The translations under genes were made by a program, and so were the position numbers. The notes under the pieces were generated by a model. That model did no database searches, was not told where the DNA came from, and was given only the letters and a program-made list of their open reading frames with translations. This document shows positions 1 through 64,000 of a stretch of DNA of 64,000 nucleotides, piece by piece. The stretch comes from Candidatus Trichorickettsia mobilis (GTDB lineage: Bacteria; Pseudomonadota; Alphaproteobacteria; Rickettsiales; Rickettsiaceae). The stretch lies in contig NZ_OY728607.1 in the NCBI RefSeq assembly GCF_963422225.1, positions 124,001 through 188,000 on the forward strand, in the 5' to 3' direction. Each line of letters begins with the position of its first letter. The stretch's first letter is position 1.

Positions 1-769
1 ATTGCAACATCTCATGAGATGCTACATCCCATGAATATTGGTGATTATTATCGTGGTATAAATCTTTCCCTAATTTGATTATTAATTTGGGATAAAAGTG
101 AGACTGGAAAGCTCTAATTACATAGTTAGTCTGGAGATCAAATATACCGGTGATTGCTATTTTGTAACCGATTTTTTGCAAATTTTGCTGTAATTTAGCG
201 ACCTCATCTGATTTATCACCAAAAGAAAACATAATATCAACCACAGAATCAACCACAGAAGTAGATTTGTGAGCGAGGTCTAGATCTACAGGTATTTTAT
301 GCCATAATAGGCCTAGCTTATGTTGTGCCAAATATGACCAATTGAAAAATGGTCCAGGGTCAATTTTTCTGTTTGGAGCAATGTCTGAATGACCCAAGAT
401 ATTAGTTCTTGGAATGTTATATAGCTGTATTAGTTGATTGCATAAGCTAATACAGCTTTGCATTTGCGCTATTGGGTAATTGGTATAACCTAAATTATCT
501 AATTCTATACCGATAGAATATTCATTAATACCACTATAATTTTGCCAGTTGCTGACTCCGGCGTGCCATGCGCTATGTTGATCTTCAACCAGCTTAAACA
601 CTTCACCATCAGCCTTAATCACATAATGAGCGCTAACCTTGGCTTCAATATTACATAATTTGCCGATGGCTTCATCAAACTCCATTTCTGTATAATGAAT
701 AATGATAAATCTTATCTCACTTTTTCTGACAGAATAATTAGGAGAACAAAATTTTGTAATTATATTCAT
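1..769 (-). CDS. N-acetylmuramoyl-L-alanine amidase, AmpD type (3' end outside window)
   Basis: Reading leftward from the ATG at 769, the frame stays open for 256 codons to the window edge, so the C-terminus is missing. The N-terminal Amidase_2 domain shows the expected zinc and active-site residues: IIIHYTEM, then HSAWHAG, then ILGHSD followed by DPGPFFNW. A peptidoglycan-binding-like segment follows (VAKLQQNLQKIGYKI...GIFD...VIRAFQ). The enzyme would cut the bond between muramic acid and the stem peptide, as in wall turnover or anhydromuropeptide recycling. No clear signal peptide is visible, which favours a cytoplasmic AmpD-like role. It is divergent from lepB. Confidence 0.85.
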   Translation of the reverse strand, partial: MNIITKFCSPNYSVRKSEIRFIIIHYTEMEFDEAIGKLCNIEAKVSAHYVIKADGEVFKLVEDQHSAWHAGVSNWQNYSGINEYSIGIELDNLGYTNYPIAQMQSCISLCNQLIQLYNIPRTNILGHSDIAPNRKIDPGPFFNWSYLAQHKLGLLWHKIPVDLDLAHKSTSVVDSVVDIMFSFGDKSDEVAKLQQNLQKIGYKIAITGIFDLQTNYVIRAFQSHFYPKLIIKLGKDLYHDNNHQYSWDVASHEMLQ

Positions 770-871
770 AAATTGCTAGATTTCATAGTGGTTGTAAACT
801 ATTATCGCCTGGTATTGTAGTAAAGCTTTGCAAGCTAAATATATAACATTAAATAGAAGTGTTAAGAAAAA

Positions 872-1660
872 TTGACAGCGATCACTGAAAAAAAAATAAA
901 TCATACCGTAAATGAAATTAGATCATTAATATATGTTGTTCTAATAGCTCTAACTATCAGAAGTTTGGTGATAGAACTGTTTTTTGTCCCCACCGGCTCA
1001 ATGAAAGCAACAGTTCTTGAAGGTGAGTATATATTTTCAACAAAATATTCTTATGGTTACAGTAGGTATTCTTTTCCTTTTAGTCCTAATATTTTTAGTG
1101 GCAGAGTTTTTGCATCAGCTCCCCAAAGAGGTGATATTATAATTTTCCGTCCACCAATGAATATGGAGCTTAGATATATCAAAAGATTGATTGGTTTGCC
1201 GGGTGATAAAATTCAACTTATTAAGGATGTAGTATATATTAATGATAAACCTATAGTGAGATCCGAAATAGGTGATTATACTGATGAACAAGGGCAGAAA
1301 TATAATAAATATAAAGAAACATTGCCAAATGGAGTCAGCTATACTGCTTATAAACTTGATCAGCAAATGGAAAAATTTACTATGATGGCTAATAAATATA
1401 GCAATACTGAAATATTCTATGTACCAAAAGATCATTATTTTTTTCTAGGAGATAATCGTGATTGTTCTAATGATAGTAGAGTAGATTTAGGGTTTGTGCC
1501 ATTTGAGAATTTTATTGCCAAAGGGCGGGTTATTCTTTTCTCTACTAAAGAACTATTATGGGTAGATAATGGCAGTATAACTGAACGCGTGGCAAGAATA
1601 TGGTTATGGTTGAAATCTATTAGATTTGACCGGATGTTTAAAAGTATATATTATGAATAA
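872..1660 (+). CDS. lepB: Signal peptidase I
   Basis: 262 aa. An N-terminal membrane segment (about residues 17-38) is followed by the catalytic serine in VPTGSMKAT (Ser43), the general-base lysine in RYIKRLIGLPGD (Lys104), and the box E motif FFLGDNRDCSNDSR near residue 195. It removes leader peptides from Sec-exported proteins at the inner membrane. The start is TTG: an in-frame TAA lies 9 bases upstream, and the next Met is inside the catalytic motif. The RBS is weak (AAGAAA). Seventeen bases separate it from rnc, the usual rickettsial lepB-rnc pair. Confidence 0.95.
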   Translation: MTAITEKKINHTVNEIRSLIYVVLIALTIRSLVIELFFVPTGSMKATVLEGEYIFSTKYSYGYSRYSFPFSPNIFSGRVFASAPQRGDIIIFRPPMNMELRYIKRLIGLPGDKIQLIKDVVYINDKPIVRSEIGDYTDEQGQKYNKYKETLPNGVSYTAYKLDQQMEKFTMMANKYSNTEIFYVPKDHYFFLGDNRDCSNDSRVDLGFVPFENFIAKGRVILFSTKELLWVDNGSITERVARIWLWLKSIRFDRMFKSIYYE

Positions 1661-1677
1661 AAATACAAATTCTTTTA

Positions 1678-2388
1678 ATGATAAAAAATGAAACCATTGC
1701 TATTCAAACAATAAGTAAAAAGATTGAACAATCGACTGGATATTGTTTTAATAATCTTGAGTTACTAGTTGAATCATTAAGTCACCCTTCTTTAAAGCAA
1801 AATATTCCAAAACACTCAATCAATAAAGATTATGAAAGGTTAGAATTACTTGGTGATGCAATACTTAATTTTATTATTACTGAGTATTTGTTCCAAAATT
1901 TTACCAAACAAGATGAAGGTACTTTAGCCAGAGTAAGATCATTTCTGGTTTGTAAAGAAACTTTATGTAAGGTGGCTGCAGCAATTAATTTGGCTGATGA
2001 TATAATAATGACCCACGGTGAAGAAGTTTCTGGTGGCCGTAGCAATCCTAATAATTTAGAAAATGCTATGGAAGCATTAATAGCTGCAATTTATCTGGAC
2101 AGTAACACTGATACGATTAGGTCTATTATTATCAATCTATGGTCAGAGTTCTTAAATAATATTAATATTAGCCAGACTGATCCTAAAACTACTTTACAGG
2201 AGTGGGCTCAAAGTAAAGGATATCATAAACCGGTATATACAGTTGTAAACAAGTCGGGATATGCTCATTCACCATATTTTACTATTATGGCTAAAGTAGC
2301 TCATTATCAACAACAAGGGCACGGCAATTCTATTAAAACAGCAGAAAAAGAAGCAGCGCAGAAAATATTGGATATACTCAAATTATAA
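1678..2388 (+). CDS. rnc: Ribonuclease III
   Basis: 236 aa. The RNase III signature ERLELLGDA lies at residues 53-61 (metal-binding Glu53, Glu56, Asp60), a second acidic block reads NAMEALIAAIYLD near 137-149, and a double-stranded-RNA-binding domain fills the last 75 residues (TTLQEWAQSKG ... AEKEAAQKIL). It processes rRNA precursors and degrades dsRNA. Where E. coli has D-x-x-E in the second block, this protein has N-x-x-E; from memory related Rickettsia share this. Probably cotranscribed with lepB; a palindromic repeat follows the gene. Confidence 0.95.
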   Translation: MIKNETIAIQTISKKIEQSTGYCFNNLELLVESLSHPSLKQNIPKHSINKDYERLELLGDAILNFIITEYLFQNFTKQDEGTLARVRSFLVCKETLCKVAAAINLADDIIMTHGEEVSGGRSNPNNLENAMEALIAAIYLDSNTDTIRSIIINLWSEFLNNINISQTDPKTTLQEWAQSKGYHKPVYTVVNKSGYAHSPYFTIMAKVAHYQQQGHGNSIKTAEKEAAQKILDILKL

Positions 2389-2435
2389 TAAATTTCTAGT
2401 CTTACTAGGCATTGCGTACAATATCATGGTCAGCG

Positions 2436-2605
2436 TTCACGGTTTTTAGAAAAATCGTCATTGCGAGATTTTGTTAAAAATCGAAGCAATCCAGAAAATC
2501 TAGTACAAAGAACTGGATTGCTTCAGAGCTAAAGCTCTTCGCAATGACGTTTTGGTCGCCAGCTTTGTAAGTCGTATATTGACGTTCAATTCTAAAAACC
2601 GTGAA
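2436..2605. repeat. Intergenic palindromic element (CATTGCGAG family), copy P1
   Basis: The core runs from CGTCATTGCGAG (2456) to GCAATGACG (ends 2549) with inner arms GAAGCAATCCAG and CTGGATTGCTTC. Outer 16-bp perfect arms lie at 2436-2451 and 2590-2605 (TTCACGGTTTTTAGAA and its complement). It fills most of the gap after rnc and could fold as a long hairpin in RNA. Same core family as copies at 22098, 28971, 29082, 32786, 38222, 49972 and 58295. Confidence 0.85.
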
Positions 2606-2680
2606 TGTTCACATATCATGAGTGTTGTTTGGTTTTTGTATGCCTCCGATGTCATTGCTGCGTAATACCATCCGCACACC

Positions 2681-2729
2681 AGTCATTCCTGAACACATAA
2701 AGTCATCCAGAAACAAGTTCGGGATGACT
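2681..2729. repeat. Imperfect inverted repeat, GTTCGGGATGAC family
   Basis: Arms AGTCATTCCTGAAC and GTTCGGGATGACT face each other just before the stop of the minus-strand gene at 2735. The sequence is related to the perfect hairpin at 44068-44134. It may act as part of a terminator for the minus-strand gene or the rnc transcript, but no T-run follows. Confidence 0.55.
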
Positions 2730-2734
2730 TTGTT

Positions 2735-3151
2735 TTATTCACTACTATCGTATGGATTACTGGAAGCAGTGCCGCCAGCCGGATTGGAATATGGGTTTTG
2801 TAGAGTCTGCTGTAGCTTATTGACACTATCAGTTAATGTTTGTTCATCTGCTTCAGGTGTATAGTCTGGCGGATTATCTAGACAACTCCAAAAGTCTCGT
2901 AAATTAGCAATCTTTGGAACACAATACTTGGCAACTGATTTTGAATCGGTTAATGCTTTTGAAAAAACTTTTTCTGTAGCGGTTAAGACCCCAGCTTGTT
3001 CAAGTCCTTTGAATACCCAAAATGTTACTACTACCGCACCCACTGCTATCATTAGATACCATTTTGTGATTATGCCGTATACAAAGATCCCCATTGGGTT
3101 AGCGGTAATCAATCTTTTTAAAGTATTCCACATTGTAAATAACTTGATCAA
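2735..3151 (-). CDS. Membrane-anchored rickettsial protein, DUF2670-like
   Basis: 138 aa. One hydrophobic segment (about residues 21-48, WYLMIAVGAVVVTFWVF) suggests a single inner-membrane anchor. The rest is polar, with two cysteines and a Pro/Gly/Ser-rich C-terminal tail. The length and the sequence around NPMGIFVYGIITKWYLMIAVGA resemble, from memory, the Rickettsiales-restricted family DUF2670, whose function is unknown. An alternative start is the second Met (MWNTLKRL). Neighbours give no clear functional hint. Confidence 0.7.
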   Translation of the reverse strand: MIKLFTMWNTLKRLITANPMGIFVYGIITKWYLMIAVGAVVVTFWVFKGLEQAGVLTATEKVFSKALTDSKSVAKYCVPKIANLRDFWSCLDNPPDYTPEADEQTLTDSVNKLQQTLQNPYSNPAGGTASSNPYDSSE

Positions 3152-3214
3152 TATATTAGTTGTCAGGTTACTCTATATATATTAACCTGCAAAGTTTTTT
3201 TTACCAGACTTTTT

Positions 3215-3270
3215 ACAAAACCTCATTTAAGAGGTAATTTTGTTATCAAAATCAAGTAAGAAATCCTTTT
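3215..3270. repeat. Half copy of the AAGAGGTAATTTTGTT repeat
   Basis: The stretch containing AAGAGGTAATTTTGTTATCA is shared with the left arm of the 140-bp palindrome at 41721-41860 and occurs in reverse complement near 11970-11995. Here the right arm is missing. It lies between the DUF2670-like gene and ccmB. Confidence 0.6.
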
Positions 3271-3304
3271 AATAACCATACTAGAGATAACCGACGCTAT
3301 ATTA

Positions 3305-3952
3305 TCAAATGTTGTAAATATTCTTTATTAAATAAGAAGATAAAAAAATAGTACACGGAACCACTATTAAATCAATACCAGTCATAATGGTAAGCAAATA
3401 GAAATTAGTTTCCTCTTGTAGAGTAAGGCCTGCCATTATAATATTTGGAATTATTAATGGCATAATTAATATAGATAAAAAATTAGTGTTAGATCTAAAA
3501 TAACCCTGCATAGCAGCAATTAACACCAACAAAGCGCTTGCCAGTATTACTAATAATATCAGAATTATACTAAGTTTTATTAATGTTGAACTAGTTAAAT
3601 TAAAAATTATAAAAATAATCGGCATATTTATTATAGCACCAATAGTACTACTGATAAGAATAGCGCCAAATTTTGCCATAACAATTTCGACAGCAGAAAA
3701 ACTTGACAATAATAATTCCAATGTCCCATCTTCTATATCTTGCTTAAAGATAATGTTGGCAAAACCAATAAAGGATAAGGGGATATAAATTACCGAAAAT
3801 AATATTCCAAATTTATTAATTTCTTCCTGCTTGTTAATTAATATAATGCTTAAAGCCGAAAATACAAAAAAAGCAATTAAGTATTTGATTAAATTATTAA
3901 TTTTATGTTGAATAATTAGCTCTTGTCTGAGTAATGATACTAGTTTTTGCAA
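3305..3952 (-). CDS. ccmB: Heme exporter protein CcmB
   Basis: 215 aa, with about six hydrophobic segments and the CcmB pattern GFANIIFKQDIEDGTLELLLSS near residues 62-83. It is the membrane subunit of the CcmABC transporter that feeds heme handling during cytochrome c maturation. No ccmA or ccmC lies in the window, in keeping with the scattered ccm genes of Rickettsiales. It diverges from tatC with about 125 bases between the likely starts. Confidence 0.9.
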   Translation of the reverse strand: MQKLVSLLRQELIIQHKINNLIKYLIAFFVFSALSIILINKQEEINKFGILFSVIYIPLSFIGFANIIFKQDIEDGTLELLLSSFSAVEIVMAKFGAILISSTIGAIINMPIIFIIFNLTSSTLIKLSIILILLVILASALLVLIAAMQGYFRSNTNFLSILIMPLIIPNIIMAGLTLQEETNFYLLTIMTGIDLIVVPCTIFLSSYLIKNIYNI

Positions 3953-4077
3953 ATTACTATCCTCTTAAATTTAATTACTATAGTAAAATAACTATAGGCT
4001 TGTTGCTTAAATCAGTAAAGTTGCTATGCTTATGTATAGTTTCCTATATAAAACCTAGATTTATATGCCAATTAATT

Positions 4078-4887
4078 ATGATGAGCAAGAAGTCTATTGT
4101 TATCACTCGCAACAAAATAATAAGTGGGCAAGTAACACATAAATTGACACTTACTGAACATTTACATGAGCTAAAAGTACGAATAATAATAATATTAGCA
4201 AGTTTTATTATTGCCTTTATTACTTGCTATTACTTTAGTAATAATATTTATAATTTTTTGCTACAACCATTAGCTGATCTTAATGAAGAGCATCTAAGGC
4301 GCATAATTTACACAGGTCTTGCTGAGGCGTTTTTTACTTATCTAAAACTTGCTGCTTTCAGTAGTTTTCTTATTATTGTACCGGTTATAGCCATCCAGAG
4401 TTATTTATTCATTAGCCCTGGATTATGCAATTATGAAAAAAAAATGGCTGCTTTTATATTGTTTATGTCGCCTTTATTATTTTGGGGCGGTAGTATTTTT
4501 GTATTTTATTATGTGATGCCTCGTGCCTGGCATTTTTTTCTTAGCTTTGAAAATAGTAATGCGGTAATTCCAATAATGTTGGAAGCTAAAATTAGCGAAT
4601 ATTTAAACTTAGTTATTCATTTAGTAGTAGCATTCGGGGTAGCCTTTCAATTGCCAATAATTTTATTAATATTAAATTTATTAAAAATTGTTAGTTCTAC
4701 AAATTTAATTAATAAACGTCGGTTAGCTGTGGTTATTAATTTTATTATTGCAGGAATATTAACACCTCCTGATATCTTAAGCCAGTTTGCCCTTGCAATA
4801 CCAATGCTTTTATTATATGAAATTTCAATTATTATGTGTAAATTTGTAGAAAATAGAGGAAGTAATGTTAGACATCAAATGGATTAG
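4078..4887 (+). CDS. tatC: Twin-arginine translocase subunit TatC
   Basis: 269 aa from the ATG at 4078 (a second ATG follows at 4081). The open frame extends to 3934, but that start would overlap ccmB and add a non-homologous leader. TatC hallmarks are the cytoplasmic N-terminal [14 protein letters not shown], six membrane segments, and the conserved stretch ending [22 protein letters not shown]. It is the receptor for twin-arginine signal peptides. The last 23 bases overlap serS, suggesting translational coupling. Confidence 0.93.
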
Positions 4888-6148
4888 AGAACACACCCAC
4901 GAGTTTGATAATCTGTTAATAAAAAGAGGCATTGCTCCACTATCAACAGAAATTGTTAGGTTAGATGAGGAAAAAAGACAACTTACTACATTGCTTCAAC
5001 AATTTCAACATGCTAGAAATAAGAAGTCTAAGATGTTGGGTAATATAAAAAATAAAACCACTAAAGAGTTTGAAGAACTTAGGAGTGATGTCGCTCATAT
5101 TAATGAGAAATTGAATGAGCTTAATCATAAGTTGAATGGCGATAGTAATTTGCAAGATATATTGGATAATTTGCCCAATCTTCCAGCTGATGAAGTGCCA
5201 TATGGTACTGATGAGAATATGAATAAATTTATTCGAGATTGGCAAAGTAGTAATCAAAACACCTGCTCTAAACAGCATTTTGAGCTTGGAGAGCAACTAG
5301 GTATGATGGAGTTTACGCAAACTGCAAAAATATCCGGAAGCAGATTCGTTACTTTAAAACAAGATTTAGCTAAATTGGAACGAGCTCTAATCAATTTTAT
5401 GATTGATATTCATACCAAGGAATTTGAATATATCGAAATATCACCACCATATTTAGTACGTCCAAGTGCTATGTATAATACTGGCCAATTACCGAAGCTA
5501 GCTGAAGATTCTTTTGTTACCACTACCAATTATCGCTTGATTCCAACTGGAGAAGTGCCGCTTACTAATATGGTTGCAGATATGATTTTGCCACGAGAGA
5601 AACTACCAATACGCTATACTGCCTATACTCCATGTTTTCGTTCAGAAGCTGGTAGCAGCAGTAGAGATACACGAGGTATGGTTAGGTTACATCAATTTGG
5701 CAAAGTTGAATTGGTAAGTATTACCACGCCTGCTGAATCTGAATATGAACACGAATATATGACTAATGCTGCAGAAGAAGTACTGCGTAGGTTAGACTTA
5801 TCTTATCGCGTGATATTGCTTTGTAGTGGTGATATGGGTTTCTCAGCTAAGAAAACATACGATCTGGAAGTATGGTTGCCAGGTCAGAAACAATATCGTG
5901 AAATTTCAAGTTGTTCAAATTGCGGTGATTTCCAAGCAAGAAGGATGAAAGCAAGGTATAAAGAGTTCGGTGCAACTGAAACAACATTTGTGCATACTTT
6001 GAATGGTTCAGCGCTAGCGGTTGGTAGAACGATGGTGGCTATTCTGGAGAATTATCAAAATGAAGATGGTTCTATTTCTATTCCAGATTCTCTGGTGCAG
6101 TATATGGGCGGACAGAAGAAAATTGAACCAACTTGTATACTCGTTTAG
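4865..6148 (+). CDS. serS: Serine--tRNA ligase
   Basis: 427 aa, a normal length. An N-terminal coiled-coil arm (about residues 25-100) precedes a class II catalytic core. Motif 2 includes [21 protein letters not shown] and motif 3 includes [18 protein letters not shown]. It charges tRNA-Ser (and tRNA-Sec where present). The start ATG at 4865 has a good RBS (GAGGAA) and lies inside the end of tatC. Confidence 0.97.
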
Positions 6149-6919
6149 CTGAGAGTATGATTTTTTGTTATTAGATGGTTGATGACGGCGTGGTGCCAAG
6201 CAAACTGTATGATCCGTTGAACTTCTCTACTTAAACTCTGTGAATTAAATCACCATTTCAACCAACTAGCTCAAAAAAGTAATCAAACTTCCCTTAGTGA
6301 TTGACTATTAAAATAGTATAACTTATATGATGATATTTTATATTAATATAATAATATCATGTTTAAACTATTTATTATTATTCTACTATCAACAACCAAT
6401 TTATGCTATGCCAAAAAATTAGAGCAACCACCACCATTGGTGTTTGTTAATAAAAATAATTACAGCTTGTCTTTTATTAGTAATAACTATCGTGTTGCTG
6501 GTAACGGATACAATAAATTTTTAACTGGCGAACAATATTGTAAGTTCGATATTGAAGAGTGGAATAACCAATATAACGAGTATTTTGGAGAAGTTTATGA
6601 CGGTGATAATCGTGATTATGATTATTATCACCTTAATCGTGATGGAAGCGATAAGTTTGATCATGAATTTAATGAATTCATAACCGGCCCAAAATACTGT
6701 AAGCGCGGCAGTACAAGTTAGGATGAGCAATGTCAGGATGCAGTTATGCATCACGTTTATGGTGAAAATTGGAGCGAATTCAAGCGTGTGGCCTTAGAAT
6801 TTCAACAAGCATTCATTGCCGAGGATAGATGGGGCGTTGCTAGCTTGTGCGCTATGCCTTTGTTGTATGATATACTAGATTATCGTGGAGCAGATTATAT
6901 TGGAGTCAGCTATTTCAAT

Positions 6920-7827
6920 AGACCTCTTTCGAAACTCATTTACCAAGATCCCAATTATATAAACCAGCAATTAAATTGAACCTAAGACCAAATCTTTTGC
7001 GTCTATTTCGATATTTATCAGCAATTATTTTAAAACGCTTTAACATACCTATAACATTTTCATTTAATACTCTGTCACTTGCTAAACTTCTATTATTTTT
7101 CTTATCTTCTTTGGTTAAAGCATTCTTTTTACTCTTTTTCTTTGGTAGCTCAGAATTTGTATGAATCTTCTGTAAGCCTTGATAACCAGTATCAGTAATC
7201 ACTTTAACCTCAGGCAGTATATGGGTTCTTGATTCTTTAAATAATTTAAAATCATGACGCTTACCATTGGAAAAAGAAGTGCATATGACTCGTTTGCTTT
7301 TCTTATCTACTACTATTTGAGTCTTTAACGTATGTCTTTTCTTTTTACCTGAGTAATAGTATTTCTGTTTTTTTGGGGTCGCTCTATAGGGCTTTCTGTA
7401 GCATCTATTAAAACTAATTCATACTCCATACCGCTTTTAACTAGAGCCTTCTTACCTGGAAGAGCAAAATCCGGATGTTTTATTAGAGTGTCTTCAACAA
7501 AACGAATTGTTTTAAATGCACTGCTTTCGCTAACCCCATAATTCTTAGCTATATGAAAATAGGTACGGTATTCCCTTAAATATTCAAGTGTCATTAATAG
7601 GCTGTCTTCCATACTAAGACTAGCTCTTCTGCCACCTTGGTACCTCCTATTTATTTGTTTCTCTGTCTTTAAAATCCCTACCATCTTTTCGAATGTACTA
7701 TTTCTTACCCCAGTTAATCTTCTAAAATGCTCTTCCGATAAAATGCTTAAATTTTTATATCTCATATAGTTCTAAATTAAGTAAATTCGACTTTATAGCA
7801 TATTTAGTCCAGTTTCGAAAGAGGTCT
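6920..7827 (-). mobile_element. IS5-family (ISL2-like) insertion sequence, copy A
   Basis: 908 bp bounded by AGACCTCTTTCGAAACT and its inverted copy, flanked by AAT at 6917-6919 and 7828-7830. Removing the element and one AAT rejoins the interrupted pseudogene in frame, which proves the boundaries. The 3-bp ANT target duplication fits the ISL2 subgroup of IS5. It carries one transposase gene on the minus strand. Confidence 0.92.
6936..7765 (-). CDS. IS5-family transposase (two frames joined by -1 frameshift), copy A
   Basis: The first frame (7765 down to 7325, 146 aa) has the helix-turn-helix-like N-terminus and the first catalytic Asp (LIDATESPIERP). The second frame (to 6936) carries the second Asp (ITDTGYQG) and the Glu (LNENVIGMLKRFK). 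A slippery A AAA AAC lies in the zero frame near the end of frame one. A -1 slip gives the conserved QKKQKYYYSGKKKRHTLKTQ and a product of about 276 aa. Encoded proteins are identical to copy B, so both look intact. Confidence 0.88.
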
Positions 7828-8622
7828 AATATAGCCTATTACTGGCAGTTTATTGAGAAATATCAAAAATTATTATCGAAATTTGTAAATTACATACGTC
7901 ACACAAGATATCAAAGTTTCAGTTTTGGCCATATTAGTGGTCGTTTTTCTAACAGGCTTAGGAGGTCAATAACTTTACAATTAAATAAGGAATATTTTGA
8001 GATTGAATTTCAATATAGATGTAATCAATTCAAACTTGAACATAATCAAGATAATTTTTGTAATTTTCTACCAAGAATTGCTGCTATTCATATTAACACA
8101 AATCGTCGTCAGTGATTGACTATTAAAAAGCTATTATTCGCATTAATTAATATAAATCTATGTCATTATATAAAAATATGTTTAAAACATTTATTATAAC
8201 TTTACTATTATTAATAAACTTAAGTAGCTCCAAAGGGTTAACACAACCACAGTCTTTAGTTCTTACTAATAAAAGTTATAATTACACTTATGAGAATTAT
8301 TCTAGTTCTGTTGTTGGTAGCATCGAATTTAACGAGTTCACGACCGGTAAAAAATATTGTAAACGTGATACCAAAGATTGGGATGATCAATGCCAAGATG
8401 CGGTGATGTACCATGTTTATGGTAAAAATTGGCGTAAATTCAAAAGAGTCGCTTTGGATTTTGTCAGAGCAGTTCAAAAAGGAGATAGTAAAGCGATTGC
8501 AAGTTTATGCACTACGCCAATGACTTTTGTTGTAGGTCGTGGAATATGGCATGCAGAAGATAAAGATCAGATTATGCAAGAACTAAATCATGAGCTTTTG
8601 TTAATAATACCGATTGCAATAA

Positions 8623-9662
8623 TTAACACGGTGTATTTATCCAGTCTCTATACATAATTGATTTTACTAAATCTACATTCTGAGCAAGTTGATTCCAAGC
8701 GTAACAAGCCATAGTGACAATATCTTCATATGCACCGTAACATTGGTTAGACAAGAAATGATTTTTGATCCACTCCCAAACTTGTTCCATTGCATTAAGT
8801 TCTGGTGCATAAGGCGGAAGCGGTATCAAAGTGATATTGCTTGGAACAGTTAGTTTTTTGGCTGTGTGCCAACCTGCATTATCCATTAGTAAAGCTATAT
8901 GTCGGTTGCTTTGAGTAGTGAGAGAAAGGTCTTCTAAGAATTTATTCATTGCCCGTGTGTTGGCATATGGTAAAATTAATGCAAAAGATTCTCCCGTATC
9001 ATGGCAAGCAGCTCCGTAAATGTATGTTGAAATGAATTGCTGTTGCCGAACTTTACGGGGTCTAGTGCCGCGTTTAGCCCATATACGAGTTAAGCTACCT
9101 TGTTGCCCAACTCGAGTTTCATCCTGAGACCATATATCAACGTTACATCTATCGATATTTTTTGGTAATAATTCTGTTAACATGTCTGGGAAGTTTTTTT
9201 ATATGTATTTTGAGTCTCTTGATTTGACTTTGGATGCATTGAACGAGAAGTAATCCAGCTAAAACCAAGGCGATGCATAGTATTGTAGACTGTTTTTAAA
9301 GCGCATTTAGCGCCATATTCCTCAAGCAACATGTTATGTAGCTCCTTTGCGGTTATATACCCGCCAGTTTCACTTTCACTGAGCATATTGATTTTATCAA
9401 AAAGAGCAGATTCTTGTAGAGTGTTAATCTTCCTAGGAGCGCCGCTTCTTTGTGATTCAAATAAACCTTCAAAACCATGATTTCTAAATCTTCTGAGCCA
9501 TGATTGCACGGTTTTCCAGTGCAACTTCACTATTGCAGATATGGCTTTAAAAGATTTGCCTAATTGAAGGTGATACATCGCCAATAAACGTATGCGATTC
9601 CGACCATGCGGCTCATGTTTCATCATTTTTATAAAATCATGATCATGAAAACCTAGCGGCAA
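8623..9662 (-). CDS. IS630-family transposase (two overlapping frames)
   Basis: Frame one (9662-9177, 161 aa) holds the paired helix-turn-helix part (WKTVQSWLRRFRNHGFEGLF). Frame two (to 8623) holds the DDE core: WSQDETRVG, LLMDNAGWHTAK, and PYAPELNAMEQVWEWIK. They meet at an A7 run (9194-9200 on the minus strand); a -1 slip there gives TYKKNFPDMLTE and a protein of about 346 aa, the normal IS630 length. The stop codon TAA includes the target-site TA at the edge of the element. Confidence 0.85.
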
Positions 9663-9722
9663 TATTAACTTAGCTATTTGAGTACCTTTTATCCGTTAAA
9701 AATCCATTTTAGGCCACCGCGT
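8626..9722 (-). mobile_element. IS630-family insertion sequence
   Basis: About 1.1 kb flanked by TA at 8624-8625 and 9723-9724, as expected for IS630/Tc1-type insertion, with short ends ACACGGTG and CACCGCGT. The target TA is the centre of a perfect palindrome formed when the flanks are rejoined (ATTGCAATAATT and its complement). It carries a transposase in two overlapping frames on the minus strand. Confidence 0.85.
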
Positions 9723-9972
9723 TAATTATTGCAATTGGTATAATACAACCTGAATTGCAAGATGCTCAATATAAGAGTTTTGCTGTTCAAGATTGGGGGA
9801 ACGTTTTTGTTATTCGAGATGCTATGACTCATTATGCAATATATCTAGTTAGGGGCGTTGCTATAGCTTTTGAGTGTAATCAAAAATGCAATAATCACCA
9901 CTTTATTCCTAAAATTTTGATCATTAGATACTAAACAAAAACGAAATAAACTTAATTTATAGCAGGTAGAAA

Positions 9973-10762
9973 ATGAGTAGATATGACGGTAAAGACAAAG
10001 TAGAAGCAGCTAAGTTAATTCGTGATTTAACTCATAATTTAGATATGGAATCACCATTTGGCAAAGCACAATATGACAAACTGCTTAAACCAATGTTTGT
10101 TATGCTTGAAGGTATGAAGCTGCAAGTATATCGTGATACTTCTCCTAAAAACTTATGACAATCGCGGGATCGGCTTTAATATGGAAGCTCCTGGTGCTAT
10201 AGAAGAATGGAATAAGGCATTTAGTAACGTTCTCAACAAACCATCATTTGATGCATTTAAGAGAGATTTTGAAATGTTTGAGAGAGATAAAACTCATAAA
10301 TTTTTATTATTTACTGAGGAACAAGCGTGGGTATTATTTGATCAAGCTAGAAAATCTAGGCTAGCTCGGATAGAAAAATCATATGGTGCAGATTGGCACG
10401 AGCTGCGAGGGAATGAGCGGCAGGCAATTGAGATTCTTTTTTATAACTGTGAAGGCCTTGTATGTAATGGCACAAAATTTAAACACTATCTTCATAATTA
10501 TATATACACTAAAGATAAAACTTATCTACTCGCTGTGGTAGATCAGGTAAAAAATCATTCCAATAAAGATAACGATCCAAGAATTCAAATCCATCGCAAC
10601 GTATGTGCAACGTTAATTAATTCTACCGAAAGCCCTTTTTATGTTCCACCTGGTCATCCGCTATTGCCTTTAAAATCGGTAAAGGTAGTATTCGGAAAAA
10701 CTGTAATTCCGTTGGATTTCAGTCAATATTCGTCACTTTTTCCGATCAACCGGCATCTGTAG
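9973..10762 (+). pseudogene. T4-type lysozyme-like gene, frameshifted
   Basis: Two frames overlap at 10133-10158. Dropping one A from the A5 run in CCTAAAAACTT joins them to about 262 aa. The joint region reads LEGMKLQVYRDT...TYDNRGIGFNMEAPGA, matching the T4 lysozyme catalytic hairpin: Glu46 and Asp55 are nine residues apart, as are Glu11 and Asp20 in T4. The third T4 residue (Thr26) aligns with Asn. Downstream segments (YGADWHELRGNERQAIEILFYN) fit phage-type muramidases. The heptamer is not a canonical slippery site, so this looks like real inactivation. Probably phage-derived. Confidence 0.72.
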
Positions 10763-10885
10763 TGTTTAATAAAATATTTTAATTGGCAACTGGGGTAGTT
10801 TACTAAACATCTTCAATTTTGTGAGTAAAATTAAGCATCAAGCATAAGCTGCTTAAAAAAGTAAGAATTATTGAGAGTGTTCAAT

Positions 10886-11793
10886 AGACCTCTTTCGAAA
10901 CTGGACTAAATATGCTATAAAGTCGAATTTACTTAATTTAGAACTATATGAGATATAAAAATTTAAGCATTTTATCGGAAGAGCATTTTAGAAGATTAAC
11001 TGGGGTAAGAAATAGTACATTCGAAAAGATGGTAGGGATTTTAAAGACAGAGAAACAAATAAATAGGAGGTACCAAGGTGGCAGAAGAGCTAGTCTTAGT
11101 ATGGAAGACAGCCTATTAATGACACTTGAATATTTAAGGGAATACCGTACCTATTTTCATATAGCTAAGAATTATGGGGTTAGCGAAAGCAGTGCATTTA
11201 AAACAATTCGTTTTGTTGAAGACACTCTAATAAAACATCCGGATTTTGCTCTTCCAGGTAAGAAGGCTCTAGTTAAAAGCGGTATGGAGTATGAATTAGT
11301 TTTAATAGATGCTACAGAAAGCCCTATAGAGCGACCCCAAAAAAACAGAAATACTATTACTCAGGTAAAAAGAAAAGACATACGTTAAAGACTCAAATAG
11401 TAGTAGATAAGAAAAGCAAACGAGTCATATGCACTTCTTTTTCCAATGGTAAGCGTCATGATTTTAAATTATTTAAAGAATCAAGAACCCATATACTGCC
11501 TGAGGTTAAAGTGATTACTGATACTGGTTATCAAGGCTTACAGAAGATTCATACAAATTCTGAGCTACCAAAGAAAAAGAGTAAAAAGAATGCTTTAACC
11601 AAAGAAGATAAGAAAAATAATAGAAGTTTAGCAAGTGACAGAGTATTAAATGAAAATGTTATAGGTATGTTAAAGCGTTTTAAAATAATTGCTGATAAAT
11701 ATCGAAATAGACGCAAAAGATTTGGTCTTAGGTTCAATTTAATTGCTGGTTTATATAATTGGGATCTTGGTAAATGAGTTTCGAAAGAGGTCT
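10886..11793 (+). mobile_element. IS5-family (ISL2-like) insertion sequence, copy B
   Basis: 908 bp with the same ends as copy A, flanked by AAT at 10883-10885 and 11794-11796. The target was the end repeat of a CATTGCGAG-family palindrome: the flanks rejoin to GAGAGTGTTCAATAAATTG, differing by one base from the intact repeat at 22099. Confidence 0.92.
10948..11777 (+). CDS. IS5-family transposase (-1 frameshift), copy B
   Basis: Frame one runs 10948-11388 and frame two ends at 11777. The heptamer A AAA AAC sits at 11340-11346, exactly in phase (codons CAA AAA AAC), so a -1 slip gives a single DDE transposase of about 276 aa. Catalytic Asp, Asp and Glu are visible in LIDATE, ITDTGYQG and LNENVIG. 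The protein equals that of copy A. Confidence 0.9.
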
Positions 11794-11806
11794 AATAAAT
11801 TGTGTC

Positions 11807-11952
11807 AGACCGTCTTTCAAAATTCGCTTCTGAGAGAGGATTTGAAAGAGACACGGAATCTTTACTCGCAACGTACTCTAGGTTTGTTTCGGATTCGAGT
11901 ACTGGCTTGACGTGCAAATCATCCGCAGAAGTAGAGTTTGTAAGAGAAGTCT
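11807..11952. mobile_element. MITE related to the 908-bp IS, copy M1 (diverged)
   Basis: 146 bp aligning along its full length with the 144-bp element at 50002-50145 (shared blocks GAGGATTTGAA, GAGACACGGAA, GGTTTGTTTCGGATTCGAGT and AATCATCCGCAGAAGTAGAG). The ends are degraded (AGACCGTCTTTC and AAGAGAAGTCT) and no target duplication is left, so this is the oldest copy in the window. It codes for nothing convincing. Confidence 0.75.
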
Positions 11953-12012
11953 ACTTAACATTCTCAGTTTTGATAACAAAATTACCTCTTATATGAACTT
12001 TCAAGACAGGTT

Positions 12013-12633
12013 CTAATATCTTTTTGTTGTTTCTCCTGGCATTACTACCTCAAAGTCATAGATTCTGGTGCTGTCTTCGAGTAGTGGGTCGTTATTGTCT
12101 ATTTCTTCTATAATATGTTCATTGGATAAGTAAAATTTGGTTTGTAACACTCCTAAACTATGATGTTGTATCCTAAAATTTAAATGTGCTTTTTCAGCTT
12201 TTAAAGCAGGGGGATAGATTGTGATAAAAACAAATTCTCCTTGATTATTGCTGGTAGCCGTGCCTGATCCAGTAAAGCTGGAGCCGTTATCCAAGTTTAA
12301 CAAATTTTGGTCAATCCTATTACGTAGCGGTTGATAAGGGTATTTACCATCACAACCAACTTGCCATAGATATATTTTTGCATCAGATATTGGTACACAA
12401 TTTTCATCTAATATTCTACCTTTAATAATAATCTTTGTGCCACAAAAAATTGGCTGTCTGCCTGTGCTTCTAAGCAAATTATTTGTAGCACCAAATTTTT
12501 CTGGTTCATAATCATTGATTGCAGATTCAGTTATAGTACAACTATTCAGCTTATTAGGATATATTTTATCATTTATAGCTAAACTATCTGTAATATACAT
12601 GATGATACAAAAAAGGCTTATTATTATGCGCAT
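12013..12633 (-). CDS. Intradiol dioxygenase-fold secreted protein, iron site incomplete
   Basis: 206 aa with a signal peptide (MRIIISLFCIIMYITDSLA). The core matches the beta subunit fold of protocatechuate 3,4-dioxygenase: IIIKGRILDENCVPISDAKI, LWQVGCDGKYPY, GTATSNNQGEFVFITIYPP, AHLNFRI. Family members bind Fe(III) with two Tyr and the two His of an HxH motif. Here HxH reads H-L-N, and the tyrosine normally found after the TIxPG turn is not obvious. Ring-cleaving activity is therefore doubtful; an exported binding or structural role is possible. Confidence 0.7.
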   Translation of the reverse strand: MRIIISLFCIIMYITDSLAINDKIYPNKLNSCTITESAINDYEPEKFGATNNLLRSTGRQPIFCGTKIIIKGRILDENCVPISDAKIYLWQVGCDGKYPYQPLRNRIDQNLLNLDNGSSFTGSGTATSNNQGEFVFITIYPPALKAEKAHLNFRIQHHSLGVLQTKFYLSNEHIIEEIDNNDPLLEDSTRIYDFEVVMPGETTKRY

Positions 12634-12745
12634 GCTACGTGTCTCTATTTAGTAAGTCTAGTATAGCTTCGTTATGCTAGACTCGTAAATATAATTATTA
12701 TCAGTAAGCTGTTTGCATTACGATAAAAATCTATATTCTGACTTG

Positions 12746-14590
12746 CTAACAACTGCCCGAATATAAATTTTTAATATCGCTACGTTTGCTTGCTCTTTTA
12801 CGTTCGCTAGGGTTTAATATTGCCTTACGCAAGCGAATGGATTTTGGCGTAACCTCAACTCGTTCATCGTCTTCTATATAACTGATAGCCTGTTCAAGGG
12901 TCATTAGCACCGGTGGTGTAAGACGCATAGCCTCATCTTTGCCAGCAGCGCGAACATTGGATAATTGCTTGGCTTTAATCGGATTTACCTCAAGATCATT
13001 ATCACGACTATGCTCACCGATAATCATCCCCAAATAGACTTGTACAGAAGGAGTAATAAACATTTTGCCACGATCTTCCAAATTCCATAATGCATAGGCG
13101 GAAGCTACTCCATCTTCATTAGAAATTAATACTCCGTTACGGCGTCCTTCTATAGCACCACGGTAAGGAGCGTAATTATGGAAACTACGATTCATGATTC
13201 CGGTACCACGAGTCTCAGTAAGAAATTGACCATGATAGCCAATCAAACCACGAGATGGACCTAAGAATATTATGCGTGTCTTACCACTACCGGAAGGTCG
13301 CATGTCAGTCATTTCAGCTTTGCGCATACTAAGTGATTTAACGACAACCCCAACAAATTCATCATCAACATCAATTTGAATTTCTTCAATTGGCTCCAAA
13401 CGCTTATCCTGCTCATCAGTTTTAAACAATACTCGTGGACGACTGATCGATAATTCAAATCCTTCACGACGCATAGTTTCAATAAGGATACCTAATTGCA
13501 ATTCACCACGTCCGGCGACGGAGAATGAATCCTTGCTAGGACTTTCGGTAACTCGAATAGCAACATTGCCCTCTATTTCACGCGCAAGCCTTTCACCCAA
13601 GACTCGTGACGTTAGTTTTGAGCCCTCAAGTCCAGCAAGTGGTGAGTCATTGATAGAGAACATCATCTCTAATGTCGGTGGGTCTATGGGTAGCGATGGT
13701 AGTGCCACGCTGATTTCTGGAGCACAAACGGTATCACCAACAGTAGCATTGCCAATTCCAGCAATCGCAATAATATCTCCGCAGCTAGCCGTCTCTATCG
13801 CTACTCTCTCTAAACCTGCGAAAGTCAATATTTTGCTGATGCGACCATTCTCCAACAAATTATTTTCACGGTTTAATACTTTAATAGTCTGGTTTACTTT
13901 CACTGAACCACTATGTATACGTCCAGTAAGAATACGACCCAAATAAGCATTATATTCGCGAGTAGTAATAAGCATAGAAAAAGGAGCATCAACATTGCCG
14001 GTAGGAGCTGGCACATGTGTTAGAATTAATTCGAAAAGAGGAATGATATCTTTACCATTATCTTCTAAATTACGCATGGCAAAACCTGCACGACCTGAAG
14101 CATAAATAATCGGGAAATCAAGTTGAGTATCAGTAGCATCAAGCGCCATAAATAGTTCAAATACTTCATCTACCACTTCATCAATTCGGCGATCTGCACG
14201 ATCAATTTTATTAATAAGCACAATAGGACGCAACCCAAGTTTCAGAGCCTTGGACAACACAAATTTTGTTTGTGGCATTGGCCCCTCAGAAGCATCAACT
14301 AATAAGACTACGCCATCAACCATGCTTAAAATACGCTCAACCTCACCACCAAAATCAGCGTGTCCTGGGGTATCTACAATATTTATATGATGATCATTCC
14401 ATATAATTGAAGTGCATTTTGCTAAAATAGTGATGCCGCGTTCGCGTTCCAGAGCGTTAGAATCCATAGCACAGTCTGCTACTTCTTGATTGTCTCTAAA
14501 AGTACCACTTTGCTTTAGCATGCTGTTGATCAGAGTAGTCTTGCCGTGATCAACGTGGGCAATGATGGCAATATTACGAATATCGTACAT
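12746..14590 (-). CDS. typA: Ribosome-associated GTPase TypA/BipA
   Basis: 614 aa, the usual length. The GTPase domain has G1 AHVDHGKTT, a switch region with ERERGITI, G3 [11 protein letters not shown] and G4 NKIDR. EF-G-like domains III and V and the BipA-specific C-terminus follow ([20 protein letters not shown], then [19 protein letters not shown]). It binds ribosomes and assists 50S assembly or stress translation. It stands alone on the minus strand. Confidence 0.96.
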
Positions 14591-14695
14591 AATGAAAAAA
14601 CTCTTTAAATTTTTGTGTTATACCTTACTGTACTGCTTGACTTAATAAGTAAAGTTATATTTTGAATTATTGTATTAGGTTCTGTGAAGTTATAT

Positions 14696-15016
14696 CTAGG
14701 CACTTTTGCCATTTTCTGAAAATAATGATAGAGGACGAATTCGTGATTTTATCTCATTCCAATTCTTGCGTTTTATAACACGTATGTCATACTGGGTTTG
14801 TAAATTTAGCCACATTCCAGGGGAAGTATTAAAATATTCAGCAAAACGAAGAGCTGTATCTGCAGTTATTGCTCTAGTTCCTTTTATAATTCCATTAATT
14901 CTAGAAATAGGTACGTCAATATCTCTAGCTAATTTACTTTGGCTAATATTTAATGGTTCTAAGAACTCATGATCTAGATATTCTCCAGGGGTAATTGGGT
15001 CGTAATGTTCAGTCAT
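14696..15016 (-). CDS. higA: HigA-family antitoxin
   Basis: 106 aa with the HigA/VapI pattern: ITPGEYLDHEFLEPLNISQSKLARDIDVP, then INGIIKGTRAITADTALRFAEYF and PGMWLNLQTQYDI. The helix-turn-helix would bind its own promoter and neutralise the toxin encoded 14 bases upstream. Toxin-first order is typical of higBA. Confidence 0.88.
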   Translation of the reverse strand: MTEHYDPITPGEYLDHEFLEPLNISQSKLARDIDVPISRINGIIKGTRAITADTALRFAEYFNTSPGMWLNLQTQYDIRVIKRKNWNEIKSRIRPLSLFSENGKSA

Positions 15017-15030
15017 AAAGCTACTTAATG

Positions 15031-15312
15031 CTAATGATAATCTACTATTTCAACGTCGTGAGCTGAACCATCATCTCTCCAACTAAAGCAAATCCGCCAT
15101 TGCTTATTTATACGTATACTATATTGGCCTTTGCGGTCTCCTTTTAAAAATTCCAACTGGTTACCTGGTGGTGATCTTAAATCAGTTATAGAAGTTGCGA
15201 TATCAAGGCTAAGTATCCTCATTCTAGCAACTTTAGCAATAGAGACAAAGGCTTTTACTTTAGCATCTAAAAACAAGGCTTCTGTATGTTTACATTTAAA
15301 TGACTTAATCAT
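15031..15312 (-). CDS. higB: HigB/RelE-superfamily toxin
   Basis: 93 aa from the ATG at 15312; an in-frame upstream Met at 15339 would add nine residues that do not fit the family. Family features are an N-terminal MIKSFKCKHTE, ARMRILSLDIA, LEFLKGDRKGQYSIRINKQWRICF and the C-terminal HDVEIVDYH. Such toxins cut mRNA at the ribosome. With higA it forms a complete, apparently intact pair. Confidence 0.87.
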   Translation of the reverse strand: MIKSFKCKHTEALFLDAKVKAFVSIAKVARMRILSLDIATSITDLRSPPGNQLEFLKGDRKGQYSIRINKQWRICFSWRDDGSAHDVEIVDYH

Positions 15313-15385
15313 TATATAGCAAGTATGTTTTTCTGTCAAACAGAAACTATAATACGGAAAACATTATAAATTTCAAGACGCTTGT

Positions 15386-16684
15386 TTAATTATCTGCACG
15401 GCTATTACGTTGAAAGAATCCAACTACCTCCAGATGTGGACTCCAGTAAAATTGGTCTACTGGTGTCACTTCGTTTAATTGATAATTACTTGAGCATAGA
15501 ATTCGCGCATCTCTAGCAAAGGTTTCCGGATTGCAAGAAATATAACATATTTTATCAATAGTACTAGTTTTAAGTTGATGACATTGAGTTTCAGCACCAG
15601 CTCGAGGTGGGTTAATAACCACAGCATTATATGAGTTTAATTCCTGTTCAGTTAACGGCAAAGCAAATAAATCACGTTTTACTAAATTTATCTGGCGATC
15701 AGTATTTAATATTGCCTCACCTAAGGCAGATATGGCAGTGTGATCTGATTCAAAACCGTTAACCTTAAAATGACGAGCCAATGGTATGGTATAAGTGCCG
15801 CGGCCACAGAATAAATCAGCTACAGCTATATCTTGTTTTTTATCATTAGCCGGCATAAAAAAGCTCAGCACTAGATCTGCTAAAATCTTATCAGATGAGA
15901 AGTTGGACTGCAAGAAACCATAAGCATCTATTTTTACGGCTATGGAATCAAAAATAATATAAGGTTGAGCAATTTCTTGAATAATATCAATCAGTTTACG
16001 GTAACGAAATATAAATCTGGTAATAGCATGGTCTTTGGCAAAATTTGATAAAATTAGCCGTTGTTGATCATTGAGTGATGATTGTTCTTGAATAGTAAGA
16101 GTGATATCAGTGCCATTACTGGCCTCAGTTAAGAAAATTTGAGCTTTTTGTCTATCTTCTAGAATTTGCGTTAAAGCCGCTTTAAGAGGCTCGAGTAAGT
16201 TTGATAATTTAGGTAACAGCGCAGGACAACTATCAATATTAATGATCTGGTGCGACCTGAAACGATGAAAACCCAAGAAAATTTGATCATTTTTCTTTAT
16301 TGCTTCCAAGTTAGCACGACGCCTCATGCCCGCTTGAATAGTAATGATGGGGTTGATATTGGTTTGGATATGAGCTGTTTTTAAGGCTTGGTTTATGGCT
16401 TCATATTTGAATTGATAATAATTTTCATCATTGAGATGCTGTAGTAAGCAACCACCACAAACACCAAAATACTTGCAAACTGGTTGCACTCTAGATGCAG
16501 AAGGTTCTATAATTGCTTTGAGGATACAGTTTGATTCACGGCGATATTGGTGCCTTTCGAACTCAACTATCTCACCGGGAATTGTATATGGTAATAGAGC
16601 AGTGCCTAAATCAGTTTGAGCTACTCCTAAACCCTGGTTGTTTAGCGAAAGAATTTTGCATTTTCCATGCTCGGTAATAGCCAT
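15386..16684 (-). CDS. RNA m5U methyltransferase, TrmA/RlmC/RlmD family
   Basis: 432 aa. An N-terminal TRAM-like domain precedes a four-cysteine iron-sulfur motif (CKYFGVCGGC, Cys70, 76 and 79, with a further Cys in DSCPAL). The SAM-binding motif ADLFCGRGTYTIPLA, the VINPPRAG motif and the catalytic cysteine in YISCNPETFARD complete the fold. It methylates C5 of a uridine in rRNA or tRNA; the target cannot be read from the sequence. Length and the Fe-S motif favour the RlmD-like branch. Confidence 0.88.
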   Translation of the reverse strand: MAITEHGKCKILSLNNQGLGVAQTDLGTALLPYTIPGEIVEFERHQYRRESNCILKAIIEPSASRVQPVCKYFGVCGGCLLQHLNDENYYQFKYEAINQALKTAHIQTNINPIITIQAGMRRRANLEAIKKNDQIFLGFHRFRSHQIINIDSCPALLPKLSNLLEPLKAALTQILEDRQKAQIFLTEASNGTDITLTIQEQSSLNDQQRLILSNFAKDHAITRFIFRYRKLIDIIQEIAQPYIIFDSIAVKIDAYGFLQSNFSSDKILADLVLSFFMPANDKKQDIAVADLFCGRGTYTIPLARHFKVNGFESDHTAISALGEAILNTDRQINLVKRDLFALPLTEQELNSYNAVVINPPRAGAETQCHQLKTSTIDKICYISCNPETFARDARILCSSNYQLNEVTPVDQFYWSPHLEVVGFFQRNSRADN

Positions 16685-16721
16685 ACAATCTCTTAATTTA
16701 ACAAAATTTTAGTTGAAAATC

Positions 16722-18497
16722 ATGCGTCGGATTTATTTAATAATCTTCTTATGCATCTATGTTTTATATAGTTTTAATATACTAGGAGCTAACAAAAGTA
16801 AATTACCTTCATTTATTATTGCTAAAACTGGAAATTTGCAGTTAGATAAAATACTGGCAGCTCATCAACCAGAGCTCGATGAAAATGCTAAAGTTACTAC
16901 AAGTTTTAATCAGATAGCTTTATGGGAAACTGAAGGTAAGTCATTTTTACTCAAACTATTACGGTCTTTAGGCTATTATTCAGCAACGATTGATATTAAG
17001 CATCCTGAGAAGGCTGCTAGACCTACCATTATTTTTCAAATTACTCCAGCAAAGCAATATACTATTAGAAGAATTAGTATAGAGTTACTTGAACCAACAG
17101 CTAACATTAGACTTCCCCCACCAACATGGCTAAAACTGACTACCGACATGCCAGCAGTTGCAGCTCAAATTTTAGCAGAGCAAAATAGGCTTTATGATTT
17201 TATAGAAAATAATAATTGCTTGCTTAATCTAGAGGTAAATCACCAGGTAATTATAGATCATTCTCAGCATGTGGTAGACCTTAATTTTATCATTAAGGCC
17301 TCATCTACGGCAGCATATATTAGTAAATTAAGCTTTGATGGGCTGCAAAAGGTGAATTCAGAATATATGCATAAAATAGTCTCCGTAAAAGAGTATAGTT
17401 GTTTCAGACGATCCATAGTTAATGATTATAGGGTCGCTATCCAAAAGAGTGGATTGTTTACGATGGTGGAGCCAATTGTTACTCCTGTAGTTGACGATGA
17501 TGCTGCCGTTGATATTACCTTTAAAGTAAAAGAACGGGCACATCGTACAGTTAAAGCAGGAATTAGTTATAGCACGGATTTAGGAGTTGGTATTAATGCT
17601 GGATGGGAGCATCGCAATTTCTTCGGTCAAGGAGAAAAAGTAAATAGCATGCTTAGCCTGACTAAGGTCGAAAAAAAACTTAATACTCAATTTGAAAAAC
17701 CGTTTTTTTTAATTGATAATCAAACATTAAAAGTCAATACGCTCTTGGAACAACAGAATAACAAAGCCTATACCAGCCAGGGAGCTTCCTTAGCTGTATT
17801 ACTCGAGAGAAAAATATCTTCACACTGGACGGCAGGAGCGGGAGGTAAATATGGTTTTAATCGAATTAAAGAAGAATCAAAAAAAGATTTCGCACTATTT
17901 TCTATTCCTGCCCACTTAATATATGATACCAGAGATAATACGCTCGACCCTAAAAGCGGTATAGTAGTAAAGGGTGAAGCTTCACCTTTTATTGATACTA
18001 TTAGCTTTAATAATAAATTTTTAAAAACAGCTATTATTGGTTCCGGTTATTTACCAATAAAAACTGCGCTTGAACCAGTACTTGCTTTACGAGTGGCAGC
18101 GGGCAGTACTTTTGGTATTACTACCCCTAAGATACCGGCTACAGAAAGATTTTATACTGGTGGAGCAAGTTCAATCCGCGGATATGGCTATAAGCTGGCT
18201 GGACCTTTAAATCAAAAGAATGATCCTATGGGTGGACGTTCAATGATAGAAACATCGGCAGAACTAAGGTTACGCCTGAATAAAGATTTTGGTATTGTGG
18301 CTTTTGTTGATGGTGGTAATGTTTTTGACCTGGCTTATCCCAAATTTGGCGGTAAATTATATGTAGGTACAGGCCTCGGATTAAGATATTACACCGGATT
18401 TGGACCACTTAGACTAGATGTTGCTGTGCCTCTTAACAAACGTCGTAAAATTGATAGCGCTTTTCATTTATACTTTAGTATTGGGCAAGCATTTTAA
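16722..18497 (+). CDS. tamA: TamA, BamA-family outer-membrane protein
   Basis: About 591 aa from the ATG at 16722 (an in-frame TTG lies at 16713). A signal peptide precedes POTRA-like domains (to about residue 275), then a 16-strand-type barrel with the Omp85 signature FYTGGASSIRGYGYKLAGP and a C-terminal aromatic residue (FHLYFSIGQAF). With TamB it forms an envelope-spanning complex for outer-membrane protein insertion or lipid transport. It diverges from the methyltransferase and abuts tamB. Confidence 0.9.
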   Translation: MRRIYLIIFLCIYVLYSFNILGANKSKLPSFIIAKTGNLQLDKILAAHQPELDENAKVTTSFNQIALWETEGKSFLLKLLRSLGYYSATIDIKHPEKAARPTIIFQITPAKQYTIRRISIELLEPTANIRLPPPTWLKLTTDMPAVAAQILAEQNRLYDFIENNNCLLNLEVNHQVIIDHSQHVVDLNFIIKASSTAAYISKLSFDGLQKVNSEYMHKIVSVKEYSCFRRSIVNDYRVAIQKSGLFTMVEPIVTPVVDDDAAVDITFKVKERAHRTVKAGISYSTDLGVGINAGWEHRNFFGQGEKVNSMLSLTKVEKKLNTQFEKPFFLIDNQTLKVNTLLEQQNNKAYTSQGASLAVLLERKISSHWTAGAGGKYGFNRIKEESKKDFALFSIPAHLIYDTRDNTLDPKSGIVVKGEASPFIDTISFNNKFLKTAIIGSGYLPIKTALEPVLALRVAAGSTFGITTPKIPATERFYTGGASSIRGYGYKLAGPLNQKNDPMGGRSMIETSAELRLRLNKDFGIVAFVDGGNVFDLAYPKFGGKLYVGTGLGLRYYTGFGPLRLDVAVPLNKRRKIDSAFHLYFSIGQAF

Positions 18498-21400
18498 ATG
18501 ACAAAAAATAAAGAAATTAGTTTTTGCTTCACTAAGCTATTAATGCGGAGCATAACTTATGGTGGTGGCATATTATTATTAATTATTCTAGGGTTAGGAT
18601 TTTGGCTCAATACTAATCGAGCTCAGCAGTATATTAGTTTATTGATCATAAATTCTATCAATCAAAACCTTGGTTATAATGTTGAGCTAGATGGTTTAGA
18701 ATTTAAGTTTCCTTTAAAACTTCTTCTGAAGTCTATAAGATTATCAGATCATAATGGATTATGGTTGGCAGCAAAAAATACGCAGCTTAGTGTTTCTCCA
18801 ACAAGATTATTTAGTCGCAAGCTAGTAATTGACGAACTGACGTTTGAGTATATAGAGTTGATTCGTATTCCTGAGCAGGTGAGTGTTAGTGCTAGCAGTA
18901 CTGATAAAGTTGTTGATATCTCTATTAGTAATATTAATATTCTTAATGCTGTAATCAGTCAGCGCATCACTAGCTTGAACTCTGAATTAGCATTAGCTAT
19001 AACAGGGAATCTATTATGGCAGGGAGCGGAAAGAAATTTAACATTTATCCTTGATTCAATTGTTGCAACAAATTTTATCGATTCATTATTTGAACAAGTT
19101 TATTCCTCTCGTGTAGTACACTCTCTGCCATCCCCACATTTTTTGTCATCCCTGCAAAAGCAGGGATCCAGTCGAATCTACATGGATTCCTGCTTTCGCA
19201 GGAATGACAGAGGAGAGTACTGGAATGGATGGTTGAGTCATTCCTCCTTGCGCAAAAACCCAATAGATTTTACTGCTAAACTACATATCGCAGGCAATTA
19301 TTCAATGAAAAATCAGCAGCTTATATTTGATAATTTATTATTGAATTTTAATAATACTATAATCAACGGTAGTAGTAGTATTAACTTTACAACTGAAATG
19401 TTGAATGGACAATATACAATATATACTAATATCTTTCATAAACTCGTTAAAGAGATGGATGAAAATAGCACCATGGACGGGAAGCTAACTCTTGCCGGCA
19501 CTGTAAAAGCTCCGGAGCTTGCAGCTTTTTTGCAGACAAAAAATATAAAGTATATAGATACTTCTATTCCAGATATTTTATGGACAACCATAATCAAATA
19601 TAATGAGCAAAAACTATCTGGCGAGCTTACCGCAACAACTACACTGAAAGATATGTCAATAAAAACTGATTTTGTTTTAGGAGCAGATAATTTAATTTAT
19701 TTTAATAATATTATAGGTAACGCTGATTATGTTACTGCTAAAGGTCAAGCTGTTTGGAACAAGTCTAATAATTTGATTAACGGTAATATAAAGATGGTAA
19801 GTGATGATTTATCGACATTATCAGCATTTTTATTAATCCCATTAAAAGGAAAGGCTGCCGTAGAAATTAAGATGGAAGCACCTTCACAGCTTCAAGCTTG
19901 CATTATTACGGCTAATATTGAGCAATTATTTACCTCGTTAGCGCAAGCCTCAAAAACTTTGATTGACATTAAAGTGAGTGATCTCTGGAAATTAAGGCTA
20001 GAAAAGGCAAAAATAGAGTTTCGTGAGGCTTATGTTCAAGGAAAGATTTTTGATCGCTTAATATTAGAAGCAACTGAACATCATACAGGGTGGAACCTTA
20101 GTATGATAGGCTTTAATCAAGAAAAACATCATTCTTTCAATCTTAAAGCTTTAATATCTTTATTATTAAAATCAGCACAAGAGTTTTCTAGCTCGCTCTC
20201 CAACATCACTGGCAATTATGGTGAGCACAAAATAACCAGTGATCAACCGATGAATTTTGCCTATGATCATGGTAAATTATCATGGGAGATCAAAAAATTA
20301 AAACTGGATAATGGTTTTATTACCGGCAATGGTCAGTTAACTGAGAATAAAATCGATGCAATATTAATATTTGAAAAAATCCCAATTTTGTGGTTGCCAT
20401 TAACAGCCTATTCTCCGCTAAAGCATGCTAAAGCTCATGGTCAACTTACATTAACTGGTAGTCTTTTAGCACCTCAGTTTGCAGGTAATGTGAGAGTTAC
20501 TAACATTGATCTTGCAAATACTGTAGCTCCTGACTCAATGATGATACTGGAGGCTAAGCTTATGGAACAATTGCTGCACATAAATCTAAAAATAACATCA
20601 AGAAATATTGCAGCACTAACTGGAGAATTGACAGTACCAGTTAAAGCCTCATTATCTCCTTTTTTATTTGAAGTGGTGAGAGACGAAAAGATAAAAGGTG
20701 CCTTATCGCTTGATACTTTAATTGAGCCCTTTACCAGAACATATTTGCCGGTCATTCATCAACTTACTGGCGTGTTATCTGGACATCTACAATTAAATGG
20801 TAGTCTCAATCATCCTAAACTTGATGGAATTCTTACTTTTGCTAAGGGCAGTTATATTTATGATAGATTAGGGTTAAAGTTACAAAATATCCATGGTATT
20901 TTTAAAGCTAATAATGGAATTATCAATATAGATGAATTTAAAGCACAAGATAATCAAGGAAATAAACTATCTGCTACCGCCAGGATAATGTTGGATAAGA
21001 ACGATAAACCTTTTGAAGCCACTTTAGTCACTAATGGCTTTAATTTATTAAATCATCCAAACGTTCGTGGGTTGGTAAAAACTGATTTAGTAATAAAAGG
21101 TAATAATGTTGCAGCACAAGCAAGCGGTGCGATAGAAGTCGGATCTTTAGAAATCACTATTCCCGATCAATTTAAACACGATATTCCTACACTAAATATA
21201 GTAGAAACAATTCCACATCCACTAGAAAAAGAATTAATTAACTCAAGTTTTTTATCTACCTATCCATTGTCTATGAAAATATCAATATCTACTAAATCTC
21301 AGATTTTTGTTAGAGGTTGGGGGCTTAATGCAGAACTTGGAGGTAAGCTACAAGTTAAGGGCACTATCGATCACCCAAACATTGAAGGCAAGCTACAAGT

Positions 21401-21989
21401 TATTAGAGGGAGGTATCAGGAATTTGGCAAACAATGGAATCTAAAAGAAGGGTCTCTCATTTTTGAAGGAGATATTCCGCCGTCACCATATTTAAATATT
21501 AAAGGTATCACTACTACAGAAAATATCGAAATTAGCCCAGTATTGTCTGGGCCATTACTTACCCCAACTCTTGCCATTGAATCTTCTCCGATATTGCCCC
21601 AGGAGGAAATATTATCAATACTTTTATTTGGCAAAGAATCGAAGAATATTAGCGCATTTCAAGCAATACAATTAGCTAATAATTTAAAGCGCTTATCAGG
21701 ACATGGGAGTGCAGTGAGTTTTGATCCTATATCTTCCGCTAGAAAATTGCTTGGTGTGGATGACATCAAAGTAAAAACTAATAAAAATGAGCTGGGACAA
21801 CAGGAAACAGCTGTTGGAGTCGGCAAATATTTAACTGACAAAGTATATTTTGAAATTGAACGAGGGATGCAGGCTGGTACTGGAAAGGGGAGAATTGAAG
21901 TAGAAATAACAAATCATTTGTTTATTGAAAGTTCAAGTGGTGGCAATGATTCAAACTCGATAGGAGTCAATTGGCGCAAGGATTATTGA
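18498..21989 (+). CDS. tamB: TamB, inner-membrane-anchored translocation/assembly protein
   Basis: 1163 aa. The ATG follows the tamA stop codon directly. An N-terminal membrane anchor (YGGGILLLIILGLGFWL) is followed by long beta-rich repeats of the AsmA/TamB type and the diagnostic C-terminal DUF490 region (GTIDHPNIEGKLQVIRGRY ... VGVGKYLTDKVYFEIERG). Residues about 205-250 are an in-frame insertion derived from a palindromic repeat (19145-19208), rich in Ser, Arg and Asn. The rest of the frame is intact, so the insertion appears tolerated. Coupled to tamA. Confidence 0.92.
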   Translation: MTKNKEISFCFTKLLMRSITYGGGILLLIILGLGFWLNTNRAQQYISLLIINSINQNLGYNVELDGLEFKFPLKLLLKSIRLSDHNGLWLAAKNTQLSVSPTRLFSRKLVIDELTFEYIELIRIPEQVSVSASSTDKVVDISISNINILNAVISQRITSLNSELALAITGNLLWQGAERNLTFILDSIVATNFIDSLFEQVYSSRVVHSLPSPHFLSSLQKQGSSRIYMDSCFRRNDRGEYWNGWLSHSSLRKNPIDFTAKLHIAGNYSMKNQQLIFDNLLLNFNNTIINGSSSINFTTEMLNGQYTIYTNIFHKLVKEMDENSTMDGKLTLAGTVKAPELAAFLQTKNIKYIDTSIPDILWTTIIKYNEQKLSGELTATTTLKDMSIKTDFVLGADNLIYFNNIIGNADYVTAKGQAVWNKSNNLINGNIKMVSDDLSTLSAFLLIPLKGKAAVEIKMEAPSQLQACIITANIEQLFTSLAQASKTLIDIKVSDLWKLRLEKAKIEFREAYVQGKIFDRLILEATEHHTGWNLSMIGFNQEKHHSFNLKALISLLLKSAQEFSSSLSNITGNYGEHKITSDQPMNFAYDHGKLSWEIKKLKLDNGFITGNGQLTENKIDAILIFEKIPILWLPLTAYSPLKHAKAHGQLTLTGSLLAPQFAGNVRVTNIDLANTVAPDSMMILEAKLMEQLLHINLKITSRNIAALTGELTVPVKASLSPFLFEVVRDEKIKGALSLDTLIEPFTRTYLPVIHQLTGVLSGHLQLNGSLNHPKLDGILTFAKGSYIYDRLGLKLQNIHGIFKANNGIINIDEFKAQDNQGNKLSATARIMLDKNDKPFEATLVTNGFNLLNHPNVRGLVKTDLVIKGNNVAAQASGAIEVGSLEITIPDQFKHDIPTLNIVETIPHPLEKELINSSFLSTYPLSMKISISTKSQIFVRGWGLNAELGGKLQVKGTIDHPNIEGKLQVIRGRYQEFGKQWNLKEGSLIFEGDIPPSPYLNIKGITTTENIEISPVLSGPLLTPTLAIESSPILPQEEILSILLFGKESKNISAFQAIQLANNLKRLSGHGSAVSFDPISSARKLLGVDDIKVKTNKNELGQQETAVGVGKYLTDKVYFEIERGMQAGTGKGRIEVEITNHLFIESSSGGNDSNSIGVNWRKDY
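19145..19208. repeat. 64-bp palindrome inserted in frame in tamB
   Basis: Arms GTCATCCCTGCAAAAGCAGG and CCTGCTTTCGCAGGAATGAC enclose ATCCAGTCGAATCTACATGGAT. Further outer homology extends to about 19110 and 19225. It encodes residues 216-237 of TamB (QKQGSSRIYMDSCFRRND). The same element, same length and same reading frame lies in ftsI at 34935-34998. It behaves like the protein-coding palindromic elements known from Rickettsia. Confidence 0.88.
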
Positions 21990-22097
21990 GAGGTGAGCAT
22001 TGTTCACGGGTTTTGAAAAAGAGACGAGATGAACCGGCAAGCTTTAGCTGGAGTAGTTGAAATTTAACTCAAGACGAAGCATGTACTAGAATCGTGT

Positions 22098-22247
22098 AGA
22101 GAGTGTTCAATGAATTGTGTCAATAAGATTCGTCATTGCGAGGGCTTTGCCCGAAGCAATCCAGTCAATTTCAAACACCGAGTTTTTCTGGATTGCTTCG
22201 ACTTCGTCTCGCAATGACAATTTGACACAGTTCATTGAGCACTCTCT
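22098..22247. repeat. Palindromic element (CATTGCGAG family), copy P2
   Basis: 150 bp with end repeats AGAGAGTGTTCAATGAATTG and its near-perfect complement (two mismatches over 26 bases), inner CGTCATTGCGAGG / CTCGCAATGAC and GAAGCAATCCAG / CTGGATTGCTTC. It is the cleanest complete copy in the window and lies between tamB and the next gene. Confidence 0.88.
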
Positions 22248-22249
22248 AC

Positions 22250-22316
22250 TTGAAGCTCCGTCTGTACATTTTGCCTGAAAAATTCTTCAACCATTTCTAG
22301 GTTATGCAAGAGGTCT
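22250..22316. repeat. Fragment of short AGACCTCTTGCATAA element
   Basis: Read on the minus strand from 22316 it begins AGACCTCTTGCATAACCT, then GAAATGGTT and AGGCAAAATGTA. It matches the element at 33473-33534 after mraZ. The far end lacks the matching inverted end, so the copy is truncated next to palindrome P2. Confidence 0.65.
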
Positions 22317-22331
22317 AATATAATTTAGAAA

Positions 22332-22619
22332 TTATATTTCTGTAATACTTATCTCATTTTCTCCTAGCATTGCGATTTTAAATGGATTGTTGGTATCTAG
22401 AAGATAATTTTTAATAAAATTATCTTCTGCATCATATATGCGTATATTACCATGTAATCCTTGAGAGAAAATAGCAGCAGTTATATCAGTGGCAGGACCA
22501 AAATTCTCATCATCGTGATGAAGAGAAATTTCTAGGTCTTTAGTATTATCATCACATTTTGTTTCTATAGGTTGGCCAACTTTATCCATGGCAGCTGATT
22601 TAGCAAATAATTTTAACAT
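22332..22619 (-). CDS. Hypothetical protein, 95 aa
   Basis: Small acidic protein (MLKLFAKSAAMDKVGQP ... GENEISITEI) without membrane segments or a motif I recognise. The middle part (GLHGNIRIYDAEDNFIKNYLLD) alternates in a way that suggests beta strands. RBS-like GAGGAATT precedes the ATG. It stands alone between a repeat cluster and a terminator. A Rickettsiales-specific gene is the likeliest reading. Confidence 0.55.
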   Translation of the reverse strand: MLKLFAKSAAMDKVGQPIETKCDDNTKDLEISLHHDDENFGPATDITAAIFSQGLHGNIRIYDAEDNFIKNYLLDTNNPFKIAMLGENEISITEI

Positions 22620-22719
22620 AATAATTCCTCTATATTTATTTTAAATTAAAGCATAATGCCGTAATTTATATGGTGTAGAAGGTGTAGCCTACTCAAACAT
22701 TAAGTTGTTTTAATGAATA

Positions 22720-22759
22720 TAAAAAAACTCTGTGATCCGGTCAATAAGATTATAGAGTT
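22720..22759 (-). terminator. Rho-independent terminator
   Basis: On the minus strand, arms AACTCTATAATC and GATCACAGAGTT (10 of 12 paired) enclose a 10-base loop and run into TTTTTTT. It follows the stop of the methyltransferase gene at 22782 by about 20 bases and would end that transcript. Confidence 0.75.
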
Positions 22760-22781
22760 GACTAGTTGCTAATATTTCTTG

Positions 22782-23594
22782 TTATTTCGAATTAGGATTT
22801 ATAACCCCTCGAGTTTTGCTGACAATAAAACTGATCATATTAATCTGATCATTAAATGTTGTTTCAGTTTTTAAGATTGTTAACATCTTTTTTGAGATCG
22901 AGTAGTTTGGCATATTCATCATGATGTTAGATTCTCCAGCCATTTTTAGTGCTTTCATTAGTGCAAAAGCACTATTATATTCAAGATCAATTTCTTCAAT
23001 ATCAACAATAATATCCTGGAAATTAGCTTGTTGTAATAAAGGAGCCATGTGATCAAAATGGATAAAGGGAGGTATATGTTGACTGTGAAAATGATTTGCA
23101 GCGGTCTCTGCTTCGATTAAGTAATGACGTAAATTTTTAAGGCTCTTGCCGCCGATAAAATTAGCAATAAAAATTCCGTCTGTGGCTAACCAATTATGGA
23201 TATTCTTTAAAAAACGAGGAACATTATTAATCCAATGTAGACCTAATGAAAAAGTAATCAGATCAAAATTATTGGCCGCAAACTCCAATTCTTCTTCATC
23301 TGCCAATAATTTTATTGTACATTCAACTTTATCAATCATCTCAACTGAGATATCGGTGGCAATAAGAGTGGCATTATTATACTTGTTCAGCAAAGCCAAC
23401 GATAAATAACCATTACGACAACCAATATCTAAAATATTAACAAAATTTCGATCTAACATTTGCAAGTTTTCTACAATATTGTCAGCAGCGTACTTTTCAA
23501 GCGGATAATTATTTATGATATTTGCTGCTTTGTTTCTATTGCTGCGTAATCTTTGTCGATTGAATAAGATTGGTTGTTTAGCTAAACGATCCAT
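22782..23594 (-). CDS. SAM-dependent methyltransferase, BioC/NDUFAF5-like
   Basis: 270 aa. The SAM motif I is ILDIGCRNGYLSLALL (about residues 54-69), followed by ATDIS, a post-motif FDLITFSLGLHWINNVP and a C-terminal cap. The pattern MDRLAKQPILFNRQRLRSNRNKAA at the N-terminus resembles mitochondrial NDUFAF5 and its alphaproteobacterial relatives, which act in complex I assembly; BioC is the alternative. The start codon directly follows a MITE end, which supplies GAGAGAGG eight bases upstream as a possible RBS. Originally the gene started about 4 bases after the upstream transglycosylase stop. Confidence 0.8.
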   Translation of the reverse strand: MDRLAKQPILFNRQRLRSNRNKAANIINNYPLEKYAADNIVENLQMLDRNFVNILDIGCRNGYLSLALLNKYNNATLIATDISVEMIDKVECTIKLLADEEELEFAANNFDLITFSLGLHWINNVPRFLKNIHNWLATDGIFIANFIGGKSLKNLRHYLIEAETAANHFHSQHIPPFIHFDHMAPLLQQANFQDIIVDIEEIDLEYNSAFALMKALKMAGESNIMMNMPNYSISKKMLTILKTETTFNDQINMISFIVSKTRGVINPNSK

Positions 23595-23595
23595 T

Positions 23596-23737
23596 AGACC
23601 TCTCTCACAAACTTAGCAATGCGGATGATTTGTACACATGTCAGGTACTCGAATCCGAAACAAACCAAAAGTATGCTGCGAGTCGAGGTTTCGTGTCTCC
23701 TTCAAATCCTCTCTTTGACGCGATGTGAGAGAGGTCT
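23596..23737. mobile_element. MITE related to the 908-bp IS, copy M2
   Basis: 142 bp bounded by AGACCTCTCTCACAAACT and GTGAGAGAGGTCT, flanked by ATT at 23593-23595 and 23738-23740. It aligns along its length with the MITE at 50002. The left duplication overlaps the start codon of the methyltransferase gene (CAT at 23592-23594 on the plus strand). It occupies nearly the whole gap between two co-directional genes. Confidence 0.9.
23729..23736 (-). promoter_or_regulatory. Purine-rich MITE end opposite the gene-proximal end (not an RBS)
   Basis: Both MITE ends contain GAGAGAGG or its complement. At this end the purine-rich strand is the plus strand, so it cannot serve the minus-strand genes. The functional candidate is the other end at 23597-23604, where the minus strand reads GAGAGAGGTCTAATG into the methyltransferase start. 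I record both to avoid confusion. Confidence 0.4.
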
Positions 23738-23743
23738 ATTTAA

Positions 23744-24670
23744 TTATTGGGCTACCGGTTGGCGTGGTGGTACTCGTACCATCATATTGTTACGATTTTT
23801 GTTATTTAGTGATATTTTTCTATAAGTTGCATTGTTTTTTGCAGTAGCTCTCTTCTGAAGTTCTATTTCCGCGGATGATTTATATATAGGTTTAGTGCTC
23901 GAATTCTTACGAGTGCTAACATATGCTTCTGGCTTGCGTGTTCTATCTCCACGATTGTTATTCAAAGCAGCGGTTTTTAAAAAAGCTCTAGCTTTATTTG
24001 GTGTTGAAACATAAGTTTTTTCTGGTTTAGTAGCGAGTTTTTGGTAAGAAACTTTAGAAACTGATGGAGGAGGGTGATTATAATAATGTGGATATGAATA
24101 TGCTTTTAAAGAATATTTGTATTCATTCATATTATTGGCAATTTTTACCACACTTTCTTTGTATTTTGAGCCAAGCTCATGGGTTGCGGAATGGTAATGG
24201 GCAATTGCCTGCAACCAATTACCCAGTTGAGCATATTTTTTTTTAAGAAATTCAGCGCCATAAGTAATATTGCTGACCGGATCAAAAGCATGTTCAATAG
24301 ATTTAAAGGCATCAGGATGATGCTTAAGATTGATCTGCATGCAACCAATATCAATGCTGGTTTTACCAGTGAGTAGCTGTTGTTTGACGAATAACACTGC
24401 TTCTTTTTTATTATCAAAAAAATAACCTTGTCCTTCAACATTCACAGTCCAAGGCCAAACAATCCTGATATTATGTTTAGAGTGAGTTTTTCCGGATTCT
24501 TGTAAAGAAATTGAGTGCAAAGTATCTAAAGGAATACGGTGTTTTCTTTCGAAATATGAAAATAACCGTGAGCATTTTAATGATTCTGCCATTTCACGAT
24601 CAAGTACCGCAAGCGTTTGGTAAGGAAAGTACCAAAGGGTAAACGATAAAAATAACCGCAAAAACATCAT
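23744..24670 (-). CDS. Lytic transglycosylase, SLT domain
   Basis: 308 aa with a signal peptide (MMFLRLFLSFTLWYFPYQTLA). The SLT domain has the catalytic Glu58 in SISLQESG, the motif IDIGCMQINLKHH (family GLMQI) and the helix QAIAHYHSATHELGSKY. It would cleave the glycan strands of peptidoglycan in the periplasm. The last 130 residues are basic, rich in Lys, Asn and Ser, and look disordered; they may bind the wall or a partner. The methyltransferase gene follows on the same strand after a MITE. Confidence 0.88.
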   Translation of the reverse strand: MMFLRLFLSFTLWYFPYQTLAVLDREMAESLKCSRLFSYFERKHRIPLDTLHSISLQESGKTHSKHNIRIVWPWTVNVEGQGYFFDNKKEAVLFVKQQLLTGKTSIDIGCMQINLKHHPDAFKSIEHAFDPVSNITYGAEFLKKKYAQLGNWLQAIAHYHSATHELGSKYKESVVKIANNMNEYKYSLKAYSYPHYYNHPPPSVSKVSYQKLATKPEKTYVSTPNKARAFLKTAALNNNRGDRTRKPEAYVSTRKNSSTKPIYKSSAEIELQKRATAKNNATYRKISLNNKNRNNMMVRVPPRQPVAQ

Positions 24671-24907
24671 ATTTATAAATTGTATTTAATTAAAGCAGAG
24701 CGACTCCATACATAAAAATGTTCCCTGAGCCTTAGTGTTATCTTGAATAGGTGCTTATTGTACAATACAGCTATTATTAGCTAATATAAATCTTTTCATT
24801 AAGTAAACTACAATTTTATAATTTGCCGTGGTTTTTGTTGTTAACAAATAATTGTTTACAAAAGTTTATAGTATATGATAGCTAATTTAAGTATTTACGG
24901 AGGTGTT

Positions 24908-25144
24908 ATGTCAAAGACTACTACAGAATTAGCTTTATATCAAGATCCTTTGGAGAGTATAAGAAAATATTACAATCAAATGTTTGTAAATTCATTTCAA
25001 GCTCAATGGAATGATTTGAAGTTTTTGGATCTGAGTGATGGAATAGAATTATTAAAATATTATAGCTTATTGTCAGATGATATAACAGTCAAAATACCAT
25101 ATATCTATAAATTTTCAAAAAATGAACAGTCATTTCTTACATAA
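24908..25144 (+). CDS. Hypothetical protein, 78 aa
   Basis: Starts at the ATG at 24908, chosen for the strong RBS (ACGGAGGTGTT); an in-frame ATG at 24875 lacks one. The product (MSKTTTELALYQDPLESIRKYYNQMF ... KFSKNEQSFLT) is mostly helical in character, has no membrane segment or signal peptide and no family I recognise. It lies alone between convergent-side neighbours. Confidence 0.6.
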   Translation: MSKTTTELALYQDPLESIRKYYNQMFVNSFQAQWNDLKFLDLSDGIELLKYYSLLSDDITVKIPYIYKFSKNEQSFLT

Positions 25145-25221
25145 TTGGCAATAGTTCGTTGCAATAATAGAGCGTGAACAACGTTCACAATTAACAAGGT
25201 AAAATAACTCCAGATTGTTTA

Positions 25222-27228
25222 TTAAGCACTCTCCTCAAATTCAATTAGAACCTGATTGGCAAATACTTGATCTTTTTCATTGACTAATATTTTGGCGATA
25301 GTGGAGGTTCGTTCTGCTGTAATTACATTCTCCATCTTCATTGCTGTCAAAATCATAATATCTTGCCCAGGGACTACTTGTTCACCTACTTGCACTTTAA
25401 TTGCAGCTATTTGTCCAGCTAGAGGAGCGTGTAAAGTTGTTAAAATATCAACATGCGGCTTGGAAATCATTAGTGCTTCCAGCTCTGACATTCTAGGAGA
25501 GCGTACAAAAGCATTAACACTAAGCCCTGAGTGCGTTAGCATATAACCAGTGCGAATTCTTTCAATTTTGACATTTACTTTATTGCCATTAACCAAACCA
25601 CTAAATAAATGACTGCCTAAATTCCAGTTACTGCGGATGTAGATTCTATTTGATCCTTGTCTGATATTATACCCGTCTGCAACCGGTTTGATTAATATTG
25701 GAAACAGTTTATCATCGATAGACACTACCCAACGCGTACCAATATTGTTAGTTTGGTCGATAATTTGTCCGAAGATTGATGCGGCTCTTTTTTGTTCCGC
25801 AATATATATATATATTGCAGTTGACAGGAATACTTCGGTAATCTCTGAAGTTAAGGCCGCTCCAGAAAAGCCGTCAGGATATTCTTCTGCGATAAAGCCA
25901 GTATTAATATCACCGCTAATAAATCGCGGATTTGACATTACTGCTTCCAAAAAACTTATATTATGAGCTATACCCTTAATGATATAAGAACTTAAAGCGG
26001 AACGCATCACTTCTATAGCTTGCTCACGAGTGTCATGATAAGTACATAATTTAGCAATCATCGAATCATAAAACATGCTGACTTCACCACCAGAGCCAAT
26101 GCCATTATCTATTCTGATATTAGAGCTCTTTGGTGGTTCTGAATATTCGGTAATTCTACCGCTGGAAGGCAAGAATCCTCTTGAGGGATCTTCTGCGCAA
26201 ATTCGTGATTCAATGGCCCAGCCTTTTAAGACTATATCCTGTTGTGAGAAAGCTAATTTTTCTCCGGCAGCAATTTTAATCATTTCTTCAACAATATCGA
26301 TTCCGGTAACCAACTCAGTTACCGGGTGCTCAACTTGCAGTCTGGTATTCATCTCAAGAAAGTAAAAATTACTATCAGCAGTCACCATAAACTCAACAGT
26401 GCCAGCAGAGTAGTATCCTACCTTACGAGATAATGCTATCACTTCAGCATACATTTTTTGCCTAGTATCTTCATTTAAGAACGGGCTTGGGGCTTCTTCA
26501 ATCACTTTTTGATGATATCGTTGAATTGAACATTCACGTTCACCAAGACACACGGCATTTCCATGTTGATCAGCTAGTAATTGTATTTCAATATGTCGTG
26601 GTGACGAGATCAGTTTTTCAATAAATACTCTACCGTCACTAAAACTATTTACTGCTTCTAATCTGGCCGATGAAAAAGCAGCAGTCATTTCTTGTGAGTT
26701 TTTGACTACTCGCATCCCTCTACCACCACCGCCAGCAGCAGCTTTTACTATTACCGGGAATCCAATATCTTCTGCTATGTTAATTGCTTGATTTACTGTA
26801 TTAATGGTGCCCATATAGCCTGGAACTGTAGTTACTCCAGCTTCAATTGCAATTTTTTTAGCAGCTATCTTATCACCCATTTGTTTAATTGCTTGCGCAC
26901 TAGGGCCAATTAAAGTTACACCCTCTCTTTTTAAAATATTAGCAAAATTTGAATTTTCTGCTAAAAATCCGTATCCTGGATGAACCGCGCTTGCCCCGCT
27001 TGCTCTGATGGCATTGATAATATTTTTTATGGATAAATAGCTTTCAGTAGCCGGAGAATTCCCAATATAATAGGCTTCATCGGCATATTGCACATGCATG
27101 GCATTGGTATCAGCTTCAGAATAAACGGCAACAGATTTGATGCCCATTTTTTTTAGCGAACGCATAATTCTAAGGGCGATTTCACCTCTGTTAGCGATTA
27201 AAACTTTATCAAATAATGGTTTATTCAT
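25222..27228 (-). CDS. pccA: Propionyl-CoA carboxylase alpha subunit
   Basis: 668 aa. A biotin carboxylase domain (NRGEIALRIMRSL, ATP-grasp AAAGGGGRGMRVV, EMNTRLQVEHPVTE) precedes a BT linker region and a C-terminal biotinyl domain with the attachment lysine in AMKMEN (about residue 632). It carboxylates biotin with ATP and bicarbonate for transfer by PccB, making methylmalonyl-CoA from propionyl-CoA. It starts 3 bases after the pccB stop, so the pair is an operon. Acetyl-CoA carboxylase alpha is excluded by the covalently fused biotinyl domain. Confidence 0.93.
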   Translation of the reverse strand: MNKPLFDKVLIANRGEIALRIMRSLKKMGIKSVAVYSEADTNAMHVQYADEAYYIGNSPATESYLSIKNIINAIRASGASAVHPGYGFLAENSNFANILKREGVTLIGPSAQAIKQMGDKIAAKKIAIEAGVTTVPGYMGTINTVNQAINIAEDIGFPVIVKAAAGGGGRGMRVVKNSQEMTAAFSSARLEAVNSFSDGRVFIEKLISSPRHIEIQLLADQHGNAVCLGERECSIQRYHQKVIEEAPSPFLNEDTRQKMYAEVIALSRKVGYYSAGTVEFMVTADSNFYFLEMNTRLQVEHPVTELVTGIDIVEEMIKIAAGEKLAFSQQDIVLKGWAIESRICAEDPSRGFLPSSGRITEYSEPPKSSNIRIDNGIGSGGEVSMFYDSMIAKLCTYHDTREQAIEVMRSALSSYIIKGIAHNISFLEAVMSNPRFISGDINTGFIAEEYPDGFSGAALTSEITEVFLSTAIYIYIAEQKRAASIFGQIIDQTNNIGTRWVVSIDDKLFPILIKPVADGYNIRQGSNRIYIRSNWNLGSHLFSGLVNGNKVNVKIERIRTGYMLTHSGLSVNAFVRSPRMSELEALMISKPHVDILTTLHAPLAGQIAAIKVQVGEQVVPGQDIMILTAMKMENVITAERTSTIAKILVNEKDQVFANQVLIEFEESA

Positions 27229-27231
27229 TGA

Positions 27232-28776
27232 TTACAACGGTAAATTATCATGTTTTTTCCATGGCGTGTGCACCTTTTTATTCTGCAAAAAATTGAGTGC
27301 CTTACATATACGCCATCTGGTGTTTTGAGGTTTAATTATGTCATCCAAATGGCCTCTGGAAGCAGCGATAAAAGGTGAGGTAATAGTTTCTCTATATTCT
27401 GCAATTTTTTGTTTTTTTAACTCTAAATCCTTACACTCTTCTTTAAATATTATTTCTGCTGCTCCCTCAGCGCCCATAACCGCAATTTCAGAATTAACCC
27501 AGGCGTAATTTATATCTCCGCATAGATGTTTTGAATTCATAACTATGTAGGCACCGCCATATGCTTTTCTAGTAATTACAGTAATCTTTGGTACAGTTGC
27601 TTCTGCATAAGCATAGAGCAATTTAGCTCCGTGTTTGATAATACCATTATATTCTTGATCTACACCAGGCAAGAATCCTGGAACATCAACTAGTGTCACT
27701 AGCGGGATGCTAAAAGCATCGCAAAAGCGGATAAATCGTGCTGCTTTTCTTGAGGCGTTAATATCCAGGCATCCTGCTAAATGCAGTGGTTGATTGGCAA
27801 CAAAGCCAACTGATCTTCCTTCCATATAGCCAAAGCCGATAATAATATTCTTGGCAAAATTTGGTTGAAGCTCAAAAAACTCTCCTTCATCAACTATACG
27901 TTCTAACAATTCAGTCATATCGTAGGGTTTATTCGGATTTGATGGTACTAAGGTAGTAAGAGACATATCGACTCGATCAGCAGGATCTTTAGTATCTCTA
28001 ATCGGTAGCGGAGCAGTATTGGATAGTGGTAAAAAATTAAAAAATCTTCTAGTTTCTAATAATGCTTCAACGTCATTTTTAAAAGCCAGGTCGGCAACAC
28101 CACTTTTAGTGGTATGCATTCGAGCGCCGCCAAGTTTTTCTTGGCTCACTTCTTCGCCAGTTACCGTTTTTACTACTTCTGGTCCAGTCACGAACATGTA
28201 AGAAGAGTCCTGTACCATGAAGATAAAATCAGTAAGGGCGGGGGAATATACTGCCCCACCGGCACAAGGACCCATGATTAAAGTTATTTGTGGAATGACG
28301 CCAGAGGCTAGGACGTTACGGTTAAATAATTCACCGTAGCCACCGAGAGCATCGACTCCTTCCTGAATTCTGGCACCACCAGAATCATTAATTCCAATAA
28401 CCGGTGCGCCTACCTTTAGTGCAGAATCCATAATATTACAGATTTTTTTGGCATGATATTCACCAAGAGAGCCGCCATGTACCGTAAAATCCTGACTATA
28501 AACAAAGACTAACCTACCATTGATAGTACCGTGACCAGTTACTACTCCGTCTCCAGGAAAGATTTTATCGCGCATTCCGAAATTATCGCATCGATGTTCA
28601 ACGAACATCCCAGTTTCTTCAAAGCTATCTGGATCTAAAAGAACCTCAATCCGTTCTCTGGCAGTTAACTTCCCTTTTGCATGTTGGATAGAAATACGTT
28701 TGATTCCTCCACCTTGCCTGGCAATATTTCGTTTTTCATCCAATATATCTTGACTTTGTAATGTGGTTTGATTCAT
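27232..28776 (-). CDS. pccB: Propionyl-CoA carboxylase beta subunit
   Basis: 514 aa from the ATG at 28776; an in-frame TTG at 28791 would add MVKLT. The carboxyltransferase family features are [20 protein letters not shown], the acyl-CoA-binding [17 protein letters not shown] and [13 protein letters not shown], and the C-terminal [14 protein letters not shown] with MGAEGAAEI. It transfers CO2 from biotin on PccA to propionyl-CoA. First gene of the pccBA operon. Confidence 0.93.
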
Positions 28777-28970
28777 CGTTAATTTAACCAAATTAAATTA
28801 CCTTAAATTTTAAGATAATAATAGTATTGAATAGTTATACTTGAGTAGTATTAAAATTCAACAAGATTTATATTTTATTATAGTCAAATTCGCATTATGC
28901 CTAAATCAAGATAATTTTCGAGCCTGTTCACGGAAACGCGTTGAGGTTAAGGAAAAGAGATGATATAACT

Positions 28971-29061
28971 CGTTATTGCGAGCCGAAGGCGAAGCAATTT
29001 AGGAAATGAACGGATAGTTTAACAGGATTGCTTCGTCACCTGACGGTTCCTCGCAATGACA
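28971..29061. repeat. Palindromic element (CATTGCGAG family), copy P3
   Basis: Core from CGTTATTGCGAG to CTCGCAATGAC with inner GAAGCAATTTAGG and AGGATTGCTTCG. Its loop sequence GGAAATGAACGGATAGTTTA recurs inverted in the adjacent copy P4, so one was probably templated on the other. The preceding stretch 28792-28970 holds no gene I can support. Confidence 0.8.
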
Positions 29062-29081
29062 AGTCTTATTTAATTGACACA

Positions 29082-29284
29082 GTCATTGAACCATACACGT
29101 CCAAGTTAAGGAATAAAGAGACGACACGAACCGTCATTGGTCATTGCGAGACCACGATAGTGGTCGTGGCAATCCAGTTAAACTATCCGTTCATTTCCTG
29201 GATTGCTTCGACTTTGTCTCGCAATGACGGTGGTGGCTCGCTTCATTTCCTTAACTTGACGCGTATGGTTCATTGAACATTCTC
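29082..29284. repeat. Palindromic element (CATTGCGAG family), copy P4
   Basis: About 200 bp with long ends CATTGAACCATACACGTC... and ...GACGCGTATGGTTCATTGAA and an inner core CATTGCGAGACCACGA / TCGTCTCGCAATGACG-like. Lies between pccB and flgE, whose 3' ends and 5' ends it separates. Peptide-length frames inside it are by-products of the palindrome. Confidence 0.82.
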
Positions 29285-29344
29285 AAAAAATGACAGAGAT
29301 TTTATAAAAATAGTAAATTATTTCAAAAAATCTCTATTAATAGC

Positions 29345-32300
29345 TTAGCGAACATCAATTGCATTAATAATGGTTTTAAGATTATTATTTTCCATACTTA
29401 ATGTTTTTGCGACAGCTGAAATATCATTGGCATAACCTTGAAGGTCTATCAAGCTCTCGGTAGAATCAATATTTGCTCCTTCCACGCTCCTTGAGATAAT
29501 AGTTGCTGTACCGGCCACACCAGGCTCTTTAAGAATGACAGGAAACTTGTTGCGATAGCCAGAAGCATAAGCTTCCATGCCATTATCCAGGTCAATCATA
29601 GTAGCAATTGGAATTCTATATAATTTTTGGCTAGTACCATTATCATAAATAGCAATGAAATTACCATTTTCATCAATATTGACATCTGTTAAAGTTCCAG
29701 CAGTATTACCATTTGCATCAAACATTAATACATTATCAGCAGCTATAACTTGTCTAATACCTTCCCGAGATCCAACTCCAACAAGGTTTCCTGTGCTTCC
29801 CCAATCTATAGTAATGCTACCTGGTGCACTACCATTTGTCCATTCTGCTGTAATAGGAGCTGCTAGATCTCCTATAGACTGCAGCGCGCCATTAGGTTCA
29901 AATGTTAAGGTTCCAGATTGGAGAACACCATCTGCTCTAGTCGTTTTAACATCAAAAGTACCATCATCATTTTTGATAGCACCTATCTCTACTGTCCAAC
30001 GATTCTGGCCAAGTCGAGCAAATCTAGCCAAGAGCGTATGTTGTCCACCCAAACTATCAAATACTACAAATGAATGTGAAAAGATACGGTCTATTGAATG
30101 ATTTCCACTAGATAGACCTAATTTAGTATCGCTAGCACTATAAGTAGGGTCAAATGTAAATTTTTCTTGATTTAAACTTAAATATTCAAAAGCACGGCTG
30201 TAATGATCAACTCGGAAACCAGCACCAAGACTAGCAATGTCATAGGTTTGCATACCTACTATGTCATTACCAGTAGCAGCAAAACCGTCATTTATTACTT
30301 CAAAGGTGACGTAATTAGGCGCACCAGCTAGTAAAGCTGCTGCATTTGGTATATCTACTACTTTATATCTTACATTATTTCGTACAGTAACGCCATCAAC
30401 TACTACTGGTGCTGCTAAACCAGTAAGACGGATAGAGTCACCAATGGTGTAATTATGGCTTGGCATAAAGAGTTTTACTCGATTTGAGTTAAGCCCTAGT
30501 CCATTAGCACCAAGAGTAGTCACCATAACGTTGGTATTTATAACAGGTAAACCAGCTCCAAGACCAACTTTCCTATAAGTAAAATTTCCAGCAAAAACTT
30601 CAGCTGGAGCAGCAGGTACAGGAACAAGTCCACCTGGACCTGCTAAAGCTACGTTACCTGCGACAGTTTCTATTGGAATAATAGTAAATCTATTGGCATC
30701 TACTACCGTAGCTACATAGTACCCATCAGGTATGTGAACGTTCGCATTCGCAGCGTTGCCAAAAATTGCTCCACCAACTTGCACTGCTCCTAGACCGCTA
30801 ATAAAAATTAGGTCATTATTTGCTAATCCATGGCCAACATTAGTAATTTCCATAGCACCACCTGGATTAGCAGCGGTGATACTTGCATTAATAAGGTTAA
30901 CACTTGGAGCAAAAGCCTGTCCAGCTATTTTTTGCCAAGTAAAATTTCCGTTGATGTTGAGGCCAGCATTTGGCACATTCAGCGCTTCAATATTAACTGG
31001 GGTAGCTGCTAAATAAATGAAAAAAGAATCGCTATTAGCTCCACTAACCATATATTTCCCATCTGGAATATTAGGATGCATTCCACCAGTAATATTAACA
31101 AAATCTCCAGATTGTAGCCCATGTTTTGGTGAAGTTATTGCTACAGTAGCTTTAGCTCTTTCTGGAGTTAAAAGAATACCATTCAAGCTGATACCAGTAC
31201 CACCGATAGTTGCCCTAGAAAAATCTCTTATTCCTAATGATTGGCCAGCAATAGTAAATTGTGAGGTTGCAAGTAATGAATGTACATTAACTGAGCCTGA
31301 TGTTGGATTAAGTTCAGCAAAAAGTCCAGATGTATCTTTGGTAGCATTAATTTTATCACGCAGCATTTGAAGGGTTGAAAATCTCTCAGTATTTGCGGTA
31401 GCTGCAGGGATATTAACTAAACCTAAGGTTTCAACCATGTTGCTGCCGCCAAAATTTTGAAATTCAACAGTTGAATTTCCATCTTTTGGAGCAATAACTA
31501 GTCGGTTGTCCTTAATTAAGGTGATTAAATCTAGTGATTTTAGTTTTTCTCCCAGAGACTGCAAACTGTTAAACTCAAGCTGACCAGTATTAGCATTATT
31601 AGCAACAGCTTTAAAATTACTCCAATCTCCACCAGCTACTCTTACCATAATACCTGAATCTACCTGTAACTCATTAACATTGGCAGGAGCGCCTGGTACT
31701 ATTCTAAATTGACCACCAACGCTAGTAGCTCCATAAAAAGAAGTTGTAGATATTTGTTTGGACATGGATATTCCGCCATATACAAACGTTCTAGCAGTAT
31801 TCTGGTCAGCTCTAAGAGTAAATGAATCACCTAGCGTAAGGCTACCAGAGTTACGGATTTCAGGCATTAAAATTTCATCAATTTTGATTGAAGCATTGAT
31901 ACCGGTTTTATTGACTGCGAATACTTCCCCAGCTCCTTCTAGCACGATTTTGTCTGCATTTAAATTTGCGCCAACTGTTATTTTATCACTGGCAGTTGCT
32001 TGTGAGCTGCTGCCACTAACATTGATTCTCTCTAAAGAATCTAATAACGAACTATTGGCAGGTAGATTTCCTCCTGCATCCAATTTCCATCCAAGCAACA
32101 CGCAGCCGCTGGGATTAAGCCAGTCTCCTTTATTGTTTAATCTGAATGAACCATCGCGTGTATAAAGATTAGCTTTAGATGTGGAGCTTTCTTTGACCAC
32201 TAGCATACCTTTGCCCTGAACTGAGATATCAGAGACAATACCTGTGTTAACGACAGCACCTTGTACATTTATAGTACTTCTCTTTTGTTCAGTTACTATG

Positions 32301-32437
32301 GAGGCGGTTCCAGAAACAAACTGGGAGAATGAGGTGGTATCTCCTTTAGCAGCGTTAACTCTGGATCTGTTAATGTTAGTGGTCTCTCTTTTACTGGCGT
32401 CCATTAACAATCTTAAATAATTATCCGATTTTGACAT
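29345..32437 (-). CDS. flgE: Flagellar hook protein FlgE, enlarged
   Basis: 1030 aa, more than twice the common length of about 400. N-terminal hook features are NINRSRVNAAKGDTTSFSQF, STINVQGAVVNTGIVSDISV, GKGMLVVKE and YTRDGSFRLNNKGDW. The C-terminus has GAQ-like LQSGTLTFEPNGALQSIG, EGIRQVIAADNVL and the coiled end EGANIDSTESLIDLQGYANDISAVAKTLSMENNNLK. Between about residues 425 and 725 lie three related beta-rich units marked by HGLxxGD, IPDGxY and (F/Y)TxxK. It would form the hook of a flagellum; no other flagellar gene is in the window. Confidence 0.88.
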   Translation of the reverse strand: MSKSDNYLRLLMDASKRETTNINRSRVNAAKGDTTSFSQFVSGTASIVTEQKRSTINVQGAVVNTGIVSDISVQGKGMLVVKESSTSKANLYTRDGSFRLNNKGDWLNPSGCVLLGWKLDAGGNLPANSSLLDSLERINVSGSSSQATASDKITVGANLNADKIVLEGAGEVFAVNKTGINASIKIDEILMPEIRNSGSLTLGDSFTLRADQNTARTFVYGGISMSKQISTTSFYGATSVGGQFRIVPGAPANVNELQVDSGIMVRVAGGDWSNFKAVANNANTGQLEFNSLQSLGEKLKSLDLITLIKDNRLVIAPKDGNSTVEFQNFGGSNMVETLGLVNIPAATANTERFSTLQMLRDKINATKDTSGLFAELNPTSGSVNVHSLLATSQFTIAGQSLGIRDFSRATIGGTGISLNGILLTPERAKATVAITSPKHGLQSGDFVNITGGMHPNIPDGKYMVSGANSDSFFIYLAATPVNIEALNVPNAGLNINGNFTWQKIAGQAFAPSVNLINASITAANPGGAMEITNVGHGLANNDLIFISGLGAVQVGGAIFGNAANANVHIPDGYYVATVVDANRFTIIPIETVAGNVALAGPGGLVPVPAAPAEVFAGNFTYRKVGLGAGLPVINTNVMVTTLGANGLGLNSNRVKLFMPSHNYTIGDSIRLTGLAAPVVVDGVTVRNNVRYKVVDIPNAAALLAGAPNYVTFEVINDGFAATGNDIVGMQTYDIASLGAGFRVDHYSRAFEYLSLNQEKFTFDPTYSASDTKLGLSSGNHSIDRIFSHSFVVFDSLGGQHTLLARFARLGQNRWTVEIGAIKNDDGTFDVKTTRADGVLQSGTLTFEPNGALQSIGDLAAPITAEWTNGSAPGSITIDWGSTGNLVGVGSREGIRQVIAADNVLMFDANGNTAGTLTDVNIDENGNFIAIYDNGTSQKLYRIPIATMIDLDNGMEAYASGYRNKFPVILKEPGVAGTATIISRSVEGANIDSTESLIDLQGYANDISAVAKTLSMENNNLKTIINAIDVR

Positions 32438-32440
32438 ATA

Positions 32441-32452
32441 TTACTCCTCCTT
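32441..32452 (-). promoter_or_regulatory. Strong ribosome binding site of flgE
   Basis: The minus strand reads AAGGAGGAGTAATATATG, a near-perfect Shine-Dalgarno seven to ten bases before the start. It is the strongest in the window and fits a highly translated structural gene. Confidence 0.8.
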
Positions 32453-32785
32453 AAAATCAATCAATACAACTAATATGGTGATATCTTCTGGCTTCTTTAA
32501 GAAACCATTGTAATCCAAAGATCAGCATAAATCGTGCCAAACTCTTTAGCAAGACTAAAATTACTCTGGAGTTGTAGCAATAATTACACAAGATTTTAAG
32601 ATATCACCAAAATATCATAGTAAATATTAATAAACCAACTGTATTTTTTAATATTTTCTTGAAAAAATTACTTGACTAAATGGTGGATATATTACATTCT
32701 CCATGTAGTACCATTAAATCCCAAATATACCCAAAATTGAACGTAAATTGATGATATATTTTGTAAGTTATTTGATAATTAATGT
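32453..32785. other. AT-rich intergenic region between flgE and mraZ
   Basis: I find no gene, RNA gene or clear repeat here. As the shared upstream region of two divergent genes it should hold both promoters, but no convincing -35/-10 pair could be chosen by eye (a TTGACT at about 32673 lacks a well-placed partner). Confidence 0.5.
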
Positions 32786-32905
32786 CGAGAGTGTTTAATG
32801 AACCATACACGTCAAGTGTAAGGAATTAAAGAGACGATATGAACGTCATTGCGAATGGGAATTCGTCATTGCCGAGACCATTTATAGTAGAAGCAATCTA
32901 GCTTT
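32786..32905. repeat. Half copy of palindromic element, P5
   Basis: Starts CGAGAGTGTTTAATGAACCA and continues through GAACGTCATTGCGA and CGTCATTGCCGAGACCA to GAAGCAATCTAG. It matches the left half of copy P4; the right half is absent. Upstream of mraZ. Confidence 0.7.
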
Positions 32906-33031
32906 GAGTTTTGGAATAGTTTGAAGAAAAAATACGTAATTTATAATTAAGAATTTAAGAAATAATTTAAATAAATATAAAAATACTACAATTGTGCGAT
33001 TTTATAAAACTGAATGTGATCACAGTAGAAA

Positions 33032-33487
33032 ATGAATATTTTTTTATCAAAATATATTAATAACCTTGATAAAAAGAGCAGAGTCTCAGTGCCTGCGAGT
33101 TATAGGCTTGTGTTGTCTGGACAGAATTTCAATGGAATTATTGCGTATCCATCATTCAGAAATAAATGCATAGAAGCTTGTAGTATTGCCAGACTTGAAA
33201 CTCTTAGTCAGGTTATTCAAAATCTTGATCCATATTCTGAAGAGCGAGATGCTTTTGAAACTATAATCCTTGGTGAGGCGGTACAGTTAGCTTTTGATGG
33301 AGAAGGGCGAGTGGTGTTACCGAAATCATTGCTTGAGCATGCTGAAATGGAAGAGCAGGTATGTTTTGTCGGAAAAGGAGTGGTTTTTGAAATGTGGCAA
33401 CCTCAGAATTTTGATACTTATTTAGTGGCAGCAAGACAAGTTGCGCAAAATAATCGTTTAACATTAAAGGATAGACCTGTTGCATAA
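33032..33487 (+). CDS. mraZ: Transcriptional regulator MraZ
   Basis: 151 aa with two SpoVT-AbrB-like halves: N-terminal [21 protein letters not shown] and internal [21 protein letters not shown]. MraZ binds the promoter of the division and cell-wall cluster and is its first gene here. The last codons and the stop (DRPVA, TAG-ACC-TGT-TGC-ATAA region) are part of a short repeat element that begins at 33473, so the native C-terminus was probably replaced. Confidence 0.93.
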
Positions 33488-33534
33488 GCTGGAAATGGTT
33501 ATTTTTAGGCAAAATGCAGGCAAAGAAGAGGTCT
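33473..33534. repeat. Short IS-like element at the mraZ stop codon
   Basis: 62 bp with ends AGACCTGTTGCATAAGCT and AAGAAGAGGTCT, related to the ends of the 908-bp IS and its MITEs. A second, truncated copy lies at 22250-22316. No exact 3-bp duplication is left. It begins inside the mraZ reading frame and its TAA ends the protein. Confidence 0.75.
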
Positions 33535-33549
33535 ATAGTGTAATAAAAT

Positions 33550-34476
33550 ATGTTAGCCCATACACCAGTGTTATTAAATGAAATGATAAAGTATCTTGCT
33601 CCAAGAGTTGGTGAGAATTTTTTAGATTGTACGTTTGGTGCTGGTGGTTACAGCGCAGCGATTCTGAATAGTTGTGAATGTAAGCTAACTGCTATTGATC
33701 GAGATCCTGCTGTGCAGGAATATGCTGATAATTGCTCTCGTGAATATAAAGATCGTTTTAAATTTATTAATAGTAGTTTTGCCGAAATAAGCAAAACTTT
33801 TACTGGTATTAAGTTTGATGGCATAGTTGCAGATCTTGGCATGTCGAGTATGCAACTTGACATAGGTGCGCGTGGCTTCTCATTTACTCATGATGGGCCG
33901 TTGGATATGAGGATGAGTAGCAGAGGTGAAGACGCGGCCGAATTTGTTAATAATGCCAGTGAAGCTGATATTGCTGATGTGATTTATCAATATGGTGATG
34001 AGCCTTTTGCTCGAAAGATAGCAAGGTCAATTATTAATGAACGTAAGATTGAGCCAATAACCAATACAGCTAGATTAGCTAAGATAGTGCGTAGTAGCGT
34101 AGGATTCAAAAAAGGTAAAATTGATCCAGCAACTAAGAGTTTTCAAGCAATCAGGATTTATGTCAACGATGAATTGAAACAATTAAGAATCTTATTGGAG
34201 CAATCGTTAAAGCTATTAGCTCCTAATGGTAGATTAGTAATTGTATCGTTCCATTCTTTGGAGGATCGTATAGTTAAAGATTTTTTAAGAAGCAATTCAG
34301 CAAAAATTATGGCTAGATCAAAATATGCTAAACCAATGATAGAAGTTCAAGATTCAGAATTATTAAGAATTCTTACTAAAAAACCGATTTCACCGTTAAG
34401 AGATGAGATTTTGATCAATCCAAGATCTAGATCAGCAAAGCTTAGAGCAGCAATAAGGAAAGGAGCAAGTAAATGA
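33550..34476 (+). CDS. rsmH: 16S rRNA (cytosine(1402)-N(4))-methyltransferase RsmH
   Basis: 308 aa, family length. MLAHTPVLLNEMIKYLAP begins the protein, followed by the SAM motif FLDCTFGAGGYSAAIL, ADLGMSSMQLD, RGFSFTHDGPLDMRM, and LVIVSFHSLEDRIVKDF near the end. It methylates N4 of C1402 in the decoding centre. Second gene of the dcw cluster. Its TGA overlaps the ATG of ftsL by 4 bases. Confidence 0.96.
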   Translation: MLAHTPVLLNEMIKYLAPRVGENFLDCTFGAGGYSAAILNSCECKLTAIDRDPAVQEYADNCSREYKDRFKFINSSFAEISKTFTGIKFDGIVADLGMSSMQLDIGARGFSFTHDGPLDMRMSSRGEDAAEFVNNASEADIADVIYQYGDEPFARKIARSIINERKIEPITNTARLAKIVRSSVGFKKGKIDPATKSFQAIRIYVNDELKQLRILLEQSLKLLAPNGRLVIVSFHSLEDRIVKDFLRSNSAKIMARSKYAKPMIEVQDSELLRILTKKPISPLRDEILINPRSRSAKLRAAIRKGASK

Positions 34477-34889
34477 TCATACGAGTATTTAATTGTATAG
34501 TTTTTGCTATATGCTGTGCTACCGTTTATGGGTTGTTTATCATCAAGAGTCAAGTGAGAACTTTTTGTTATCAAATTGATGAATTAAATAAGCAGATATT
34601 AGAAGAAAAGGATAACATTCATATGTTGAAGGCAAAAATGGCCTATTTAACATCACCAGATAGATTACGCCAGCTATCTAGTAAGTATCTTGGTTTAGAT
34701 AATGTGCGTAGTCATCAGATGATAGCAGACCCATTATTACAGACTGTTAATATCAAAGCAGAGAAACAATATGCGGTAGCTAATTTAAGTACCAAGCATC
34801 ACATTAAATGGCGTTATAAGAAGATCTCAAGCAAGTATATACAACGGGTTGTTGCAACCAAAATTGATAATTATGGACGTATTCAATAA
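34473..34889 (+). CDS. ftsL: Cell division protein FtsL
   Basis: 138 aa with a single N-terminal membrane helix (CIVFAICCATVYGLFII), then a leucine-zipper-like coiled coil (QIDELNKQILEEKDNIHMLKAKMAYLTSPDRLRQLSSKYLGL). FtsL bridges FtsB and FtsQ in the divisome and helps activate FtsWI. Position between rsmH and ftsI is canonical. RBS AAAGGAG lies inside the end of rsmH. The sequence is short and poorly conserved, as usual for FtsL. Confidence 0.85.
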   Translation: MIIRVFNCIVFAICCATVYGLFIIKSQVRTFCYQIDELNKQILEEKDNIHMLKAKMAYLTSPDRLRQLSSKYLGLDNVRSHQMIADPLLQTVNIKAEKQYAVANLSTKHHIKWRYKKISSKYIQRVVATKIDNYGRIQ

Positions 34890-36747
34890 GCTATATCAAT
34901 ATTGGTTACAGATCATATCCGAATTGTGTTTTTTGTCATTCCTGCGTAGGCAGGAATCCAGTAAAACATGCATGGATTCCTGCCTACGCAGGAATGACAA
35001 AGAGTACAGGGATAATAGAGAGCACTGGAATGACAATAAAGGTTTCAAGAACGACGTAAGTCAGAAAAGCATATATCAGATTATTTTTGCGTGGGATTTA
35101 TATGATCATAGTGCCAGATTCAGGATTGTAATAATTATTGGCATTTTTGCTCTGTGCTTTATCGGTTTGGCTTATCGTTTATTGATTGTAACCAATAGTA
35201 ATCATCTCAAATCCAATGAATATTCAGCTAAAACTAATTTTAGAAAAGAAATAGTAGATCGTTACGGTAAGGTGTTGACTATAAGCGTACCTTCATCATC
35301 ATTATTTGCATATCCGGCTAAGATAACTGATCCACGACAGTCATTAAATAAATTATCTAAAATCATCCCAAATCTAAATATAGAAAAATTATTGCTTGAA
35401 TTATCTGGTAATAAAAATTTTGTTTGGATAGCACGTGACCTTAGCCCAGCAATACAAACTGAAATTACTAATCTTGGGTTACCAGGATTTGGTTTTGAGC
35501 GTGAACAAAAACGAGTTTATCTTTTTGGTCGAGTACTTTCTCATATTATTGGTTATGTAGGTAGGGATTTAATCGGACTTGCAGGATTAGAAAAGAAATA
35601 TGATCAATTCTTACGAAATGTTGACCAGGTAAATAGTGATAATAATGCTAATGCAGCATTAGAATTGTCTGTAGATGTCAGGTTACAGACGATCTTAAGC
35701 GAGGAATTAGAGTCTACCATACAACAATTTAATGCGATTGGTGGTGCTGCTATTGTTGCAAACCCTCATAACGGCGAAATCTTGGCAATGGTATCTAAAC
35801 CAGATTTTGATCCTCATCATCCGCAGAAAGCAACGAATACTCAGCTATTTAATACAGCAAGTCATGGAATTTATGAAATTGGTTCGGGTTTTAAGTCGGT
35901 AACGATTGCCATAGGATTGGATACAGAAGCAATAACTGTACATGATGCCTATAACATCAGTTATATGCGAGTAGGGAGATTTGAGGTTAAAGATTATCAT
36001 CCCAGAAGCGGTTGGCATAGTGTTGCTGAGATTTTTCTACATTCTTCTAATATTGGTACTAGTCAAATTATTCTTGAGATTGGTAAGAATAATTTTAAAA
36101 AATATCTCAAAAATTTAGGGTTGCTAGAGCAATTAACTATTGAATTGCCGGAACGTGGTACTCCACTTTTTCCTGCTGATAGTCGTTGGACTGATTTAAG
36201 TTTGGTCACTATGTCTTATGGTTATGGGATTTCGATTAGTCCGCTACATTTTGTGCAAGCGATGTTACCAGTAGTAAATGGTGGTTATTTATATCCATTA
36301 ACTTTAATAAAAAAACAAAATAATCAGCTTATTGGGAAAAGAGTATTTAGTGAAGAAACTTCTAGGCAAATGCGAAAATTGCTACGTTTAGTGGTGAAAG
36401 AGGGAACTGGAAAAAGAGCAGATGTCAAAGGTTATTTAGTTGGCGGCAAAACCGGTACGGCTAATAAGTCTGTTGCTGGGCGTTATGCTCAAAATAGTAG
36501 AATATCATCATTTTTCGGGATGTTGCCGGCATCAAATCCGCAATATGTTATTTATGTGATGCTTGATGATCCAAAAGGCAATAAACAGACCTCCGGACAT
36601 GCTACCGCCGGCTGGAACGCTGCGCCCTTAGTAAATAAAATTTTTGAACGGATGGTGGCTTTATACGGACTCAGTGCAATTGATGAAGAAAGTTCGGAAA
36701 TCCAGAATATATTAAATATAGATTATAAAATTGACCATGAAATCTAA
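34873..36747 (+). CDS. ftsI: Peptidoglycan D,D-transpeptidase FtsI (PBP3)
   Basis: 624 aa from the ATG at 34873 (an upstream TTG at 34849 is less likely). Short cytoplasmic N-terminus, one membrane helix (IVIIIGIFALCFIGLAYRLLIV), a dimer/pedestal domain, then the transpeptidase: Ser338 in GSGFK, SSN at 391-393, KTG at 526-528. It cross-links septal peptidoglycan. Residues about 18-58, before the helix, derive from a 64-bp palindromic element and its flanks (SFLRRQESSKTCMDSCLRRND), yet the frame is intact. Overlaps ftsL by 17 bases. Confidence 0.94.
   Translation: MDVFNKLYQYWLQIISELCFLSFLRRQESSKTCMDSCLRRNDKEYRDNREHWNDNKGFKNDVSQKSIYQIIFAWDLYDHSARFRIVIIIGIFALCFIGLAYRLLIVTNSNHLKSNEYSAKTNFRKEIVDRYGKVLTISVPSSSLFAYPAKITDPRQSLNKLSKIIPNLNIEKLLLELSGNKNFVWIARDLSPAIQTEITNLGLPGFGFEREQKRVYLFGRVLSHIIGYVGRDLIGLAGLEKKYDQFLRNVDQVNSDNNANAALELSVDVRLQTILSEELESTIQQFNAIGGAAIVANPHNGEILAMVSKPDFDPHHPQKATNTQLFNTASHGIYEIGSGFKSVTIAIGLDTEAITVHDAYNISYMRVGRFEVKDYHPRSGWHSVAEIFLHSSNIGTSQIILEIGKNNFKKYLKNLGLLEQLTIELPERGTPLFPADSRWTDLSLVTMSYGYGISISPLHFVQAMLPVVNGGYLYPLTLIKKQNNQLIGKRVFSEETSRQMRKLLRLVVKEGTGKRADVKGYLVGGKTGTANKSVAGRYAQNSRISSFFGMLPASNPQYVIYVMLDDPKGNKQTSGHATAGWNAAPLVNKIFERMVALYGLSAIDEESSEIQNILNIDYKIDHEI
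34935..34998. repeat. 64-bp palindrome inserted in frame in ftsI
   Basis: Arms GTCATTCCTGCGTAGGCAGG and CCTGCCTACGCAGGAATGAC around AATCCAGTAAAACATGCATGGATT. Same length, layout and reading frame as the copy in tamB at 19145. It encodes about residues 21-42 in the cytoplasmic tail of FtsI. Confidence 0.88.
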
Positions 36748-38176
36748 ACTGCAACTTTTGTTTAAAGAGCATAATATTACCGGCTTAAGCTTTGATTCAA
36801 GAAGTGTTAAACCTGGCGATGCTTTTTTCGCTATAGTTGGAGAACATGTTAATGGTAATAATTATATTCAACAGGCCTTTAATGCTGGAGCGCAGGTAGT
36901 AATTACTGATGAGCCAAGACAATTACAGGATCGACGGATGGTTTGTGTTGATGATGCCAGAGTCGCTTTAAGTTGTGCTGCTGGTATTTTTTATCCTAAG
37001 ATCCAAGAACATTTGATTGCAGTTACTGGTACTAATGGCAAAACTTCAGTGGTAGCGTATATACGCCAATTATTTGGTTTGTTAGGGCAGCGTAGTGCTA
37101 GTATTGGTACATTAGGAATAGAATTAAATGCAGAAATTAATAATAATATCAATAATACCAAAGGGTTAACTACAGTCGATATACTAACTTTTCGTAAAAC
37201 CCTCAATGATCTAGCTAGTAATAACATTAATCATGTAGCATTTGAGGCATCTAGCCATGGCTTACAGCAAAAACGCATCTATGGCATTCCCGTTATTGCT
37301 GCTGGTTTCACGAGCTTTTCACAAGATCACTTGGATTATCATCTTACTATGGATGAATATTTAGAAGCTAAGCTGAAGTTATTTACTGAAAATTTGCTGC
37401 CTAATGGAATTGCAGTAATTAACGCTGATATTGTTAATATTGATTTTATTAAGTCATACTTAAATGAACGAAAAATCCAAGTAATTACTGTTGGCACAAG
37501 CGGGGATGTTAGAATTATTAATGCAAATTCCACAGTTAATGGCCAGCTAATAGAATTTTCTTATTTAGGTGAAAGGTATAATATTTATACAGAGGTTATT
37601 GGAAGTTTCCAAGGAATTAATCTGCTGATTGCTGCTATTTTAGTTCATAAATCTGGTTTTGTTTTTGCAGATATAGTCGAAAAATTACCGCTAATAAGGG
37701 CTGTACGTGGTAGGCTTGAACGAGTGACGGATAAGAATCATCCATTTCATATATTTGTTGATTATGCGCATACTCCTGACGCTTTAGCAAATTCTCTGCT
37801 TGAGCTAAAAAAATTAGTTGCCGGCAGCGGTAAGTTAAAAGTGATATTTGGTTGTGGTGGTAATCGTGATCAGTTAAAGCGGCCAATTATGGGAAAACTC
37901 GCAGCTGAGATTGCTGATGTAGTAATTATCACTGATGATAATCCAAGAGATGAAGATCCTACTGCCATTCGTCAAGCTATTTTAGTTGAAGCAAAATCAG
38001 CAATTGAGATTCCAGATCGTAAACATGCAATAGTTGATACAGTTAAAGGACTGCAAGCAGAAGATATATTGTTGATAGCGGGTAAGGGGCATGAGAATTA
38101 TCAGATCATTGGGACGATAGTAATAGCAATGGATGATGTGGAAATAGCAAGACAGGCTTTAGGATTGAAGGTGTAG
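36737..38176 (+). CDS. murE: UDP-N-acetylmuramoyl-tripeptide synthetase MurE
   Basis: About 479 aa from the ATG at 36737 (alternative TTG at 36731). Mur-ligase features: LSFDSRSVKPGDAFFAI, ATP-binding VTGTNGKTS, FEASSHGLQQKR, YAHTPDALANSLLEL and the DDNPRDEDP motif typical of meso-diaminopimelate-adding enzymes. It adds the third stem residue to UDP-MurNAc-L-Ala-D-Glu in the cytoplasm. Overlaps the end of ftsI. A palindromic repeat separates it from murF. Confidence 0.95.
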   Translation: MKSKLQLLFKEHNITGLSFDSRSVKPGDAFFAIVGEHVNGNNYIQQAFNAGAQVVITDEPRQLQDRRMVCVDDARVALSCAAGIFYPKIQEHLIAVTGTNGKTSVVAYIRQLFGLLGQRSASIGTLGIELNAEINNNINNTKGLTTVDILTFRKTLNDLASNNINHVAFEASSHGLQQKRIYGIPVIAAGFTSFSQDHLDYHLTMDEYLEAKLKLFTENLLPNGIAVINADIVNIDFIKSYLNERKIQVITVGTSGDVRIINANSTVNGQLIEFSYLGERYNIYTEVIGSFQGINLLIAAILVHKSGFVFADIVEKLPLIRAVRGRLERVTDKNHPFHIFVDYAHTPDALANSLLELKKLVAGSGKLKVIFGCGGNRDQLKRPIMGKLAAEIADVVIITDDNPRDEDPTAIRQAILVEAKSAIEIPDRKHAIVDTVKGLQAEDILLIAGKGHENYQIIGTIVIAMDDVEIARQALGLKV

Positions 38177-38221
38177 CTTAGTATCATCTCAAGCACCACA
38201 TGTGTCATTCCAGGGGAGCTA

Positions 38222-38377
38222 TAATATGCATCAAGTTAAGAAAAAAGAGACGGTTCAAATAGTCTTGTTTGAGCCGGAGGCGAAGCAATCCAGTTAAATA
38301 GAACCTCCTGGATTGCTTCGCCTTCGGCTCGCAATGACAATTGAGCATCAATTTTTTAAACTTGACGCATATGCATA
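38222..38377. repeat. Palindromic element (CATTGCGAG family), copy P6
   Basis: Outer arms ATATGCATCAAGTTAAG and CTTGACGCATATGCAT, inner GGCGAAGCAATCCAG / CTGGATTGCTTCGCC. Only the right inner arm keeps the exact CTCGCAATGAC. It splits the dcw operon between murE and murF and could form a strong hairpin in the transcript. Confidence 0.82.
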
Positions 38378-38432
38378 ACGTTATTGAGTGCAAAATATTC
38401 AATACTAAATAACAGATTTAAGGAGAAATAAT

Positions 38433-39833
38433 ATGATTTGGTCAGCTAAGCAGTTATCTGAGGCCTTGGGGGTTACGGTAGATAGTTCTATTGAGACGGG
38501 GCAGGTACAATTTAATTCGCAAGATGTGCAAAAAGATGACTTATTTATTGCACTAAAAGGTAATCGAGATGGGCACATTTATGTTGAAGATGCCTTTGTA
38601 CGAGGAGCAGCAGCGGCGATCGTAAGTGAAGCCATACCGGGGTTATCTTTAAGTAAAATTATTATAGTAGATGATACTATGAATGCCCTTCATAAGTTAG
38701 CGACATATAAGCGGCAGCATTCAAAAGCTAAGTTTATTGGAGTGACTGGTAGTGTAGGCAAAACTACTACTAAGGAGACTATTAAGACTATGCTTGGGGT
38801 TTTTGGTAAAGTATTTGCCAGCCGTGGCAATTTTAATAATTATTTGGGTGTACCTATTAATTTAGCTTCGCAACCAGATGATACAGAATACGCAGTTTTT
38901 GAAATTGGGATGAATCATGCTGGCGAGATTCGAGAACTAACTGCAATGGTCAGACCAGATATAGCAGTCATTACCTCAGTGTCTGAAGCGCATTTAGAAT
39001 TTTTTAATTCGATGCTTGAGATAGTTGATGCAAAATGTGAGATCTTTGAGGGTTTAACTGCCAATGGTGCGGCGATCATTAATTTGGATAGTAAGTATTA
39101 TGGTCGGATGATGTTAAATATTGAGCGATTAAATATAAAATCGGTTTATAATTTTGGCAAGGCTCAAGCTGCTAATGCCAGGCTTAAAACCTATGAAAAA
39201 TCAGAGGAGAATGTGCGACTAGTATATGTGATCAATGGGGCTGAGGTAACAGCAACTATACCTTTTATACCAGAGCATTATGCTAGAAATTTTGCCGCAG
39301 CTTTTATGGTTATCTCATTACTTAAACTTGATCCAGCCATTGCGGCTATGCAATTGTCACAAATAGAACTTACTGTTGGACGCGGCAAAATTATTAAAGC
39401 TCGTTCTGGAACAAAAGAATGTAGATTGCTTTGTGATTATTATAATGCCAATCCCGAATCATTAAAAGCTGCTTTTAGCTATTTACAGCAGCTTGAGAGT
39501 AATAAGAAAATGGCTATAATCGGTGATATGCTAGAACTAGGCGATACTGCCGTTCAACTACATGAAAGTGTTATTCCTGCGCTTATTGATTCTGGAGTAA
39601 AAAAAGTGGTATTAGTAGGGTCAACTATGCAACGGTTAAAAATTTTGTTGCCTGATACTATAGAGTCAATTTGTTTTGATAATGTTGATTTATTGTGTGC
39701 AGAGCTGAATAATTTAATAGAAGGTGATGAGTTAATATTGATCAAGGGATCTCGTGGTATACGTCTTGAGAAAATTATCAGTTGTTTTGATCAAGTTCAT
39801 AATTTAATTGAAGGAGTTAGCAATGCTGTATAA
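38433..39833 (+). CDS. murF: UDP-N-acetylmuramoyl-tripeptide--D-alanyl-D-alanine ligase MurF
   Basis: 466 aa. [19 protein letters not shown] at the N-terminus, P-loop [34 protein letters not shown] and the C-terminal [12 protein letters not shown] with DMLELG. It joins D-Ala-D-Ala to the tripeptide precursor. Good RBS (AAGGAGAAATAAT). Overlaps mraY by 11 bases. Confidence 0.95.
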
Positions 39834-40911
39834 TTTACTTGCGCCATATGCCAGTAAATTTCATATTGCTAATTTATTGCATTATATTACTTTTCGTAGT
39901 GGGATGGCTGCTCTCATTAGCTTAATTATCTGTGTTGCAGTAGGTCCGGTATTAATTAGATATTTGCGATCTATTCAGAAATACGGACAACCAATAAGAG
40001 GAGATATACCAGCTGCACATCAGGCTAAAGTTGGTACTCCTACTATGGGTGGAATGATGATTATCATTGCGGTAATTATCTCTACCTTGTTATTAGTAGA
40101 TTTGAGTAATCGATATATATGGGTAGTATTACTGGTGTTTATTGGTTTTGGGATATTGGGATTTATTGATGATTATGCCAAAATCACCAAGAATAACCAT
40201 AAAGGAATTAGTGGTAGGAAAAAATTATTGACGCAAACGGCTATTAGTGTAATCGCCTGTATATCTATACAAACTATCTCTCAACCAGAATATGCTCATC
40301 ATCTTGCATTACCTTTTTTTAAAAATTTGTTAATTGATCTTGGATATTTTTATATACCATTTTCGATATTTGTGATTGTTGGCAGTTCAAATGCTGTTAA
40401 CCTTACTGATGGGTTGGATGGTTTGGCTATAGTGCCTATTGCGATTGCTGCGGGCTCTTTTTTAATAATAAGTTATGTCGTCGGCAATAGTTTTTATGCG
40501 CATTATTTACAAATTACTTATGTTCCTAATGTTAGTGAATTAAGTATATTTTGTGCTAGCATTATTGGTGGTAGCCTAGGATTTTTATGGTTCAATGCGC
40601 AACCGGCAGAAGTATTTATGGGCGATACAGGTAGCCTGAGCCTTGGTGGGGTACTTGGGGTAATCTCGGTAATTACCAAACATGAGATAGTATTAGGGAT
40701 AATAGGGGGAGTATTTGTCGTGGAAACGTTATCTGTAATCATTCAGGTATATTATTTCAAGTTTTCTGGTGGTAAACGAATATTTAAAATGGCACCATTG
40801 CATCATCATTTTGAAAAAATTGGCTGGCCAGAATCAAAGATAGTGGTAAGATTCTGGATTATTGCGATGATATTTGCACTTGTTGGGTTATCTTCACTTA
40901 AGTTAAGATAA
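39823..40911 (+). CDS. mraY: Phospho-N-acetylmuramoyl-pentapeptide transferase MraY
   Basis: 362 aa from the ATG at 39823, preceded by AAGGAG inside murF; the in-frame TTG at 39808 lies before that RBS. About ten membrane helices with the family motifs [54 protein letters not shown] and [15 protein letters not shown]. It makes lipid I at the inner membrane. Last gene of this dcw segment. Confidence 0.96.
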
Positions 40912-40921
40912 GGTGTGTACT

Positions 40922-41008
40922 CGTTTTAGCTGAAGAATTGGCGTTGTCGTCATCAGAGAGCTGCGCTGCTCGCCCCTGTGACTCTTAGCCATTCTTCAAC
41001 TAAAACTT
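40922..41008. repeat. Inverted repeat after mraY
   Basis: Arms CGTTTTAGCTGAAGAATTGGC and GCCATTCTTCAACTAAAAC (two mismatches) with a GC-richer loop. Bits of the left arm (TACTCGTTTTAGCTGA) recur after serS near 6140. It may serve as a terminator for the dcw transcript, though no T-run follows. Confidence 0.65.
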
Positions 41009-41042
41009 CGTCTACCAACTTTTCATTTACGAGAGGCGTATA

Positions 41043-41720
41043 ATGTTTGGACAAAATCCAAAAAGATCAGTAGTTACTGGTGATGGTAGTGGTTTAGAGG
41101 TCAAGAGTATTTTTAAAACTTTACAAGGAGAGGGGCCTCTTGTCGGCATGCCTGCAGTATTTGTCAGACTTGGCGGTTGTAATCTTGCCTGTAAATTTTG
41201 TGATACTGATTTCGAAGATTTTCAAACCGCTAAGCTAGAACAGATTATACAGCAGGTAATGGCATTGAGTGTTGATGAATATGGCGCTAATATAGTTAAG
41301 TTAGTGGTAATCACTGGGGGCGAGCCTTTAAGACAGCCAATAGAATTATGTTGTCAGAAATTAATTGATTTGGGATTTACTGTGCAAATAGAAACTAATG
41401 GTACGTTACATAGGGCGTTGCCTAAATCGGTGCTGATAGTATGTTCACCGAAGGCAGGAGCTAATGGATATTCCAGAATTCGTGAAGATTTATTACCTCA
41501 TATTAGTGCAATTAAATTTTTGGTGGCTAAAAATATTCAAAACTACAGTGATATAGCGGAAATAGGACAAAGTGAGTACAATATACCGGTTTTTATCCAA
41601 CCGATAGATCAAGAGAATTTGCAAATAAATAATGAGAATACCAAATTGGCTTTAGAATTGGCATTACGTACGGGCTACAGGGTGTCGATGCAGTTACATA
41701 AAATTTGGGGAATAGAATAA
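41043..41720 (+). CDS. queE: 7-carboxy-7-deazaguanine synthase QueE
   Basis: 225 aa radical-SAM enzyme. SIFKTLQGEGPLVGMPAVFVRLGGC leads into CNLACKFC (Cys46, Cys50, Cys53 bind the 4Fe-4S cluster), then TGGEPLRQP and IETNGTL. It converts 6-carboxytetrahydropterin to 7-carboxy-7-deazaguanine, a queuosine precursor. queC, the next enzyme, follows after a 165-base palindromic gap. RBS GAGAGG precedes the ATG. Confidence 0.95.
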   Translation: MFGQNPKRSVVTGDGSGLEVKSIFKTLQGEGPLVGMPAVFVRLGGCNLACKFCDTDFEDFQTAKLEQIIQQVMALSVDEYGANIVKLVVITGGEPLRQPIELCCQKLIDLGFTVQIETNGTLHRALPKSVLIVCSPKAGANGYSRIREDLLPHISAIKFLVAKNIQNYSDIAEIGQSEYNIPVFIQPIDQENLQINNENTKLALELALRTGYRVSMQLHKIWGIE

Positions 41721-41860
41721 ATTTCTTTGTTTTACTTCATCTGAGAGGTAATTTTGTTGTCAAAATCAAACAAAAAATCCTCACGTACTAAAGTACGCTG
41801 CGGTTTTTTATTTGATTTTTTCTAAAAATTTCGCTCTCATATTTAGTAAAACAAAGAAGT
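41721..41860. repeat. 140-bp palindrome between queE and queC
   Basis: The whole gap is an imperfect palindrome: TTCTTTGTTTTACT at the left returns as AGTAAAACAAAGAAG at the right, GAGAGGTAATTTT as AAAATTTCGCTCTC, AAAATCAAA as TTTGATTTT, around CACGTACTAAAGTACG. The centre followed by TTTTTT could terminate transcription in either direction. Half copies occur at 3215-3270 and about 11970-11995. Confidence 0.82.
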
Positions 41861-41887
41861 TTAATAGTATGAGACATAGGTTATAAG

Positions 41888-42580
41888 ATGAAAAAAGCAA
41901 TAATATTAGTCAGTGGCGGTATTGATTCTTCAACGATATTAGCTATGGTATCTCAGATGGATTATGAGATTTATGCTCTAAGTTTTAATTATTTACAGCG
42001 CCATCATATCGAGCTTGAGAAAATAAAAGAATTGATTAAAGGATATAAGATTAGTCAACATAAAATAATTAATATTGATTTACGTAGTTTTGGGGGATCG
42101 GCATTAACTGATGATACTATTGCAGTACCAAAATATGCAGACGTTAAAGAGCTTGCTGATGATATACCGGTAACATATGTACCAGCACGAAATACAATAT
42201 TTTTAAGCTATGCGTTGGGATTTGCTGAAATTATTAAAGGATATGATATCTTTATTGGAGTGCATGCAACGGATTATGCAAATTATCCTGATTGTCGACC
42301 GGAGTTTATTAAGAGTTTTGAAGTAATGGCCAATTTTGCTACAGCAATTGGAGTACAAAAGTCGCAAATAAAGATTCATGCGCCATTAATTGATATGACT
42401 AAAACTCAAATTGTAGAAGCCGGTCTTAAATTAGGTGTAGACTATAGCAATACGATATCATGTTATGAGCCGACGTCTGACGGATTATCTTGTGGAGAAT
42501 GTCATGCTTGTTTAATAAGGTTACAGGCGTTTGCTGAAAATAATATGACCGACCCAATAAAGTATAGCAACTCGCGTTAA
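41888..42580 (+). CDS. queC: 7-cyano-7-deazaguanine synthase QueC
   Basis: 230 aa. The PP-loop VSGGIDSS (residues 8-15) binds [21 protein letters not shown] and [15 protein letters not shown] are family motifs, and the zinc site lies in [23 protein letters not shown]. It makes preQ0, continuing the pathway begun by QueE. No RBS of note. A hairpin-forming repeat follows the stop. Confidence 0.95.
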
Positions 42581-42671
42581 GGTAGTGGCGTTGAATTTGA
42601 AAGCGAGCTTGCGCAGCGTAGATAACTACGTGAGCACAAGCGAGTCCTGATAAATTTAATGTCACTACCTT
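42579..42671. repeat. Inverted repeat after queC
   Basis: Ends AAGGTAGTG and CACTACCTT, with TTGAATTT / AAATTTAA inside and AGCGAGCTTGCG / GAGCACAAGCG further in. Imperfect, about 90 bp. It may terminate the queC transcript; also likely one more intergenic mobile palindrome. Confidence 0.6.
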
Positions 42672-42709
42672 ACTGGTCGAAGCTATATATAGATAACACG
42701 GAGTAATTT

Positions 42710-43261
42710 GTGATTGTACAATATTTATATGGCCCTTTTCCAGTAATTGAGTTAGGTGATATAGTGCTCAGAGAATTAACTGATGAAGATGCTAAAGATT
42801 ATTTTAATTATATGAGCAGGCCAGAGATGACGGCTTTTTTAACTGAAGCAAATTGTCCTACTACTATGGAGCAAGCTTTAGAAGAAGTTAGGTATTGGGG
42901 TAATTTATTTCGCAATAAAAGAAGTTTTTATTGGGGAATTGCACTTAAAAATACTAACCAATTAATTGGTACCGCGGGGTTTAACATTATTTCACCACAG
43001 AACTTGCGGGCAGAAATCAGTTATGACCTTGATTATAATTTTTGGGGTAAAGGAGTGATGCTGAAGTCTATTAAAGCAATTTTGAAATTTGCTGATGTAG
43101 CTTTAGGTTTGGTAAGGGTACAGGCTACGGTAATAATAGATAACGAACGCTCAATTAAAGTATTGGAAAGATGTGGTTTTAATAGAGAAGGATTGCTTAA
43201 AAAATACGAAGTAGTAGAGGGTGAGCATAAGGATTATTATATGTATGCACGAGTGGTGTAG
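42710..43261 (+). CDS. GNAT-family N-acetyltransferase, RimJ/RimL-like
   Basis: 183 aa, GTG start at 42710 with ACGGAG upstream. The fold is shown by DIVLRELTDEDAKDYFNYM, a beta-strand FYWGIALKNTNQLIGTAGF, the core GYDLDYNFWGKGVM-like segment (SYDLDYNFWGKGVMLKS) and IDNERSIKVLERCGFNREGLLKKY. Such enzymes acetylate ribosomal protein N-termini or small substrates; the substrate here is unknown. Confidence 0.85.
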   Translation: MIVQYLYGPFPVIELGDIVLRELTDEDAKDYFNYMSRPEMTAFLTEANCPTTMEQALEEVRYWGNLFRNKRSFYWGIALKNTNQLIGTAGFNIISPQNLRAEISYDLDYNFWGKGVMLKSIKAILKFADVALGLVRVQATVIIDNERSIKVLERCGFNREGLLKKYEVVEGEHKDYYMYARVV

Positions 43262-43341
43262 CGTCGGTCATCTAGCTATACTTTAATCGATTATTAGATG
43301 TTAGCCATTAATTTATTATTTTATTAGTTGAGAGAGTACAA

Positions 43342-43767
43342 ATGGGTGTGGATGCTAACCAGAAACAGTGGATTTTTATTGAGAGTACAGAAGATGTTAG
43401 AGTTAGTGTTCAACCTGAATTTTATGGTGAAGGTTCTAAAATAGAACACAATTCTTTTGTTTGGTTATATAATATTAGAATTGAGAATCTTAGTGCTGCT
43501 CCTATTCAAGTTGTAGGGCGCTATTGGCAGATTTTTGATGCGAATGGCAAGATGGAAGAAGTTAAAGGAGCTGGTGTGGTTGGGCAACAACCAATAATTA
43601 AGCCAAGGGAGGTGTTTGAATATACTAGCCAGGTACGATTGTTTTCTAGTTCAGGTTTGATGCTGGGAAAGTATTTTGCTGTTAATCTAGCTACAGAGCA
43701 GGAATTTGTTATCAATGTTCCGGCTTTTTCTTTGGATGTTAGTAATGATGTACGCAAAATTAATTGA
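43342..43767 (+). CDS. apaG: ApaG domain protein
   Basis: 141 aa single-domain beta sandwich: VRVSVQPEFY, VWLYNIRIENLSAAPIQVVGRYWQIFDANG, VKGAGVVGQQPIIKPREVFEYTS, and MLGKYFAVN. ApaG proteins are small Fn3-like folds, linked to Co2+ tolerance in enterobacteria; the biochemical role is unclear. The 3' third of the gene is repeated as decayed copies just downstream. Confidence 0.9.
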   Translation: MGVDANQKQWIFIESTEDVRVSVQPEFYGEGSKIEHNSFVWLYNIRIENLSAAPIQVVGRYWQIFDANGKMEEVKGAGVVGQQPIIKPREVFEYTSQVRLFSSSGLMLGKYFAVNLATEQEFVINVPAFSLDVSNDVRKIN

Positions 43768-44205
43768 TGTTATAGTTTTTTTACACATTCAATGTCATCC
43801 CGAACTTGTTTCGGTTAAAAATAACTGAGCCAGGTACGATTGTTTTCTAGTTCAGGTTTGATCTGGGAAAGTATTTTACTGTTAATCTAGCTACGAGAGC
43901 AGAAATTTGTTATCAAGTTCCGGATTTTCTTTGTGTTGTTAGGATAACATCGCGTATGTTCGGGATGATTATAGTGCTTTAATTTACCTAAATCATAGAG
44001 ATATTTTGGATGTTAGTAATGATGTACGCAAAATTAATTGATGTTATAGTTTTTTTACACATTCAATGTCATCCCGAACTTGTTTCGGGATCTTACGAAA
44101 TTCTGACGAGATCCCGAAACAAGTTCGGGATGACCTTATGTGTTGTTCAGGATAACATCGCGTATGTTCGGGATGATTATAGTGCTAATTTACCTAAATC
44201 ATAGA
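43768..44205. repeat. Decayed tandem duplications of the apaG 3' end
   Basis: 43828-43935 repeats apaG 43627-43735 with small deletions (start AGCCAGGTACGATTG). 44005-44090 repeats 43731-43815 (start GGATGTTAGTAATGATG, offset 274). The block GATAACATCGCGTATGTTCG to AATCATAGAG occurs at about 43942-44000 and 44147-44204. Short frames here are remnants, not genes. The region shows at least one tandem duplication followed by rearrangement. Confidence 0.82.
44068..44134. repeat. Perfect 25-bp hairpin, GTTCGGGATGAC family
   Basis: Two perfect 25-base arms, 44068-44092 and 44110-44134 (GTCATCCCGAACTTGTTTCG... and its complement), around a 17-base loop. The left arm alone also occurs at 43794-43815, and an imperfect relative at 2681-2729. 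Likely a mobile palindrome that may also end transcription. Confidence 0.85.
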
Positions 44206-44262
44206 GTGCCACCACTCTCGGACAATTATTTAACTAGCTCAGATTAAAAAATTATTACTGGT

Positions 44263-47200
44263 ATGTTTCAGATCATAACTTCTATTGTTTATTTATTAAT
44301 CAACTTTTGTAGTTTTGCTAGTAGTACTTCTATAGCAACGGACTTGGATGATAAACTTCCGGTATATCTTAAAATTGATGAATCCAATCTAGAAAATAAC
44401 AATAGCTTAAATATTAATTGGTGTGAAACAAATACTAGTAATTATTGTCGTACCCCTAATCGCGATCTACAGTTAAGTGGTCAAAAGATTACCAAAGGTA
44501 TTATTATAGAGCCTAAAATTGAGGGTGAATGGCGTTTTAGTGATAATAATTATGGTATTACTTTTATACCAAAAAATTATTGGTTGGCAGGTACTAGTTA
44601 TAAAGTTACCCTTGATAAAGGAATCTTACCTTATTTTCTGTTGCTTAATCAATATACTATTAGTTTTCAAACTAAGCCATTATTACCAAGGATTTTGGAA
44701 ATGCAATATCTCCAGGATCCCAATGATATAAATAAAAAATTTGTTCAAACTAAATTAATCTTTAATTATCCGATTGAGCAAAAATCTTTACAATCCAGTA
44801 TAGTATTCTCTAGTAGTTTGGGATCAAAGACCTTACCGTTTTCCACGGTTTTTAATAATGATAATACTGAAGTTAATTTAGTAACAGAGATAAAAGCTTT
44901 AGAAAAAGAAGAAAAAATAGTTTCTGTGGTAGTTAAAGAAGGATTGAAGCCTAATTATGGTGGTATAGCTCTCAATTATAATGCAATTAATGCTGAATTA
45001 AAAGCACGAGCGCAAAGATATAGTTGGTCTCAAGAAAGTAAACCATATTACCTATACAAAGAGCAAGTGTTGATTCCAAATATTTATTCCTATTTTAAAG
45101 TTACTGCAGCTGAGATCAAGATAATCAAAAATGATCAATACATTCCAGAGCAAATACTGGTTGTACAATTGAATGCTCCTGCAACATCTGCAGAAGTAAA
45201 AAGAAATTTAGAATTAGTTTTATTGCCGCAAGATAAGCCAGCGTCTTTTGTTGGTGGTTTTAGCAAAAAAGATTATCAATGGCTGAGTACTGCTGAAATT
45301 ACTAAAGAGGTTTTAGAAAATAGTCAAGCTGTAGTATTTGAGGTTTTACCAAATGCAGCTGAGTATTCTACCATACATAGTTTTAAAGTTAGTAGTATTC
45401 CTAGTAGATATTTATTATTTAAACTAAAACAAGGAATGAGATCTTATGGAGATTTTGTCTTAGGCAAGGATTATGATCAGTTAATAGTGTTACCTGATTT
45501 TGCTAAAGAGATTAAGATCTTGTCAGAAGGTTCGATATTATCATTATCTGGTGAGCATAAATTATCGATTTATTCTTTAGGAATAGATAAATTACATGTA
45601 GAAATTGGTAGAATCAATTCTAATAATATTAATCATTTGGTTAGCCAAACTTATAAATATGGAAAATTTGAGAATCCAGTTTTTAAGAATTGGGAATTTA
45701 ATGAATATAATATTGCTCAAATATTTGAAGAGGATATCGCTTTAAATAATAGTAAGGAATGTTTCCCACAATATTCTACTCTGGATCTAAGTAAATATTT
45801 AACCGAGAAAAATAAAACAGCTGATAATAAGGGCTTATTTTTTGTCAATATTTCTTATGTTGATCCTAAATCAAAACAAACAATATCGGATAAAAGATTT
45901 ATTTTGGTTACTGATATTGGTTTTATGGTAAAAACAAATCAGGATGGTTCGCAAAATATATTTGTTTCATCGATTCGTAAGGGTGCTCCTTTAAAAGGAG
46001 TAAAAGTAGGAATTATTGGTTTAAATGGGCAAGAGATAGCAGCAGGAGAAACCAATGGAGCTGGCCATTTACTATTACCTTCATTGAGTGGTTTTAATAA
46101 AGAAAAGGCTCCTGTAGCATATATAATGAAGTATGGCAATGATTTGTCGTTTATGCCATATGGCAGAATCGACAGAGAAGTTAATTATTCAAAATTTGAG
46201 GTCTCGGGAATATTAACTTCACCAGAAGGGCTAAAAGCTTATTTATTTTCTGATCGTGGAATTTATCGACCAGGAGAGCAAGGTAATATTGGTATTATTA
46301 TCAAGCAAGCTAACTTGCAAAATAGTTTTGCAGGATTACCATTGGAATTAGAAGTCACTAACCCACGGGGACAAATTATTGATAATCAAAAGATTAAGCT
46401 TAATCAAGAGGGTTTTGTTGATTATGTCTTTAAAACTCGTGATAGTTCACCAACCGGGAATTACAATATTTTTCTTTATATTACTAAAGATGGATATCGT
46501 GGGAGTTGTCTAGGTAGTGTTAATGTTCGAGTAGAAGAATTTATGCCAGATCGGATGAAGATTACTTCCAGTTTTGCCATAAATTCACAAAAACTATGGG
46601 TAAAACCTGAAAGTTTAACTGCAACAGTAGATTTAATAAATTTATACGGCACCCCAGCAGTAAAGAAAAAAATTGCTGCTAAAATAAATTTAGTTCCAAC
46701 TGCTATTGTCGTACCTGGGTTTAAGGATTACAGCTTTTATAGTGGTATCAGCAATAATAAAGATTTTATTCAACAATTAAATGACACTTTAACGGATGAG
46801 CAAGGTAGGGCAGATTTTGTCATTGATTTAAAAAACTATAAGGACACAACTTACCGAATGAATTTTATTGCTGAAGGCTTTGATACTGATTCTGGTCGTA
46901 GTGTAAGTACAATGAAATCGATTATGGTATCGTCTTTACCGTATGTGCTTGGGCTGAAAGCAAATGGCGATCTGGAATATATTAATCAACAAGATAAACG
47001 ACAAATTGAATTTATTGCAATTGATAGTGAAGCTAAAAAGATAGCTACTGCAGAATTAGTACTGCAACTGAAAAAGATCGACTATGTTAATAGTTTGACT
47101 AAACAGCATGATGGCAGCTATGCTTATCAATCATTACCGGTAGAGAGTTTAATTGATCAAAATTCTATAAGCGTACCAGTTGCTGGATATAGTTATAACT

Positions 47201-49929
47201 TACCCACTAGTAATGTCGGCGACTATGTAATCTATATTATTGATCAAGATCAAAATAAGCTAGCTCAAGCTAATTTTACAATAGTGGGAGAAGGTAATGT
47301 TGCTGCTAAGTTAACTAAAAGTAATATACTTAAAGTTAAAACTAACAAAACAGACTATAAAGCTGGTGATGAGCTAGAAGTAAACATTATTGCCCCATAT
47401 ACTGGTTATGGGCTATTAACTATTGAAACTAATAAAGTTCATAGTTTTAATTGGTTTAAGGCCAACAGTACTAATAGCGTACAAAAAATAAAAATTCCTG
47501 AAGATTTTGAAGGTAAAGGATTTTTGAATATCCAATTTATGCGCTCGCGGGAATCGAAAGAGATTTTTACTAGTCCCTTTAGTTATGCTAGCGTACCGTT
47601 TACTGCTAATATTGATCGTAGATCACAAAAGATCACTCTTAATGTTCCAAAAATAGTTAAACCAGGAAGTGAATATATAGTGGAATATAGTACCAAGCAA
47701 GCTGGTAAGATAGCAGTGTTTGCTATTGATGAAGGCATCTTATTATTTGGTAAATACAAAACTCCGGATCCAATTGGTTATTTTATCAAAAATCGAGCGT
47801 TAGAAGTAAATACTAGTCATACATTAGATTTAATTTTGCCGGAATATTCAATGTTAAAAATGAATGCAGCAGTAGGCGGTGATGGTTTCATCAATGACGG
47901 TAAGAATCTTAATCCGTTTAAGCGTAAAGATCAGCCAGCAGTAGTATTCTGGTCTGGAATAATTGATTCATCAATGACTCCGCAAAAACTCAAATTTAAT
48001 ATTCCTGATTATTTTAATGGTACCTTACGAGTAATGGCAGTGGCGGTAGCGAATGATGCTGTTGGTAGTGCTGAGGCTACTTCAATCGTGCAAGGGGATT
48101 TTGTTATTAATCCAAATATTCCATTATTTGTTACACCAAAAGATGAATTTATTATGCCAGTAACCATAGCCAATAATATTACAGGTTCTGGAAATGCTAA
48201 AGTTAAGCTGATGATCGAAGCTAGTGAACATCTGGAAATTATTGAAAAACCTGTGGATGTATTGATCAACGAAGGCAAAGATAATACGGTTAAAGTCAGG
48301 ATTAGAGCAAAAGATAAATTAGGCGCTGCTTCAATAAAAATTACGGCAATTTCAAGCGACAAACGCTCTATTATTACTACGAGTACTAGTGTACGCCCAG
48401 CAGCACCAAAGATAACTACTATAGATACTGCTTATGTTAATGATAAACAGGTTGATATTCCAATATCACGAAAAATATATCCAGAATTTAGCCAAGTTGA
48501 TTTATCGGTATCTTCATTACCTATTGGAATTATTAACGGTTTACAAGCATATTTATCCAATTATCCTTACGGTTGTACGGAACAGATAATTAGTAAAAAT
48601 TTTCCCAATGTTTTATTATATGACCAAAGTAATTTAGTAGCGATTAGCAATAATGCTCGTAAAGAGCTAGATAAGACTTTAAATGAAGTGTTTATGTTAT
48701 TGCGTGAACGGCAAAATTATGATGGTAGCTTTAACGCCTGGGGTAGGTTTGGAGATGCTGATGATTTTATATCAGTATATGCAATGCATTTTTTAACCGA
48801 AGCTGCAGCAAGAAATTTACCAATTCCTGATGATGTATTCAAATCTGGGATGAACTATTTAAAAAATATGGCTAATAGATCGATAAATTCTTTAAATGAA
48901 GCTAGAGAGAAATCTTATGCTATATATGTACTAACTAGGAATAATGAGATTACTACTAATTATTTAGCCAATGTCATTAATTATCTGGAAGCAGAATATA
49001 AGGATAGTTGGCATAATGATTTAGCGGCAGTCTATATCGCAGCCAGTTATCGGATGTTACAAATGGTGCCGGAAGCTAATGTGTTACTAGATAAATTTAT
49101 TGTAGATGCAAAAGCTGGTCAGCCTAGCTTAGAATATAATTTTTATAATAAACTAATAAAATACTCGCAATATATATATTTATTATCGCAGCATTTTAGT
49201 GAAAGATTGAAGAGTCTCGACAAAAAAATCGTTTATGGTATTGCTAATTTAATTGCTGGGTCAAATAATACCATAGCATCTTCGTATGCGATTATGGCAA
49301 GTATAGCTTATACTAATGCAATAGATGACGTAGCTGCAGGAATTTTTAAAGTAACAATGTACGATGCACAAGGTATGCAACAGACGCAAAATTTAAGTGA
49401 TGATTTAATAAAGACTGCAGCTAATTTACAGTCAGCTGCTAAATTAACCTTATCTTCTGATATACCAGGATTTTTTTATCAGTTATTAACCAGTGGATTT
49501 GACCGTGAACTAGATAAAACTGAATCTATTAGTGGCCTTGAGTTGCAAAAGCAATATTTGGATGATCAAGGTAAGGAGGTGAAAACAGTGCAACTGGGTG
49601 ATGTTGTTAATGTATTGGTCACTATTAGATCCGGGAGTGATCGAGATTTAAGTAATATTGCTGTGGTTGACCTGTTGCCAGGAGGTTTTGAATTACAAAA
49701 TGCAGTTGACCAAAAGACCATAGGCTCACCATGGAATGTTTTTTACGTTGATCGTAGAGAAGATAGAATTATAATGTTTGGTACTGCTCCAACGCAAGCA
49801 GCTCAGTATAAATATCAAATTAAAGCAGTGAATCGTGGTAATGTATTGACTCCAGCTATTTATGGTGAATCAATGTATATACCAACTATTTATTATAGAG
49901 GCACAGTAGGGGATATGATAATTGAGTAG
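44263..49929 (+). CDS. Alpha-2-macroglobulin family protein (YfhM-like)
   Basis: 1888 aa, in the size range of bacterial alpha-2-macroglobulins. A signal peptide precedes repeated MG beta domains (SDRGIYRPGEQGNIGIIIKQ, AVFAIDEGILLFGKY), the thioester region PYGCTEQ with Cys1438 and Gln1441, and helical TED repeats (RQNYDGSFNAWGRFGDADDFISVYAMHFL). The thioester motif is intact, so it could trap attacking proteases covalently in the periplasm or at the surface. The usual partner PbpC is not nearby. No lipobox is evident at the N-terminus. Confidence 0.92.
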   Translation: MFQIITSIVYLLINFCSFASSTSIATDLDDKLPVYLKIDESNLENNNSLNINWCETNTSNYCRTPNRDLQLSGQKITKGIIIEPKIEGEWRFSDNNYGITFIPKNYWLAGTSYKVTLDKGILPYFLLLNQYTISFQTKPLLPRILEMQYLQDPNDINKKFVQTKLIFNYPIEQKSLQSSIVFSSSLGSKTLPFSTVFNNDNTEVNLVTEIKALEKEEKIVSVVVKEGLKPNYGGIALNYNAINAELKARAQRYSWSQESKPYYLYKEQVLIPNIYSYFKVTAAEIKIIKNDQYIPEQILVVQLNAPATSAEVKRNLELVLLPQDKPASFVGGFSKKDYQWLSTAEITKEVLENSQAVVFEVLPNAAEYSTIHSFKVSSIPSRYLLFKLKQGMRSYGDFVLGKDYDQLIVLPDFAKEIKILSEGSILSLSGEHKLSIYSLGIDKLHVEIGRINSNNINHLVSQTYKYGKFENPVFKNWEFNEYNIAQIFEEDIALNNSKECFPQYSTLDLSKYLTEKNKTADNKGLFFVNISYVDPKSKQTISDKRFILVTDIGFMVKTNQDGSQNIFVSSIRKGAPLKGVKVGIIGLNGQEIAAGETNGAGHLLLPSLSGFNKEKAPVAYIMKYGNDLSFMPYGRIDREVNYSKFEVSGILTSPEGLKAYLFSDRGIYRPGEQGNIGIIIKQANLQNSFAGLPLELEVTNPRGQIIDNQKIKLNQEGFVDYVFKTRDSSPTGNYNIFLYITKDGYRGSCLGSVNVRVEEFMPDRMKITSSFAINSQKLWVKPESLTATVDLINLYGTPAVKKKIAAKINLVPTAIVVPGFKDYSFYSGISNNKDFIQQLNDTLTDEQGRADFVIDLKNYKDTTYRMNFIAEGFDTDSGRSVSTMKSIMVSSLPYVLGLKANGDLEYINQQDKRQIEFIAIDSEAKKIATAELVLQLKKIDYVNSLTKQHDGSYAYQSLPVESLIDQNSISVPVAGYSYNLPTSNVGDYVIYIIDQDQNKLAQANFTIVGEGNVAAKLTKSNILKVKTNKTDYKAGDELEVNIIAPYTGYGLLTIETNKVHSFNWFKANSTNSVQKIKIPEDFEGKGFLNIQFMRSRESKEIFTSPFSYASVPFTANIDRRSQKITLNVPKIVKPGSEYIVEYSTKQAGKIAVFAIDEGILLFGKYKTPDPIGYFIKNRALEVNTSHTLDLILPEYSMLKMNAAVGGDGFINDGKNLNPFKRKDQPAVVFWSGIIDSSMTPQKLKFNIPDYFNGTLRVMAVAVANDAVGSAEATSIVQGDFVINPNIPLFVTPKDEFIMPVTIANNITGSGNAKVKLMIEASEHLEIIEKPVDVLINEGKDNTVKVRIRAKDKLGAASIKITAISSDKRSIITTSTSVRPAAPKITTIDTAYVNDKQVDIPISRKIYPEFSQVDLSVSSLPIGIINGLQAYLSNYPYGCTEQIISKNFPNVLLYDQSNLVAISNNARKELDKTLNEVFMLLRERQNYDGSFNAWGRFGDADDFISVYAMHFLTEAAARNLPIPDDVFKSGMNYLKNMANRSINSLNEAREKSYAIYVLTRNNEITTNYLANVINYLEAEYKDSWHNDLAAVYIAASYRMLQMVPEANVLLDKFIVDAKAGQPSLEYNFYNKLIKYSQYIYLLSQHFSERLKSLDKKIVYGIANLIAGSNNTIASSYAIMASIAYTNAIDDVAAGIFKVTMYDAQGMQQTQNLSDDLIKTAANLQSAAKLTLSSDIPGFFYQLLTSGFDRELDKTESISGLELQKQYLDDQGKEVKTVQLGDVVNVLVTIRSGSDRDLSNIAVVDLLPGGFELQNAVDQKTIGSPWNVFYVDRREDRIIMFGTAPTQAAQYKYQIKAVNRGNVLTPAIYGESMYIPTIYYRGTVGDMIIE

Positions 49930-49971
49930 ATTGATGATGTTCAATAAACTGACATGCGTCAAGGTTACTAC

Positions 49972-50221
49972 CGTCATTGCGAGGGCTAGACCCGAAGCAA
50001 TAGACCTCTTGCGAAACTCGCTTCTGGGTGAGGATTTGAAGGAGACACGGAACCTCGATCCGCAGCGCACTTTTGGTTTGTTTCGGATTCGAGTACCGGC
50101 TCGACGTACAAATCATCCGCAGAAGTAGAGTTTCGCAAGAGGTCTAATCCAGAAAATAAGCTACACAAAATCCTTAGGGCTACTGGATTGCTTCGATTTC
50201 TTATGAAATCTCGCAATGACG
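49972..50221. repeat. Palindromic element (CATTGCGAG family), copy P7, split by a MITE
   Basis: Left half CGTCATTGCGAGGGCT...GAAGCAAT, right half AATCCAG...CTGGATTGCTTCG...CTCGCAATGACG. Removing 50002-50145 and one AAT restores GAAGCAATCCAG, exactly the sequence in intact copies. It lies between the alpha-2-macroglobulin gene and yajC. Confidence 0.88.
50002..50145. mobile_element. MITE related to the 908-bp IS, copy M3
   Basis: 144 bp with perfect ends AGACCTCTTGCGAAACTC and GAGTTTCGCAAGAGGTCT, differing from the IS ends by one base in the first 17. AAT is duplicated at 49999-50001 and 50146-50148. Short frames inside it encode the same meaningless peptide as copy M2 and are not genes. Confidence 0.93.
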
Positions 50222-50324
50222 ATTGAATCGCTATTTGTCGTGTAAGTCAATAAGTTGTATAGATGAAGTTTAACTTGACTTAAATCTAGTCAATGGTAGT
50301 TTATACCCTAAAAAGGAGAAGATA

Positions 50325-50723
50325 ATGTTGATAACAAATGCATATGCTAGTGATGATACTATAGCAATCGAAGGGGCGGAAACTTTGCCAAAAGCGCCAG
50401 ATCAATTTCAGTCAAGTTGGACTAGCATAGTACCAATGGTACTTATTTTTGTAGTTTTATATTTTTTCTTAATTCGGCCGCAAGAAAAACGCCGTAAGCA
50501 ACAAGAAGAATTGGTAGGCGGAGTAAAGAAGGGAGAAGAGGTGGTAACATCTAGTGGTATCATGGGTACGGTGACTAAAGTTAGTGATAACAATATTGTA
50601 GAAATTGAAGTGGCAAAAGATGTGCAAATTAAAATGTTAAAGAGCGCAATTGTTGATATTACTAGCCGTAAGCTGGAAGTAAAAGATAAAAAAGAGCAAG
50701 GTAAGAGTGCAAAATCTGCCTAA
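50325..50723 (+). CDS. yajC: Preprotein translocase subunit YajC
   Basis: 132 aa with one membrane helix (SIVPMVLIFVVLYFFLI) followed by RPQEKRRKQQEELVGGVKKGEEVVTSSGIMGTV, the family signature. It associates with SecDF in the inner membrane. Strong RBS (AAAAGGAGAAGATA). The secD start overlaps its end by 17 bases. Confidence 0.95.
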   Translation: MLITNAYASDDTIAIEGAETLPKAPDQFQSSWTSIVPMVLIFVVLYFFLIRPQEKRRKQQEELVGGVKKGEEVVTSSGIMGTVTKVSDNNIVEIEVAKDVQIKMLKSAIVDITSRKLEVKDKKEQGKSAKSA

Positions 50724-52251
50724 ATCAAAGTTAATCATCTCTATATTATGTACGCTAATAGCTTTAATATATGCGATGCCAAATTTTACTGTCGTGAGTT
50801 CTAAGTGGTTGCCGAGTAATAAGGTGAATCTAGGATTGGATTTAAAAGGCGGTGCGCATCTATTGCTTGATGTAGATTTTTCCAGTTATGTGGATGATGT
50901 CATGGAAGTGATAGGTGATAATTTAAGAAAGCTTTTACGTGAAGAAAAGGTAGGTTATAAAAATTTAGTAATAAAACATAATTTGCTGGAATTTGATTTA
51001 CGAACTGAAAATGATTTTGAGCAAGTAAAAAAAATTATTCATAAGCTTGATCCCAAAATTAACATCGAATCACAGCAACGTCATCTGCAGTTAAAATATG
51101 ATGAAGCAGAGTTAAAGCAATTGCTTGGTAAAGTAATAGAGCAGTCTATAGAAATTGTTAGAATGAGAGTAGATAGTACCGGTACTACTGAGCCTATTAT
51201 TCAGCGACAAGGAGATAGGCATATTTTATTACAAGTGCCAGGAGAAGAAAACCCGCAGCAGTTAAAAAATATATTAGGTAAAACTGCCAAACTAACATTT
51301 CATTTAGTGGATGAAACAGCAAATTTGGCGGAAGCTCTTAAAGGACATTTACCGGCAGGTTCAGTGCTGATAAGAGGTGAAACTGATAACACGGCGGTAG
51401 TTATTAAGAAAAAAGCGATTGTTAGTGGCGATCAGTTAACTAATGCTCAAGCCAGCTTTGATCAAAATTCACGGGCGGTGGTAGCTTTTTCATTTAGTAA
51501 TCTTGGCGGAAAGATTTTTGCTGAGGTGACTAAAAATAATATTGGTAAAAGACTGGCGATAGTATTAGACAATAGATTGTTAAGTGCGCCAGTAGTTAAT
51601 GAACCAATTCTTGGTGGTAGTGGTTCTATCTCTGGCAATTTTACCGTGGAATCCGCTAATGAGTTGGCGCTGTTACTTAGAGCTGGAGCTTTACCAGCTC
51701 CTTTAAAAATTGTTGAAGAACGAACAATAGGTGCTAATCTTGGCGCGGATTCAATAGCTTCCGGTCTTACTGCTGCGATTATTGGATTTATCGCTGTTGC
51801 TATCTTTATGATTTGGTCTTACGGAATACTTGGTATATTTGCTAATATTGCTTTAATGTTGGCTTTATTATATATCTTAGCATTATTATCAATGTTACAA
51901 GCTACTTTAACTTTACCTGGTATTGCTGGTATAATCTTAACTATGGGGATGGCAGTAGATGCTAATGTATTAATTTACGAGCGGATAAAAGAAGAATTAC
52001 GTAATGGAGCTTCTAATTTGCATGCAATTAGAGTAGGTTTCAAGTCTGCTTTTGCAACAATTATGGATTCCAATATTACGACGTTAGTAGTAGCCTTTAT
52101 ATTATATTTGTTTGGGGTAGGAGCGGTTAAGGGTTTTGCCGTAACTTTATCAATTGGAATTATCTCTTCAATGTTTGCAGCAATTATAATTACCAAGTTA
52201 TTAGTAGACATCTGGGTAAAATATTATCAACCAAAAAGTTTGGGATTATGA
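50707..52251 (+). CDS. secD: Protein translocase subunit SecD
   Basis: 514 aa, GTG start inside yajC. N-terminal helix, then the periplasmic P1 domain (VNLGLDLKGGAHLLLDVD, QQLKNILGKTAKLTFHLV) and six C-terminal membrane helices with TLPGIAGIILTMGMAVDANVLIYERIKEELR. With SecF it uses the proton gradient to pull exported proteins through SecYEG. secF is not adjacent, which matches the split arrangement known for Rickettsia. Confidence 0.95.
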   Translation: MQNLPKSKLIISILCTLIALIYAMPNFTVVSSKWLPSNKVNLGLDLKGGAHLLLDVDFSSYVDDVMEVIGDNLRKLLREEKVGYKNLVIKHNLLEFDLRTENDFEQVKKIIHKLDPKINIESQQRHLQLKYDEAELKQLLGKVIEQSIEIVRMRVDSTGTTEPIIQRQGDRHILLQVPGEENPQQLKNILGKTAKLTFHLVDETANLAEALKGHLPAGSVLIRGETDNTAVVIKKKAIVSGDQLTNAQASFDQNSRAVVAFSFSNLGGKIFAEVTKNNIGKRLAIVLDNRLLSAPVVNEPILGGSGSISGNFTVESANELALLLRAGALPAPLKIVEERTIGANLGADSIASGLTAAIIGFIAVAIFMIWSYGILGIFANIALMLALLYILALLSMLQATLTLPGIAGIILTMGMAVDANVLIYERIKEELRNGASNLHAIRVGFKSAFATIMDSNITTLVVAFILYLFGVGAVKGFAVTLSIGIISSMFAAIIITKLLVDIWVKYYQPKSLGL

Positions 52252-52273
52252 CTTTTGTAAACGGTAACTCACA

Positions 52274-52663
52274 ATGGATATTACACCTTTATTATTGCAT
52301 AACCAAAATTCTATAACAGGCTATAATAGCAATGGTGTTAAAGTTAATAATAAGCTGATTAATTATGATATCATTTTATCACCACAAAATTTATTAATAT
52401 GGCAAAACCAGTTAGGGATTGATGATCCAGGTAGTTATACTCAAATTATTGAAGAAATAGAGAATCAAGCATATAATAATAATCTAATATTAATCATAGG
52501 TACGGGGAGTAAGTACGTTCCTAATTCACAATTAGTACGAGCTTTGTTTAAAAAATATAACCTGGCTCCAGAAATAATGTCTACTTCGAATGCTTGTCAC
52601 ACCTATAATGTATTAATAACAGAAGGAAGGGTGGTGTATGCGATGTTGGTTGTACAAGACTAG
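52274..52663 (+). CDS. Mth938 domain protein (DUF498, NDUFAF3-like)
   Basis: 129 aa. The pattern ITGYNSNGVKVNNKLINYDIILSP, LILIIGTGSKYVPNSQLVRALFKKYNLAPEIMST and ACHTYNVLITEGRVVYAML fits the Mth938/NDUFAF3 family. In alphaproteobacteria it often sits beside secD; the mitochondrial relative assists complex I assembly. The bacterial role is not established. It follows secD by 22 bases, likely the same operon. Confidence 0.85.
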   Translation: MDITPLLLHNQNSITGYNSNGVKVNNKLINYDIILSPQNLLIWQNQLGIDDPGSYTQIIEEIENQAYNNNLILIIGTGSKYVPNSQLVRALFKKYNLAPEIMSTSNACHTYNVLITEGRVVYAMLVVQD

Positions 52664-52687
52664 ACCTGCTAAATTACTGGTAACTAA

Positions 52688-53668
52688 TTGATAAAAAAAA
52701 TCTTAAAAGCAAAATTTATATTTTTAATATTGTTTATAACTTTATTTATAAGCACAATCAATTTTTATGCGGTATATTTATTGACCCCAGGGCCGCTACT
52801 GAATCAAAAAATTGTAATTATTCCTAAAAAATTATCAATTCATAAAATTAGTACTCAACTTAAAGCGTTTGATGTTATTAGATATCCTAAACTTTTTTGG
52901 CTAATATCTAGCTTATACTCACTTAAATATCCTTTAAAAAGCGGTGAGTACAAATTCACTACAAAAATATCTCCATTACAAGTACTAAATATCTTGTCTA
53001 CTGGCAAATCTATCGTACATAAGCTTGTAGTTCCAGAAGGAATAATGGTTAGTGAAGTATTAGCAAAAATTAATACAGAAGACCGATTATTTGGTGAAAT
53101 TATTACCAAAGTTCCAGAAGGGTACTTGATGCCCTCAACTTACTTTTTTTCGTATGGTGATCAAAAAGAGCAAATAGTCGACCAAATGCGTAAATTGATG
53201 TCAGCACAGCTAGATATAGCAATGAGCAAATTATCAGCTGATTCACCATTAAAAACGAGAATTGAGGTATTAATTTTAGCTTCAATTGTAGAAAAAGAAA
53301 CTGGAAATGACGAAGAGCGTCCAATCGTTGCGGCAGTATTTTTAAATCGGCTTAAAAAAGGTATGAAGTTACAAGCTGATCCCACTACTATTTATGGAAT
53401 TACTGAAGGTAAGTTTAAGCTTCCCAGGCTTCTGACCAGGAAAGATCTGAGTTTGCAATCGCCATATAACACTTATTATATTTTTAATCTTCCCCCAGGC
53501 CCTATAGCCTGTCCTGGAATAAAATCATTGCAGGCAGTAGTAAATCCGGCCAAAACCTCAGCTTTATACTTTGTAGTAAATGGTATGGGTGGACATAATT
53601 TTTCCAGTACTCTTGAAGATCACAATCAGCATGTAGAAAGTTATAGAAAATTACGTGATAGTAAATAG
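52688..53668 (+). CDS. mltG: Endolytic peptidoglycan transglycosylase MltG
   Basis: 326 aa with a TTG start. One N-terminal membrane helix (FIFLILFITLFISTINFYAVYLL), a LysM-like part, then the YceG catalytic domain with the conserved ASIVEKETG (about residues 198-206), AVFLNRLKKGMKLQADPT and YNTYYIFNLPPGPIACPG. It cuts nascent glycan strands and sets their length. Last gene of the yajC run; a very strong hairpin follows. Confidence 0.93.
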   Translation: MIKKILKAKFIFLILFITLFISTINFYAVYLLTPGPLLNQKIVIIPKKLSIHKISTQLKAFDVIRYPKLFWLISSLYSLKYPLKSGEYKFTTKISPLQVLNILSTGKSIVHKLVVPEGIMVSEVLAKINTEDRLFGEIITKVPEGYLMPSTYFFSYGDQKEQIVDQMRKLMSAQLDIAMSKLSADSPLKTRIEVLILASIVEKETGNDEERPIVAAVFLNRLKKGMKLQADPTTIYGITEGKFKLPRLLTRKDLSLQSPYNTYYIFNLPPGPIACPGIKSLQAVVNPAKTSALYFVVNGMGGHNFSSTLEDHNQHVESYRKLRDSK

Positions 53669-53669
53669 T

Positions 53670-53763
53670 TTTGGGTCTTCCGTATTTCCTGTGGTTTTAT
53701 GCAAAGGCCTTATATCCTCTTAAAGGCCTTTGCATAAAACCACAGGAAATACAGAAAACCCAA
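53670..53763. terminator. Long hairpin between convergent genes
   Basis: Arms of about 42 bases (53670-53712 and 53720-53763) with two mismatches; the inner part TTTCCTGTGGTTTTATGCAA plus AGGCCTT is perfect, and the loop is about seven bases. It lies between the convergent mltG and APRc genes and could stop transcription from both sides. No true T-run follows, so it may equally be a mobile palindrome. Confidence 0.7.
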
Positions 53764-53872
53764 GAAAATTTAATATTTCGCAACAATAAAAATTTTTATT
53801 GTTAACCGTCGTGTTGTATAGAATTAATTAAATATTAACTTGACGGTGCCATACAATGGTCAATTCACTAAA

Positions 53873-54571
53873 TTAATAACTCAAAGTTAGTAAATCTTTA
53901 TCAATTTTAATAGTTTTAAAGCGTGAGATTATAGACATTCCCAGTAGTGAAATATCTAGATCACCCTTCCCAACACTAGCTTCAACATTTTCAAATAGTT
54001 TGGAACCAACTTGTAAGGTTTGTAATCTTACTGGAGCAGCAGCACTAGTTCCATTAGCAGTAGCATAAGTTTTAGTGTAGCGTAGCTTGGATAAATCAAA
54101 TCTTAAGGCTTTGGCATCTTTTTTGGTTAAGGCGATATCGCTTGCACCGGTGTCAATCATAAACTTGACTTCAATTCCATTAATTATGGTAGTGGTATAA
54201 AATTGACCATCACTACTGCGAGCTATAATAATTTCTCCATTACTATTCCAGCTATATGATGGTATTATTACTGCCAGCACTCGATCTTTTGCTTCACCTA
54301 GTTCAAATCTGAAAGCATAACCAACAATTCCTAAGAGGAAAATTATATACCAACTTATTAGCATTTTGGCAAAAGTTGCGATTCCATGAGTGTTTAGGTA
54401 ACGATAAAACCCGCTAAGCACTATGACCAGACTAATAATCACTGGAGCAATTTGACCTTCACTTAAAGAAAGAGCAGGAAGGCGGTCAGGCATTATTTTA
54501 AATAAAAATAATACTAACAACGCACCCAAGGCTAGTATAATAAAAAGTTTGATTATTTGTTTTTCAATCAT
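53873..54571 (-). CDS. Retropepsin-like aspartic protease APRc
   Basis: 232 aa. Three hydrophobic N-terminal segments anchor it in the membrane; a soluble retropepsin-like domain starts near residue 110. The catalytic motif is FMIDTGAS with Asp140, the same position as the active-site Asp I recall for Rickettsia conorii APRc (RC1339). The flap-like region and [17 protein letters not shown] complete the fold. APRc acts as a dimer and is reported at the rickettsial surface. Its ATG overlaps the fadB stop by 4 bases (ATGA), so it is cotranscribed with fadB. Confidence 0.9.
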
Positions 54572-56685
54572 GGGATGCGCATATTTACACTTGCAAATTC
54601 AAGAAAAATATTACGTTCGAGTAAGAGCAAACTATTCTCGTCAGTGATTTTTAAATCTACTATATGCTGTAGTTTTGATAGCACCTGTTTCTGAAAGCTA
54701 TTATATGAAGATATATCTAATTCCTCACTTAAGTTTATCTGAGGAATAATTATAGATCCTATGCTCGTAGCTTTTGCTGGCAGTTTAATTGTAATGGCGT
54801 GATCTAATAACAGATGTTTATTCATAATTATTTGATAATTACTGATACAATAATCTTCCATGAAGTGCTCAGCTGAAGTAGATTTATTATAAGTCAGAAT
54901 ATTTTTAATGTTGTTGATAAGTTTATTTTTATTACCAAGGCTTCGCAAGAACATTTCTTTAATTCCTCCCCAACCAGGAACAAGACCAACGCTAACCTCC
55001 ACCAGACCAGCATTTAGTTCAGAATGAGCGATTACCATATCAGAATGTAGTAATAATTCACAGCCACCACCAAGTGCAGCGCCTTGTGCACAACTGATAA
55101 TGTTGATAGTTGAATGTTTAAGTCTGGTCATTGTTTGTTGACCGAGTAATAAAAATTCACTTAAAGCATTCTGATTGTTGTTTTTAACACAATCAGTGAT
55201 GAACTTTAAATCAGCACCAGCTGAGAAATGAGCGGTAGGTGAAAAAAGATAAAGATTCTGTTGGTTCTTCTCAGCGTAATCAATCGCTGTTAATAGTAAA
55301 TTAAAAACATTATTATTTAAGCAATTCATTTTAGTGTTAATTGAGAAAACCAAATTATGCTTATAATCTATCAGCTGTGCTGATTCATTTACCATAATAG
55401 TGTTTGTATTATGAAATATCGTAGTTTGAGTAGAAATTTTGTGCTTATAGTTAGCTGCTAATTGATTTATTTGAGACTCTGAGATTGCAAGATTCATTAG
55501 ACCTCTTGCTGTACCATTATTTATTTGTGTAAATAATAACTCGAATGGACCATACTTCCAGCTATAACCTAAGCGCATTGCCAGATCAATATCATCGATA
55601 TTATTAATTACTGCAGGTGTCAAATTAATAAGATATGTATAAAACTCTGCCAATACTTGATTGAAAAATATACCATAAACATCTTGGCTACTAAGCAGTT
55701 CGTCAATTTTTGAAAATTCGACACTGGTTTCTGCTGTTTGTGCATATGATAAATCATTAAAATTAATAACTTCTTTAACTTTTTTATCATTCACAACCGC
55801 AAGACGATAAAATCCACCGCCAGTTTTACGTCCGATTAATCCAGCTGCTGCCATTTTATCAATAAGTATCGTCGGCAAATAAATATTTTGATATTGATCA
55901 GTCTCAGGTAGATTAGCTAGTAAAGATGTTGATATCAGCTTCATCACATCATGGCCGATTAAATCATATAAGCCAAAAATGCCAGTACTCGGTAATTTGA
56001 ATAAACTAGAAAATAATTTGTCAATAATAACTGGATTTAAATTATTAGTGATCGCTTTGCGTACCACTAACTCTAATAAGAAACATCCAACTCGGTTAGC
56101 GATAAAACCAGGTGTATCATTACATTTGATAATCGTTTTACCAAGAAAATTATGGATAAAATTAGTAGTTCTGTTAATATGATCAACATTGGTTTCAGAA
56201 TCTGTAACTAATTCCAGTAATTCCATGTATCGTGGTGGGTTAAAGAAATGAAGAATTAGGAACCGTGTTCTAATATTATGTGGTAGCTTGGTTTTTAACT
56301 GTGATAGCAATAAAGTAGAAGTGTTTGAGGCTAAAACCGCATTTGTATTGAGATAAGGAATAATTTTATGATATAGTTCCTGCTTGCTAGCGATATTTTC
56401 AATAATTGCTTCAATTACCAGATCACATTCCTTGATTAAATTCAAATTATCTTCCAAATTGCCAATAGTAATAAATTGAGCTTTGTTAGAGTGAGTTAGA
56501 GCAGGAGGTTTTTGATTCTTGATACGAGTTAAGGCTTGCTCTAATATGGCGTTACGATTTACTGGATCTGGTGCGGCCATATCCAATAAAACCACCTGTA
56601 GCCCCGAGTTGGCTATTAGAGCTGCGATGCCTGAACCCATTGCGCCAGCACCGATTACGCATATTTTAGTTATTTCGTTTTTCAT
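54568..56685 (-). CDS. fadB: 3-hydroxyacyl-CoA dehydrogenase / enoyl-CoA hydratase fusion
   Basis: 705 aa. An N-terminal NAD-binding dehydrogenase ([63 protein letters not shown]) comes first and a crotonase-like hydratase last ([38 protein letters not shown] with the general-base Glu). E. coli FadB has the reverse order, so this is the rickettsial type. It would catalyse two steps of beta-oxidation. The second half of the dehydrogenase domain looks complete. Confidence 0.88.
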
Positions 56686-56865
56686 GACATTGTTTTATAG
56701 TATTTGTAATTTATATTTAGTTATCCTGAACTTGACAGTCATCATGAACAGGTTTTACAGGGACTAGTTATGAATTGACATAAACATAGTTCTTCTGCGT
56801 AATAGCAATTTTTAAAATAATGCTAGCACATACTTAAAGAATGTAAAAGTTTTAAGGCTCAATAA

Positions 56866-57819
56866 ATGCAAGTTTATAATTTTATATTGCCACAATATTT
56901 AAATAATACCAGATTAGATAAAGCTTTGAATTTACTGATGGTTGATACCTCAAGGAATCAGATCCAGAAAGCAATTAGAGGTAATCGAGTAACAGTAAAT
57001 AACCAGCCGGCTATTGATATGTCCTGGAAAATTAAAGAACATGATGTAATCACGATTAATCTACAGGAAGTCATTCATAAATTGCCACAACCAACTGCTA
57101 TAGAGCTGGATATAATTTATGAAGATGAAGATCTAATGGTAATTAATAAACCAAGCGGATTAACAGTACACCCTGGAGCAGGTAATCATCAGGATACATT
57201 AGTAAATGCTTTGCTGCACTATACTAATGCATTGTCGGATGTTGGTGAATCTACCAGGCCTGGGATAGTTCATCGTCTAGATAAAGATACTTCCGGATTA
57301 ATGGTAGTAGCCAAAAACAATTTTACCCATAATCAGCTGGCAGCTCAAATTGTTGAGCGTTCATTAGTGCGTAAATACAAAGCACTAATATGGGGAAGAT
57401 TAAATCCGACAACAGGAGTAATCCATGGCAATATTGCTAGAAGTAGAATGGATAGAATCAAAATGACAATTGTGAAAGCTGGTGGTAAATATGCTACTAC
57501 TTACTATCATACTGAAAGCATATTATTGGATGGTCTGATAAGTATGGTAGAATGTAAATTAGACACTGGTAGAACTCATCAAATCAGAGTGCATCTTAGC
57601 CATGTTGGACATTCAGTTGTTGGCGATCAGCTATATGGTCATAATCAGCGCAAAATTGCTGGTTGTCCTCAAGCGTTGCATGATGAGCTATTAAATTTCA
57701 AACGTCAAGCTTTGCATTCGTGGTATATTGAATTTCTTCATCCGCGTACTGATCAGTGCCTATCTTTCCAAATTGCCCTTGCAACTGATATACAACAGCT
57801 TATTAATCATCTTAATTAG
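56866..57819 (+). CDS. rluD: 23S rRNA pseudouridine synthase RluD
   Basis: 317 aa. An N-terminal S4 RNA-binding domain (RLDKALNLLMVDTSRNQIQKAIRGNRVTVNN) precedes the RluA-family catalytic domain with GIVHRLDKDTSGLMVVAK; the catalytic residue is Asp139, the same number as in E. coli RluD. The other family motifs KPSGLTVHPGAG and LDTGRTHQIRVHLSHVGHSVVGD are present. RluC is the main alternative; the S4 layout and length favour RluD. Confidence 0.9.
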   Translation: MQVYNFILPQYLNNTRLDKALNLLMVDTSRNQIQKAIRGNRVTVNNQPAIDMSWKIKEHDVITINLQEVIHKLPQPTAIELDIIYEDEDLMVINKPSGLTVHPGAGNHQDTLVNALLHYTNALSDVGESTRPGIVHRLDKDTSGLMVVAKNNFTHNQLAAQIVERSLVRKYKALIWGRLNPTTGVIHGNIARSRMDRIKMTIVKAGGKYATTYYHTESILLDGLISMVECKLDTGRTHQIRVHLSHVGHSVVGDQLYGHNQRKIAGCPQALHDELLNFKRQALHSWYIEFLHPRTDQCLSFQIALATDIQQLINHLN

Positions 57820-57937
57820 AGCTCTGTGGTATTATAAATATTTTAATTGATAACTCGCGCGTTAAATATTATACCCTTGAAAAACCATGAGAAATTAGCT
57901 TTAATAGAAGTATAGTTTATTAGAATAAGGGGGAAAT

Positions 57938-58195
57938 ATGAAAAATGATCCACGTGCCTTAGCACAGGCTCAAGCAATAAAAGAAGGTATAGTTAATTTG
58001 CGTACAATGATAGCTGAAGCTAGTTGTGTTCCCTCTAGCTTCCTACCTACTCTGAACAATAAGTTCCAAGAAGTGGCTAAGAAATGCTATATACCTGAAA
58101 ACATAAGCATATTAACACATGATGCACAAGTTCATGCAGACCAATATTTAACAGACTTGCTTGGCAATTATTATTCATATTTACAAGAAATGTAG
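57938..58195 (+). CDS. Hypothetical protein, 85 aa
   Basis: Good RBS (AAGGGGGAAAT) and clear ATG. The protein (MKNDPRALAQAQAIKEGIVNLRTMIAEAS ... GNYYSYLQEM) looks helical and soluble with two Cys; no family recognised. The gene lies downstream of rluD in the same direction and ahead of a repeat. It may be Rickettsiales-specific. Confidence 0.6.
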   Translation: MKNDPRALAQAQAIKEGIVNLRTMIAEASCVPSSFLPTLNNKFQEVAKKCYIPENISILTHDAQVHADQYLTDLLGNYYSYLQEM

Positions 58196-58294
58196 CTAGT
58201 CGCTGTCGTGAAATAGGCCAAACCGTCTTAAAGCTACAATTGACACCGTCGAGTTAAATAAATTAACCTTTAAAATCCCATACCATTGTTTTAG

Positions 58295-58459
58295 GAGAAC
58301 GTTCAATGAACTGTGTCAATTAAAGCAAGGCTCGTCTGAGCTAAGACCACGTTAGTGGTCAAAGCAATTCAGTCAATTTATTGACCCGCCGAGTTTTTCT
58401 GGATTGCTTCGCCTTCGGCTCAAGCAAGACGATTTGACACAGTTCATTGAACACTCTCT
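58295..58459. repeat. Palindromic element (CATTGCGAG family), copy P8
   Basis: Ends GAGAACGTTCAATGAACTG and its complement ACAGTTCATTGAACACTCTCT, inner CAAAGCAATTCAG / CTGGATTGCTTCG. It also carries GACCACGTTAGTGGTC. Same end type as copy P2 at 22098. It lies just downstream of the DUF1150-like remnant on the minus strand. Confidence 0.82.
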
Positions 58460-58471
58460 AGTAACTCATTG

Positions 58472-58600
58472 TCATTTGATAGAATTGCTATTAGTCTTTA
58501 CTATATATGAGACATGACTTATGCCATAAGCAGCTAAATTTAATTCATTGGTTTTTTTAATATGAATTAGTTGTTCTATTATCTCTAAATCTTTATACAT
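58472..58600 (-). pseudogene. Short DUF1150-like remnant
   Basis: 42 codons (MYKDLEIIEQLIHIKKTNEL then NLAAYGISHVSYIVKTN) ending 13 bases before palindrome P8. The middle resembles the conserved LAALGxxHVAYV of the alphaproteobacterial DUF1150 family, whose members are about 70-80 aa. The C-terminal half is missing, and the repeat on that side may be the cause. It could also be a real micro-protein. Confidence 0.35.
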
Positions 58601-58716
58601 ATTGATAATCCATTATATAATCACTGGATTACCCCATGCCGCCTACTGGTGTTTTCGATGATGGACATTTGCAAGCGGCGGCTCGTGATGACGACGTAAG
58701 GAGTAAAACTATGAAA

Positions 58717-60186
58717 TTACATTTTGATATCTTCAGCAACCCATTCTTTTTCATTGTTGTTATATTTTAAGATACGTGGCTTGGCATCGATAGTATCAAA
58801 GGTTATATCGCCAATTAATTGTTCTTGGGATGAAATAAAACCAGCATCATTAGATTGAAATGCTGGGAAATAAGGTTGATAATTCTTGAATTGTACGTTA
58901 ATAAATTTTTGTTTGGTTATTTCTGGCACATAAGTGATCAGTTCGTTTAAATTAGTAATCTTTTTTCCTGCAATAATATTTATCACCAATCGATAAAAAT
59001 TTCGATCATCCTGAATAAAGCTAACTGGGATGCTGCTAAAGCTACTGCCAGTTTGTACATTCATAATACTAACAGCATGTAATGGAATGCCCGTCTTGGC
59101 GCTAGTAAAATCGTCAGCCTCAAAAAAAGTTGCGCCAGCAAAATTGATCATTTTTTCTATTTTATTGTGATTAACATCATACAAAGCTATGGTTTTTTCT
59201 ATTCTTTGACCATCACGATAAATAATAAGTTTAACCATATCTGCTTTTGCATTATCCATTGCCTGATCTAGGACAGCTAAGCTACCACCTAATGGTTTAC
59301 CGTTAATTTCCCAGATAATGTCACCTGCTTGTAACAAACCTTCTGCTGGCGAACCGGGGATAAGGTTACGGATGGATACAGCTCTGTTCCGAGCATCAGG
59401 AAATGTTTTCAGAAATGCATCCATTTCGCTTTTAGGGAAGTTACGGTGTTTTACAGCTTTATCCAAAGAGTGAAGCTCGGTGATGATACCACAATGTTTT
59501 CTTACTGGAATTATCTCATCTTTGAGACTGGTTAAAGCATGTTGGACATATGCGCCGTTCAGGGCAAATACATAAGTTTTGCCGCCACCATATAACACGC
59601 CGATAGCTTCATTTTTTTTGTTTAATACCGGCGAACCGCTAGCACCACCAGCAGAATTAAGATTAATTACGTAAGAACATTGCGGCATTTCTCCGTTAAT
59701 TTCATACAGACCTGAGACATATCCGGTATGAAATGAGAAATCCTGTCCTTCAGTATTGCCTACTACCAGTACGCTTTCATTTTGTTTTGGCGGCGTTTTG
59801 GCAAAGATGATTTGCGTGGCCTCAGCTGGTATATCTTGTGGATCTACCATTAAAATAGCATAATCCTGCCACATATCATAATATACTAATTTGGCTTCAG
59901 ATTGCTGACCATTATAAAAAGTGACAAAGTAATTACCTATGGATGCTCTGCCGACTACGTGAGCATTGGTAACAATAAATCCGCTTTTGTCGGTAATAAA
60001 TCCTGTGCCAGTCCAGCTTCCTACATGACGGTAAGCTGATACCGCTACTCTACTATTAATAGTTACAATAGCTTTTTTTGCCTGTTCTAAAACAGTCGAG
60101 CTAACCTCAGGGCTTGCACTTACAGTAAAACTTGTCCATAAAACTATAAAAAATAAAAACTTTGTTAATTTTAATAATATCTGCAT
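58717..60186 (-). CDS. HtrA-like trypsin-fold serine protease with PDZ domain
   Basis: 489 aa from the ATG at 60186, chosen for AAGGA eight bases upstream; an in-frame Met at 60204 is possible. Signal peptide (MQILLKLTKFLFFIVLWTSFTVSA), then the catalytic triad His76 (VTNAHVV), Asp108 (QDYAILMVD) and Ser183 (GGASGSPV, replacing the usual GNSGGP). A PDZ-like domain follows near residues 265-330 (LIPGSPAEGLLQAGDIIWEING). It should work in the periplasm in protein quality control. The last 150 residues are unlike DegP. Confidence 0.87.
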   Translation of the reverse strand: MQILLKLTKFLFFIVLWTSFTVSASPEVSSTVLEQAKKAIVTINSRVAVSAYRHVGSWTGTGFITDKSGFIVTNAHVVGRASIGNYFVTFYNGQQSEAKLVYYDMWQDYAILMVDPQDIPAEATQIIFAKTPPKQNESVLVVGNTEGQDFSFHTGYVSGLYEINGEMPQCSYVINLNSAGGASGSPVLNKKNEAIGVLYGGGKTYVFALNGAYVQHALTSLKDEIIPVRKHCGIITELHSLDKAVKHRNFPKSEMDAFLKTFPDARNRAVSIRNLIPGSPAEGLLQAGDIIWEINGKPLGGSLAVLDQAMDNAKADMVKLIIYRDGQRIEKTIALYDVNHNKIEKMINFAGATFFEADDFTSAKTGIPLHAVSIMNVQTGSSFSSIPVSFIQDDRNFYRLVINIIAGKKITNLNELITYVPEITKQKFINVQFKNYQPYFPAFQSNDAGFISSQEQLIGDITFDTIDAKPRILKYNNNEKEWVAEDIKM

Positions 60187-60195
60187 TGAGCATTC

Positions 60196-60223
60196 CTTGT
60201 ACAATTGTCAATTAATACTATAT
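60196..60223 (+). promoter_or_regulatory. Heat-shock-like promoter motif, upstream copy
   Basis: CTTG and CTATAT separated by 18 bases, a layout resembling alphaproteobacterial RpoH promoters. It sits in a segment that is duplicated before dnaK (63016-63043) with the same spacing. Here it would drive the interrupted membrane-protein gene. Confidence 0.35.
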
Positions 60224-60705
60224 ACAAGACTTCGTATAATTAAAATAAAAAATACTTATGTTAATTTCTATATTGTCCTATATGGGTATAGCTTCTTTAT
60301 ATACTAAATATTTTAAGATTAAGTTTACACATTCTCTTCCCACTTCCTTGTCTTTGATTATCGTATTCTTATATATTTCTGCGATGATTGGGGCGTTATC
60401 TTTGGCCACTTATTTTTTGTATATTTTAGGTATAGCTAGCTTATTTATATATGCTTATTTGGATAGAAAAGAATTAACACTCTACTTACGGCAATATTTG
60501 CTTGAGATTACCGTTTTGCTTAGCGTTATTTTAATTTACGCCTTTTACACCAAGGATGCATATTTTAGTTCTTGGGATGATTTTTCACATTGGGGAGTAT
60601 TTAGTAAAGAACTACTATTAAGTAGCGCCATAGAAACAAAAACAATGCCGACATCAATATTGTTGTCGCATGCTCACTATCCAAGGGGACCTGCAATATA
60701 TCATT

Positions 60706-61613
60706 AGACCTCTTTCGAAACTCATTTACCAAGCTCCCAATTATATAAACCAGCAATTAAATTGAACCTAAGACCAAATCTTTTGCGTCTATTTCGATGC
60801 AATTATTTTAAAACGCTTTAACATAATTTATCACCGATAACATTTTCATTTAATACTCTGTCACTTGCTAAACTTCTATTATTTTTCTTATCTTCTTTAG
60901 TTAAAGCATTCTTTTTACTCTTTTTCTTTGGTAGCTCAGAATTTGTATGAATCTTCTGTAAGCCTTGATAACCAGTATCAGTAATCACTTTAACCTCAGG
61001 CAGTATATGGGTTCTTGATTCTTTAAATAATTTAAAATCATGACGCTTACCATTGGAAAAAGAAGTGCATATGACTCGTTTGCTTTTCTTATCTACTACT
61101 ATTTGAGTCTTTAACGTATGTCTTTTCTTTTTACCTGAGTAATAGTATTTCTGTTTTTTTGGGGTCGCTCTATAGGGCTTTCTGTAGCATCTATTAAAAC
61201 TAATTCATACTCCATACCGCTTTTAACTAGAGCCTTCTTACCTGGAAGAGCAAAATCCGGATGTTTTATTAGAGTGTCTTCAACAAAACGAATTGTTTTA
61301 AATGCACTGCTTTCGCTAACTCCATAATTCTTAGCTATATGAAAATAGGTACGGTATTCCCTTAAATATTCAAGTGTCATTAATAGGCTGTCTTCCATAC
61401 TAAGACTAGCTCTTCTGCCACCTTGGTACCTCCTATTTATTTGTTTCTCTGTCTTTAAAATCCCTACCATCTTTTCAAATGTACTATTTCTTACCCCTGT
61501 TAATCTTCTAAAATGCTCTTCCGATAAAATGCTTAAATTTTTATATCTCATATAGTTCTAAATTAAGTAAATTCGACTTTATAACATATTTAGTCCAGTT
61601 TCGAAAGAGGTCT
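60706..61613 (-). mobile_element. IS5-family (ISL2-like) insertion sequence, copy C
   Basis: 908 bp, same ends as copies A and B, flanked by ATT at 60703-60705 and 61614-61616. Compared with copy A, an 8-base block ATTTATCA has moved 27 bases within the transposase second frame, keeping the length unchanged. Confidence 0.92.
60818..61551 (-). pseudogene. IS5-family transposase, copy C (second frame truncated)
   Basis: Frame one (61551-61111) encodes the same protein as in copies A and B. Frame two starts normally (ITDTGYQG) but the displaced octamer shifts the frame after LNENVIG and stops at 60818, removing the last third including the basic C-terminus. The transposase is likely inactive, though the ends could still be moved in trans. 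Confidence 0.8.
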
Positions 61614-62964
61614 ATTATTTTATGTTAGCAGCTTCCAGTTATTCTGAGGCTACACTCTTACTGGCGCATTTTATTTTGCATTTAATTTTCTTGGCGCCAT
61701 TAATGGCTAATAGAAAATTTTGGCATAGTTTCTTTATAATTACTCCAATATTAGCAGTAATTATGTTGTATACCACAGGTATTAGGTCAATTTATAATGA
61801 CAGTACCATTGGTTTAATGTTTTGCACAATTATTGCTATCTATATTTTGGAGAGCAACAAAAAGAGAGCCATCATCACATCTTTGCCAATTTTTATATTG
61901 CTGCCCTTATTTAGAGAGATCGGTTTTATACTAGCTATGATTGCGGCATTAATGATTATTTTAAAAGAAATTAATGGATCAAAGCAATCAATTCAGTATC
62001 ATTTTATTCTTTATATTTTAATATTTGTGGCTCCTATTATAAGTAATTTTATTTGGGCTAATTATTTTAAAGCCACCCATAATTTTTTTGGCAGAACAGA
62101 ACATAGCTTTAGTAATTTATGGCTATTAATCAAATCATTTAATGAACAGAACCAACTGCTTGTCCTGCATTATCTTAAATTTTTGTTTAAATTTTTGATT
62201 CAAGAAGGAAGTTTAGTAACTTTAACGTTAATTGGCATTAGTTGGTATGCCGTGCGGAGAAGAAGTCGGGAATATATTCAAGAATATAAGTTTTATTTTA
62301 AAAGCGCTTTAATATTTTTTGTTACTTTTTGTCTTTGGAGACTATATCTGTATTTCTTTACTTTCTCTTATGTTGAAGCAATAAAAGCAGCGTCTTTAAT
62401 AAGATATTTAGGCTGCTATTGCTTAATCTTTGCAGTGATAGCTGCTGTATATATTAAAAAATGGTTGTCAGAGTATGATCTAAAGAGCAAAGAATTAGCT
62501 GCTTTACTATTAGTGTTCACCACATCTTTGTTAATTGTAATCAATAAAACAACACGAATAGAAACTAACGTAAGTTATTCACAACGAGAATTTATTTTAA
62601 ACGCTAAGAATACAAGTTTGTTAATTAAACAAGGTATAAAACCACAATTTGATTTTATCAATAAGAAAGAATTGTTTAGTTGTTTTTGGCTGAATTATGA
62701 AATGTCTCCGTATTTAAGTACCGAAGAGTTTAAAAAATGTGTTGCTGCTCCAATAAATTACGATCCAGAACATAAGGTGCTATTTCAGAATTTAAAGCAT
62801 GAGTATCTTGAAGAGTGTATTCATAACAAAGAAAATTGTAAGGTAAAATATTACCCATTTAACAATAAGGTAGAAATTTATTTTGATTAAGGCTTTAGCT
62901 GATAATCTAATGAAAGACACCATTAATAATATCTTTAAGGATGGCTTGTATAATGGTTTTCAAC

Positions 62965-63060
62965 AAAGATTATATAAAATTTTGTTAATTTTAATAATTT
63001 TTGCATTGAGCAACTCTTGTAAAATCGTGTATCAACACTATATCTAAGCTTATAGCTAAC
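62965..63060. repeat. Diverged duplicate of the htrA 5' end and upstream region
   Basis: This stretch matches 60150-60250: TTTGTTAATTTTAATAAT, TGCATTGAGCA, CTTGTA and CACTATAT / TACTATAT. On the minus strand it holds a second copy of the first codons of the HtrA-like gene (MQKLLKLTKF from 63006). The two copies flank the membrane-protein gene and its IS. Confidence 0.8.
63016..63043 (+). promoter_or_regulatory. Putative RpoH-type promoter of dnaK
   Basis: CTTG (63016-63019) and CTATAT (63038-63043) with an 18-base spacer, about 60 bases before the dnaK start. The same pair with the same spacing is conserved in the duplicate at 60196. Heat-shock control of dnaK is expected; the match is partial. 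Confidence 0.45.
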
Positions 63061-63104
63061 TAAAATAAAAATTTAGTAATTTAAATATATTATTTGAGGA
63101 ATTC

Positions 63105-64000
63105 ATGGGAAAAGTAATAGGGATAGATTTAGGTACAACTAATTCTTGTGTTGCAGTTATGGAAGGTAAAGAGCCAAGGGTGATACCTAACGCTGAAGGA
63201 GCAAGAATCACCCCGTCAATAGTTGCATTTGCCGCTAACGGTGAAATATTAATAGGAGATCCGGCTAAAAGACAGGCGGTGACTAATCCAAAGCGCACAT
63301 TATATGCCATTAAACGATTGATGGGTAGAACATTTAATGATCCAATGGTAAAAAAAGATCAGGATTTGGTGCCTTATACTATAGTAAAAGCTGATAATAG
63401 CGATGCTTGGGTTGAGGTAGATGGTAAAAAATATTCTCCAAGTCAAATTAGTGCATATATATTGCAGAAGATGAAAGAAACTGCTGAAAACTATTTAGGA
63501 GAGAAAGTAACTCAGGCGATTGTTACCGTACCAGCATATTTTAACGACGCTCAGCGTCAGGCGACCAAAGATGCCGGCAGAATAGCTGGCCTTGAGGTAT
63601 TGCGGATTATTAATGAACCAACTGCAGCAGCCCTTGCTTACGGCTTTGATAAATCTGGAAGTAAAACAATTGTAGTTTATGATTTGGGTGGCGGAACTTT
63701 TGATGTATCAATTTTAGAGATTGGCGAAGGTGTATTTGAAGTTAAAGCGACAAATGGTGATACTTTTCTGGGAGGAGAGGATTTTGACATTAGAGTTCTT
63801 GATTATTTACTGGAAGAATTTAAAAAAGAAAGTGGTCTTGATTTAAGGAAAGACCCGCTAGCGTTGCAACGTCTGAGAGAAGCCGCGGAAAAGGCCAAAA
63901 AAGAGTTGTCATCAACACAGCAGACAGAAATTAATTTACCTTATATTACCGCGGATAGTAATGGTCCTAAACATTTGAATATTAAACTGACTAGAGCAAA
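63105..64000 (+). CDS. dnaK: Chaperone DnaK (3' end outside window)
   Basis: 298 codons visible from the ATG at 63105 (RBS TTTGAGGAATTC). Hsp70 signatures are [45 protein letters not shown] and [15 protein letters not shown]. The sequence up to the window edge is uninterrupted and covers most of the ATPase domain. It folds and protects proteins with DnaJ and GrpE. Convention in Rickettsiales would place dnaJ next, outside the window. Confidence 0.98.

Follow-up and report, generated by a model that had tools for sequence, protein, structure and literature searches.

The window analysed here, a stretch of 64,000 nucleotides from Candidatus Trichorickettsia mobilis (contig NZ_OY728607.1, positions 124,001 to 188,000), contains copies of a 144-bp repeat, which is Rickettsia palindromic element 1 (RPE1), and of a 908-bp insertion sequence (IS) that its sequence places in the IS5 family. 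These features and their target site duplications (TSD) are as follows.

6920..7827, minus strand: IS5-family IS, 908 bp, TSD AAT
10886..11793, plus strand: IS5-family IS, 908 bp, TSD AAT; ORF1 at 10948-11388, then a second frame past a run of A
11807..11952, plus strand: worn RPE1 copy without TSD, 13 bp from the IS at 10886
19602..19604, no strand: empty 3-bp site within ORF 18498-21989; G001, a genome of the same genus, has an RPE1 there (L208)
23596..23737, minus strand: RPE1 copy, 142 bp, TSD ATT, adjoining the ATG of ORF 22782-23594 on its upstream side
23846..23989, minus strand: tentative fourth RPE1, worn, in frame in a lytic transglycosylase (SLT) gene at 23744-24670 (element by nucleotide profile alone, SLT by Pfam)
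49975..50225, no strand: host repeat (GTCATTGCGAGG..GAAGCAATCCAG..) split by RPE1, limits approximate
49999..50001, no strand: target duplication AAT, left copy
50002..50145, plus strand: RPE1 copy, 144 bp, with perfect 17-bp terminal inverted repeats, AGACCTCTTGCGAAACT at both ends
50146..50148, no strand: target duplication AAT, right copy
60706..61613, minus strand: IS5-family IS, 908 bp, TSD ATT

The copies at 50002, at 23596 and, worn, at 11807 all lie where the initial annotation had placed them, and an ANT duplication indeed borders two of the three (AAT/AAT at 50002, ATT/ATT at 23596, but GTC/ACT at 11807). The element ends had also been described as differing from those of the IS by one base in 17. 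This is correct for the 50002 copy, since the IS ends are AGACCTCTTTCGAAACT and differ at 1 position of 17 from AGACCTCTTGCGAAACT, but it applies neither to the 23596 copy, whose ends are AGACCTCTCTCACA.., unlike those at 50002, nor to the worn third copy. A search of the genome with the 144-bp sequence, as had been suggested, returned 40 rows, some of them partial and some the palindrome of a copy already listed. The 50002 element interrupts another repeat. The filled site reads GAAGCAAT / AATCCAG, so that the empty site carries AAT once, and GAAGCAATCCAG is found uninterrupted elsewhere, for example at window positions 22153 and 2483, with 47 exact occurrences in the stretches examined. This host repeat is a second, shorter palindrome (GAAGCAATCCAG .. 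CTGGATTGCTTC) scattered over the window at about 2483-2513, 22153-22188, 38282-38308 and 50183, and one of its copies hosts the RPE1 of 50002.

The 144-bp family is RPE1, an already known element described by the NCBIfam model TIGR01045. With its frame typed by hand and one stop left out, the window copy at 50002-50145 scores 31.2 bits against this model, for a cut-off of 30. With stops intact, the cut-off is exceeded in three host genes, mfd (39.6 bits), dnaX (39.3 bits) and murD (48.6 bits), while uvrC (20.4 bits), a peptidase gene (28.1 bits) and rnhA (25.4 bits) stay below it; the model matches at least 6 of the 13 in-frame host genes, at least three of them above the cut-off. The tentative copy at 23846-23989 gave no match to the model at E 0.1, and Rfam gave none within the window. 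Besides matching TIGR01045, the family forms palindromes of about 100-150 bp with a long hairpin, lies in frame in conserved genes and is confined to Rickettsia and relatives. On this last point, 49 of the 85 family genomes contain RPE1, 46 of them above the TIGR01045 cut-off, and among the controls the model matched 0 of 14. When named genomes were scanned with a pattern, 68 loci came up; apart from 2 belonging to a single MAG titled Holosporales, all were titled Rickettsia or Rickettsiales. The plasmid collection yielded no RPE1 DNA.

The elements had initially been called non-coding, which does not hold for the family as a whole: 13 of 43 two-ended copies of this genome lie in frame inside ORFs, that is within an open frame extending 25 residues or more on either side. 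The 43 copies come from a profile search of about 357 kb of the 1.68-Mb genome, in stretches chosen around matches; each element end was picked on its own by its likeness to AGACCTC, and there are no double entries. Family models name 11 of the 13 host genes, namely uvrC, mfd, rnhA, dnaX, murD, era, holA, addB, an Xaa-Pro peptidase-like gene, a glutamine amidotransferase (Peptidase C26) and the SLT gene of the window, the other 2 having no match. The length of the element is divisible by 3 in 13 of 13 in-frame copies versus 10 of the 30 others (Fisher p 3e-5). Among 147 copies from relatives, taken from loci of earlier searches and related to one another, the figures are 65 of 65 in frame versus 63 of 82 others. 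In 11 of the 13 in-frame copies here, as in 61 of the 66 frames counted in relatives, the element's very first base opens the frame. This frame is open from end to end, which makes 48 codons, and with the 3-bp duplication 49 codons are added.

Identical 3-bp flanks surround 25 of the 43 copies of this genome (ATT 15, AAT 9, AGT 1), where five shifted control positions give 3, 1, 2, 2 and 1, as well as 98 of the 147 copies from relatives. The duplicated triplet is ANT in 122 of these 123 cases, and shifted controls give 1-6 copies with identical flanks; the copies being akin, these counts, like the shuffles given below, overstate significance. Separate flank searches provided 27 elements, grouped by hand, with an empty counterpart in another stretch. 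The flanks overlap at the empty site by exactly 3 bp in 20 of them, by 2 bp in 1 and by 0 in 4, and leave a gap of 9 or 29 bp in 2; among the 20, L158 and L161 have their flanks in common and cannot be taken as independent. The 20 include two G001 copies absent from this genome, one of them at window 19602-19604. Both the flanks and the empty sites, proposed as checks at the outset, bear out the duplication noticed in the window. The RPE1 copies of relatives also have AGACCTC-like ends, and ANT duplications where the flanks match. Altogether, these ends and duplications, along with an IS5-family IS that duplicates ANT too, show that RPE1 has the form of a miniature inverted-repeat transposon (MITE) of IS5 type, typically 144 bp long, running from AGACCTC to GAGGTCT and inserted at ANT with a 3-bp duplication.

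We then considered the 908-bp IS. Once its two frames were joined by hand, its transposase scored 212 bits against the NCBIfam model NF033581 (transpos_IS5_4), for a cut-off of 140, and Pfam recognizes HTH_Tnp_4 and DDE_Tnp_4 in the separate frames. An ANT duplication borders 31 of 33 full copies (AAT 20, ATT 10, ACT 1). The two exceptions are reciprocal: ATT/AAT at G000:C1 1631217-1632126 and AAT/ATT at 1637421-1638329. Recombination between the two copies, inverting the intervening stretch, would be expected to leave such a pattern. Among the matches listed, full-length copies are 97-100% identical. The genome contains 52 DDE_Tnp_4 matches, 48 of which fall in DNA matches or end pairs of the 908-bp IS, the remaining 4 lying at most 450 bp from an exact IS end; no second DDE_Tnp_4 IS was seen in the genome. 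Nor did we see a rival IS with ends closer to those of RPE1 among the 100 end-pattern sites listed out of 168, with pairs examined in chosen stretches. No RPE1 was found within an IS copy in the stretches of this genome.

RPE1 and the IS have in common their terminal inverted repeats and their target duplication, as expected of an IS5-family MITE. Beyond the ends, which alone align, there is no meaningful similarity between them, and the early remark that the interior of the element is foreign to the IS, so that it is not a simple deletion derivative, proved accurate. MITEs usually resemble their parent IS inside, as deletion derivatives of it, though this is not required. Relatives of the IS from other bacteria have variants of its end motif, belonging to the TTTCG, TTCGG, TTTCC, GCAT and GCAC types, and RPE1 copies carry TTTCG, TTCGG, TTTCC and GCAT ends among others.

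The variable bases of the ends and the hairpin were analyzed across copies. In 64 copies of 144 bp mutually differing by more than 11 bases, 92.6% of the cells of the outer stem (14 pairs) are paired, versus 32-53% when one side is slid, and double changes occur in 13 of the 14 pairs. The inner part folds better than shuffles, with a mean z of -2.8 and values below -2 in 24 of 35 copies. When the six variable end bases are compared between left and right, the 43 copies of this genome show 1.37 mismatches versus 3.08 for shuffled pairs, and both sides are identical in 16 copies versus 2.2; in other genomes, there are 0.80 mismatches versus 2.35, with 74 of 147 copies identical versus 9.7. The cause of this matching may be selection, template switching or the existence of separate lineages. 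As the variable bases of both ends agree within a copy far better than in shuffled pairs, one could also imagine RPE1 as a "tail-changing" passenger, whose ends would evolve in concert and switch among IS5-group end types, a single ancient and coding-compatible hairpin having travelled through Rickettsiaceae with successive ISs of this kind. We put this idea forward tentatively and regard it as somewhat doubtful.

What moves RPE1 is a more delicate question. We consider it likely that RPE1 is an IS5-type MITE, frame-neutral at in-frame ANT codons and mobilized in trans by IS5-group transposases, and that the resident IS is a recent arrival which moved few or none of the copies here. A copy that lands on an in-frame ANT codon (Asn, Ile, Ser, Thr) would add 48 + 1 codons without a frameshift, and this could be why RPE1 survives in essential genes; the anatomy is directly visible in the copies, whereas selection is what we infer from it. 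Transposases of the group to which the 908-bp IS belongs would have moved RPE1, and perhaps still do, and the IS, judging from its age, would be a recent arrival of that group, to which few copies of this genome, or none, probably owe their position. The mover is thus probably an IS5-group transposase, though not demonstrably that of the resident 908-bp IS.

The initial annotation had gone further and proposed that the transposase of the resident IS itself moves the elements in trans. The shared ends and the common ANT duplication speak in favor of such a relationship, and TTTCGA, the type of the IS, is among the commonest left ends of the RPE1 copies of this genome (7 of 48, tied with TCTCAC). 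However, the part of the proposal that concerns the resident IS fits poorly with the ages of the two elements. In contrast to the near-identical IS copies, the 42 RPE1 copies compared have a median nearest-neighbour identity of 84.5% and a maximum of 96.5%, none having a partner at 97% or above, and the spread of RPE1 therefore looks older than the burst of the IS. Moreover, G001 has two RPE1 copies at sites empty here, yet it gives no match to the IS transposase. At the level of genomes the association is weak: of the 85 genomes, 12 have both the IS transposase and RPE1, 37 have RPE1 alone, 6 the IS alone and 30 neither. We had also set beforehand the prediction that RPE1 ends match those of the resident IS, counting distinct copies and requiring both ends. 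This was so for 14 of 18 copies in G097, 5 of 11 in G105, 6 of 15 in G101 (one of the six having TTTCGAAACT exactly at both ends), 1 of 8 in G102 and 1 of 10 in G094, hence a clear match in one of the five genomes tested, in a sample of end types that is biased because the copies were found with a TTGCAAAACT-ended query. In G103, which lacks the IS, 11 of 15 copies are of the TTTCGAAACT type. We find it quite improbable that the resident IS moved the copies of this genome.

A different transposase, sharing end sequence and target with the IS group by chance, would account for the 37 of 49 RPE1-bearing genomes that give no match to the IS. It would also suit G103, where RPE1 has spread recently: its copies are near-identical (nearest-neighbour median of 97.9% for 13 copies), but this genome shows neither a match to the IS transposase nor an IS at its exact end sites, of which 47 out of 50 belong to listed RPE1 copies and the other 3 to additional RPE1-like copies. 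On the other hand, an IS since lost, or carried by an unassembled plasmid, would explain these gaps equally well, and chance has to give RPE1 and IS a 17-bp end identity, end variants that overlap between the two and a common ANT target, so that we judge this explanation unlikely. As for a spread without any transposase, for example as a hairpin or an RNA, the strongly paired outer stem with its double changes and the well-folded interior could be invoked in its support. The near-constant length, the terminal repeats and the exact 3-bp ANT duplication argue against it, these features being the marks of a DDE transposase, and we give it hardly any credence.

If RPE1 is indeed an IS5-type MITE, as we favor, its in-frame habit is plainly explained by 144 + 3 bp, a frame open from the first base and ANT codons. 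Telling a young resident IS apart from old elements with the same ends also calls for caution before any MITE is tied to a neighbouring IS. Since 2000, RPEs have been recognized as selfish DNA whose presence makes essential rickettsial proteins longer. Our RPE1 copies agree with RPE-1 of TIGR01045 in their peptide frame, length of about 144 bp, hairpin and in-frame insertion into genes; RPE1 is thus a known family, whose mobile form is now made visible. A parallel can be found in the RUP of Streptococcus pneumoniae, which is linked to IS630-Spn1, of another IS family than IS5. RUP is described as a small palindrome with ends presumed to function in transposition but, unlike RPE1, as having TA at its ends and no open frame (PMC2229807). 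In Table 1 of the same article (Delihas 2007), the TSD of RPE is given as "?" and its TIR as 12 bp, whereas the copies here and in relatives display AGACCTC-like ends and ANT duplications. Other RPE families and the Wolbachia palindromic elements are likewise small palindromes in rickettsial genes (see PMC3767692). Excerpts of PMC2229807, PMC10969869 (a 2024 MITE review), PMC2635572 (Rickettsia phylogenomics, 2008), PMC3767692 (R. japonica), PMC4316617 (R. felis) and PMC5656822 (torix Rickettsia) contain no link between RPE and a transposase, and no paper making one appeared among the further titles and abstract openings listed; an earlier mention in the first RPE papers is possible.

A few further observations were made along the way. 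In G019, a second IS5-type IS, of about 42% protein identity, has the RPE1-like elements L158 and L161 right after its transposase, both at the same point, so that they may travel with it. In the RPE1 of L241 (record: Rickettsia endosymbiont of Oxypoda opaca), both ends have together turned into a C-rich run, a change that goes beyond the usual variable bases. Back in the window, two overlapping minus-strand ORFs at 8623-9662 resemble, on visual inspection, a transposase gene that has been split. Finally, ORF 18498-21989 and ORF 34849-36747 both contain a DSC(F/L)RRND peptide, which looks like another small in-frame repeat.
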